Positions 1-37,097 of a stretch of DNA of 37,097 nt are shown one piece after another. The position numbers and the translations under genes were made by a program. Numbering within the stretch: position 1 is the first letter of the stretch; each line of letters begins with the position of its first letter. Source of the DNA: an uncultured Erysipelotrichaceae bacterium (GTDB lineage Bacteria; Bacillota_I; Bacilli_A; RFN20; CAG-826); assembly GCA_900317295.1 (NCBI GenBank), contig ONGB01000006.1, positions 1-37,097 on the forward strand, read 5' to 3'. The notes below the pieces were generated by a model, which ran no database searches, was not told the DNA's origin, and was given only the letters and a program-made list of their open reading frames with translations.

Positions 1-81
1 GCTTCGGCGCTTGCCTCGCGCGATTTTCAGGCCGGCTTTCACAAAGAGAAGCCGCAAGAAGAGAAATTTCTCTATTGATTT

Positions 82-459
82 CTAATAGTTAGCCTCCTTC
101 AGTGGACGGTCGGTCTCGTTTTCTTCTTTCACCCATTCGGGCAGGCGTTCCGCTAAGGCGCTGAAGTCGATCTCGGATGGATCGATGCGCTCATGGCGGA
201 ATGGTTTCTTTTTGTCGCTCCCCTGCATGCGTTTGAGGGAAACGCGGACGTTTTGGCGCTTCTCGTCGACTTCGATCACCTTGACGGAGTAGAGGCTCCC
301 GATGGTGACGAAGGACTCGAAGCTGCGGATGTAATTATTGGACAGTTCGCTTATATGAAGCAAGCCGGTCCAGCCCCCTTCGAATAGCAATATCGCGTAG
401 CTGGGGTAGACGCGGACGACCGTTCCGGTCGCCACTTGGCCTAAGACGGGTGCGTTCAT
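82..459 (-). CDS. S1 RNA-binding domain protein (YabR/GSP13-like)
   Basis: A 125-residue protein with one S1 (OB-fold) domain at about residues 5-75: GQVATGTVVRVYPSYAILLF, then GLLHISELS and VKVIEVDEKRQNVRVSLK, the usual S1 strand pattern. The tail is basic then acidic (SDKKKPFRHERID). Short single-S1 proteins of this kind in Firmicutes (YabR, GSP13) bind RNA or ribosomes and affect stress responses; that role is by family only. The start was chosen at 459 because it forms an ATGA overlap with the ispD stop and has AAAGGA upstream. A longer frame to 525 would run deep into ispD and lacks a ribosome site. It is the second gene of an ispD operon. Confidence 0.85.
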   Translation of the reverse strand: MNAPVLGQVATGTVVRVYPSYAILLFEGGWTGLLHISELSNNYIRSFESFVTIGSLYSVKVIEVDEKRQNVRVSLKRMQGSDKKKPFRHERIDPSEIDFSALAERLPEWVKEENETDRPLKEANY

Positions 460-1169
460 TTCTTCATTCCTTTGATGGCGAGATAGAGTTCCTCGTCCCC
501 TTTCTCCGTGATTTTGATGTTCCATTTGTCGCCGGGGACGATGGCGACGGGCTTCTTTAGCACCTCGGAAACGAGGGCCCCGTCATCGGTATAATCCCCT
601 AACACATGCTTTTTCTTGGCGAGGTTATGCGCGGCGACGATGATCCCAAAGCGGAAGGTCTGCGGGGTTTGGGCCAGATAGATCTGCTTCCTAGGGCGAT
701 ATCCCCCGACGGTCAATCCGTTCGGGGAGAAGATGACGGAGTCGCTACTGACCACCGCGGTCACCGCGGCCCCGACTTTCTCCGCCGCCTTAAAATTCTC
801 CTCGACGATCTCCGGATCGATATAGGGACGGTCCCCGTCTTGGATCAGGAGGAGATCCTCCGCCTCCAAGGAGAGCTTGGTTAAGTAGGATAGCCCGAGT
901 CCCACCGATTCCGCCCTTGTTTTGCCCCCGGGGATGATCGCGCGGATTTTCGGCAGCCTTTTCAAACGGATGACTTCCTCGGTCCGCTTCATCCAAGCGG
1001 GCGAAGAGACCACATAGATATCCTCGATCGAAGCGATTTTGGCGAGGTTTTGCAGGGTTTCCGCCATCATGGGCTGGTCGCCGAGATAAGAAAACTGCTT
1101 CGGTTCGTCGCCGCCGAAACGCTCGCCGACGCCACCGAAGAGCACCAACGCGATCCTCTTTCTAGCCAT
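456..1169 (-). CDS. ispD: IspD/TarI-family cytidylyltransferase
   Basis: A 237-residue nucleotidyltransferase. It most likely makes CDP-methylerythritol in the MEP isoprenoid pathway from CTP and MEP. The N-terminal CTP-binding loop GGVGERFGGDEPKQF lies at residues 12-26, the DRPYI segment follows near residue 112, then TPQTF and TDDGALV. The C-terminal NIKIT motif (typical NIKVT) is present. Length matches the family (about 230). The related ribitol-phosphate enzyme TarI has the same fold and cannot be excluded without the rest of either pathway. The -10 TATAAT ends 6 nt before the ATG, so the mRNA is predicted to be leaderless. The S1 gene overlaps its stop by ATGA. Confidence 0.82.
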   Translation of the reverse strand: MARKRIALVLFGGVGERFGGDEPKQFSYLGDQPMMAETLQNLAKIASIEDIYVVSSPAWMKRTEEVIRLKRLPKIRAIIPGGKTRAESVGLGLSYLTKLSLEAEDLLLIQDGDRPYIDPEIVEENFKAAEKVGAAVTAVVSSDSVIFSPNGLTVGGYRPRKQIYLAQTPQTFRFGIIVAAHNLAKKKHVLGDYTDDGALVSEVLKKPVAIVPGDKWNIKITEKGDEELYLAIKGMKK

Positions 1170-1191
1170 GGGGAAATTATAGCCTAGGCCG

Positions 1192-1225
1192 ATAAGAAAA
1201 GAACTCCCTTTTTAGGGAAGTTCTT
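1192..1225 (-). terminator. Rho-independent terminator of the HAD gene
   Basis: On the minus strand an 11-bp stem (AAGAAC and TCCCT arms, one bulged T) with an AAAA loop is followed by TTTTCTTA. It sits 5 nt past the stop of the HAD gene and just upstream of the ispD -10. Confidence 0.85.
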
Positions 1226-1229
1226 GGTG

Positions 1230-2066
1230 TCAGTCTTGGATCGGGGCCTGCGATTCGTGGACGCGAAGGGATTCGTTGATCTCGATGCCCTGGAGGATCA
1301 GTTTCATGATCTTCTCTAACGGGGAGTCCTTGGAATAGTCCGCCAAGCAGGCGTAATTGACGCGGCCATCATCGTAAAGCGAGCTGACTTTGTCTTCCTT
1401 CCCCTTTGGGTAGACGGCGATCGATTTGCCGCCATTGGATTTGACGATGATCATCGAGGGGACGTCGGTGAGCCCGTCGCCGATGTAGATCATGTTGGAG
1501 TAGGGGATGCGGCGGTCGTGGACCTTCTCGTTGACGGAGTCGTCGTCGCGCTGATCCTTGACGCCTTTGGAGATGCGGAAGAAGTATTGGGTCTTTTGGG
1601 TGTAGTTGATCGCGAATTTCGGCCAGAGGACGTTGCCGTCTTTGTCAAAGATGTATTCGCAGCCGTAGATCGCCTTGAATTCCTTGGCGATCGGGCACCC
1701 TTCGACGATTTCCTTGTTCCCGGAGGAGACGAGGTAATGCTCGACTTTGATGCCGTGCTGCTCGCCATATTCATTGATGCGGGAGAACCAGGTGGACACG
1801 CCGGGGAAGAATTTGATGTTCGCCCCGCATTTATTGAGGTAGCTGCGGTCCATCTTGATGCCTTTTTCCTTGGCGACCTCGACCATGGTGTAGAGATAGG
1901 TAAGGATCTTCTCACAGCCGGTGCGCTTGGAGAATTCGTCGGTGCGGTGCCAGAACTCCGCCGGGGTCATCCCCATATCCGGGATGAAGCCGAAGGCCTG
2001 CATGTCGGTGGTCGCCAAAGTGCTATCGAAGTCATAGAGGATCGCGCAGATCGGTTTTCTTGGCAT
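1230..2066 (-). CDS. HAD-superfamily phosphatase
   Basis: A 278-residue haloacid-dehalogenase-type hydrolase. Motif I is YDFDSTLATT, with nucleophile Asp12 and general acid Asp14. Motif II is in YLVSSGNKEI, and motif IV is IYIGDGLTDVPSM near residue 200. A large helical cap lies between motifs I and II, as in C1-capped HADs. The substrate is unknown; cytoplasmic phosphatase or phosphonatase chemistry is a family inference. The start at 2066 was chosen because AGGAGG lies 11 nt upstream; an in-frame ATG at 2093 would place that ribosome site inside the coding region. It has its own promoter and terminator, so it is probably monocistronic. Confidence 0.85.
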   Translation of the reverse strand: MPRKPICAILYDFDSTLATTDMQAFGFIPDMGMTPAEFWHRTDEFSKRTGCEKILTYLYTMVEVAKEKGIKMDRSYLNKCGANIKFFPGVSTWFSRINEYGEQHGIKVEHYLVSSGNKEIVEGCPIAKEFKAIYGCEYIFDKDGNVLWPKFAINYTQKTQYFFRISKGVKDQRDDDSVNEKVHDRRIPYSNMIYIGDGLTDVPSMIIVKSNGGKSIAVYPKGKEDKVSSLYDDGRVNYACLADYSKDSPLEKIMKLILQGIEINESLRVHESQAPIQD

Positions 2067-2095
2067 GATGAAGTCCCTCCTTTTGCTGGGCAAAT

Positions 2096-2125
2096 ATTAT
2101 AGGCGTGGACGCATAATGGGGTCAA
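2096..2125 (-). promoter_or_regulatory. Sigma-A promoter for the HAD gene
   Basis: On the minus strand TTGACC, an 18-bp spacer, then TATAAT. The start codon at 2066 follows about 30 nt later, leaving room for the AGGAGG leader. Confidence 0.7.
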
Positions 2126-2167
2126 ATCGTCTTCTTTTTTGGGCCTTTTGCTCCTACAATGGGTCGC

Positions 2168-2695
2168 ATGAAGCCCTGGCAGATCCTTCTCCTCGCCCTC
2201 CTGCTCGTCTTCTTTTTGTATTCGATCATCCTTTTGGTGACCCTAAGCAACTCCATGGAGCTGCGCCGGAAGCTTAACCGCATCCTGGAGGCGCTTTCGC
2301 TTCTTTTTAGCGAGAAGGCGCGGCTGCTTTTGGAAATCGACGCCCTCTTCACTTCGCGCGGGGTCAAATATAGCGAGGCCGACCGCGCCTCGGTGGAGGC
2401 GATCAAAGCCTTGAAGCTAGATAAGGTGAAGCCCGGGGAAGCCAACAAGGCCCTCGCCGCGTTGAAATCGGCGGGTGCCCATCTCTCTTACCTCGCCCAG
2501 TCCAACCACTGGGCCAGCAAAGACGGGGATTACCTTTCTTTGGCGGAGGGGCTGGAAGCCAATGAGAAAAGCATCCGCCAATGCATCAGCGCTTATAACT
2601 TGTCCGCCACCGGGCTTAATTATTGGGTCGCCATCCCCTTGGTGGGGTGGATCGATTACCTCTTCGGCATCCGGAAGAGGGACTTGCTTTCCTAA
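2168..2695 (+). CDS. LemA-family membrane-anchored protein
   Basis: A 175-residue protein with one N-terminal membrane helix (residues about 5-28, WQILLLALLLVFFLYSIILL) and a helical body. The C-terminal IRQCISAYNLSATGLNYW... segment ending YLFGIRKRDLLS matches the LemA ending (YN-rich helix, then LFGF-P). LemA proteins are membrane-tethered four-helix bundles of unclear role. The N-terminal half (ELRRKLNRILEALSLLF) is divergent, so this is a distant member. An ATG at 2159 overlaps the -10 TACAAT (2155-2160) and cannot be the start if that promoter is used. The ATG at 2168 lies 7 nt after it, predicting a leaderless mRNA. It converges with the ABC-F gene and overlaps its stop by 4 bp. Confidence 0.65.
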   Translation: MKPWQILLLALLLVFFLYSIILLVTLSNSMELRRKLNRILEALSLLFSEKARLLLEIDALFTSRGVKYSEADRASVEAIKALKLDKVKPGEANKALAALKSAGAHLSYLAQSNHWASKDGDYLSLAEGLEANEKSIRQCISAYNLSATGLNYWVAIPLVGWIDYLFGIRKRDLLS

Positions 2696-4227
2696 AACCT
2701 AAGTTCGTAATCGACGAGCCCGTCATAGAAGTCTTTTTCGTGGCTCACTAAGATGACGGCGCCCGGGAAATCATGGATCGCCGCGAATAAAGCGTCCTTG
2801 GCTTTTTGGTCCAAATGGTTGGTCGGCTCATCTAGGATGAGGAAATTGCTTTTCTTCAAAGACATCAAGGCGAATCTGGCTTTGGTCACTTCCCCGCCGG
2901 AAAGCTCCTTCATTTTCCGCATCGCGAGCTCTTTTCGTAATCCCACCGCGCCTAGGCAGGTGCGGATTTGGGTGTTATCGAGCATCGGGTAGTTTTGGTG
3001 GATGAGCTCAAAAGGCGACAAGGATAGATCGATCTGCTCATCCTGCCCGTAATAGTTGACCACGGTGCCTTCTAAGAAGCGATAACCCCCCGAAATCGCG
3101 GGTATTTCATCCAAAATCGTACGGATGAAGGTGGTCTTGCCCACCCCGTTTTGCCCGAGAATCGCGATCTTCTCCCCTTTCTTCAAAAGGAAGCTGATGC
3201 CTTCTAGCAGGGGTTCCCCGTCATGGCCGATCGATAGCTCTTCCACGCGTAATGGTTTCTCGCCCACATCGTGGGTGAAGGGGAAGCGGAAGGTCACTTT
3301 GCTCTCCGCCTTTCCGGGCGACTCCATCCGTTGGAGATGGGCGAGGCGCGCCCGGCGGCTTTTCGCCGCTTTGGCGCTGGTGGCGCGGACGATATGCGCG
3401 GCGATGAAGTCCTCTTCCTTTTTGATGTAGCGTTGCTGGGCGGCGTAGTTCTTCGCATATTGCTCTTTGTCAATCTCGTGTTGGAGGAGGAATTGCCCGT
3501 AATCCATCTTGTAACGGGTGACGGTTTGGTTCTCCAAGCAGAAGATCACCCCGGCGATTTGCTTCAAGAAGGCCTCGTCGTGGCTGACGACCAAGAAGGC
3601 CTTAGGGTAATTCTTCAAGAAAGCGGCGAGATTATTGACCTGGATCGGGTCGAGGAAGTTCGTCGGCTCGTCCATGATGAGGACGTCTTTCTCCTCCAAA
3701 AGCATCTTCGCGAGGTAGGCTTTCTCGCGTTGGCCGGAGGAAAGCAAGGCCAATGGCTTTTCCAAATCGGCTTTATCGAAGCCTAGCCCATCGGTCAATC
3801 GCCCGACTTTCTCTTGAAGGGAATAGAAATCGGAATGGGCGAGCTCATCGCCTAGCCGCATTGCCTTGTCCAATAGCTTCTCGTAGCCTTCTTCCCCCAA
3901 GGCGGCTTTCTCATAAAGTTCCTGCATCCGCCTCTCTTTGGCGAATAAGGGTTCGTAGGCCCCATAGAGGTATTCGTATACCGGCATATCCTGCGCGACC
4001 TTCAATTGTTGGTCCAAATAGGCGTAGGAGCAGTGGGGTTCCCATTTGACGGAGCCCTTGTCGGGGCGGAGTTCCCCAACGATCATCTCTAGTAACGTCG
4101 TCTTCCCCGCCCCATTGGGGCCGACGAGCACGCAATGCTCCCCGACGTTCACGCGGAAAGAGATCCCGCGGTAGAGTTCCTTATCGGAATAATTGAATTC
4201 GACGTCGTTGATTTCTAGCAGCGCCAT
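2692..4227 (-). CDS. ABC-F family ATPase (translation factor type)
   Basis: A 511-residue soluble protein with two ABC domains and no membrane segments. Domain 1 has Walker A GPNGAGKT (36-43), a slightly degenerate signature LSSGQ and Walker B VLIMDEPTNFLD. A charged linker follows (QQRYIKKEEDFIAAHIVR, then a KAAKSRRARL segment). Domain 2 has GQNGVGKTT, LSGGE and FLILDEPTNHLD. Proteins of this family act at the ribosomal E site as translation factors or antibiotic-protection proteins. The short linker and lack of a C-terminal extension resemble YbiT/YdiF-type housekeeping members more than resistance types. The -10 TAATAT ends 6 nt before the ATG, with no ribosome site, so it is probably leaderless. 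Confidence 0.9.
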   Translation of the reverse strand: MALLEINDVEFNYSDKELYRGISFRVNVGEHCVLVGPNGAGKTTLLEMIVGELRPDKGSVKWEPHCSYAYLDQQLKVAQDMPVYEYLYGAYEPLFAKERRMQELYEKAALGEEGYEKLLDKAMRLGDELAHSDFYSLQEKVGRLTDGLGFDKADLEKPLALLSSGQREKAYLAKMLLEEKDVLIMDEPTNFLDPIQVNNLAAFLKNYPKAFLVVSHDEAFLKQIAGVIFCLENQTVTRYKMDYGQFLLQHEIDKEQYAKNYAAQQRYIKKEEDFIAAHIVRATSAKAAKSRRARLAHLQRMESPGKAESKVTFRFPFTHDVGEKPLRVEELSIGHDGEPLLEGISFLLKKGEKIAILGQNGVGKTTFIRTILDEIPAISGGYRFLEGTVVNYYGQDEQIDLSLSPFELIHQNYPMLDNTQIRTCLGAVGLRKELAMRKMKELSGGEVTKARFALMSLKKSNFLILDEPTNHLDQKAKDALFAAIHDFPGAVILVSHEKDFYDGLVDYELRF

Positions 4228-4323
4228 GGCGACATATTACCATATTATTATTTGTGCACGCGCGCGAAAAGATTCGTGATGAAAATCAATGAAAATCAAT
4301 GAAAAAGTTTTCATATCAAAAAA

Positions 4324-4413
4324 GAAAGCGGTTTCGAAACGAAAAGAAAAGCAAGTATCGGCCGAATATTTTTTGGTAACTCAATTTGGAAACGCTTACG
4401 GAAAACGCTTTCA
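4324..4413 (+). promoter_or_regulatory. Cluster of cre-like (CcpA/LacI-type) operators
   Basis: Two tandem, abutting sites fit the catabolite-responsive consensus TGNAANCGNTNNCA with one mismatch each: TGGAAACGCTTACG at 4387-4400 and GGAAAACGCTTTCA at 4400-4413. A third, weaker palindrome, GAAAGCGGTTTC, is at 4324-4335. They lie just upstream of the -35 of the small gene at 4504, a position from which CcpA usually activates. The rest of 4228-4386 is AT-rich, with three ATGAAAATCA-like direct repeats (4279-4306), and holds no convincing gene. Confidence 0.55.
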
Positions 4414-4425
4414 GGTTCAAAGGCC

Positions 4426-4453
4426 TTGCAAACCCCAAAATCGGTTCTATAGT
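4426..4453 (+). promoter_or_regulatory. Promoter of the 49-residue gene
   Basis: TTGCAA (4426-4431), a 16-bp spacer and TATAGT (4448-4453). The predicted leader is about 43 nt and contains AAAGGAG before the ATG at 4504. Confidence 0.6.
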
Positions 4454-4503
4454 GATGGCGCTTCCCAAAGAGGAGGCACCGTTCCGAAAGGAGTGAAAAA
4501 GTT

Positions 4504-4653
4504 ATGGACAACATCACCGAAAGACTGGAGCGACTCGCGGAGAGCGGATTCAAGTTTTCTACCGGGGATTATGAATATGAAGACCCGCGGAAAGAAGACG
4601 CCCGCGAAGCAGAAGAGCGTTATTACGCCCCTTCTAAGCCCCTGTTAGACTAA
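4504..4653 (+). CDS. Small acidic protein of unknown function (49 aa)
   Basis: A short frame starting MDNITERLERLAESGFKF and ending YYAPSKPLLD. It is highly charged: an amphipathic N-terminal helix, an acidic centre (YEYEDPRKEDAREAEE) and a Pro/Tyr tail. It has no signal peptide, membrane segment or cysteine. It has a full transcription unit of its own: cre-like sites, a -35/-10 promoter, AAAGGAG 10 nt before the ATG and a strong terminator 24 nt past the stop. That is good evidence for a real gene despite its size. A longer frame in another phase (4289-4648) crosses the promoter and is rejected. I do not recognise a family. Confidence 0.72.
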   Translation: MDNITERLERLAESGFKFSTGDYEYEDPRKEDAREAEERYYAPSKPLLD

Positions 4654-4676
4654 ATAGAGCCTAACACGTAAAAAAG

Positions 4677-4706
4677 AGGACCGATGCATTTCGGTCCTTT
4701 TTTCTT
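4677..4706. terminator. Bidirectional Rho-independent terminator
   Basis: An 8-bp perfect stem (AGGACCGA/TCGGTCCT) has T-rich tracts on both sides: TTTTTTTCTT on plus, CTTTTTT on minus. It serves both the 49-residue gene and the converging carbonic anhydrase gene. Confidence 0.88.
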
Positions 4707-5244
4707 ATTTTGATTGGCTCTGCCTGATGATTTTGACGAAGCCCGTGTCGATCTCGTATAGCCCAGGGACGACTTCTAGGCGGGGGAAGCGGTCTTGGAT
4801 ATAGGTCGCCCAATGCTGGGCGTTGGCCTTGGAGGCTTCCCGTTCATCGGAAATGCCCGCGATCGCGGTTTTCACCTTATCGAGGATCGCGGGGACATAA
4901 CGGCCGGATTCGCCGCTGATCGCGGAATGGATCGCCCCGCAATGGGTGTGGCCTAGCACCATCGCGAAAGAGACGCCTAGATGCTCCTCCGCGTATTCGA
5001 TCGAGGCGAGCTCCGCATCGGAGATGATGTTCCCGGCGACGCGGATGACGAAGAGATCGCCGATCGTCGCATCAAAGATGACCTCGGGGCAAACCCGCGC
5101 GTCGCTGCAGCAGACGATGATCGCGTAGGGATGTTGGCCTAGCTCGGTCTTCGCTTTCCGTTGATCGGGAGAAAAATCGAGGCGCGGCTTCTCCTCTAGA
5201 AATCGTTCGTTGCCTTCCAAAAGGCGGTTCAGTTGATCACCCAT
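4705..5244 (-). CDS. Beta-class carbonic anhydrase
   Basis: A 179-residue cytoplasmic zinc enzyme interconverting CO2 and bicarbonate. The zinc ligands are Cys46 in the CSDAR motif (46-50, with the Asp48/Arg50 dyad) and His99/Cys102 in HTHCGA. RVAGNI (68-73) is also family-typical. Length fits the compact beta class. A TATAAC hexamer lies 12 nt before the ATG, and AGGGCAGG in that gap can serve as a ribosome site, so the leader is only a few nucleotides. It likely supplies bicarbonate to carboxylation reactions; no partner gene is adjacent. Confidence 0.92.
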   Translation of the reverse strand: MGDQLNRLLEGNERFLEEKPRLDFSPDQRKAKTELGQHPYAIIVCCSDARVCPEVIFDATIGDLFVIRVAGNIISDAELASIEYAEEHLGVSFAMVLGHTHCGAIHSAISGESGRYVPAILDKVKTAIAGISDEREASKANAQHWATYIQDRFPRLEVVPGLYEIDTGFVKIIRQSQSK

Positions 5245-5299
5245 AATCCTGCCCTAGTTATAGTCGGATTTGCTTTCTTTTACAATCTTGGGAGGATTT

Positions 5300-7450
5300 T
5301 TATTGTTTCAATAAAGCGTCCAATTGAGCGTGGTTAAACCATAAGGAACGGTCGATCGCTAGGTCAACGGGGACCCCATAATCGTTATGGGAATAACCCC
5401 CTTGCCCGTCTTTTAGCATCGCTGTGTTCTCGCTGGAGGAGCAATAGATGAACCCCGTGGCGTTGGAGATCTGCGAAATCGAGGAGCTGCCCCCGCCGCT
5501 TTGCTGCCCGATGATGCGCGCATATCCCCCGTCTTTGCAGATGGTGGGGAAGTGGGTGCCGCAAGAGAAGCTCGCGCCGCTAGTGAGGACGAAGAAATTG
5601 TATTTGCCCTTGAAGGTGTCGGTCGCGGAGCCGTAGACGCCGTCTTGGTCGAGGTCGGTCCGGTAATGATAATCAACGATTGACCCGTTGAGGCCTTTTT
5701 TCACGACGATGGAGGGATCGTCGGTCATATAGGAAATCAAATAGGCCATGGTCGCCGTCTTCCCACCGGTATTGCAGACGAGGTCGAAGACGACGTTCTT
5801 CACCGCGGCGTTCTCCGCGATCTTATTGAAGGAGGAGGCGAAGAATTCCATCGTGTTGTTCTGGACGTAGCTTTTGGGGTCGGTGCCCTTATAGTCCTTG
5901 AAGCCCTTGAGGGAGAGGACTCCGTTTGCAGCCCGGTCGAAGGCGAATTTGTCGAAGGTGAGGAAGGCGGTCTCCCCGACGATGTCTAGGCCTTCGCTTA
6001 CCCCGGCGTCCGCCCGCTCCCCGCGTAGTTTGGAGGCCAAAGAGGTCATCGCATCGTAACGCGGGCCTTCCAAAGTGGAGGAATAGGCGTTCCCGTTGGC
6101 CATCGTCGGAAGGTCATAGATCGAGGTGGTCCCGATGGTGGTATGGCAATCGTCGATCCCCTGGAGGAGGAATTTCGCCATCGCCTCGTCATAGGTTTTG
6201 CAATCTAGCGACAATAGGTCCGCTTTATAGGGCTTATCTTGGATGAACGCATCGAAATCCCGCACCGCCTCATTGCGGGTCTCCCCGTAAAGCTCATACA
6301 TCGCGAAGCGGAGCTCCTGATAGGAGAAATCCGCGACGATTTGGCTCCTTTGTTTCTTGAGGAAGTTCGTCTCATCCATATGGATGGTGAGGGTATGGAT
6401 GTCGGAGATGGCCTTATCCTCGTCATCGTTTTCGTCCAGCACGGAGAAATAGCGAAGGATCATCAGGTTATCCTTCACTTCATATTTGACCTTCGTGAAG
6501 GTGCCTTCCTCGATCAGCCTCCCCTCGGAATCGTAGGAACGGAGGAAGCCTTTTCCCGCTGCGAGCTCGAAGACGAATCTCTGCCCCGAGGCCTCGATGG
6601 TCGCCTCGAAGCGGTATTCCTGGCCCTCTAGGGGCGTTTTGTTCTCGAACAACAAGGCGCCTAGTTTGCCCTCGCTTTGGTCGAGGAGGAAATTCCCTTT
6701 GGAGGAATAGCAATACTGGATGGTGGGGTATCCCCCGGTCAGCCCATCGACGTCGAAATAGTCGCTGCCGTTATAGATGCAGGTCTCGTTGCCGTATTCG
6801 AAGAACAGCGAATTGAGCAAGGAAAAAGGCGCGTAATAGGCATCGTTTTCGTAGACGATGTCAAAGTTGTATTTCTTGCAGTCGTAGACGCGTTCCTGCC
6901 CTTTTTTGACATAATGGGTCTTGGGGCTCCCTTTGGAAAAGCGCTCGAAATCCCGCGGGACGTAGATGTCTAGGGGGATCAAGTCATTGAGCACCTTATT
7001 GTCTTTGAAGAAATAAAGCACGTCGGGGGCCGTGGTGACGGTGTCTTCCTCCGCATCAAAGACGAAGGCGCCTAGGCCGTCATTGGAGACGATGCATTTC
7101 CCCTCTGCTATCGCGACATTCCTGGCGCCCCGAAGCGAGGAAATGGGGAAGATCCCCGCGTATTCCGCGATGCTGACATAGGGGATTTCCCCGAAGTCTT
7201 TATGGCGATAGGTCTTCAAAGGGCAGGATTCCTCTTCCTTAAGCGATTCGAAATAGAGACGGGACTTATCCGAGAAAAGGGAGATGAATTGCTCCTCGCT
7301 TTTGGAAGATTCCTCTGAAGAAGAAATCGTTTCTTGGGAAGACGCGTCTTCGGAAGATTCCTCGGAGGAAGATGCAGGCGCGATGGGCTTGCCCCCGCAG
7401 CTAGAAAGGGAGAGCAATAGGAATAAAGGAAGGGCGTGGGTTTTCTTCAT
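5300..7450 (-). CDS. Lipoprotein with S41-type peptidase domain
   Basis: A 716-residue predicted lipoprotein. The signal peptide ends in lipobox LSSC (Cys18), followed by a Ser/Glu-rich linker (about 25-57). The middle (60-400) has no family I recognise. The last 250 residues resemble S41 (C-terminal processing/IRBP-type) proteases: VFDLVCNTGGKTATMAYL, then TSGASFSCGTHFP with the probable nucleophile Ser, and GQQSGGGSSS. A canonical Ser-Lys dyad is not obvious, so activity is uncertain. It is probably exposed on the outer membrane face. The start at 7450 was chosen because the in-frame ATG at 7462 overlaps the -10 TATAAT; GGAAGG precedes the chosen start. Confidence 0.78.
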   Translation of the reverse strand: MKKTHALPLFLLLSLSSCGGKPIAPASSSEESSEDASSQETISSSEESSKSEEQFISLFSDKSRLYFESLKEEESCPLKTYRHKDFGEIPYVSIAEYAGIFPISSLRGARNVAIAEGKCIVSNDGLGAFVFDAEEDTVTTAPDVLYFFKDNKVLNDLIPLDIYVPRDFERFSKGSPKTHYVKKGQERVYDCKKYNFDIVYENDAYYAPFSLLNSLFFEYGNETCIYNGSDYFDVDGLTGGYPTIQYCYSSKGNFLLDQSEGKLGALLFENKTPLEGQEYRFEATIEASGQRFVFELAAGKGFLRSYDSEGRLIEEGTFTKVKYEVKDNLMILRYFSVLDENDDEDKAISDIHTLTIHMDETNFLKKQRSQIVADFSYQELRFAMYELYGETRNEAVRDFDAFIQDKPYKADLLSLDCKTYDEAMAKFLLQGIDDCHTTIGTTSIYDLPTMANGNAYSSTLEGPRYDAMTSLASKLRGERADAGVSEGLDIVGETAFLTFDKFAFDRAANGVLSLKGFKDYKGTDPKSYVQNNTMEFFASSFNKIAENAAVKNVVFDLVCNTGGKTATMAYLISYMTDDPSIVVKKGLNGSIVDYHYRTDLDQDGVYGSATDTFKGKYNFFVLTSGASFSCGTHFPTICKDGGYARIIGQQSGGGSSSISQISNATGFIYCSSSENTAMLKDGQGGYSHNDYGVPVDLAIDRSLWFNHAQLDALLKQ

Positions 7451-7489
7451 ATCGCCTTCCATTATACATGCCTACGCGCGTAGATTAAG

Positions 7490-7521
7490 GAAAGAAAAAA
7501 AGCACCGACTCAAATCGGTGC
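7490..7521 (-). terminator. Terminator of tRNA-Leu
   Basis: A perfect 7-bp stem GCACCGA/TCGGTGC (7502-7508 with 7515-7521) is followed on the minus strand by seven T residues, 12 nt beyond the CCA end of the tRNA. Confidence 0.9.
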
Positions 7522-7533
7522 CTTCTTTTCTAC

Positions 7534-7618
7534 TGGTGCGGGGGATGAGATTTGAACTCACACGGGTTGCCCCGTACGCCCCTCAAACGTACGCGTCTAC
7601 CTATTCCGCCACCTCCGC
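7534..7618 (-). tRNA. tRNA-Leu (anticodon GAG)
   Basis: An 85-nt class II tRNA with encoded CCA. The anticodon stem is TACGT/GCGTA, the loop TTGAGGG gives anticodon GAG, and the long variable arm ACGGG-GCAA-CCCGT and T-arm GTGAG-TTCAAAT-CTCAT are intact. The acceptor stem pairs GCGGAGG with CCCCCGC and has one A5-C68 mismatch. It has its own promoter and terminator. Confidence 0.95.
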
Positions 7619-7628
7619 AGCGAGATGA

Positions 7629-7657
7629 ATTATAGGAAAGCGACGGAAACCTTGCAA
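7629..7657 (-). promoter_or_regulatory. Promoter of tRNA-Leu
   Basis: On the minus strand TTGCAA, a 17-bp spacer and TATAAT, placed 10 nt before the 5' end of the tRNA. This canonical element contrasts with the leaderless genes, which keep the -10 but show no clear -35. Confidence 0.8.
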
Positions 7658-7665
7658 GGGCGAAG

Positions 7666-9585
7666 TTAGGCGGCGGAGACGTGCATCGAGCCGCTGAAGC
7701 GGAATAAGGCGGAAGGATCGCTCATCGATTCGCCCTCCACCCCAAGGGTGAAGGAGGCGGAATCATAGGCTTCGCGGACCCGGTCTTGATAGGCCGGAAG
7801 GGTCGAAGAGAGCGCCTCGTCGCGCATCTCGTCGATCGAAGGATCGAGGTCGAGGATGAGGTAACGGGTAGAATCGCGCTCATCGAGGGCGAAGTATTTG
7901 CCCATCGCCGCGTTGTTGCTGACCGCGGTCTTGACGCGTTCATAAAGCACTTTGCCGAGCTTTCCCCCGGCGGTCGTGCCGCCGAAGTGGAAGGAATCCT
8001 CGTCCAAGCGGAAGAGGAAGCTGCGCCCATCCGCGGGCTGCTTCGCGGCCTCTTCGACACCCGCCTTTATGAAGAGGGCGGTTTCGAAGCCATTGATGGA
8101 GATCCCGATGTTCATGACGAGCTGATCGGAGAAGAAGTTGCAATAGAAGTCATCGACGTAGAACGCGTTGACTTTCCAAACATTCTCCTCGATCTTCCGC
8201 GGGAAGGCGAAGGATTGGCCGAGGAATTGCGTGCAGTGGAGGCGGCGGGTCAAGGTGACATCATCTAGGGTCGCCTCGAGGTCGAAGTTGGCTTCTTGCC
8301 CTAAGGCCAAAGCGGTGGCCAAGGCGACTTGGTCGACCTCTTCGGTCCAAGTGAAGGGCTGAATGGAGGGATCATCGGCATCTTTCCCGGCCTCCGTGCC
8401 ATAGAGGTTTTCATACCAAGCGGGCTCGTAACCGGTGATGCTGGCGATGCCAGAGGCGAAGGAACCGGTCCCGTGGGCGGAAGCGAGGAAGGTGTCCCCG
8501 CCATGGCGCGAGGCGATCTGGTCGACCGCTTCGTTGGCGGCTTGGTCGCAGGGGGTGCTCCCGTCGCGGCGCATATAGCCTTTCGCGAGGTAGGTGATGA
8601 AGCCTTTGATGTCGTCTTCCGCGGTGAGGAAGCCGCCGTCTAGCAACGTTTTGGTGTAGGCGATGCAGGATTTGAAGTCGATCGCCGCCATATCCGGGTC
8701 ATAAGAAGCGGTGGGGACGCAATAATCCGGGGCGAGGTCCGGGGAGAAGTTGGAAAGATCGAAATCCACGGCCAGGGCTTCCTCGTCATGCGGATTGGCG
8801 GAGAAGTGGCCATCGTCATAGACGCGGCGGAGGATGTTATAAAACAAGGTGAAGTTCTCCGGCATCGCCGCGGGGTCGTCGATGGAGGTGAGCACTTTGC
8901 CGACCATCTTCTCGAGGTCATCGAGCAGGTCCGCCGTCTTATAGACGATGCGGAGATTCTTCACGTCGATGGTCATATGAAGACCTGCGGCGGCGAGCCC
9001 ATCTTCGATGATCGAGGGATCAAGCTCGTTAGGCAGCCAGGAGATGATGGTCTTCGCCATGGAGGCGAGGCCGCTCATATGGCCGATCTTCGCGTCTTTG
9101 ATCGTGAAGACGAAGGCGTCTTCCCCGTCGACTTTGACGTCGGTGGTCAAAGTGGTGACCAATTTCACGCAGGTGGAGACGATGTTCTTGAAGTGTCCGG
9201 AGACGGCAAAGACGTAATTCTTTTCGGTGATGTCGGCGTAGTAGCCGCTGATATATTGCGAGGCGCCGGAACTATCCAAAGTGTTGTTGAGCGAATAGTA
9301 AAGCACGTCGTTGAGGTCTTGCTCGGTAAGACGGAAATGCACTTTGCCGTGGTTGGGGGATTCGGGGTTCCCCGTGTCGTCGATGCCGCCGATGAAGGCC
9401 TCTTTCATGACGGTCGGGACGTCGGTGTCCGGGGTGTGCTCGTATTTGGCGATCGTGGAGTCATTGATGAGCAGATACAGGGTGACCCCGGCGATGATCG
9501 GGGACAAAAGGATGGTCGCGCCGAGGATGATGAGCAAAACGCCCCACCAGCGGATCCCTTTCTTTTTCTTTTCTTTGTTAGCCAT
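7666..9585 (-). CDS. Large membrane-anchored surface protein, unknown function
   Basis: A 639-residue protein with a basic N-terminus (MANKEKKKKGIRWW), one membrane helix at about 14-41 and roughly 600 residues predicted outside the cell. The ectodomain is acidic and contains only two or three cysteines. It has no sortase or choline-binding motif at the C-terminus. I recognise no catalytic motif; alternating beta-like segments (VFAVSGHFKNIV, FVFTIKDAKIGH, MTIDVKNLRIVY) look like lipid- or ligand-binding repeats, but that is only an impression. A strong GGGAGG ribosome site lies 8 nt before the ATG. With the S41 lipoprotein beyond tRNA-Leu, it makes this a surface-protein neighbourhood. Confidence 0.7.
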   Translation of the reverse strand: MANKEKKKKGIRWWGVLLIILGATILLSPIIAGVTLYLLINDSTIAKYEHTPDTDVPTVMKEAFIGGIDDTGNPESPNHGKVHFRLTEQDLNDVLYYSLNNTLDSSGASQYISGYYADITEKNYVFAVSGHFKNIVSTCVKLVTTLTTDVKVDGEDAFVFTIKDAKIGHMSGLASMAKTIISWLPNELDPSIIEDGLAAAGLHMTIDVKNLRIVYKTADLLDDLEKMVGKVLTSIDDPAAMPENFTLFYNILRRVYDDGHFSANPHDEEALAVDFDLSNFSPDLAPDYCVPTASYDPDMAAIDFKSCIAYTKTLLDGGFLTAEDDIKGFITYLAKGYMRRDGSTPCDQAANEAVDQIASRHGGDTFLASAHGTGSFASGIASITGYEPAWYENLYGTEAGKDADDPSIQPFTWTEEVDQVALATALALGQEANFDLEATLDDVTLTRRLHCTQFLGQSFAFPRKIEENVWKVNAFYVDDFYCNFFSDQLVMNIGISINGFETALFIKAGVEEAAKQPADGRSFLFRLDEDSFHFGGTTAGGKLGKVLYERVKTAVSNNAAMGKYFALDERDSTRYLILDLDPSIDEMRDEALSSTLPAYQDRVREAYDSASFTLGVEGESMSDPSALFRFSGSMHVSAA

Positions 9586-9611
9586 AGGAGAACCTCCCTA
9601 ACGACTTTTTA

Positions 9612-9643
9612 TCATAAAAGAAAACCCCTCGCTTGACGAGGGG
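9612..9643 (-). terminator. Terminator of mgtE
   Basis: A 7-bp GC-rich stem CCCCTCG/CGAGGGG (9625-9631 with 9637-9643) is followed on minus by TTTTCTTTTATG. It lies directly after the mgtE stop and before the surface-protein gene. Confidence 0.9.
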
Positions 9644-9650
9644 CTAGGCT

Positions 9651-11201
9651 TTACGATGCGAATTGGGGGAAGAAGGCCATCGCCACCGCCCAATAGATCA
9701 TCAGGGTGGTGACGTCCATCACCGTGGTGAGCAAGGGCTGGGAGAGGAGAGCCGGGTCTTTCTTGATCGCCGCCGCGCCGATCGGGAGCAAGGTGCCGAC
9801 GAGTTTGGCGACGGTCACCGCGGCGAACATCGTTACGCCGATTAAGCCGGCGTTGATGAGCGCGTGGTAGCCGAATTCCCAGTTCCAGCAGTTGCCTTTC
9901 CAGATGTTCATGCCGGAGAGATCGACTCTGCTCCCCGTGCCTTCTCCAAGCACGCCGAGCTCGACGATGCCGGTATATTGCTCTATGAGCAGCCAGAAGA
10001 AGCTGAAGGAGGCGATGGCCGCCGCGACCACGAGGGCCGAGCGGAATTCGCGCCATAGAACACGGTGGATGTCCTTCGGGGAGAATTCCTTCAAGGCGAG
10101 CGAGCGGATCATCAAGCCCGTGGTCTGGCCGCCGGCATTACCGCCGGTATCCATCAGCATCGGCACGAAGGCGATGAGGATGGGGAGGTTCGTGAAGATC
10201 GCTTTGCTCTCCAAACGGTTGAGGACCATCGTGGTGAAGGTGCCAAGCACCAATAGAGCCATGATCCAGGGGATGCACTTCATCGCGTTTTCCCATGGGG
10301 AAAGCTCGAGGTAGGGCTTCTCCGTCGGCTCCATGTTGGACATACGGGCCATATCCTCGCTGGACTCTTCGGTCATGACGTCGACCGCGTCATCGATGGT
10401 GATGACGCCGACGAGGCGGTCGTCGTCATTCAAGACGGCGAGAGCGTTGAGGTCGTAGCGGCGGAAGATTTGGCCGACTTCTTCCTGGTCGGTGGTCGCT
10501 TGGACGGAGACGACGTCGCTATTCATGATGTCGTCGAGTTTGTCTTGCGGGTCGGCGAAGATGAGGTCATCGAGGTCGACGGTGCCGACGAATTCGCGTT
10601 GGCGGTTGCGGACGAAGATCGTGTAGATGGTCTCCGCGTCTTTCCCGCGTTCGCGGATGGCCTTCATCGCCGCTTCGACGGAGAGGGAGCCGATCAATTC
10701 GATGTAGTCGGTGGTCATCAAGGCCCCGGCGGTCCCATCCTTATACTTCAATAAGGCGTTGATGTCGGCGCGCATTTCCTTATCCGCGGCTTTCAAAACG
10801 CGGGAGGCGAGGTTCGCGGGCATGTCGCCGACGGTGTCGACGATGTCGTCGGTCGCCTGGGAGTTGATGAGCTTGACGAGGTCTTTGTCCGTCATTGCTT
10901 GGACGAGGCGTTCCTTGGTGTCCTGGGTAAGGTCATCGAAGAAATCCGCGGTCCAGGAGCTTTCGACGTTGCGGAAGATATAAATCAGTTCGGTGGGTTC
11001 CAGATCATCGGCCGCTTCGGCGATATCGATGGTCGGGACGCGTTCGAAAATGGAGAGCAAGCCCTGCCGGTCTTTCTTCGCGATGACTTCGCGGAGCTCT
11101 TCGAGGCTCGTCTTCTCGACGTCGATGCCGGATTCGTCTTTGGTCTCTTCTTCGAGTTCTGCTTCCTCTTCGGGGAGAGGTTCCTTTTCTTCCTCGGGCA
11201 T
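9651..11201 (-). CDS. mgtE: Magnesium transporter MgtE
   Basis: A 516-residue homodimeric Mg2+ channel. It has an acidic N-terminal tail (residues 1-30), the MgtE N superhelix (about 40-150), a CBS pair (about 155-290, with MTTDYIELIG, DDLIFADPQDKL and VITIDDAVDVMTEE) that senses intracellular Mg2+, a connecting helix and five membrane helices (about 310-516). The pore signature PMLMDTGGNAGGQT is intact. Length is slightly above the 450 norm because of the acidic tail. AAAGGAGG lies upstream of the ATG. No Mg2+ riboswitch is visible in the short leader, so control is probably at protein level through the CBS domains. Confidence 0.95.
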   Translation of the reverse strand: MPEEEKEPLPEEEAELEEETKDESGIDVEKTSLEELREVIAKKDRQGLLSIFERVPTIDIAEAADDLEPTELIYIFRNVESSWTADFFDDLTQDTKERLVQAMTDKDLVKLINSQATDDIVDTVGDMPANLASRVLKAADKEMRADINALLKYKDGTAGALMTTDYIELIGSLSVEAAMKAIRERGKDAETIYTIFVRNRQREFVGTVDLDDLIFADPQDKLDDIMNSDVVSVQATTDQEEVGQIFRRYDLNALAVLNDDDRLVGVITIDDAVDVMTEESSEDMARMSNMEPTEKPYLELSPWENAMKCIPWIMALLVLGTFTTMVLNRLESKAIFTNLPILIAFVPMLMDTGGNAGGQTTGLMIRSLALKEFSPKDIHRVLWREFRSALVVAAAIASFSFFWLLIEQYTGIVELGVLGEGTGSRVDLSGMNIWKGNCWNWEFGYHALINAGLIGVTMFAAVTVAKLVGTLLPIGAAAIKKDPALLSQPLLTTVMDVTTLMIYWAVAMAFFPQFAS

Positions 11202-11301
11202 GGGCTAACCTCCTTTCCTAGGAAAGAATAGGCCTTTTTTGACTTTCGGGATAGCCCCAATCGCTCTTTACAATCGATTTTCAAAGTCTCAAACTTGCCG
11301 T

Positions 11302-12366
11302 ATGAAAATCGCCCTGTTGATACCGATCTACCAACCTGGGGAGAAGGTGCTGCCTTTCCTTAAGCAATTCAAAGGCGATGAGTTCGCCGCTTTCTTAATC
11401 GTCAATGATGGGTCGGAGGAATCCTTCGATCCCGTTTTCGATTCGATTGCCAAAGAAACCCCCTTCGAGGTGATCGGCTACCGCGGGAACAAAGGGAAGG
11501 GGAACGCCCTCAAAGAAGGGATGAAGCACCTGCTTGCCGCCCATCCGGACCTCGACTTCATCCTCACCGCCGATAGCGATGGCCAGCACGCTTATGAGGA
11601 TATCCTCAGGGTCGAAAACGAATGCATGTCCCACCCGGATGCGCTGATCCTCGGGGTGCGCGATTTCTCGCAGATGCCCAAGAAATCCAAAAGCGGCAAC
11701 ACGTGGATGCGCCGGTATTTCCGCTTCGCCACCGGGGTGGATTGCTTGGATACGCAGACGGGCCTACGCGCCATTCCTAAGAATCTATACCCCCTGTCCT
11801 TGGACACCTATGGAAGCCGCTTCGAATACGAAAGCAATTTCCTGATGGCCGCCGTCAAAGAAACCTCTTTGCATCAGATCACGATCCAAACGATCTACGA
11901 GGACAACAACAAAGGGACGCATTTCCGCCCCTTCATCGATTCTTGCCGCATCATGCACGCGCCAATTTCCTATGTCATCACGGGGTTGCTTTCCTATTTC
12001 TTGGACATCGGGTTATTCGCTTTATTGATCTATACCGTCTATACCAACGCCGCCTCCGATCCCTTGGCCAACCTTTACGCCCAGGCGATCGCCCGTTCGG
12101 CCTCGATGGTGTTCAATTTCCTCTTACTCTTCTTCTGGGTGTTCCATCGGAAGCGCGATATCCTCCGCTCCGCCTGGAAATACTTGATCCTCGCCTTGAT
12201 CACTTTGGGGATTTCCTATGGCTTGACGGAGCTATTCGACCACCTATGGCCGGAGTTGCTGATCTTAAAGATCCTCATTGATGGATTCCTAGGCGTTTTG
12301 CGCTTCTTCCTGAACCAAAGCATCGTCTTTTTCTCCAAGCGGCACGGGAAAGAAGTAATTCTTTAG
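11302..12366 (+). CDS. GT2 glycosyltransferase fused to GtrA-like membrane domain
   Basis: A 354-residue bifunctional protein. The N-terminal part (1-225) is a family-2 glycosyltransferase of the dolichol-phosphate-mannose synthase type, with LIPIYQPGE, the acidic LIVNDGS motif, GNKGKGNALKEG and TADSDGQH (DxD). The C-terminal part (about 230-350) has four membrane helices and matches the GtrA fold, including a basic FHRKRD loop and the FFLNQSIVFF ending. Such fusions charge or flip polyprenyl-phosphate sugars for envelope glycans. The start was chosen at MKIALLIPIY. A -10-like TACAAT (11269-11274) lies 27 nt upstream, and no clear ribosome site is visible. Confidence 0.88.
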   Translation: MKIALLIPIYQPGEKVLPFLKQFKGDEFAAFLIVNDGSEESFDPVFDSIAKETPFEVIGYRGNKGKGNALKEGMKHLLAAHPDLDFILTADSDGQHAYEDILRVENECMSHPDALILGVRDFSQMPKKSKSGNTWMRRYFRFATGVDCLDTQTGLRAIPKNLYPLSLDTYGSRFEYESNFLMAAVKETSLHQITIQTIYEDNNKGTHFRPFIDSCRIMHAPISYVITGLLSYFLDIGLFALLIYTVYTNAASDPLANLYAQAIARSASMVFNFLLLFFWVFHRKRDILRSAWKYLILALITLGISYGLTELFDHLWPELLILKILIDGFLGVLRFFLNQSIVFFSKRHGKEVIL

Positions 12367-12423
12367 TCGAACCTTCGCGTGGGTGGTATAATCCCAGCGA
12401 ATCGATAGCAAAAGGAGTTATCT

Positions 12424-13026
12424 ATGCCCAAACCCATCTTAGTCGAAACCAGCGCCCGCCACGTCCACGTCACCCAAGAGACGCTGGAGATCCTTTTCGG
12501 CAAAGGCCATGAGCTCGAAGTGCGCAAAATGCTCTCCCAGCCCGGCCAATTCGCCTCTACCGACAAAGTCGAAGTCGTCGGTTACAACAAAAAAGACCCC
12601 AACGGTCCCCGTCCTTCCGCCGCGCTTTCCATCCTCGGACCGGTCCGCTCGGCCAACCAAGTCGAAGTGAGCTTCACCGACGCCCGCACCCTCGGCCTCA
12701 CCGCCCCGGTACGCGAATCCGGTGACATCGCCGGCTCCGGCGCCTGCACCCTCCGTGGCCCGGCGGGCGAAGTCGAGCTCAAAGAAGGCGTCATCATCGC
12801 CAAGCGCCACATCCACATGACCCCGGAAGACGCGAAGGAATACGGCGTCGAAAACGGCGAGATCGTCAATGTCCTCGTCAAGGGCAAAGGCGGCCGCTGC
12901 ACCGTCTTCGGCGACACCGTCATCCGCGTTTCCCCCAAATTTGCCTTGGCCATGCACATCGATACCGATGAATGCAACGCTTCCGCCGCGTTCGGCGAAG
13001 TCTACGGCGAGATCGTCAAGCTTTAA
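12424..13026 (+). CDS. pduL: PduL-type phosphate acyltransferase
   Basis: A 200-residue phosphotransacylase (PTAC) that moves an acetyl or propionyl group between CoA and phosphate. Two zinc-site signatures are visible: RHVHVT (His13/His15) and KRHIHMT (His129/His131), plus His178 and Cys184 near the C-terminus. It starts directly at the catalytic domain, without the N-terminal encapsulation peptide of microcompartment copies, so it is probably cytosolic and replaces Pta in acetate or ATP metabolism. It has an extended -10 (TGGTATAAT at 12384-12392) and AAAGGAG before the ATG. The strong bias to C-ending codons suggests high expression. A TSCPD gene follows 4 nt later. Confidence 0.93.
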   Translation: MPKPILVETSARHVHVTQETLEILFGKGHELEVRKMLSQPGQFASTDKVEVVGYNKKDPNGPRPSAALSILGPVRSANQVEVSFTDARTLGLTAPVRESGDIAGSGACTLRGPAGEVELKEGVIIAKRHIHMTPEDAKEYGVENGEIVNVLVKGKGGRCTVFGDTVIRVSPKFALAMHIDTDECNASAAFGEVYGEIVKL

Positions 13027-13030
13027 TCCC

Positions 13031-13306
13031 ATGGAAAAGACCTTTGTCTACAAACCCCAAAACGTCTGCTCGCGAGAGATGGAGATCGTCTACGATCCGG
13101 AGACGATGACCATCCTTTCCTATAAGACCGTGGGCGGCTGCCCCGGCAACATCTATGGCATCGGGCAACTCGTCAAAGGGATGAAGATCGATGAGGTCAT
13201 CGCTAGACTCGAGGGGATTCCCTGCCGCGGGAGCCGGACGGGAAATACGTCTTGCCCCGACCAACTGAGCAAAGCCCTGCACGCCTTGAAGGCGCAGGAA
13301 GCCTAA
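13031..13306 (+). CDS. TSCPD-domain small protein
   Basis: A 91-residue protein of the short TSCPD family (TIGR03905 type), related to the C-terminal domain of vitamin-B12-dependent ribonucleotide reductases. Cysteines fall at 13, 37 (GGCPGN), 65 (IPCRGSRTGN) and 75 (TSCPDQL), a likely metal or redox site. The cellular role of the free-standing form is not established. It starts 4 nt after the pduL stop, so it is probably translationally coupled and cotranscribed, and it ends in a terminator 5 nt past the stop. Confidence 0.85.
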   Translation: MEKTFVYKPQNVCSREMEIVYDPETMTILSYKTVGGCPGNIYGIGQLVKGMKIDEVIARLEGIPCRGSRTGNTSCPDQLSKALHALKAQEA

Positions 13307-13310
13307 AACG

Positions 13311-13341
13311 AAAATGCCTGCGGAATCGTGGGCATTTTTCT
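13311..13341 (+). terminator. Terminator of pduL-TSCPD operon
   Basis: An AAAATGCC/GGCATTTT stem with a 12-nt loop is followed by TTTCTTT. Confidence 0.85.
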
Positions 13342-13344
13342 TTA

Positions 13345-13652
13345 AAGGAAACAACTCTGGTTTTCTTGACGATTGTCCTATTCAAAAAAAAGGAAATCGG
13401 CCAATTTGTCCGATTTGCTTTCTTGCGATAGGCCAATTTGTCCGGTTTGATCCAAAGTCAGGCAATGCTTTTCTTCTTTAAGAAAGATCGTTCAATTCCA
13501 AATGATGTGAGACAAAATCCCTGAAGCGAAAAAGGCATCCGGTCTCACAATGTTTCCGTCCAAGAAACACATATAAGGAGAATGCCACGGATAGTCTGGC
13601 ACAAACGCGGGGGAGGGGATATGATTTTAGAATAAAAAGAAAGGCTTTCCCA
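13345..13652. other. Intergenic region with repeats and a dyad
   Basis: This 308-bp gap holds no convincing gene. It contains two 19-bp direct repeats (13399-13449), a perfect 8-bp inverted repeat TGTGAGAC/GTCTCACA (about 13506-13513 with 13541-13548), a segment similar to one upstream of metK (around 13437-13500 against 15837-15895), and a TAGAAT -10-like hexamer near 13628 that may serve the membrane gene at 13653. Confidence 0.5.
13399..13449. repeat. Two 19-bp direct repeats, 32-bp period
   Basis: GGCCAATTTGTCCGATTTG at 13399-13417 and the same sequence with one change (GATTTG to GGTTTG) at 13431-13449. Both face the downstream membrane gene. They could be a paired operator or part of decayed coding sequence. 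Confidence 0.75.
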
Positions 13653-15443
13653 ATGCAGAAAAAATATCGTTTCCCTGGCTTTCTCGCGGTCTCGCTTATT
13701 CACGCGATCCTTGGCTTAGCGCTTGTTGGGTTCGGGATCGTCTCCTTCCTGGACTATCAATACCATTGGAGGGTCCTTGGCTATTTCACCACCAGTTATG
13801 TCAATCCGGATGGAACGCCGGGTTACGTAGGCGGCTTCGGTTTCCCCATTGTCGATTATTCTGGCGAAGACCCCACCCTGATCTCTTTTGTCAACGTCGG
13901 TGGGTATGTCTTTATCGGCGTGGGGGCCTTGCTCTTCCTCCTTTGCCTCATTTCCTTCTTGCTCGTTTCCGTCTCCGCGCGAAACGGAAAGACCAAGAAA
14001 GGGCATTTCGTCCCGGCCATCGTCGCGGGCGGATTGCTTTCTATCTCCCTTTTGGGCCTGCCTTTATTGCTTGTTTCCATCTTCTCGATGGCAGGCTTGA
14101 CGCGTCAGCAGGAACAAGACGAAAACCAAAAAGCCCGCCCAGCGACCCCAAAAAGCCCCATCGTCTTGCTCATCTTCTCCACCATCGCCGCCATCGGCGC
14201 ACCAGTCGTCGCCCGTTTTAGCGGCGGGTCTTTCTGGATAAATGCTATATTCCAGATCATCGTGTTTGGGCTAAACCTATATGCGGTGATCCTCGTTGCT
14301 AGCAGATCAAAAAAGGACGATTTGCGCAAGACGGATATGATCCCCTCTATCGTCGCAAGCGCCCTCGGCATCCTCTCCGCGCCGCTATATCTGCTAGTAG
14401 GTAGCCTCATCTATGGCGGCTTCCTCTCTACTCTCGGCTTCGTCGCGGAGATGGGCTCGTTCGCGGCTATCCTGACCCTCGTTTCCATCCCGTGCTTGAT
14501 TTTGGCGATAAGGAAGATGGTCACGCTTCCCAAAAGGGAAAGAAAAGCGACGCCTCAGGCTTCTATGCCTCTTCCTCAATCCGCTAACGAAGAAACGGTC
14601 AATCCCGCGCTCAAAGAGGCGGCGCAGGGGTCTGCTGATTCCTATGAAAGCGATGAGCGCTTCGCTTCCTCCGCCCCCGTCCAATTGAAAGTGCGCGATT
14701 TCTTCGTTTCGCGCCGCGATTTCGCCGACTTCAAGAAGGGAGCAAGCGAAGAGGAACTATTGACCGTCGTCCTTTCGCTTAAATACCAGATGACGGGGAA
14801 AAAGGCTCTCATCCGCGCGCTTATCGCGATGCTTGGGGCGCCTTTGTCCATCGTTTTGGGCGTCGTCATGCTCGTCTCGTTTGGCTGGTTTGGCATCATC
14901 GCCATCGTCGCGGGGTATCTGTTCTTCTCCGTATTGGGGCTCAAGCAGGCGGGCTACCAATCCTCTTACGACGCGCTTTTCAAAAGGCTCGCTCCCGAGG
15001 ATAAAGAATTCGTTAAGAGCTATTTCCGCGAAAAACCCGCTTTAGCGGCGTTCAATTACATCCTCCGCTTGGTTTTGTTCTTCGAAAGCATTCCTTATCA
15101 GGCCATCATCATGTTCTTGACCACGATGATTCCCCAGACGCGGAATTGGGGGATCGCCAAAGGCTCGATCGATTCTGCGGTCGTCGCCATCCCCGAAGGG
15201 TATGATGTGGCGGGCCTTTCGGCCTTAGATGGCTATTACCGTTCTTTCCGCTTCCATGACGGCTATATGGATTATCTGGATGAAGCCGAAAGGGAGAGGA
15301 TTGCGCGGTATCAGCGTTATGAAGCCGATGGCAAGACTTATTATTCCGAAGACGGGAAGAATTTCTATGAATATCCCGGCGATACCGGAACGCCCATTGC
15401 CGTTAGCGAAGACGGAGGGCAGACGATCCGTAAAAACAAATAA
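13653..15443 (+). CDS. Polytopic membrane protein, unknown function
   Basis: A 596-residue protein with about six membrane helices in the first 290 residues (for example GYVFIGVGALLFLLCLISFL and LSISLLGLPLLLVSIF). A hydrophilic, Pro/Ser-rich linker spans about 295-375, then two or three more hydrophobic segments (about 390-430 and 470-500), and a soluble Tyr/Asp-rich tail ends in KTYYSEDGKNFYEYPGDTG-like repeats. No transporter or enzyme signature is recognised. The start has AAAGG about 8 nt upstream. It may be monocistronic: repeats lie upstream and a strong terminator follows. The function is left open. Confidence 0.75.
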   Translation: MQKKYRFPGFLAVSLIHAILGLALVGFGIVSFLDYQYHWRVLGYFTTSYVNPDGTPGYVGGFGFPIVDYSGEDPTLISFVNVGGYVFIGVGALLFLLCLISFLLVSVSARNGKTKKGHFVPAIVAGGLLSISLLGLPLLLVSIFSMAGLTRQQEQDENQKARPATPKSPIVLLIFSTIAAIGAPVVARFSGGSFWINAIFQIIVFGLNLYAVILVASRSKKDDLRKTDMIPSIVASALGILSAPLYLLVGSLIYGGFLSTLGFVAEMGSFAAILTLVSIPCLILAIRKMVTLPKRERKATPQASMPLPQSANEETVNPALKEAAQGSADSYESDERFASSAPVQLKVRDFFVSRRDFADFKKGASEEELLTVVLSLKYQMTGKKALIRALIAMLGAPLSIVLGVVMLVSFGWFGIIAIVAGYLFFSVLGLKQAGYQSSYDALFKRLAPEDKEFVKSYFREKPALAAFNYILRLVLFFESIPYQAIIMFLTTMIPQTRNWGIAKGSIDSAVVAIPEGYDVAGLSALDGYYRSFRFHDGYMDYLDEAERERIARYQRYEADGKTYYSEDGKNFYEYPGDTGTPIAVSEDGGQTIRKNK

Positions 15444-15468
15444 GGGCGTTTGTCCTAAAGGAATTTTG

Positions 15469-15494
15469 CCGCGGGTTCCAGCCCGCGGTTTTTC
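15469..15494 (+). terminator. Terminator after the polytopic membrane protein
   Basis: A 7-bp GC stem CCGCGGG/CCCGCGG with a 6-nt loop, followed by TTTTTCC. Confidence 0.92.
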
Positions 15495-15516
15495 CTAAAA
15501 TAGCAGGGTTTCTTCC

Positions 15517-15999
15517 TTATTGGTTATAAACGGAACTTAGGTATTCGCCGACGAGGGAGGGATCGAAGAAGTGGGAGAAATCCCCCAAGAAGTCGAAGGA
15601 GGCCATATCGGGATAGGTGTGCGCGATTGGAAAATCGACGGGGACGCCGGAATCGAGGTTATCGCCTTCCCTATTGGGTAGGCACAAATAGGAAGACCGG
15701 ACATAAGGAAGGCCGTCCGCCCCCATTCCTAATAAGAAACGGGCGTTCGGAGGATTTTGGTGGCGAGCAGCCTTTTTCTCCCCGATTCCGCAATTCTTTC
15801 AGAGCCCTATTTGTTTGCCTAGGAAAATCACAACGCTTTTGTCCGGTTTTCCCCGATAATCGAGGCCATTTTCTTTAATAAGAAAGATCGTCTTGAAATC
15901 ATGGCCCATAGCCCCTAAGATATCACCGCCGAACGAAAAGCCGGACATCAAGAAGCGCCTCCGATAGCGTAACCAGGGCGCTAGCAACTCCGTGAACAC
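15517..15999 (-). pseudogene. Possible decayed gene with in-frame UGA
   Basis: Two stretches in one frame (15799-15999 and 15517-15798) are separated only by a UGA at 15799-15801. The second part, from about 15750 down, reads like real protein (FLLGMGADGLPYVRSSYL, FDFLGDFSHFFDPSLVGEYL) and the first has a plausible segment (DFKTIFLIKENGLDYRGKPD). The N-terminal end overlaps the metK riboswitch and is probably not coding. There is no start codon with a ribosome site. UGA is a normal stop in neighbouring genes, so a decayed gene is more likely than recoding. I do not recognise the family. A related fragment may lie near 13440-13500. Confidence 0.35.
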
Positions 16000-16098
16000 G
16001 GTAAGTGCTCGCTATAGCCTCTCCCCACAAAGAGGAACGATGCCTTGCGGAAGTCTCCTATCGAAAGATGACCTTCCACCTTGTGGGAGGTTTTTCTT
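15943..16098 (+). ncRNA. SAM-I-like (S-box clan) riboswitch upstream of metK
   Basis: The aptamer at 15943-16044 can be drawn directly. P1 pairs GGACATC (15943-15949) with GATGCC (16039-16044), one bulge. ATCAAGA enters the junction as in S-box RNAs. P2 pairs AGCGCC (15954-15959) with GGCGCT (15977-15982). P3 pairs AGCAACT (15983-15989) with AGTGCT (16004-16009), the GCAAC...GUGC core of the SAM-I clan. A pseudoknot joins the P2 loop ATAGCG (15964-15969) to CGCTAT (16010-16015). P4 pairs CCTCT with AGAGG (16018-16035). P2 is short, with no room for the usual kink-turn, so a SAM-I/IV-type variant is possible. An antiterminator (GGAAGTC with GACCTTCC) competes with the terminator at 16072-16098. 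The predicted output is that SAM turns metK off. Confidence 0.82.
16072..16098 (+). terminator. Riboswitch-controlled intrinsic terminator
   Basis: The stem CCTTCCAC/GTGGGAGG (one T-G wobble, loop CTT) is followed by TTTTTCTT, 21 nt before the metK ATG. Its left arm is shared with the antiterminator formed with 16049-16055. Confidence 0.88.
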
Positions 16099-16119
16099 AC
16101 CTCGGCAGGAGGAATCAAT

Positions 16120-17292
16120 ATGAAAGAGAAAAGACTTTTCACCAGCGAATCCGTCTCCGAAGGGCATCCCGATAAGGTCTGCGATCAGATCTCGGACGCC
16201 ATTTTGGACGAATGTCTGCGTCTAGATAAGAACGCCCACGTGGCCTGCGAAGTCTTCGCCACCACCGAAAAGATCGTCATCGGCGGGGAGATCACCTGCG
16301 AAGGCGCCGTCGATTTCGAAGGCATCGCCAGGAAGGTACTCCGTGAGATCGGCTACACCTCCCCTGAAAAAGGCATCGGCGCGGATACCTGTCAGATCGA
16401 AGTGCTCGTCAAGAAGCAATCCCCCGACATCGCGATGGGGGTCGACCGCGGCGATCCTTTGGCTCAAGGTGCTGGGGACCAGGGCATCATGTTCGGCTTT
16501 GCCACCGACGAAACCGAAGGCTATATGCCTTTGGCCTTATCGATCGCCCATAAGCTCGTCCGCACGGCGACGATCCTTAGGAAATCGGGCGAATTCAAAG
16601 ACGCGCGGCCGGACATGAAGAGCCAAGTCACCATCGATTACACCGATCCCGAATCCCCAAAAATCGATACCCTATTGATGTCGATCCAGCATGACCCGGA
16701 TGTCGATTTATCCGCGTTCAAAAAATATGTGGAAGAGCAAATCATGGACCCCGTGGCCGCTTCTTTCGGCTTTGCCAAGGGGTACCGGGTCTTTATCAAC
16801 CCGACCGGTAGATTCGTCATCGGCGGCCCCGCGGGGGATACCGGGCTCACGGGAAGGAAGATCATCGTCGACACCTATGGGGGCTATGGCCATCACGGGG
16901 GTGGCTCCTTCTCCGGGAAGGATCCCTCCAAAGTGGACCGTTCCGCCTCTATGTACGCCCGCTATATCGCGAAGAACCTCGTCGCCGCCGGGGCGGCCTC
17001 CAAGTTGGAGGTCGAACTCTCCTATGCGATCGGGGTGGCGGAACCCTTATCCATCTCCGTCGAGACCTTCGGCACCGCGAAGATCGATGAGGACATCATC
17101 TTGCGCGCCATCAAGACCTTCTTCGACGCGAGGCCGGGGGCGATCAACGCCGCCTTCCACCTCAATGAACCGACTTGGAAGTATTCCGATATCTGCAATT
17201 ACGGCTGCTTCGGGCGCCCGGATCTCGATCTCCCTTGGGAGAAATTAGACAAGGTCGCTTCGCTTAAAGAATTCTTCGCCAAGCAAGCATAA
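16120..17292 (+). CDS. metK: S-adenosylmethionine synthetase
   Basis: A 390-residue cytoplasmic enzyme that makes SAM from methionine and ATP. FTSESVSEGHPDKV is at the N-terminus, GAGDQG is at 117-122 and GGGSFSGKDPSKVDRSA at 260-276; the first is the ATP-binding signature and the last the phosphate-binding loop. Length matches bacterial MetK. The start at 16120 was chosen because AGGAGG lies 6 nt upstream. An upstream in-phase frame from 16081 would begin inside the terminator hairpin. Expression is predicted to be controlled by the SAM-sensing leader. Confidence 0.97.
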   Translation: MKEKRLFTSESVSEGHPDKVCDQISDAILDECLRLDKNAHVACEVFATTEKIVIGGEITCEGAVDFEGIARKVLREIGYTSPEKGIGADTCQIEVLVKKQSPDIAMGVDRGDPLAQGAGDQGIMFGFATDETEGYMPLALSIAHKLVRTATILRKSGEFKDARPDMKSQVTIDYTDPESPKIDTLLMSIQHDPDVDLSAFKKYVEEQIMDPVAASFGFAKGYRVFINPTGRFVIGGPAGDTGLTGRKIIVDTYGGYGHHGGGSFSGKDPSKVDRSASMYARYIAKNLVAAGAASKLEVELSYAIGVAEPLSISVETFGTAKIDEDIILRAIKTFFDARPGAINAAFHLNEPTWKYSDICNYGCFGRPDLDLPWEKLDKVASLKEFFAKQA

Positions 17293-17295
17293 ACG

Positions 17296-17320
17296 AAAAG
17301 GGCCCCGCGCCCTTTTTTCT
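17296..17320 (+). terminator. Terminator of metK
   Basis: AAAAGGGC/GCCCTTTT stem with a 5-nt loop and a run of T, 4 nt after the stop. Confidence 0.87.
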
Positions 17321-17430
17321 TTGAAAACCCCATCAAATCCCCCGCGGATTTAAGTTTTTGCCCTGTTGGCCTTTTCTTAGAAAAGAAATGCGTTAAAATA
17401 GAATTACCAAAACCCTTAGGAGGGGTAACA

Positions 17431-17982
17431 ATGAAATACCAAATCACCGGAAAGAACATCCACGTGACCGATGCCATTCGCTTTGACATCGAGAAGAAGC
17501 TCTCCCGCATGGACAAGTACTTCGTCATTAATGACGATGTGCTCTGCCGCGCGGTCGTCAGATCCTATACGGTCGGGGCCAAGGTCGAGATCACGATCTT
17601 CACGAAAGAGATGGATTTCCGTTGCGAGGTCAAGAACGATGACCTCTATGCCGCGGTCGATCTCGCCGTTGACAAACTCGAAGGCCAGATGCGGAAGCTC
17701 AAAACCCGCATGGACCGCAAGAAAGAGAAAGAATCCCTTGGCAAAGCCATCGCCTACGAAAACTTCGAAGCCGAAGCCGCCGAAGAAGAAGCCGAGGAAG
17801 TCGTCCGCTCCAAATCGATCCTCCTCAAGCCGATGAGCATCGATGAGGCGATCACCCGCATGGAAGCCCTCGACCACGATTTCTTCCTCTACCTCGATGA
17901 GGAAGATGATCGCATCGGCGTCGTCTATCGCCGCGTCGACGGCGGCTATGGCGTCCTCGAGGCCGAGAACAAGCTTAAATAA
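17431..17982 (+). CDS. hpf: Long-form ribosome hibernation promoting factor
   Basis: A 183-residue HPF. The N-terminal RaiA/YfiA domain (1-95) starts YQITGKNIHVTDAIR, with the basic helix EGQMRKLKTRMDRKK at its end. An acidic linker (about 118-130) leads to the C-terminal dimerisation domain (133-183, KSILLKPMSIDEAITRMEALDHDFFLYLDEE...). The long form pairs 70S ribosomes into 100S dimers in resting cells. AGGAGG lies 9 nt before the ATG and the gene is monocistronic. Its leader has a short AAGAAA/TTTCTT dyad near 17378. Confidence 0.95.
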   Translation: MKYQITGKNIHVTDAIRFDIEKKLSRMDKYFVINDDVLCRAVVRSYTVGAKVEITIFTKEMDFRCEVKNDDLYAAVDLAVDKLEGQMRKLKTRMDRKKEKESLGKAIAYENFEAEAAEEEAEEVVRSKSILLKPMSIDEAITRMEALDHDFFLYLDEEDDRIGVVYRRVDGGYGVLEAENKLK

Positions 17983-18003
17983 GGAATCTCTTCCCTCCAT
18001 ATA

Positions 18004-18034
18004 CCCCCGGTGGCCAAAACCGCCGGGGTTTTAC
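18004..18034 (+). terminator. Terminator of hpf
   Basis: A CCCCGG-GG/CC-CCGGGG stem (18005-18028) is followed by TTTTACTTTG. Confidence 0.85.
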
Positions 18035-18103
18035 TTTGTTAGGCGCTCTTCTTCGTCGCGTTAGGCTTTCTTTTCCTCGCGTCTACGCCTATAATCGGCG
18101 CGT

Positions 18104-18988
18104 ATGGCAGGAAAAGTATTGGTAACCGACCTCGACGGAACCCTGTTCTATCCCCGTCGGCGTTTCACCATGGTCTGCAAGAAGACCAAGCGCTTCCTGA
18201 AGAAGTGGACCGACGATGGCAACCGCCTGGTCCTATGCTCTTCCCGCGGCACCTGCTTCGCTTCCCAAGCCAGGAAATACCTCGAAGTCCCCTTCGACAT
18301 GATCGGGGGGTCCGGCACGATCATGGAGGTCGACGGCAAAACGCAGATCATCCAAGCCTTCGAGCCCGAGGAATTCCGCGCTTTGGCCTATGAGCTGATC
18401 GATTCCGGGGATTTCCTTTTCACGATCCTCACCACCGCGGATTACAACATGGTCATCCCCAAGAGGAATCTGAAGAACTTCGCCCGTTTCATGTTCTGGG
18501 CTTATCAATCCACCCAGTTCGTCTATCGCGAGCCCCAGGTCCTAAGCGATGAGATCTTCGAGCGGATGATCGATGAGCGGAAAGCCCTCAAACTGATGAT
18601 GATGGTCGGCCTCACCGAGAAGAAGCAAAAAGCCGCCTCCGAGCTCTCCCGTCACCTGCAGGAGAAGTACCCGGACTTCCATATCAATTGGTTCGACCAA
18701 TTCATAGAAATCACCCCTAAGGGGTGCTCAAAAGCCTCCGGCCTTGCCTTTTATCTTGATTCGCAAGGTATTTCGCCCGATAATGTTTCGGTTGTCGGCG
18801 ATTCAGGCAACGACGTGCCGATGTTCCGCGCCCATCCGAACAGCTCCTTCTGCATGGAGCATGCCTTCGGCAGGGTGAAGCGGGAGGCCACCCACGTCAT
18901 CAAAGAATTCGCTGATCTTGAGAAATGGCTATACCCTTCGGCGGATAGCCCATCCCCCGAGAAAACAAAAGGAGATTCCGATGAATAA
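18104..18988 (+). CDS. HAD-IIB (Cof-like) phosphatase
   Basis: A 294-residue HAD hydrolase with motif I VTDLDGTLFY (nucleophile Asp9, acid Asp11), motif II LCSSRG, Lys in TPKGCSKASGL and motif IV VVGDSGNDVPMF. The alpha/beta cap between motifs II and III places it in the Cof/IIB group acting on sugar phosphates or small phosphorylated metabolites. The TATAAT at 18090-18095 ends 8 nt before the ATG, so the mRNA is predicted to be leaderless. Its last 8 nt overlap the next gene, and AAAGGAG for that gene lies inside this one, so the three genes to 20399 form an operon. Confidence 0.87.
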   Translation: MAGKVLVTDLDGTLFYPRRRFTMVCKKTKRFLKKWTDDGNRLVLCSSRGTCFASQARKYLEVPFDMIGGSGTIMEVDGKTQIIQAFEPEEFRALAYELIDSGDFLFTILTTADYNMVIPKRNLKNFARFMFWAYQSTQFVYREPQVLSDEIFERMIDERKALKLMMMVGLTEKKQKAASELSRHLQEKYPDFHINWFDQFIEITPKGCSKASGLAFYLDSQGISPDNVSVVGDSGNDVPMFRAHPNSSFCMEHAFGRVKREATHVIKEFADLEKWLYPSADSPSPEKTKGDSDE

Positions 18989-19922
18989 CAACACTCTAGT
19001 CATCGCTACCATCGCGCACTACGCGGTTGAGATCCGCAGCAGCCTCGAATACGCGCTGCCCAACCGTGAGTTCCCGATCGCGAACTACAACCACCGCAAG
19101 GCCGCCGTCCTCGCGGAGGTCGATCAAGACACTTGGCTCAAGAAAGTCTTCATTCCCAACAACGGCGAAAACGGCGCGAACCTCGAGAAGATGATCCGCG
19201 ACTTCGCCGAATCCGTTTACGGCGAAAAATCCACCATCCTCCGCGTCAACGGCGACAAAGTCGAAGTCGACTCCGCCCAATTGCTTTCGCTCATCAAACC
19301 GGTCATCCAGATCCATGAGAACCTGACCGCCATGATGCGCGGCGCCCTCCAAGATGGCCTCAACCGCCTCCGCGCGGCCAAGACCGACGAAGAACGCGCC
19401 CAGCTCGACATGACCGATGGCCAGAAGCTCTTCGAGATGGAAGACCACGCCTACCGCGGCCTCGCCTACATGGTTTTGACCATGCTCCTCGAGAAGCTCT
19501 TCGCCGACTACAACGTCGCCCGCAACGAAGCCCACGGCGCCGAATCCCCGGCCTCCAACTTCATCGGCCAGGATATCCAAACCGTCATCCAGCAGATCGG
19601 CACGATCCGCGCCAACGCCATCGAGCATGACCTCGTCTACAAAGAGATGGAAGACAAGATCCACGCCATCGTCGAGAACTGCACCGGCCGCCGCGATTTG
19701 CCCGCCGGCAAACGTTTCCCGGATGTCTTCCGCGAGACCCGCGAGCTCATCGGCGTCTATCTCCGCGATGCTGAGATCGTCCTCTTCGGCGATCCTTCCA
19801 CCGCCAAGCCCGGCGAAGCCCCCCGTGGTTTCTACCAGGATCAGATGGATGCCCTCGTCGCCCAGGTGAACGCCAACAACGCCGCCGCCGCGGCCCGCGA
19901 AGAAGCCGCCAAGAAAGCCTAA
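18981..19922 (+). CDS. Conserved-looking cytoplasmic protein, unknown function
   Basis: A 313-residue soluble, mostly helical protein I do not recognise. It has no cysteine-rich or nucleotide-binding motif; the single Cys is in ENCTGRRDLP. The C-terminus is an Ala/Asn-rich helix (NANNAAAAAREEAAKKA). Codon use is extremely biased to C-ending codons, as in hpf and pduL, suggesting an abundant protein. The start at 18981 follows AAAGGAG by 8 nt and overlaps the HAD gene. Its position between a phosphatase and a small membrane protein may mean a shared process, but nothing in the sequence says which. Confidence 0.8.
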   Translation: MNNNTLVIATIAHYAVEIRSSLEYALPNREFPIANYNHRKAAVLAEVDQDTWLKKVFIPNNGENGANLEKMIRDFAESVYGEKSTILRVNGDKVEVDSAQLLSLIKPVIQIHENLTAMMRGALQDGLNRLRAAKTDEERAQLDMTDGQKLFEMEDHAYRGLAYMVLTMLLEKLFADYNVARNEAHGAESPASNFIGQDIQTVIQQIGTIRANAIEHDLVYKEMEDKIHAIVENCTGRRDLPAGKRFPDVFRETRELIGVYLRDAEIVLFGDPSTAKPGEAPRGFYQDQMDALVAQVNANNAAAAAREEAAKKA

Positions 19923-19928
19923 TCCGCC

Positions 19929-20399
19929 ATGCCGACCAAAAAGACCTTTTTGCCGAGGAAAGAACTCGTCTGGTATGCCATCGCCGCCACCTTGGCGACG
20001 CTGGGCCTCGTCTTTTTGGTGTTTGGCATCATCGGTTCCCACTTGCCCGTCAAGGCCAGCGATAACTGGGTGAAGAACTCCGAGAACGCTTGGCTCGTCC
20101 CGTGGTCGAAGATGGGATACCGTTGGTGGGGACTCATCATCCTCGGCGTCGGACTCGCCATCGGGATCATCGCCCTCTGCGTCTTCGCTAGAAGCGGCGA
20201 CCGCGATTCCGAGCGCGCCCAGCGCCGCGCCCAGCGCCTCGCCCTCGAAGATGAGGAAGAGGAAGTGGTCGAGGTGGAAGCCGAAGAAAAGGTCGAAGCC
20301 GAGCCCGCTCCGGAAAAGGAAGATCCCGCACCCGCCGAAGAGCCTGCAAAGGAAGAGGCGGCCGAACCCGAAGCGCCCGCCGAAGAAAAAGCCGAATAA
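19929..20399 (+). CDS. Two-helix membrane protein with acidic tail
   Basis: A 156-residue protein with membrane helices at about 13-38 and 63-88 and a short extracytoplasmic loop (DNWVKNSENAWLVPWSKMGY). A basic stretch (RAQRRAQRLAL) follows, then a low-complexity Glu/Ala/Pro tail of about 55 residues (EEPAKEEAAEPEAP). The tail is predicted cytoplasmic. No family is recognised. It lies 6 nt after the preceding gene and ends the operon at a terminator. The tail could bind a basic partner or the ribosome, as a guess. Confidence 0.75.
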   Translation: MPTKKTFLPRKELVWYAIAATLATLGLVFLVFGIIGSHLPVKASDNWVKNSENAWLVPWSKMGYRWWGLIILGVGLAIGIIALCVFARSGDRDSERAQRRAQRLALEDEEEEVVEVEAEEKVEAEPAPEKEDPAPAEEPAKEEAAEPEAPAEEKAE

Positions 20400-20403
20400 C
20401 GAA

Positions 20404-20431
20404 AAGGATCTCCTCGCGAGATCCTTTTTCT
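20404..20431 (+). terminator. Terminator of the HAD/unknown/membrane operon
   Basis: A perfect 9-bp stem AAGGATCTC/GAGATCCTT with a 5-nt loop and TTTTTC. Confidence 0.92.
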
Positions 20432-20435
20432 ATAA

Positions 20436-20460
20436 GAAAAACGGGCCGATGCCCGTTTTT
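20436..20460. terminator. Terminator of degV (bidirectional form)
   Basis: ACGGGC/GCCCGT with A/T tracts on both sides. It lies just past the DegV stop on minus and tandem to the plus-strand terminator. Confidence 0.88.
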
Positions 20461-20462
20461 GC

Positions 20463-21329
20463 TTAGCGATGTTTCGCGTGGAAGGCGACGCCGACCCCGT
20501 CGGGTCCGCTGTGGCTGCCGGCGGTGGGGTTGCAGTAGCAGCGCACGATCTTGAGGTCATCGCCGAATTTCTCGCGGAGCATCCTCTCGACGATGTTGGC
20601 GAGCTCCGGGGCATCGGTGTCCCCGAGGACGAAGGGATGGTTCTTGATGTCGTCGCCGAGGTCTTCGACGTATTTGACTAAGGCTTTCAAGGCGTTCTTC
20701 CTGCCGGTGACTTTGCCGATGGAATCCATCTTGCCCTCATCGTTGATCTGGATGATCGGCTTGATGCCGATGAGGTTGCCCATGAAGCCGGAGAAATGCG
20801 AGACGCGTCCGGAATGGGCGAAGAAACGGAGGTCATCGACGAAGAAGTAGCAGGCGAAGTGGTCGATCTCCTCTTTCGCCCAAGCGAGGATCTCATCGAT
20901 GCTCTTGCCGTCTTTGGCCATCTGAAGGATCTCTAGGAGGGAGACGTAGGCCCCGATCGTGATGGCTTTGAGGTCGATCTCCTCGAAACGGACGCCCGGG
21001 TATTTGGCCTTCAGCTCATCGATGGCCTGATGCATCGCGTTGAAGGTGACGGTCATCGCCGCGGAGAAGTGGGGGTAGAGGATCTCCCCGCCTTTTTTAA
21101 AGGCCGGTTCAAAGATCTCGATGTATTTGGCCGCGGATAACCCGGCGGTGGTGGGCAAGGTGCCCTTGCGGAGGGAATCATAGAAGGCATGGCCATCGAA
21201 TTCCTCCCAATCTTCATAAGGCACGACTTCCTGCTCGCCGATGTAATAGGGCATCGGGATGAAGGTGGCGCCATAGCTTTCCGCTTCTTTGCGGGAGATG
21301 TCGCAATCGCTGTCGACGAATAATTGCAT
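20463..21329 (-). CDS. DegV-family fatty-acid-binding protein
   Basis: A 288-residue cytoplasmic lipid-binding protein. VDSDCDIS at residues 5-12 and TTAGLSAAKY (about 60-69, the usual TSQPS position) mark the ligand site; RFFAHSGRVS and the C-terminal SGPDGVGVAFH close it. Family members (FakB) present a fatty acid to the kinase FakA for phospholipid synthesis; no fakA is in this window. The promoter has TATAAT at 21366-21371, giving a leader of about 30 nt with AAGGA before the ATG. It diverges from mntP. Confidence 0.92.
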   Translation of the reverse strand: MQLFVDSDCDISRKEAESYGATFIPMPYYIGEQEVVPYEDWEEFDGHAFYDSLRKGTLPTTAGLSAAKYIEIFEPAFKKGGEILYPHFSAAMTVTFNAMHQAIDELKAKYPGVRFEEIDLKAITIGAYVSLLEILQMAKDGKSIDEILAWAKEEIDHFACYFFVDDLRFFAHSGRVSHFSGFMGNLIGIKPIIQINDEGKMDSIGKVTGRKNALKALVKYVEDLGDDIKNHPFVLGDTDAPELANIVERMLREKFGDDLKIVRCYCNPTAGSHSGPDGVGVAFHAKHR

Positions 21330-21446
21330 AATAGATAAAATCCTTATCTGCCAATAGGCCCTGCCATTATAGACTATTTTCCTTAAATAATCGCGCGCGC
21401 AAAGAAAAAGGGGATAATTCCGCTTCCTGAGCGTATGATATGAGGC

Positions 21447-22091
21447 ATGACCTTCCTGATTCTATTGCAGATCTTCTTGCTCGGGATCGGATTATCCGCG
21501 GATGCCTTTTCCGTCGCCTTGACCGATGGGCTCACTTACCGCGACATCAATAAAAAGCGTTCTTTCTTCATCGCCGGGGTCTTCGGCTTCATGCAGGCCT
21601 TGATGCCGCTGATCGGATTCTGGCTTGTTGAGTTGGTGGAAGTGCTCGCCGGGGCCGCTTCGGGGACCGAGGCGGGAAACATCGCCTCTTTGACGGTGGC
21701 TTGGATCGCTTTCGCCTTATTGCTATTCATCGGCGGGAAGATGCTCATCGAATCGATTTCGGAATTGCGGAAACCCGAGGAGAATCGGAAAGAACGCCTC
21801 TTCTCCGTCAAGGAAGTGCTTTTCTATGGCTTTGCCACGGCGGTGGATGCCTTGGCGGCCGGGGTGGCGATGCACGCGGGGTTATCGAATACCGCGACCG
21901 TGTGGCTGCACGTCTCGATCATCTTGGTTTTGACTTTCTCTTTGTCCCTGGTGGGCCTATTCCTTGGCAAGCAGATCATGAAATGGCTTAAGGGGAAATA
22001 CGAAATCGCCGGGATCGTCGGCGGCATCATCCTCATCCTCCTCGCGGCCTATGTGATCCTAAGCCATTATTTCCCGGCGCTAGGTTTTTAA
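21447..22091 (+). CDS. mntP: MntP-type manganese efflux pump
   Basis: A 214-residue protein with six membrane helices in two inverted halves. GLSADAFSVAL (about 14-24) and GFATAVDALAAGVAMH (about 127-142) carry the paired acidic residues (ADAF, VDAL) of the MntP family, which exports Mn2+. The TATGAT (21434-21439) ends 7 nt before the ATG, with no Shine-Dalgarno space, so it is predicted to be leaderless. No Mn2+ riboswitch (yybP-ykoY) is present in the 117-bp divergent gap. It overlaps the stop of the converging Rrf2 gene by 4 bp. Confidence 0.9.
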   Translation: MTFLILLQIFLLGIGLSADAFSVALTDGLTYRDINKKRSFFIAGVFGFMQALMPLIGFWLVELVEVLAGAASGTEAGNIASLTVAWIAFALLLFIGGKMLIESISELRKPEENRKERLFSVKEVLFYGFATAVDALAAGVAMHAGLSNTATVWLHVSIILVLTFSLSLVGLFLGKQIMKWLKGKYEIAGIVGGIILILLAAYVILSHYFPALGF

Positions 22092-22492
22092 ATCACGTAA
22101 GAAACCGCGTACTGTTCCCGTTGCTTCTCGATCAAATCCGATAGGGAAATCGCGGCGAAATAGTCCGCGGTTTTCTTTTCGAATTCCTTTAAGGCTTCTT
22201 CGATGGGCGGGTATTTCACATCCCCTGGCTGAAAGAAACTTTCGGATGGGTAAATGATGTCTTTGAGGCTGATGTCCTTCGGGGGTTTGGCAAGGCGGTA
22301 CCCCCCTTGATTCCCGCGGGTGCATAGGAGCAATCCGCGCGATTTGTACATCGGGACGATCTGCTCTAGGAATTTCTTCGAAAGATCCTTCCGTTCAGCC
22401 ACGTCTAATAGGGAGATGAAACCCTCATCATAATGCTCGCCTAAATCGACGAAGAGTTTGATTGCGGCGATGGTCTTGGAAGATAGTTTCAT
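22088..22492 (-). CDS. Rrf2-family regulator, CymR-like
   Basis: A 134-residue winged-helix repressor. The recognition helix region is SLLDVAERKDLSKKFLEQIV (27-46), and the wing is LLLCTRGNQGGYRLAKP (54-70). The three cysteines that hold a Fe-S cluster in IscR or NsrR are absent; only Cys57 is present. That fits CymR, the cysteine-metabolism repressor of Firmicutes that works in complex with CysK. The C-terminus SYVI ends in isoleucine, the residue type used by CysE to enter the CysK active site. It overlaps the kinase stop by ATGA, sharing one mRNA, and cysK is divergent from that operon. Confidence 0.85.
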   Translation of the reverse strand: MKLSSKTIAAIKLFVDLGEHYDEGFISLLDVAERKDLSKKFLEQIVPMYKSRGLLLCTRGNQGGYRLAKPPKDISLKDIIYPSESFFQPGDVKYPPIEEALKEFEKKTADYFAAISLSDLIEKQREQYAVSYVI

Positions 22493-23322
22493 TTCCTTGC
22501 CCCCTGGATGAAATCGACGAGTAACGGCTCGAACTTGACCCCATAGGGATGGGATTCATCCCCGACGGTGTTCTTGATCGCCTCCACGACGAAGGAAGCG
22601 GCGAGCTTAGAAGCCTCAAAGCCGTCTTTTCCACTAAGCAAGGCCCCAAGGAAGGTCGAGGAATAGATATCCCCCGTCCCGTGGTAGGAGCGGTCAATCC
22701 GTTCATGCTCGAAGTAGCGGTATCCTTTTTCATCAAAATAAGCGACCCCCGTCATCCCTTTTCGATAGGAGACGCCGGTGAGGACGATGGTCTTCGCCCC
22801 TAAGAAACGCAGCCCATCAATCACTTTGTGGATATAGGCTTCGTCATAGGCTTCTTGGTAGGGGAGGCCGGTAAGTAGGCAGGCTTCGGTCAAATTGGGG
22901 AGGAGGTAATCCGCTTCTTTGACCAAACCCTTCATCCCTTCGACATAGGCTTGGTCGAAGGCGGGATAGAGCTTCCCCGCGTCCCCCATGACGGGGTCGA
23001 GGACGAAGGGCGCGCCTTCGCTTAATAGTTTCCTTTTGATTTCTTTAGCCTGTTCGAAGTGCCTTAGTTCCCCAAGATACCCCGCGTATAAGGCGTCATA
23101 TTGGATGTGTTCCCTTTCCCAATGGGCGAGGATGTGGGGGATCTCATCGCTTAGATCATGGACGACGAAATCCTTGAACCCCGCGGTATGGGTGGAGAGG
23201 ATGGCGCTAGGCAGGATCGCGGTCTCGATGCCCCAGGCGCTTAATACGGGGAGCGCCACCGTGATGGAGCACTGCCCGTAGCAGGAGATATCTTGGAACG
23301 TTAGGATTTTTTTACTTTTCAT
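22489..23322 (-). CDS. Pyridoxamine/pyridoxal kinase
   Basis: A 277-residue ribokinase-like kinase that phosphorylates B6 vitamers toward PLP. The N-terminal QDISCYGQCSITVALPVLSAWG is typical of the PdxY/PdxK group, DPVMGDAGKLY is at about 118-128, LPNLTEACLLTG follows, and the catalytic anion-hole motif SYHGTGDIYSS lies near 220. A hydroxymethylpyrimidine kinase is less likely given the N-terminal motif. It is the first gene of an operon with the CymR-like regulator, divergent from PLP-dependent cysK, so cofactor supply and cysteine synthesis may be regulated together. Confidence 0.9.
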   Translation of the reverse strand: MKSKKILTFQDISCYGQCSITVALPVLSAWGIETAILPSAILSTHTAGFKDFVVHDLSDEIPHILAHWEREHIQYDALYAGYLGELRHFEQAKEIKRKLLSEGAPFVLDPVMGDAGKLYPAFDQAYVEGMKGLVKEADYLLPNLTEACLLTGLPYQEAYDEAYIHKVIDGLRFLGAKTIVLTGVSYRKGMTGVAYFDEKGYRYFEHERIDRSYHGTGDIYSSTFLGALLSGKDGFEASKLAASFVVEAIKNTVGDESHPYGVKFEPLLVDFIQGARK

Positions 23323-23336
23323 ATGGGTTATCTTCG

Positions 23337-23394
23337 TTGACCTTAGAAAAACAGGATGCTAGAATATTGTAAGCCTAGTAAACAGATAGGTAAA
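23337..23394. promoter_or_regulatory. Overlapping divergent promoters of cysK and the kinase-cymR operon
   Basis: Plus strand: TTGACC (23337-23342), 17 bp, TGC plus TAGAAT (23360-23365) for cysK. Minus strand: TTTACC (23389-23394), 17 bp, TACAAT (23366-23371) for the kinase operon. The two -10 elements abut, so polymerases would compete and one bound repressor could shut both. Confidence 0.65.
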
Positions 23395-23406
23395 GGGTAA
23401 AAAGTT

Positions 23407-24333
23407 ATGAAAGTCTACGAAAGCATCATCGACACCGTGGGGAAGACCCCGCTTGTCGAACTGAAGAACATCGAGAAGGAACTCGGCCTAAAAGCGCGCA
23501 TCATCGCCAAGGTCGAATCCTTCAATCCCGCTGGCAGCGTCAAGGATCGCATCGCCAAAGCGATGATCGAGAAAGCGGAAAAGCAAGGGCTTATCCATCC
23601 AGACACCGTCTTGGTGGAACCGACTTCTGGGAACACCGGGATCGGTTTGGCGATGGTCGCCGCCTCCAAAGGTCTTCGCATCATCCTCACGATGCCGGAG
23701 ACGATGTCCATCGAACGACGGAATCTCCTAAAGGCCTATGGGGCGGAGCTCGTCCTCACCGAAGGGGCGAAAGGGATGAAGGGGGCGATCGAGAAAGCCG
23801 ATGAATTATTGAAGACGATCCCCCACGCCTTCATGCCCTCGCAGTTCACCAATCCGGCGAACCCCGAGATCCATTATCTGACCACTGGCCCGGAAATCTA
23901 CGCGGATTTGGATGGGGAAATCGATTATTTCGTCGCCGGGGTCGGCACCGGGGGAACAATCTCCGGCACCGGGAAATACCTCAAAGAGAAGAAGCCCTCC
24001 ATCAAAGTGGTAGCGGTGGAGCCCGCGACCTCGCCCGTCCTTTCCAAAGGCGAAGCCGGCCCGCATAAGATCCAAGGGATCGGCGCGGGTTTCGTCCCGA
24101 AGACGCTAGACACCTCCATCTATGATGAAATCCTTCCCATCACCAACGAGGACGCTTTCCAAACCGGAAGATTATCCGCGCATAAGGAAGGCTTATTGGT
24201 CGGCATCTCCTCTGGTGCGGCCTTGTTCGCGGCGATTACCCTGGCTAAACGCAAGGAAAACGAAGGCAAAACCATCGTCGTCTTGCTGCCCGACACCGGG
24301 GAACGTTACCTATCGACCCCGATGTTCGAATAA
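23407..24333 (+). CDS. cysK: Cysteine synthase (O-acetylserine sulfhydrylase A)
   Basis: A 308-residue PLP enzyme that makes cysteine from O-acetylserine and sulfide. The PLP lysine is Lys46 in NPAGSVKDR; the substrate loop TSGNTG is at 73-78, and the phosphate loop GTGGT lies near 180. SGAA near the C-terminus and [10 protein letters not shown] are intact. Length matches CysK. AAAGGG lies 9 nt before the ATG. Its divergence from a CymR-like gene suggests control by cysteine status, with CysK itself as possible co-regulator. No T-box or S-box is visible in the 35-nt leader. Confidence 0.96.
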
Positions 24334-24349
24334 CCCTAGATAAACGGAA

Positions 24350-24378
24350 AACACGCACCTTCCCGTGCGTGTTTTTTG
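24350..24378 (+). terminator. Terminator of cysK
   Basis: AACACGCAC/GTGCGTGTT stem, 6-nt loop, TTTTTTG. Confidence 0.92.
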
Positions 24379-24413
24379 TTCAAGTTATTCTTGATTGCTG
24401 GCAGGGATATAAT

Positions 24414-24505
24414 CCGCGTGGGAAGATAAAACAACGGAACCCATTGAAGAAAAGGTGATAGAAAAACAAAAAGCTCCTAAGTTCGCACCTAGGAGCCTTT
24501 TTTCT
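24414..24505 (+). ncRNA. Candidate small RNA
   Basis: A TATAAT (24408-24413) between the cysK terminator and a second strong terminator (24473-24505) would give a transcript of about 85 nt with no plausible open frame. The -35 is poor. It could instead be read-through from cysK or the remnant of a lost gene. Confidence 0.3.
24473..24505 (+). terminator. Orphan intrinsic terminator
   Basis: A perfect 7-bp stem GCTCCTA/TAGGAGC with a 10-nt loop is followed by CTTTTTTCTTTG. No gene precedes it directly. Confidence 0.85.
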
Positions 24506-24513
24506 TTGTTGTC

Positions 24514-24566
24514 TCCAATTGTCGATGAATGAATACATTTCAAAGTCCAATTGTCGATTAATGAAT
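24514..24566. repeat. Two 21-bp direct repeats, 32-bp period
   Basis: TCCAATTGTCGATGAATGAAT at 24514-24534 is repeated at 24546-24566 with one change (GATG to GATT). They mark the start of the AT-rich segment. The core ATTGTCGA reappears inverted at about 25692-25699, at the other end of the segment. Confidence 0.75.
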
Positions 24567-24659
24567 TGATTGTTATAAAAAAAGAAGTTGTTGTCAACTT
24601 AGTTAAATAGGATTGATACAATGTGTCAGTCCTTTTTATTTTTTTACTTAGCTATAAAC

Positions 24660-24980
24660 TTATAACGATTTGTAATAATTTCCAAATTCTGCCATTGAAT
24701 CAACTACTGGCATCATTTTTAATCCTAATTCAGTTAATGAATACTCTACTTTAGGTGGATTGGTTTTATAGTCTTTTCTAGTAACTAAGCCATCATTAAT
24801 CATTTCTTTTAAGGAAATGGTTAGCACTTTTTGAGAAACCCCTTCTAAAGATCTTTGGAGTTCATTGAATCTCCATGGTCTAGTCCTTAAATTTCTAATG
24901 ATTAATAATTTCCATTTACTCCCAATGAGTGACACGGTAGTGGCAACTGGACATGCTGGTAATTCACTTTTCTTTTTCAT
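24660..24980 (-). CDS. HxlR-family transcriptional regulator
   Basis: A 106-residue winged-helix protein of the HxlR (MarR-like) group. The signature CPVATTVSLIGSKWKLLIIRNL (about 10-31) has the conserved redox-sensitive cysteine (Cys10). RFNELQRSLEGVSQKVLTISLKEM is the recognition helix, and the wing carries the conserved Pro/Glu pair in PPKVEYSLTELG. Many members sense oxidants, electrophiles or aldehydes. The gene is AT-rich and uses A/T-ending codons, unlike the flanks, so it is probably acquired. It diverges from a cupin gene, its likely target. TGAGGT precedes the ATG, and TATAAT is at 25003-25008. Confidence 0.93.
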   Translation of the reverse strand: MKKKSELPACPVATTVSLIGSKWKLLIIRNLRTRPWRFNELQRSLEGVSQKVLTISLKEMINDGLVTRKDYKTNPPKVEYSLTELGLKMMPVVDSMAEFGNYYKSL

Positions 24981-24994
24981 TTTATTGACCTCAA

Positions 24995-25040
24995 GTAACT
25001 TTATTATACATCACGCATAACAAAATGAATACGTAGTTAC
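24995..25040. promoter_or_regulatory. Inverted repeat between hxlR and cupin genes
   Basis: GTAACT (24995-25000) and AGTTAC (25035-25040) form an inverted repeat across the hxlR promoter, with a further GTAC at 25050-25053. It is a plausible HxlR operator that would control both genes. Confidence 0.45.
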
Positions 25041-25107
25041 AAAAAGGTGCGTACTTTTTTCTTTTAAAATAAATTGATTAAATATAGACACAAGGAGAAA
25101 AAAGAAA

Positions 25108-25461
25108 ATGAAAAATTACACAAAAGTTAATGTTGGTAATGAACCAAGAACAGAATTACATGACCTATTAGGTCTTACCGGAGCGGAAGTATCTTTTAAT
25201 AATCTTCCAGCTGGCGCAGGTGTCCCTTTTGTCCACTCTCATAAAAACAATGAAGAAATCTATATTGTCTTAGAAGGCAAAGGAACCGCTACTTTAGATG
25301 AAGAAGTAGTGACTTTAAATAAAGGTGATGTTATTAAAGTTGCACCAACCACTAAAAGACAGTTTAAAGCCAGTGACAAAGAAGGTATTTCTTATATTTG
25401 CATTCAAGTTAAGGCTGATTCTTTAAAAGAATATACCGCTAACGATGCAGTAATTTATTAA
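25108..25461 (+). CDS. Small cupin-domain protein
   Basis: A 117-residue single-domain cupin. Motif 1 is visible as PFVHSHKNNEEIYIVLEGKG, with His43, His45, Glu49/Glu50 as metal ligands, and motif 2 as LNKGDVIKVAPTTKRQF, where the usual final His is replaced by Arg or Lys. Such cupins serve as small dioxygenases, isomerases or binding proteins; the substrate is unknown. AAGGAGA lies 9 nt before the ATG. It diverges from the HxlR gene and shares its AT-rich composition, so the two probably arrived together as a regulator-effector pair for a toxic metabolite or stress. Confidence 0.88.
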   Translation: MKNYTKVNVGNEPRTELHDLLGLTGAEVSFNNLPAGAGVPFVHSHKNNEEIYIVLEGKGTATLDEEVVTLNKGDVIKVAPTTKRQFKASDKEGISYICIQVKADSLKEYTANDAVIY

Positions 25462-25555
25462 AATATTGCGTTGTATCAAAACACTGTAACCCCAAGACGA
25501 TAAAGCGTTCATGAAAGAACTTGAACGTCTTAAGCCATAGAATATAAATAGTTTA

Positions 25556-25592
25556 AACCTCGTGTCCGTCCAGATTTTTCACGGGGTTTTTA
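25556..25592 (+). terminator. Terminator of the cupin gene
   Basis: A 9-bp stem AACCTCGTG/CACGGGGTT (one T-G wobble) with a 15-nt loop and TTTTT. Confidence 0.78.
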
Positions 25593-25657
25593 TGTGTCCA
25601 GTTACAAATTGGTTAAAGTTATATTCACAAGGTCAAATATAGTGAAAAATGCCCAAA

Positions 25658-25690
25658 AATAAGAAAAAACACGCACTTTTATGTACGTGT
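25658..25690 (-). terminator. Terminator of tRNA-Ser
   Basis: Minus-strand stem ACACGTAC/GTGCGTGT (25669-25690) is followed by TTTTTTCTTATTTTT, 15 nt past the CCA end. Confidence 0.88.
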
Positions 25691-25705
25691 CTCGACAATC
25701 GATGA

Positions 25706-25796
25706 TGGCGGAGGAACAGGGATTCGAACCCTGGCGCCCTGTTACAAGCCTACGAGCTTTCCAAGCCCGCCCCTTCGACCACTTGGGTATTCCTCC
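25706..25796 (-). tRNA. tRNA-Ser (anticodon GGA)
   Basis: A 91-nt class II tRNA with encoded CCA. The acceptor GGAGGAA/TTCCTCC is fully paired with G73 discriminator. The anticodon stem CGGGC/GCTCG and loop TTGGAAA give GGA. It has a long variable arm. The AT-rich island ends a few bases from its 3' end, the classic insertion side, though no attachment duplication of the tRNA end was found. Confidence 0.96.
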
Positions 25797-25822
25797 GCGT
25801 TACCCGAAAACGGGCAAGCAAG

Positions 25823-25851
25823 ATTATAGGCAAGACCCCTAGTAAACTCAA
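25823..25851 (-). promoter_or_regulatory. Promoter of tRNA-Ser
   Basis: On minus TTGAGT, a 17-bp spacer, TATAAT. A small CCCG-TTTT-CGGG hairpin lies in the short 5' leader before the tRNA. Confidence 0.8.
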
Positions 25852-25869
25852 CACGCAATTTCGCGTTTT

Positions 25870-25891
25870 CTTTCCTCCCAATGGAGGAAGG
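25870..25891 (+). promoter_or_regulatory. Hairpin covering a Shine-Dalgarno site
   Basis: CTTTCCTCC (25870-25878) pairs with GGAGGAAGG (25883-25891) over a CAAT loop: nine pairs. The right arm is the only ribosome site for an ATG at 25896, so the hairpin could hide it. Confidence 0.6.
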
Positions 25892-25907
25892 TTGTATGAT
25901 TTTCCCG

Positions 25908-26876
25908 ATGAAGGAAGTCGTCATCACCAAATCCAACGCCGGGCAGAAGGCCGAGAAGTTCGTCCGGAAGTATCTGCCCGAGGCCCCACTAGGCTTCATT
26001 TTCAAGGCGTTCCGCAAAAAAGACATCAAGGTCAACGGCCATTGGGTGAAGAAGGATTTCATCCTCTCCGAAGGGGATGTCGTCCGCGTCTACGTCACCG
26101 ACGCCCAACTCGCCGACTTCGCCAAGCCCCGCCCCGTCGAGAAAAAAGAATTCCCCTATCCGATTGCCTATGAAGATGACAAAGTCCTCATCGTCGATAA
26201 GCCCAAGGGCATCTTGGTCTATGGGGATAAAACCGGGGTCAGGGAGACCTTAGGGAACGCCGTCTTGGATTACCTATACCTCAAAGGCGAATATGATCCG
26301 GAAGGCTCTAGCTTCACCCCCTCCCCCGCCCATCGCTTGGACCGCAATACTTCGGGGCTAGTTTGCTATGGCAAAACCGATGCCGCCTTAAAGGCGCTGA
26401 CTGATCTATTTAAGGAACGCGAAGAGATCGAAAAGACCTATCTCGCCCTCGTCGTGGGGGATGTCGAAGGGAATGGGCGCATCGATAAACCCCTCAAAAA
26501 GGATTCCTTTTCCGGGCGCGTCAGCATCTGCCCCGTCAAAGACGGTGGCAAAACGGCGATCACCGAATACCGTTCCGTGAAGCGTTATGGGGACTATACC
26601 TTGCTGGAGCTTCATCTCCTCACGGGCCGCACCCATCAGCTCCGCGTCCACCTCGCTTCCATCGGCCACCCGATCGTCGGCGATGAGAAATACGGGGACT
26701 TCGCCGATTGCCGGAAAGTCAAAAAGCTCTGCGGTTTGGAATCGCAGTTCCTCCACGCGGCGAAACTCCGCTTCGGCAAAGTAAACGGGCCCTTATTGGG
26801 CCTAAGAGGCAAAGAAATCGCTTCCACGCTGCCCAAAGACCTCGTAGAGGTCATTGAAACGCTGACGGGCAAATAA
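25908..26876 (+). CDS. RluA-family 23S rRNA pseudouridine synthase (RluC/RluD type)
   Basis: A 322-residue enzyme converting uridines to pseudouridine in large-subunit rRNA. An S4 RNA-binding domain (about 12-65, AGQKAEKFVRKYL...FIFKAFRKKDIKVNG) precedes the catalytic domain. The active-site loop AHRLDRNTSGLVCYGKT holds the nucleophilic Asp; RTHQLRVHLASIGHPIVGDEKYG is the second signature. Two starts compete. ATG 25896 has GGAGG 8 nt upstream but inside a strong hairpin. ATG 25908 lies 7 nt after TATGAT, matching the leaderless pattern of its neighbours, and is preferred. It is followed after 23 nt by the phosphohexomutase gene. Confidence 0.93.
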   Translation: MKEVVITKSNAGQKAEKFVRKYLPEAPLGFIFKAFRKKDIKVNGHWVKKDFILSEGDVVRVYVTDAQLADFAKPRPVEKKEFPYPIAYEDDKVLIVDKPKGILVYGDKTGVRETLGNAVLDYLYLKGEYDPEGSSFTPSPAHRLDRNTSGLVCYGKTDAALKALTDLFKEREEIEKTYLALVVGDVEGNGRIDKPLKKDSFSGRVSICPVKDGGKTAITEYRSVKRYGDYTLLELHLLTGRTHQLRVHLASIGHPIVGDEKYGDFADCRKVKKLCGLESQFLHAAKLRFGKVNGPLLGLRGKEIASTLPKDLVEVIETLTGK

Positions 26877-26899
26877 CATAATCAAGGAGAGGTAACGAT

Positions 26900-28603
26900 A
26901 TGAGTGTGATCGAGAACATGCAACGTTGGCTAAATAGCCCCCGCGTAAGCGAAGAAGATAAGAAGACCATCCGCTCGATGGATGAGGAAACCCGCAACGA
27001 CGCTTTCTATAAGAACGTGGAATTCGGCACCGCCGGCATGCGCGGGATTTTGGGCCCCGGCACCAATCGCATCAATTACCAAACCATCGGCAGGGCCAAC
27101 GTCGCCTATGCCAAATACATCCTCTCCCTCTCCCCCGAGGCGAAGAAGCGCGGCATCGTCATCAGCCACGACAACCGTTTCTTTAGCCGCGAATTCACGC
27201 TTTTCTGCGCGAAGCAATTCAATGATATGGGCATCGACGCCTATATCTTCGATGGATTGCGCCCGACCCCGGAACTCTCCTTTGCGGTGAGGCAATCCCA
27301 CGCGATCGGCGGGGTGATGATCACCGCCTCCCATAACCCCAAGGAGCATAACGGCTACAAGGTCTACGATGAGACCGGTTGCCAATTGACCCCGGATAAG
27401 ATCAAGCCGATGTTCGCGATTTTAGACGCGATGGGCGATGAGCTTTCCTATGAGCTCCCCGAAGCCAAAGAGAAGGGAAAAACCATCGTTTTCGGCCCGG
27501 AGATGGACAATATCTATTGCGAAAAAGTCGAAGGTTGCCAACTCAATCCTCAGTTGGATAAGAAGGACTTCAAGGTCATATATACCCCGCAGCATGGCGC
27601 CTCTTACGAATGCGCGATGAAGGTATTCCAAGACTGCGGATACGAGATCATCCCCGTCAAAGAGCAATGCGTCCATGACCCTGCTTTCGGGGCGACCAAA
27701 TCCCCGAACCCCGAGGTGGCCTCCTCTTGGGAACTCGCCCTCGAATACGCGAAGAAATACCAAGCGAACCTCGTGGTGATGACCGATCCTGACGGTGACC
27801 GCTGCGGCCTTGCTTATCTTTCTAGCAAGGGCACCTATGAACGGCTGACCGGCAACCAATCCGGCGCTTTACTAATCGATTACCTGCTTTCCGAGCGGAA
27901 AAAGAAGGGGATTTTGCCGGAAGATTCCGTCATGTATGACACGATCGTCACCTCTTCCCTAGGCCGCGACATCTGCGCCCATTATGGGGTGAAGGTCGAA
28001 TCCTTCCTCACCGGTTTCAAGTTCATCGGCTCCCGCATCGCCCATTACGAAGAAGTGGGGCACGGTCCCGAATTCGCCTTCGGGTATGAGGAATCCTATG
28101 GCTGCTTGATCAAACCCTTCGTCCGCGATAAAGACGGGGTGCAGGCCATCCTCATGTACACCGAAATGGCGCTTTATTACCATCGCCTTGGCAAAACGCT
28201 TGATGTCGCTTTCGACGAACTGCAGAAGCGTTTCGCCTACCACGTCACCGAGATGAAGGACGCCTACTTCGAGGGGATGGAAGGCGCCGGAAAGATGAAG
28301 GCGATGATGGATCATCTCCACGCCTCTTTATTTAAAGAGATCGCCGGGATTCCCGTCGTCCAAACCGGGGATTACCTCCGCCGCGTGATGATCTACGCGG
28401 ACGGGAAAGAAGAACCCATCAACCTCCCGCCTAGCGATGTGATGAAATACATCCTGAAGGATGGCTCCACCCTCTGCGTCCGTCCTTCCGGCACCGAGCC
28501 GAAGGTCAAGTTCTACATCGAAGCCGTCGGCAAAGAAGAAAAAGGCCTCCGCGAAAAAGTGGAAGCCATCGACGCCTTCATCCGCAAGGAAGCGGGGCTA
28601 TAA
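26900..28603 (+). CDS. pgcA: Phospho-sugar mutase (phosphoglucomutase/phosphomannomutase)
   Basis: A 567-residue alpha-D-phosphohexomutase that interconverts sugar 1- and 6-phosphates. All four family loops are present: phosphoserine loop TASHNPKEHNGYK, metal loop DPDGDRCG, sugar loop GYEESYGC and phosphate loop RPSGTEPKVKFY. GTAGMRG is near the N-terminus. Length and loops resemble the Bacillus PgcA group, so glucose 1-phosphate/6-phosphate exchange for envelope sugars is likely. AAGGAGAGG precedes the ATG. It overlaps the stop of the converging HAD gene by 6 bp. Confidence 0.94.
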   Translation: MSVIENMQRWLNSPRVSEEDKKTIRSMDEETRNDAFYKNVEFGTAGMRGILGPGTNRINYQTIGRANVAYAKYILSLSPEAKKRGIVISHDNRFFSREFTLFCAKQFNDMGIDAYIFDGLRPTPELSFAVRQSHAIGGVMITASHNPKEHNGYKVYDETGCQLTPDKIKPMFAILDAMGDELSYELPEAKEKGKTIVFGPEMDNIYCEKVEGCQLNPQLDKKDFKVIYTPQHGASYECAMKVFQDCGYEIIPVKEQCVHDPAFGATKSPNPEVASSWELALEYAKKYQANLVVMTDPDGDRCGLAYLSSKGTYERLTGNQSGALLIDYLLSERKKKGILPEDSVMYDTIVTSSLGRDICAHYGVKVESFLTGFKFIGSRIAHYEEVGHGPEFAFGYEESYGCLIKPFVRDKDGVQAILMYTEMALYYHRLGKTLDVAFDELQKRFAYHVTEMKDAYFEGMEGAGKMKAMMDHLHASLFKEIAGIPVVQTGDYLRRVMIYADGKEEPINLPPSDVMKYILKDGSTLCVRPSGTEPKVKFYIEAVGKEEKGLREKVEAIDAFIRKEAGL

Positions 28604-29386
28604 GGAGAAGATCTTTCTAAGCTCATAAGCGACGCCGTCCTCGGCGTTGCTTTTTTCGCTTAAGGGAAAGAGGGATTTAAGATGGGGCGATTTGGCGTTT
28701 TTCATCGCATAGGGGTGACCGGCGGAAGAAAGCATCCCCGCGTCATTATCGGAATCCCCAAACGCGTAGATATCCGTGAATTCGATATGATTTCGCGCCC
28801 GGATTTCCTTTAAGCGGTCCCCTTTGCCCCCGGCAAGGAAATAAAACTCGCCATAGGGAACGCCGTGCCAGGAACGATAACCGACGCCAGGATAAGCGGA
28901 AGCGATTTCTTTAAGGATGCCCCCCTTCCCTTCTTTGACGCCGAAGAGGAGGGTATGGCAGCTCTCCTCTACTTTCGCGCCCTCTTCTAGGCTTTTTATT
29001 TCCATTCCCTTGAAAGGGAAATATTTGGCCAAAACGGGGTCGGGCTTATCTAAGTAGATGGTCTTATCGCCTTCCGCCATGAAGGAGAAGATGGCCTCCT
29101 GGGCTTTATGGAAGACCTCCTCCACCATTTCGGGGGGATAACGGTATTCCTCGCTTTCTAGGAAATAGAGGCTCGCCCCGTTATCAGCGATGATCGGGCC
29201 GTGGAGATCGGCTTGATTGTAGTAGGGGAGGATGCTCCTTAAGGGCCTCCCGGAGCAAAGCACCACGAGATGCCCTTTCTTTTCTAGTAGACGAAGCGTT
29301 TCTTCGGCATAGGAAGAAAGGCTGCCATCCGGCAAAAGCAAAGAGCCATCCAGGTCCGTGCAGATGAGGCAGCGTTTCGTTTCCAT
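28598..29386 (-). CDS. HAD-IIB (Cof-like) phosphatase
   Basis: A 262-residue HAD hydrolase with motif I CTDLDGSLL (Asp11 nucleophile, Asp13), motif II VLCSGRPLRS, the GGKGDRLKEI Lys region and motif IV FGDSDNDAGM. The cap is of type IIB. The substrate is unknown; sugar phosphate or nucleotide fits. The start was set at 29386 because TATAAT (29394-29399) lies 7 nt before it; upstream in-frame codons run through the promoter of spx. It is predicted to be leaderless and is divergent from spx. Confidence 0.88.
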   Translation of the reverse strand: METKRCLICTDLDGSLLLPDGSLSSYAEETLRLLEKKGHLVVLCSGRPLRSILPYYNQADLHGPIIADNGASLYFLESEEYRYPPEMVEEVFHKAQEAIFSFMAEGDKTIYLDKPDPVLAKYFPFKGMEIKSLEEGAKVEESCHTLLFGVKEGKGGILKEIASAYPGVGYRSWHGVPYGEFYFLAGGKGDRLKEIRARNHIEFTDIYAFGDSDNDAGMLSSAGHPYAMKNAKSPHLKSLFPLSEKSNAEDGVAYELRKIFSL

Positions 29387-29393
29387 AGGGGAA

Positions 29394-29448
29394 ATTATAA
29401 GGCCAAGCGAAAAATAATACTCGTTTTTAACGTGCGCGCCCGTATAAT
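29394..29448. promoter_or_regulatory. Divergent leaderless promoters, HAD gene and spx
   Basis: Minus TATAAT at 29394-29399 ends 7 nt before the HAD ATG. Plus TATAAT at 29443-29448 ends 9 nt before the spx ATG. The starts are 71 bp apart and no clear -35 is seen for either. Confidence 0.6.
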
Positions 29449-29457
29449 ATCCGCGCA

Positions 29458-29904
29458 ATGATCAAAGTCTACGTTTCCCCAAGCTGCTCCAGCTGCCGCA
29501 AAGTCAAAAAATGGTTCGATGACCAGAAAATCCCCTATGAGTCGAAGAATATCTTCGGCCCTGATTTCACCGCGAACGACATCTTGGAGATCATCGCCAA
29601 AAGCGAGAACGGGACCGATGACATCATCTCCACCCGTTCGAAGATCGTGCAGGAACAAAACATCGATTTCGATTCGATGAAGGTCTCCGAGCTCATCCAA
29701 TTCATCCGTGAGAACCCCTCGATCCTCAAGCGCCCGATCATCGTCGATGACCATCGCGTCCAGGTCGGCTATAACGAAGAGGAAATCCGCACCTTCATCC
29801 CCAGGGCCAGGCGATACGCCGAAAGCCTATGCGAAGCCTGCCCCCACCGCGATAACTGCGGGGAAGGCGCCCCGGATCATCTGGATCTTCCCTATCGTCC
29901 TTAA
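29458..29904 (+). CDS. spx: Spx-family regulator with extra C-terminal cysteines
   Basis: A 148-residue ArsC-like protein. The redox switch CxxC is at 10-13 (SPSCSSCRKVKKWF), as in Spx, and the RNA-polymerase-binding region ILKRPIIVDDHRVQVGYNEEEIRTFIPR (about 89-116) matches Spx closely. Spx binds the alpha C-terminal domain and redirects transcription under disulfide stress. Unusual is the tail: LCEACPHRDNC adds Cys125, Cys128 and Cys134, absent from Bacillus Spx, with a possible metal or second redox site. The mRNA is predicted leaderless. The CYTH gene downstream echoes the spx-yjbK neighbourhood of Bacillus. Confidence 0.9.
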   Translation: MIKVYVSPSCSSCRKVKKWFDDQKIPYESKNIFGPDFTANDILEIIAKSENGTDDIISTRSKIVQEQNIDFDSMKVSELIQFIRENPSILKRPIIVDDHRVQVGYNEEEIRTFIPRARRYAESLCEACPHRDNCGEGAPDHLDLPYRP

Positions 29905-29911
29905 ATAAAAG

Positions 29912-29943
29912 AAATGCGGAGCCACGTCGCTCCGCATTTTCTA
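29912..29943. terminator. Bidirectional terminator between spx and the CYTH gene
   Basis: An 11-bp stem AAATGCGGAGC/GCTCCGCATTT with a CACGTC-type loop and T-rich ends on both strands. Confidence 0.9.
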
Positions 29944-29957
29944 TATGATTTCCCGGC

Positions 29958-30530
29958 TTATTTTCCAATCGCCGCCATCGCGCGGTGGGTCTTCGTCTCG
30001 TGGGTGAAGACGCAGGGGATGTCGTAAGAGGAGAGCAATTCCTTCATGATCTTCTCCGCCCCCGAGAGGGAATTGTATTCGAATTCTATTTCGAAATCGG
30101 TTTGGCCCGAATAGCTATTCCGGTCGATGGAGAGCAAACCGCCTTTATACTCGACGTCGATGCGGTCGGTGGACAAAGAGGTGAGGATCTTCAATGCCTT
30201 CGTGTCGATATCGAGCTGACGGAGGAAACGTTCGATGTCGGTTTTGGGGAACTTGCCATAGTCGCGAAGATCAGCGAAATCCTCCATCTCGATCGCGACG
30301 TTTTTCTCCAATAAGCCTTCGCTTAAAGGGGTTTTGAGGGTCAATTCGTATTTGCCTTGCTTCTCGCGGATGCGAAGGGCGATCCCGGCCTTCGCGAGGG
30401 CGCGGTCTTCGGAATCGATATAATAGTTGGTCTGCATATAACGCGTATTGCCGCGGAAAGCCTCGGCCAATTTCTTATGGTCTTCTTTGGAAACTAGGAC
30501 CTTCGCTTCGATTTCTATGGCATTGGACAT
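29958..30530 (-). CDS. CYTH-domain protein (YjbK-like, triphosphate tunnel)
   Basis: A 190-residue CYTH protein. The hallmark ExExK is EIEAK at 6-10; charged strands (ALRIREKQGKYELTLKTP, VAIEMED, FEIEFEY, HETKTHRAMA) line the triphosphate-binding tunnel. Family members hydrolyse inorganic triphosphate or cyclise ATP; Bacillus YjbK lies close to spx and to a (p)ppGpp synthase gene, which is not present here. AGAGGT precedes the ATG. The promoter is shared with the divergent EIIB-like gene. Confidence 0.92.
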   Translation of the reverse strand: MSNAIEIEAKVLVSKEDHKKLAEAFRGNTRYMQTNYYIDSEDRALAKAGIALRIREKQGKYELTLKTPLSEGLLEKNVAIEMEDFADLRDYGKFPKTDIERFLRQLDIDTKALKILTSLSTDRIDVEYKGGLLSIDRNSYSGQTDFEIEFEYNSLSGAEKIMKELLSSYDIPCVFTHETKTHRAMAAIGK

Positions 30531-30551
30531 AGGTATTACCTCTTATTAAGT

Positions 30552-30559
30552 ATTATACT
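30552..30559. promoter_or_regulatory. Symmetric bidirectional -10 element
   Basis: The palindrome AAGTATTATACTT (30548-30560) contains TATACT on plus (30554-30559) and TATAAT on minus (30552-30557), sharing 4 bp. Plus: 9 nt to the ATG at 30569. Minus: 21 nt to the ATG at 30530. Confidence 0.65.
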
Positions 30560-30568
30560 TATTCCACG

Positions 30569-30955
30569 ATGATTATGTTTCCCTTTTCTTATCGAACCTT
30601 GGAGATGACCTTCAATGACTTCCTCCGCGACAACGCGTGGTGGATCGCCCTCGCTTTCGCGGGACTAGTGCTCCTTTCCGTCGCTTTGATCCTCCTAATC
30701 AATACGAAAGCCAAACCCAAGGCCCGCGTCATTGAGAAATCCGCCTATCTAGAAGCCCTAGGTGGGGAAGACAATGTCCTCTCCCACGAACGGAAGGGCT
30801 CGCGCATCATGCTGAAGATGCAGGACTATGAGAAACTCGACCGCGAGAAGCTCAAAGAAGCCGGGGTTGATGGCTTCATCCTCATGTCCGACCGCCTCAC
30901 CCTCGTCATCAAAGGCGATGCCGAAGCGGTGGAGAAAACCTTGTTCGGGGAATAA
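30569..30955 (+). CDS. Membrane-anchored EIIB-like domain lacking the phosphocysteine
   Basis: A 128-residue protein with one membrane helix (about 24-46) and a C-terminal domain (57-127) that follows the glucose-type PTS EIIB pattern: ALGGEDNVLS (63-72), then SRIMLKMQDYEKLDREKLKEAGVDGFILMSDRLTLVIKGDAEAVEKTL. The normal CxTRLR, where Cys is phosphorylated, is replaced by KGSRIM (76-81), so Lys76 stands in place of the Cys and phosphotransfer is impossible. No EIIC or EIIA partner is adjacent. The domain may have a sensory or scaffold role. It is predicted leaderless from ATG 30569; ATG 30605 is an alternative. Confidence 0.72.
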   Translation: MIMFPFSYRTLEMTFNDFLRDNAWWIALAFAGLVLLSVALILLINTKAKPKARVIEKSAYLEALGGEDNVLSHERKGSRIMLKMQDYEKLDREKLKEAGVDGFILMSDRLTLVIKGDAEAVEKTLFGE

Positions 30956-30965
30956 AAAAGATAAG

Positions 30966-30994
30966 AAAAGGAGAGCCGCGGCCCTCCTTTTTGT
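30966..30994 (+). terminator. Terminator of the EIIB-like gene
   Basis: AAAAGGAG/CTCCTTTT (30966-30973 with 30984-30991), GC-rich loop, T tract. Confidence 0.85.
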
Positions 30995-31005
30995 TTGCGG
31001 TTTAC

Positions 31006-31021
31006 CTTCGCGTTCGCGAAG
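31006..31021. repeat. Perfect hairpin CTTCGCG-TT-CGCGAAG
   Basis: A 7-bp inverted repeat just beyond the Maf terminator; its centre GCGTTCGC resembles the loop of that terminator. No T tract on either strand. Confidence 0.6.
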
Positions 31022-31053
31022 CAAAAACAAAAAACATTCGCGTTCACGAATGT
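31022..31053 (-). terminator. Terminator of the rnj-maf operon
   Basis: Minus-strand stem ACATTCG/CGAATGT (31034-31053) followed by TTTTTTGTTTTTG. Confidence 0.88.
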
Positions 31054-31080
31054 AATTTGAAGAGTTTTCCTTTAGGAAAC

Positions 31081-31623
31081 CTATTTCAGGTGTCTCGCCA
31101 TGTCTTCGGTGGGTAGGCCCATGACGTTGTCGAAGCTCCCGTCGATTTCCCTAATCAACGGGAAGCCGTCCTGGATGCCGTAGGCCCCGGCTTTGTCCAA
31201 GGGGGATTTGGTCCTGACGTATTCCTCGATCAGTTCCTCGGATAGCTCGTTGAACAGCACTCGCGTGGCGACGGTGCGGGTGATCTCCTTCTTCTTGGAC
31301 AGATAGGTATAGCCCGACAAGACGGTCTGCCATCTGCCGCTTTCCTTTCGGAGCATCGCCTTGGCCTCCTCCTCGTCCTTGGGCTTGCCCAGCACCTTCT
31401 CGTCTAGGACGACGATCGTATCGCAGGCGATGATCTCATCTTCGGGATAGGAGGCGAAAACCGCATAGGCCTTAAGCCGGCTTTCTTCCGCGGCCAAATC
31501 TTTTGGGGTCAAAACCGTATCCAAAAGCCTTTCGTCGACCTCGGGGACGACGATTTTGAATTCGGGATAGATTTTCTTTAATAGCTCTTTCCGCCTAGGG
31601 GAGGCGGAGGCGAGGATGACCAT
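31081..31623 (-). CDS. maf: Maf-family nucleoside triphosphate pyrophosphatase
   Basis: A 180-residue Maf/Ham1-like house-cleaning enzyme that hydrolyses non-canonical or pyrimidine NTPs (dTTP, UTP and modified forms) to monophosphates. ASASPRRKELL at 5-15, PEVDE, ACDTIVV (about 66-72) and the KAGAYGIQDG loop near 143 are all conserved. The ATG overlaps the RNase J stop as TGATG, so it is translationally coupled. In Bacillus, Maf sits with cell-shape genes instead; this pairing with RNase J may be lineage-specific. Confidence 0.94.
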   Translation of the reverse strand: MVILASASPRRKELLKKIYPEFKIVVPEVDERLLDTVLTPKDLAAEESRLKAYAVFASYPEDEIIACDTIVVLDEKVLGKPKDEEEAKAMLRKESGRWQTVLSGYTYLSKKKEITRTVATRVLFNELSEELIEEYVRTKSPLDKAGAYGIQDGFPLIREIDGSFDNVMGLPTEDMARHLK

Positions 31624-33287
31624 CAGCGCGTCTCCATGATGACCGGGATGATCATCGGCTTCCTGCCGGTGCGACGTTCAATGTATTTGGAAAGGCGGGC
31701 CTTTAGCTCGTTTTTGATTTCGGCGTAGCTCGCCTTCATTCCCATCAGTTCGGCGACGGCGTCTTGCGCGCGGATTTGGCTATGGCGGACGACATGGGAA
31801 TCCTCCGCGGAATTGAAGCCGCGGGTATAGACTAGCGGCGGAACGATGACCTTGCGCGAACGGGAGTCGATGGTCATAAGCACGGTGACCATCCCGTCGT
31901 TTTTGAGCACTTCGCGGTCGGACATCGTCACATCGGAGACCCCGGTGAGGTCATTCCCGTCGATATAGACATCGGAGGCGGGGACTTTCCCTCCGCGGGT
32001 GACTTTGTGGTCATAAAGGGTGATCTGATCGCCATTATCGCAGACGAAAATCTTGCTAGGATCTAGCCCTAATTGGGCGGCGAGCTCGCCATGGAGCTTG
32101 AGCATGCGGTATTCGCCATGGACCGGCATGAAGTGGCGTGGATTGACGAGACGCTGCATCAAACGGAGCTCCTGGCGGCTCGGGTGGCCGGAGGAATGAA
32201 GAGAGAAGGCGAGGGAGTTTTGCTTCACGTCCGCGCCCATTTTGACGAGCTTGTTGACCAAACGGTCGACTAACGCCCCGTTGCCCGGGATCGGGTTAGA
32301 GGAGAAGACGACGGTATCGCCGGGGTAGATGTGCGTATAACGGTTATCCCCATCGACGATGCGGGAAAGCGCGGCCATCTTCTCGCCTTGGCTGCCGGTG
32401 CAGAGGATGCAGACTTCAGGGTTCCTGTAGTTCTTTAGCATCGTCTCCTGGATGAGCGAGGAATCGGGGATCTTGATATAGCCGAGTTCCCTGGCGATGC
32501 CGATGACGTTTTTCATCGAACGGCCTAAGACGCAGATTTTCCTGCCGTGGGCAATCGCCACTTCGACGACCTGCTGGATACGGTTGATGTTGCTGGAGAA
32601 GGTGGAGACGATGATGCGGCCCGGGGCCTTGTCGAAGGTCTCTTCTACGCCGGCGCGGACATTGGTTTCCGAAGGGGTGTAGCCCTCAATTTCGGCGTTG
32701 GTGGAGTCCGCCATCAAAAGATCGACGCCCTCATTGCCCAAACGGGCGAGTTTATCGATCTCGAATTTAGGGCCGACGGGGGTCAAATCGATCTTGAAGT
32801 CGCCGCTTTCGATGATGCGGCCCTGCGGGGTATCGATGCAGACGCCATAGGAATCGGGGATCGAGTGGGTGACGCGGAAGAAGGAGACGCGGAATTCCTC
32901 GCCGATGGTGACGATGGAATCCTGATCGAATTCCTCGATGCGGACGGGATCGCGGAAACGGGCGTCTTCTAGCTTATGGCGGATCAATGCCGCGGCGAGG
33001 CGCGGGGCGTAGATCACGGGGATATAGACCGAGCGGAGCAAGAAGGGGATGCCGCCGATATGGTCCTCGTGGCCGTGGGTGATGAAAAGCGCTTTGATCT
33101 TCGAACGGTTGTTCTTTAGATAGGTGTAGTCGGGGATGACGTAATCGACGCCGGGGAGGTTCGCTTCGGGGAAGCGTACGCCGGCATCGACCATGATCAA
33201 AGAACGGTCGGATTCAAAACAGTAGGTGTTTTTGCCAACCTCTCCTAATCCGCCTAAGGCGAAGATGTTGATCGGGGAATCTTTCAT
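31623..33287 (-). CDS. rnj: Ribonuclease J
   Basis: A 554-residue metallo-beta-lactamase/beta-CASP RNase with 5' exo- and endonuclease activity. The metal motif HGHEDHIGG is at 71-79; H-S-I-P-D in RVTHSIPDSYG, ADSTNAE and SSGHPSRQEL supply further metal and RNA contacts, and PVHGEYR follows near 385. The C-terminal domain is intact, so it resembles RNase J1. ATG 33287 was chosen; TTG 33293 is an alternative. A TATAGT at 33356-33361 implies a leader of about 60 nt, with no clear ribosome site. The remaining gap (to 33419) has only a GCGGTTT/AAACCGC dyad at the def stop. Confidence 0.95.
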   Translation of the reverse strand: MKDSPINIFALGGLGEVGKNTYCFESDRSLIMVDAGVRFPEANLPGVDYVIPDYTYLKNNRSKIKALFITHGHEDHIGGIPFLLRSVYIPVIYAPRLAAALIRHKLEDARFRDPVRIEEFDQDSIVTIGEEFRVSFFRVTHSIPDSYGVCIDTPQGRIIESGDFKIDLTPVGPKFEIDKLARLGNEGVDLLMADSTNAEIEGYTPSETNVRAGVEETFDKAPGRIIVSTFSSNINRIQQVVEVAIAHGRKICVLGRSMKNVIGIARELGYIKIPDSSLIQETMLKNYRNPEVCILCTGSQGEKMAALSRIVDGDNRYTHIYPGDTVVFSSNPIPGNGALVDRLVNKLVKMGADVKQNSLAFSLHSSGHPSRQELRLMQRLVNPRHFMPVHGEYRMLKLHGELAAQLGLDPSKIFVCDNGDQITLYDHKVTRGGKVPASDVYIDGNDLTGVSDVTMSDREVLKNDGMVTVLMTIDSRSRKVIVPPLVYTRGFNSAEDSHVVRHSQIRAQDAVAELMGMKASYAEIKNELKARLSKYIERRTGRKPMIIPVIMETR

Positions 33288-33419
33288 ACTCAAAAAAGGG
33301 TTATCCGTTCACGAAATGAAATATTGCCTTCGCTTATGTTTCTTTCGTTGGTCTCACTATACGCGAAGAAAAAAAGAAAAGGAAGGGGGTTTGCAAGAGT
33401 TTTGGCAGTAAGCGGTTTC

Positions 33420-33971
33420 TTAAACCGCGACGGCGCCGGGGATGTCTTTATCCGGGTCTTTCGGATCGATGTGGTCGTAGAAAAGAACGCCGTCGAGATG
33501 GTCCATTTCGTGCTGGAGGACGATGGCGTCATAGCCGCGGGCGGTGATGACGATCTCTTCCTTGAGCTTGGCCTCATAGGCCTTCACCTTGATTTTGAAG
33601 TCGCGATAGACGCGTCCTGGGTGCGGGTCATCGACGGAAAGGCAGCCTTCCCCGCCTTGGAGGTAGGCTTTGCGGATGGAGTTGACGATGATCTTGGGGT
33701 TGACGAGCTGATACTCGACGAGGGGGTTCTTCTCGTCGCCGGTGGGATAGGAAATGACCAGCATCCTAATGGAATGGCCGACCTGCGGGGCGGCGAGCCC
33801 GACGCCTTCGCGGACGGAGGGATGCTTCTTGCGGTATTCCTCGTCTTGGGAAAGTTTCAATTCCTTGAGCATTTCGTCGATGAGGGCTTGGTTTTCTTCG
33901 GATAAGGGAAGCGGGACCTCCTTGCAGCGGAGGCGGAGCTTCGGATCGGTGTCTTTGACAATCTTCAACAT
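33420..33971 (-). CDS. def: Peptide deformylase
   Basis: A 183-residue Fe/Zn enzyme removing the N-formyl group from nascent proteins. Motif 1 GVGLAAPQVG at 56-65, motif 2 EGCLSV (Cys110) and motif 3 QHEMDHLDG (His154, Glu155, His158) are intact. The insert between motifs 1 and 2 (YPTGDEKNPLVEYQLVNPKI) fits the Gram-positive type 2 class. The extended -10 TGCTACAAT ends 9 nt before the ATG at 33971, predicting a leaderless mRNA. Upstream in-frame codons to 33992 overlap that promoter. It is divergent from ylbF with 52 bp between starts. Confidence 0.95.
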   Translation of the reverse strand: MLKIVKDTDPKLRLRCKEVPLPLSEENQALIDEMLKELKLSQDEEYRKKHPSVREGVGLAAPQVGHSIRMLVISYPTGDEKNPLVEYQLVNPKIIVNSIRKAYLQGGEGCLSVDDPHPGRVYRDFKIKVKAYEAKLKEEIVITARGYDAIVLQHEMDHLDGVLFYDHIDPKDPDKDIPGAVAV

Positions 33972-33980
33972 AACGCGGCC

Positions 33981-34014
33981 ATTGTAGCACAAAGGCGCGT
34001 GCGGGGTGTAAAAT
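33981..34014. promoter_or_regulatory. Divergent leaderless promoters, def and ylbF
   Basis: Minus TGC-TACAAT (33981-33989) and plus TAAAAT (34009-34014), each ending 9 nt before its start codon. The two polymerase footprints must overlap within the 52-bp gap. Confidence 0.6.
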
Positions 34015-34023
34015 CATGCCTAG

Positions 34024-34386
34024 ATGAAGAATGCCACCACCCGCGCCTTATCCGCTTTGCGGCAGGGGCTAAAAGAAGATCCGCGCATCGTCGAGCTCGA
34101 CCGCCTCGACGCGGAGCTTTCCTCTTATCCCGAAATTCTTTCGCTTTCCGCGAAGATGAAGGAAGCGGGGGAGCGGTATTATGAATTGACCAAGACCAAG
34201 GGGAACGAGGATGAGGAGACCCGCCTCGCCCAGCATGAGCTCTACCTCGCCAAGAAGGCGCTAGACGAAGCTCCGGAGGCGATGGAATATCGCAACCAAT
34301 ACGCGGTGGTCCGCCGCCTATATGCCGAGATTGATGGAATTTTGTTCGGGCCGTTCCGCCCGGGAAGGGGGGATTGCCACGCTTAA
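34024..34386 (+). CDS. YlbF/YmcA-family protein
   Basis: A 120-residue helical protein of the YlbF family. LDRLDAELSSYPEILSLSAKMKEAGERYYELT is followed by an acidic loop (GNEDEETR) and helix HELYLAKKALDEAPEAMEYRNQYAVVRRLYAEIDGILF, the family's hallmark order. In Bacillus, YlbF with YmcA and YaaT forms a Fe-S complex that guides RNase Y and affects competence and sporulation; the two-cysteine cluster site is not evident here, where the only Cys is near the C-terminus. It is predicted leaderless. The ylbF-rsmD-coaD order matches Bacillus ylbF-ylbH-ylbI with ylbG missing. Confidence 0.82.
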   Translation: MKNATTRALSALRQGLKEDPRIVELDRLDAELSSYPEILSLSAKMKEAGERYYELTKTKGNEDEETRLAQHELYLAKKALDEAPEAMEYRNQYAVVRRLYAEIDGILFGPFRPGRGDCHA

Positions 34387-34921
34387 GATCATCGCCGGGA
34401 AATACCGTTCCCGCCTAATCGAAGTCCCCCCGACGGACACCATCCCCACGAAGAACCGCGTGAGGGAGGCGATCCTTTCTTCGCTTTGCATGGATATCGA
34501 AGGGGCGAGGGTATTGGACCTTTTCGCCGGTTCGGGGGCCTTAGGCATCGAGACGCTTAGCCGCGGGGCGAAGTATTGCCTATTCTGCGACGTCGAATAC
34601 GAGGCCTGCCAAGTCATCAAGAAGAATCTGGTCTCCTTGCAGGAATTCAACGCGAAGGTATTCCATGGGGATTACCTATCCTGCCTTTCCAAGGAGAAAG
34701 AGCCCTTTGACATCGTCTTCCTCGACCCGCCTTACGCGAAAAAGGAATTCTATGGAAAAGCGGTGGAGGTTTTATTCAAATATGACCTGCTTTCCCCATC
34801 GGCCCGCCTCGTTCTAGAATATGAGGGCGAAACGCCGGAAATCATAGGCGAATTCGCGTCGAGAAAAGAGAAAAACTACGGCAAAACCCGCGTGCTTTGG
34901 CTCAATAGAGAGGGAAGATAG
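34322..34921 (+). CDS. rsmD: 16S rRNA (guanine966-N2)-methyltransferase
   Basis: A SAM-dependent methyltransferase. Homology starts at LKIIAGKYRSRLIEVPP (from 34382), then TKNRVREAIL, motif I LDLFAGSGALGIETLSRG and catalytic FLDPPY. The start is unclear. ATG 34322 and 34334 give N-terminal extensions of about 15-20 residues inside ylbF, without ribosome sites. The family start aligns with a non-ATG codon: ATT 34373 or ACG 34379, behind a GGAAGGGGGG tract and across the ylbF stop (34384-34386). The ATG 34322 frame is given as a formal start; coupled re-initiation at a rare codon is possible. Confidence 0.88.
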   Translation: MPRLMEFCSGRSAREGGIATLKIIAGKYRSRLIEVPPTDTIPTKNRVREAILSSLCMDIEGARVLDLFAGSGALGIETLSRGAKYCLFCDVEYEACQVIKKNLVSLQEFNAKVFHGDYLSCLSKEKEPFDIVFLDPPYAKKEFYGKAVEVLFKYDLLSPSARLVLEYEGETPEIIGEFASRKEKNYGKTRVLWLNREGR

Positions 34922-35401
34922 ATGAAGAAAATCGGCGTTTATCCTGGGTCGTTCGACCCGATCACCAATGGGCATATGGACGTGCTCCTACGCTCAACGA
35001 AGGTCTTCGATGAGGTAATCCTCCTCCTCGCGGTCAATCCCAATAAGAAAAGCATCTTCTCCGTGGAAGAGCGTTTGGAGATGATGAAAGAGGCCGTGAA
35101 GGACCTCCCCAACGTAAGGGTGGACTTCACGCCGGGCCTCGTCGTCGATTATTGCCGCGAGCATGATACGAAACATATTATTCGCGGATTACGCGCGGTC
35201 ACGGACTTCGAATACGAGTTCCAGCTCGCCGCGGCCAACCGTTACGTCAATCCCGAGGTCGACATGGTGTTCTTCATGTCGGGGTCCGGCACATCCTTCA
35301 TCTCCTCCTCCGCGATCCACCAGATGCATGAAGGCGGGGTCGATATTTCCGCATTGGTGCCGTCCGTCGTGATGAAGGCCTACGAAAAGAAAGGCCATTG
35401 A
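34922..35401 (+). CDS. coaD: Phosphopantetheine adenylyltransferase
   Basis: A 159-residue nucleotidyltransferase for the fourth step of coenzyme A synthesis. PGSFDPITNGHMDVL at 8-22 contains the (T/H)xGH motif (TNGH, 15-18); IRGLRAVTDFEYEFQLA and the SGTSFISSSAIHQM segment are conserved. The ATG begins on the base after the rsmD stop, so the pair is translationally coupled. It ends in a strong terminator. Confidence 0.97.
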   Translation: MKKIGVYPGSFDPITNGHMDVLLRSTKVFDEVILLLAVNPNKKSIFSVEERLEMMKEAVKDLPNVRVDFTPGLVVDYCREHDTKHIIRGLRAVTDFEYEFQLAAANRYVNPEVDMVFFMSGSGTSFISSSAIHQMHEGGVDISALVPSVVMKAYEKKGH

Positions 35402-35419
35402 CCTTATATCTATATATAA

Positions 35420-35452
35420 AAAGGGACCGCTTCGGAGGCGGTCCCTATTTTA
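35420..35452. terminator. Bidirectional terminator, coaD and YfiH-like gene
   Basis: A 9-bp perfect stem AGGGACCGC/GCGGTCCCT with A/T tracts on both sides; TATATATA precedes it. Confidence 0.9.
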
Positions 35453-36001
35453 TCGGAGGATGGCTTCGACGAGGTTTTTTTCCTCTTCCCCGCGTAGGCG
35501 GGAGAAGAAGAGGGATTCGTTTTCGAAGGTATCGTATTCGCTGATGAGGATGTTCTCGGGAAGCAGCCCTAGCTCACGGAGCCTAGCGAATAGGAGGACG
35601 GGGACATCGAGGTAGTCGACGCCGGAGGTGCGCTTCCCCGCGGCGCGATAGCCCTTTTCCAAAAGATGGAGGATGACGGGGCGTTCGACGGGGCAATGAG
35701 AGAAGGTAAGGGCCGGCCCGATTTCCGCGTGGAGGGAGGCGGGGTCGATGCCTTGTTCCTTTAAAACCTTTTTCAACGGATCGAGGAAACCTTCTTGGGT
35801 GGCGGTAAGATGATCGGCTTTGAAGCCCAAAAGGAATTTGCCCGGAACGGCGAGGAACACCGCGGTTTCATCATTGATGAGGAGGCGGAAGGCTTCCCCG
35901 GGTTTGGTGAGGAAAGAGAAGTCGGGGTTGGCCTTGATGTTTAAAGGCGCTTTCTTCTCGCCGAAGCGGAGGTCGAAGGCTTGCTGCTTTTGCTCAATCA
36001 T
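35450..36001 (-). CDS. Divergent YfiH/laccase-domain-like protein
   Basis: A 183-residue protein whose second half matches the YfiH (multicopper polyphenol oxidoreductase, now seen as purine nucleosidase-like) family: HAEIGPALTFSHC, then DYLDVPVLLFARLRELGLLPENI and SLFFSRLRGEEEKNL, the counterpart of the FFSYRR ending. The canonical zinc residues are missing: no HAGWRG (FKADHLT in its place) and no TADC motif (INDETAV). Length is about 70 residues short of the norm. It may be a non-catalytic relative. AAGGAGC precedes the ATG. An intrinsic terminator separates it from the upstream gene, so expression may need read-through. Confidence 0.55.
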   Translation of the reverse strand: MIEQKQQAFDLRFGEKKAPLNIKANPDFSFLTKPGEAFRLLINDETAVFLAVPGKFLLGFKADHLTATQEGFLDPLKKVLKEQGIDPASLHAEIGPALTFSHCPVERPVILHLLEKGYRAAGKRTSGVDYLDVPVLLFARLRELGLLPENILISEYDTFENESLFFSRLRGEEEKNLVEAILR

Positions 36002-36013
36002 CGTCTTGCTCCT

Positions 36014-36039
36014 TAAAAGAAAGCCCGCAAGGCGCGGGC
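36014..36039 (-). terminator. Terminator between the anchored protein and YfiH-like genes
   Basis: Minus-strand GCCCGC/GCGGGC stem (36023-36039) followed by TTTCTTTTAA, directly before the AAGGAGC of the next gene. It can act as an attenuator if the two genes share a promoter. Confidence 0.82.
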
Positions 36040-36051
36040 ATTCTCAAATTG

Positions 36052-36990
36052 TTATTTCTGGTAGTTCTCCGTGAACTTGTTTGCGGTGTCGGTGATCTCG
36101 GTGTGGTTCCACATATCGAGGAGGAAGTCCGCCTTGTCATAGGCGGCGGTCCCATCGATGGAGAACGCGGCTTCGGAGACGCCGGGGCGGCCGAGGTCAT
36201 AGGCGGCTTCGGTGAAGTCGACGAGGAAGATGGTCGGCTTGTCGATGTTGGCGGCCTCGGTGATGTGCTGATAGTAGGAAGCGGAGATGCTGGCGTTGAG
36301 CTTATAGGGGGTATCCTCAAGGCGTCCGCCGGCCTGGGAGAAGAAGTCGGCTCCGCCGGGGAGGGCGCCGCTCCACTTTTCGAGGTAGCGGTTGAAGGCG
36401 ACCTTATCCTCTTCGAGCTCGAAATCATCGTCGTTAGAGGAAGTCTCATCGGTGAAGATGGTCTTCAGACGGAAGGGGAGTTCGTCTTCGCCGTTCTTCT
36501 TTTCGATGGTCTCGAAACGGGTGTTCCAGTTCTCTTGGAGGGTCTTGAAGCCTTCGGTGATGGTGTCGGCGGTGGAGCTATCGAGATAGACGAGGAAATA
36601 CTTCTCGCCGAACCCGAGCGGGTTGGTCTCGCCGATGCTGCCTTCGCTGCGGTTGGTAAGCGCCGCGCGGTATGCTTCATAGGTGGGGTAGTCGGTCTTC
36701 GAAACGAAGGAGGTATCGAAGAGGGAACGGGTGAGGCGGTCGGCTTCGGTGTCGATCGTCACGCCGCCTTCGAGGGCGCCTTCGCCTTCGAGGGTGATCT
36801 TATAGCTGGAGAAGTAGGTGGAAGAGCTCCCCGCGCCGCCCATGGCCGAGAACCAGGTGGTGAATTTGGGGATGGAGAAGATGACGGCGAAGATGGAGCC
36901 GACGATGAGCAAGGGCTGGACCCAAGCGGTTTCCCTGATCCAGCGCCAGAGCTTCGTCAAGCGCGCGCCGATGGCTTTCAGAATGTTCAT
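36052..36990 (-). CDS. Membrane-anchored protein of unknown function
   Basis: A 312-residue protein with a basic amphipathic N-terminus (MNILKAIGARLTKLWRWIRE), one membrane helix at about 23-43 and an acidic extracytoplasmic region rich in Ser, Thr and Asp. Segments KYFLVYLDSSTADTITEGFKTL and KPTIFLVDFTEAAYDLG resemble the strand-helix start and the beta-3 strand of a thioredoxin-like fold, but no cysteine is present, so this is only a suggestion. The start at 36990 follows GGAGGAT by 4 nt; a longer frame to 37092 lacks a ribosome site. The -10 TATTAT near 37036 has the extended TGC, giving a leader of about 40 nt. Confidence 0.75.
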   Translation of the reverse strand: MNILKAIGARLTKLWRWIRETAWVQPLLIVGSIFAVIFSIPKFTTWFSAMGGAGSSSTYFSSYKITLEGEGALEGGVTIDTEADRLTRSLFDTSFVSKTDYPTYEAYRAALTNRSEGSIGETNPLGFGEKYFLVYLDSSTADTITEGFKTLQENWNTRFETIEKKNGEDELPFRLKTIFTDETSSNDDDFELEEDKVAFNRYLEKWSGALPGGADFFSQAGGRLEDTPYKLNASISASYYQHITEAANIDKPTIFLVDFTEAAYDLGRPGVSEAAFSIDGTAAYDKADFLLDMWNHTEITDTANKFTENYQK

Positions 36991-37097
36991 TGATATCCTC
37001 CGCGGAAAGTGGCCTGTATAAAAACAGCGGGTAAATAATAGCACCCTCCCTGCGCGTGGGCAACATGCTTTCACACCCCCGCCTAAGCGCAATAGGA

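Follow-up and report, generated by a model that had tools for sequence, protein, structure and literature searches.

Riboswitches of the SAM clan provide the frame in which the RNA described here has to be placed. For the SAM-I (S-box) class, Rfam family RF00162, a kink-turn has been described as conserved (PMC2258182), and its complete removal from a model SAM-I RNA rendered SAM binding no longer detectable; the motif was called essential (PMC3651934). SAM-I/IV RNAs (RF01725) possess an unbroken P2 and the pseudoknot PK-2 and are devoid of PK-1 (PMC6890682; PMC2864571), and SAM-IV RNAs (RF00634) combine a P2a/P2b turn with PK-2 and P5 and lack P4. The spermidine riboswitches, a variant of the SAM-I lineage, are sometimes found at metK and work as terminator-based OFF switches (PMC10853860).

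The window, by which we mean the entire 37,097-nt stretch of contig ONGB01000006.1 from an uncultured Erysipelotrichaceae bacterium, carries on its forward strand, where its other features given below also lie, an RNA with four helices, a pseudoknot between the P2 loop and J3/4, and an intrinsic terminator (15941-16098). It is positioned directly 5' of an intact metK gene (16120-17292) encoding a SAM synthetase of 390 amino acids with the Pfam S-AdoMet_synt N, M and C domains; among named genomes, the closest MetK is that of Candidatus Alloenteromonas pullistercoris (Bacillota; 75% identity). A sigma-70-like promoter, TTGAAA-17-TAAGAT (15893-15921), was the single hit of a consensus scan for which 0.2 hits were expected. 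P1 is formed by GGaCAUC (15943-15949) and GAUGCC (16039-16044) with one bulged A, and is followed by J1/2, AAGAA (15950-15954). P2 pairs GCGCCU (15955-15960) with GGGCGC (15976-15981), and from within its loop AUAGCG (15964-15969) forms PK-1 with CGCUAU (16010-16015) of J3/4. P3 with the SAM core GCAAC ... GUGC (15983-16009) precedes the P4 hairpin CCUCU-CCCCACAA-AGAGG (16018-16035; arms 16018-16022 and 16031-16035). The expression platform consists of the putative antiterminator strand GGAAG (16049-16053), the terminator hairpin ACCUUCCAC-CUU-GUGGGAGGU (16071-16091; arms 16071-16079 and 16083-16091) and a U-run (16092-16098). Hence, the four-way junction, pseudoknot, GCAAC...GUGC core, terminator and antiterminator that a first-pass annotation had drawn by eye could all be located. 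P2, described there as a helix of 6-7 bp with a 17-nt loop, has 6 bp including a terminal U-G pair; its loop measures 15 nt, and opening of the U-G enlarges it to 17 nt.

With SAM-I this RNA shares P1, the GCAAC/GUGC core in P3, the J1/2 sequence AAGA, P4, the topology of PK-1, the metK target and a terminator-type expression platform. It differs from SAM-I in that P2b and the kink-turn are absent, P2 being one short helix whose loop enters PK-1 directly, and in the covariation between its P4 loop and the terminator. An uninterrupted P2, the SAM core and P4 are held in common with SAM-I/IV, which, however, has PK-2 in place of PK-1; the SAM core and PK-1 are held in common with SAM-IV, in contrast to which our RNA has a single P2, possesses P4 and lacks PK-2. 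The combination of PK-1, P4 and a plain P2 thus fits none of the three classes.

No SAM-clan model matched this RNA, neither in the window at the curated Rfam thresholds nor in the leader at E<=10, and whole-genome scans with RF00162, RF01725 and RF00634 (E<=10) returned nothing at this metK leader. RF00162 did match two other places in the same genome, among them a canonical kink-turn SAM-I RNA (L001). When 56 homologous metK leaders were scanned, 7 passed the RF00162 cut-off and 16 gave a match at E<=1, and other SAM-clan families were never the best match; where relatives pass, their alignments mostly leave the P2b/kink-turn positions of the model unfilled. The SAM-clan scan that the first-pass annotation had proposed as a means to overturn its assignment therefore gave a divided answer, with this copy unmatched and seven homologues above the cut-off. 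Most metK riboswitches of this lineage, the present copy included, escape Rfam-based annotation. Since some relatives pass the RF00162 cut-off, the RNA can be regarded as derived from SAM-I and not from SAM-IV or SAM-I/IV; this bears out the annotation's option of a lineage-specific variant, and from the sequence comparisons we have high confidence in the fold and in the SAM-I origin of a variant mostly missed by Rfam.

A covariance model of our own, built from 52 copies, matches this site alone in its genome (82.5 bits, E 4.8e-17), a score to be read as that of a training member, as the window copy was included. Across 90 distinct aligned copies, standard pairs occupy 92.8% of the pair cells and double changes occur in 24 of the 29 pairs (P1, 8/9; P2, 6/6; P3, 5/9; P4, 5/5), so that covariation is seen in all four helices of the SAM-I-type four-way junction. 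None of 500 shuffles reached the observed covariation on any measure, and shifting the partner column by one lowered pairing to 32-36%. This alignment was fitted to the covariance model and is biased towards the structure; the test of PK-1 is free of that bias because the model does not contain the pseudoknot. PK-1 scored 13.4 when each strand was tested against its own partner, and 10.0 after partners had been swapped between genomes (sd 0.22; best of 200, 10.6). It is 5 bp or longer in 62 of 76 leaders, and across the lineage spans 4-8 bp with P2 loops of 10-18 nt. The covariation check advocated beforehand thus yielded abundant compensatory changes in P1-P4 along with a covarying PK-1, and on these comparative grounds the structured RNA at 15941-16098 is real, far beyond chance. 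Single-sequence folding of the window RNA was uninformative (z -1.57) and would not have revealed the structure.

From the family, 90 metK-like loci were drawn, two of which (L030, L083) lie at or too near contig ends. The RNA precedes metK in 84 of the 88 readable leaders, which lends comparative support, together with the covariation, to the original proposal of a SAM-clan riboswitch upstream of metK. The complete motif was found by a strict pattern in 83 of the 90 loci, and the covariance model added one further locus (L087). Of the four readable loci without it, one has a leader that lacks the core (L089), two are second copies of a metK-like gene (L090, L091), and the fourth has a K-turn SAM-I RNA (L092). 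In the order, the model matches 100 of 147 genomes, with a single copy in nearly every genome matched; matches outside the order, at class level, were left out of the membership count because they are mostly SAM-I RNAs retaining P2b. The 3' gene was read for 18 order- and class-level matches; it is metK in 17 of them and, by appearance, an ABC transporter ATPase in the remaining one (L263). In one genus-level group (f1 g33; L080, L082, L084, L087), P4 is lost or nearly lost, with PK-1 and the core kept.

The kink-turn is missing from this metK RNA throughout the family. A simple in-house scoring, which asked for a P2b helix with the geometry of a kink-turn and a 3'-side GA, was positive in 0 of 81 family metK leaders, a result in line with the short P2 without kink-turn noted at the outset; applied to 23 other SAM-I RNAs of the family, it was positive in 22, and applied to 20 metK leaders of other families, in 12. 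In neighboring families (f2, f7, f8) and in the Erysipelatoclostridium/Longibaculum group, the metK leaders have P2b, mostly with the kink-turn signature, and P2b and kink-turn are also absent in one f5 leader (L266) and perhaps in one f4 leader (L267). The lineage has lost P2b and the kink-turn, with PK-1, a pairing backed by comparison, presumably being reached straight from the P2 loop without a bent P2. Our literature search, which covered few subscription papers, found no description of a SAM-I RNA with PK-1 but without a kink-turn. Barrick and Breaker anticipated undetected extreme structural variants of such kind (PMC2258182). A whole family of gut bacteria apparently runs its metK switch without a motif called essential in the model RNA (PMC3651934), and these natural leaders make both the route to PK-1 and the dispensability of the kink-turn testable. 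As a separate observation, the small genomes (about 1 Mb) of family f11 carry SAM-I-like RNAs with a K-turn-like P2b at metK (L258, L261, L264, L265), which score low with our model (31-51 bits).

We assign a probability of roughly 0.87 to the reading that this RNA belongs to the SAM-I lineage and acts as a SAM-sensing riboswitch, repressing metK by transcription attenuation; judged from sequence, the RNA 5' of metK very probably senses SAM and turns the gene off. SAM would sit between P1 and P3 via the unchanged SAM-I core, and its binding would stabilize P1 along with PK-1 and P4. With P1 held, the terminator would form and transcription would end ahead of metK, an OFF logic suggested by the anatomy. 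When SAM is scarce, GGAAG, just after P1, would capture the 5' arm of the terminator, and the P4 loop CCCACAA (16024-16030) would capture the terminator loop and 3' arm, so that metK would be transcribed.

Both of these pairings covary in relatives, among which terminators were found in 68 of 80 leaders. GGAAG pairs with CUUCC (16073-16077), and the corresponding score is 12.0 for own and 10.77 for swapped partners (sd 0.21); the strand starts 4 nt past P1 in the window, and P1 and the antiterminator are therefore not strictly exclusive. The P4 loop is complementary to UUGUGGG (16081-16087) in the terminator loop and 3' arm, and relatives present CCCAGAA/UUCUGGG, CCCAUAA/UUAUGGG, CCCACC/GGUGGG and CCCACU/AGUGGG. 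Over 66 leaders, this pairing scored 15.6 with the own partner vs 13.0 with swapped (sd 0.28) and 10.95 with shuffled ones (sd 0.30); restricted to Watson-Crick pairs and unique loops (35 leaders), the values were 14.6 vs 11.8 (sd 0.38; best of 500, 13.1). Of 49 strong cases, 47 have the partner within the loop or the 3' arm of the terminator; members whose P4 loop is short do not show the pairing. An equivalent test of P3 against downstream sequence was flat (12.35 own vs 12.25 swapped, sd 0.26), which tells against kinship or composition as the source of the signal. In the window, the two pairings would together occupy both arms of the terminator, and we infer with moderate confidence that the P4-loop pairing is part of the antiterminator, acting with the post-P1 strand. 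To our knowledge, P4 is a passive helix in known SAM-I RNAs, and in the literature searched, with few subscription papers covered, we found no P4-loop/terminator pairing described.

A tentative alternative, to be taken seriously, is that this complementarity serves a contact made while SAM is bound, or arose neutrally from selection on the terminator. P4 is intact with a free loop in the SAM-bound aptamer, and geometry consequently does not restrict the contact to the SAM-free state; yet the partner includes the GGG of the terminator stem, so that the contact is in competition with the terminator and, were it formed with SAM bound, would work against an OFF switch, and the complementarity covaries with the own leader. 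If the antiterminator role of the P4 loop is confirmed, the pairing would constitute an added link between aptamer and expression platform. We consider the odds evenly balanced that the RNA represents a fourth SAM-clan architecture, with the SAM core, PK-1, P4 and a plain P2, no kink-turn or PK-2, and a P4 loop doubling as an antiterminator strand; P4 would then take part in the switch. The novelty is limited, as RF00162 already picks up some members above its cut-off and the literature coverage is incomplete.

The equivalents of the SAM-contacting nucleotides U7, G11 (within J1/2), C44, A45, A46, C47, U57, G58 and A87 do not vary among 83 copies, and the A6/U88 equivalent is A-U in 78 and G-C in 5 of these. 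This conservation bears on the improbable case that the fold was kept and the ligand changed, as happened in the spermidine riboswitches (PMC10853860). That class, with one tested example at metK, sets a precedent within SAM-I, and the RNA studied here has diverged enough to evade Rfam in a genome that holds a canonical SAM-I RNA elsewhere. However, the spermidine class altered its SAM-contacting nucleotides, whereas here the contacts are invariant, or the pair is kept, and it is P2 that changed; this disfavors a switch to spermidine, as does the controlled gene, the SAM synthetase itself. Similarly improbable is that metK is controlled mainly at translation: a mainly translational SAM-I switch is known (PMC7270179), and the Shine-Dalgarno sequence AGGAGG (16107-16112) starts 9 nt after the U-run, but the window has a good intrinsic terminator with a U-run, and terminators are present in most of the related leaders. 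Least probable of all is membership in SAM-I/IV, an option raised by the first-pass annotation and abandoned here, or in SAM-IV: the uninterrupted P2 is a SAM-I/IV trait (PMC2864571; PMC6890682), but scans of 10 genomes at E<=10 with RF01725 and RF00634 returned none of the metK leaders, a P3/3'-flank pseudoknot equivalent to PK-2 was rejected on the flat P3 result given above, PK-1 is present and covarying, and P4 is present.

Some further observations concern single positions and neighboring RNAs. The base just 5' of the P1 3' strand (16038) is C in 83/83 copies, the SAM-I consensus being A, as in A85 of T. tengcongensis, a position that is one of the two partners in a long-range contact described for SAM-I RNAs (PMC2258182); the invariant C hints that this tertiary contact has changed. 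Folded as a whole, the leader reaches its energy minimum (-52.2 kcal/mol, in a computation that takes no account of pseudoknots or SAM) in a structure that pairs the aptamer 5' strand with the terminator 3' arm and U-run and differs from both states drawn above. It was dropped because, by reading of the alignment, the P2 5' sequences of relatives are too different to form it; possibly, it serves as an extra antiterminator in this genome. The canonical kink-turn SAM-I RNAs of the family (L001 and L093-L121, minus the metK loci) precede genes mostly of unknown function. The 122-aa protein encoded 3' of L001 in the genome studied here (contig C15) has no Pfam match, and those encoded 3' of L097, L111 and L121 resemble AAA ATPases by eye.
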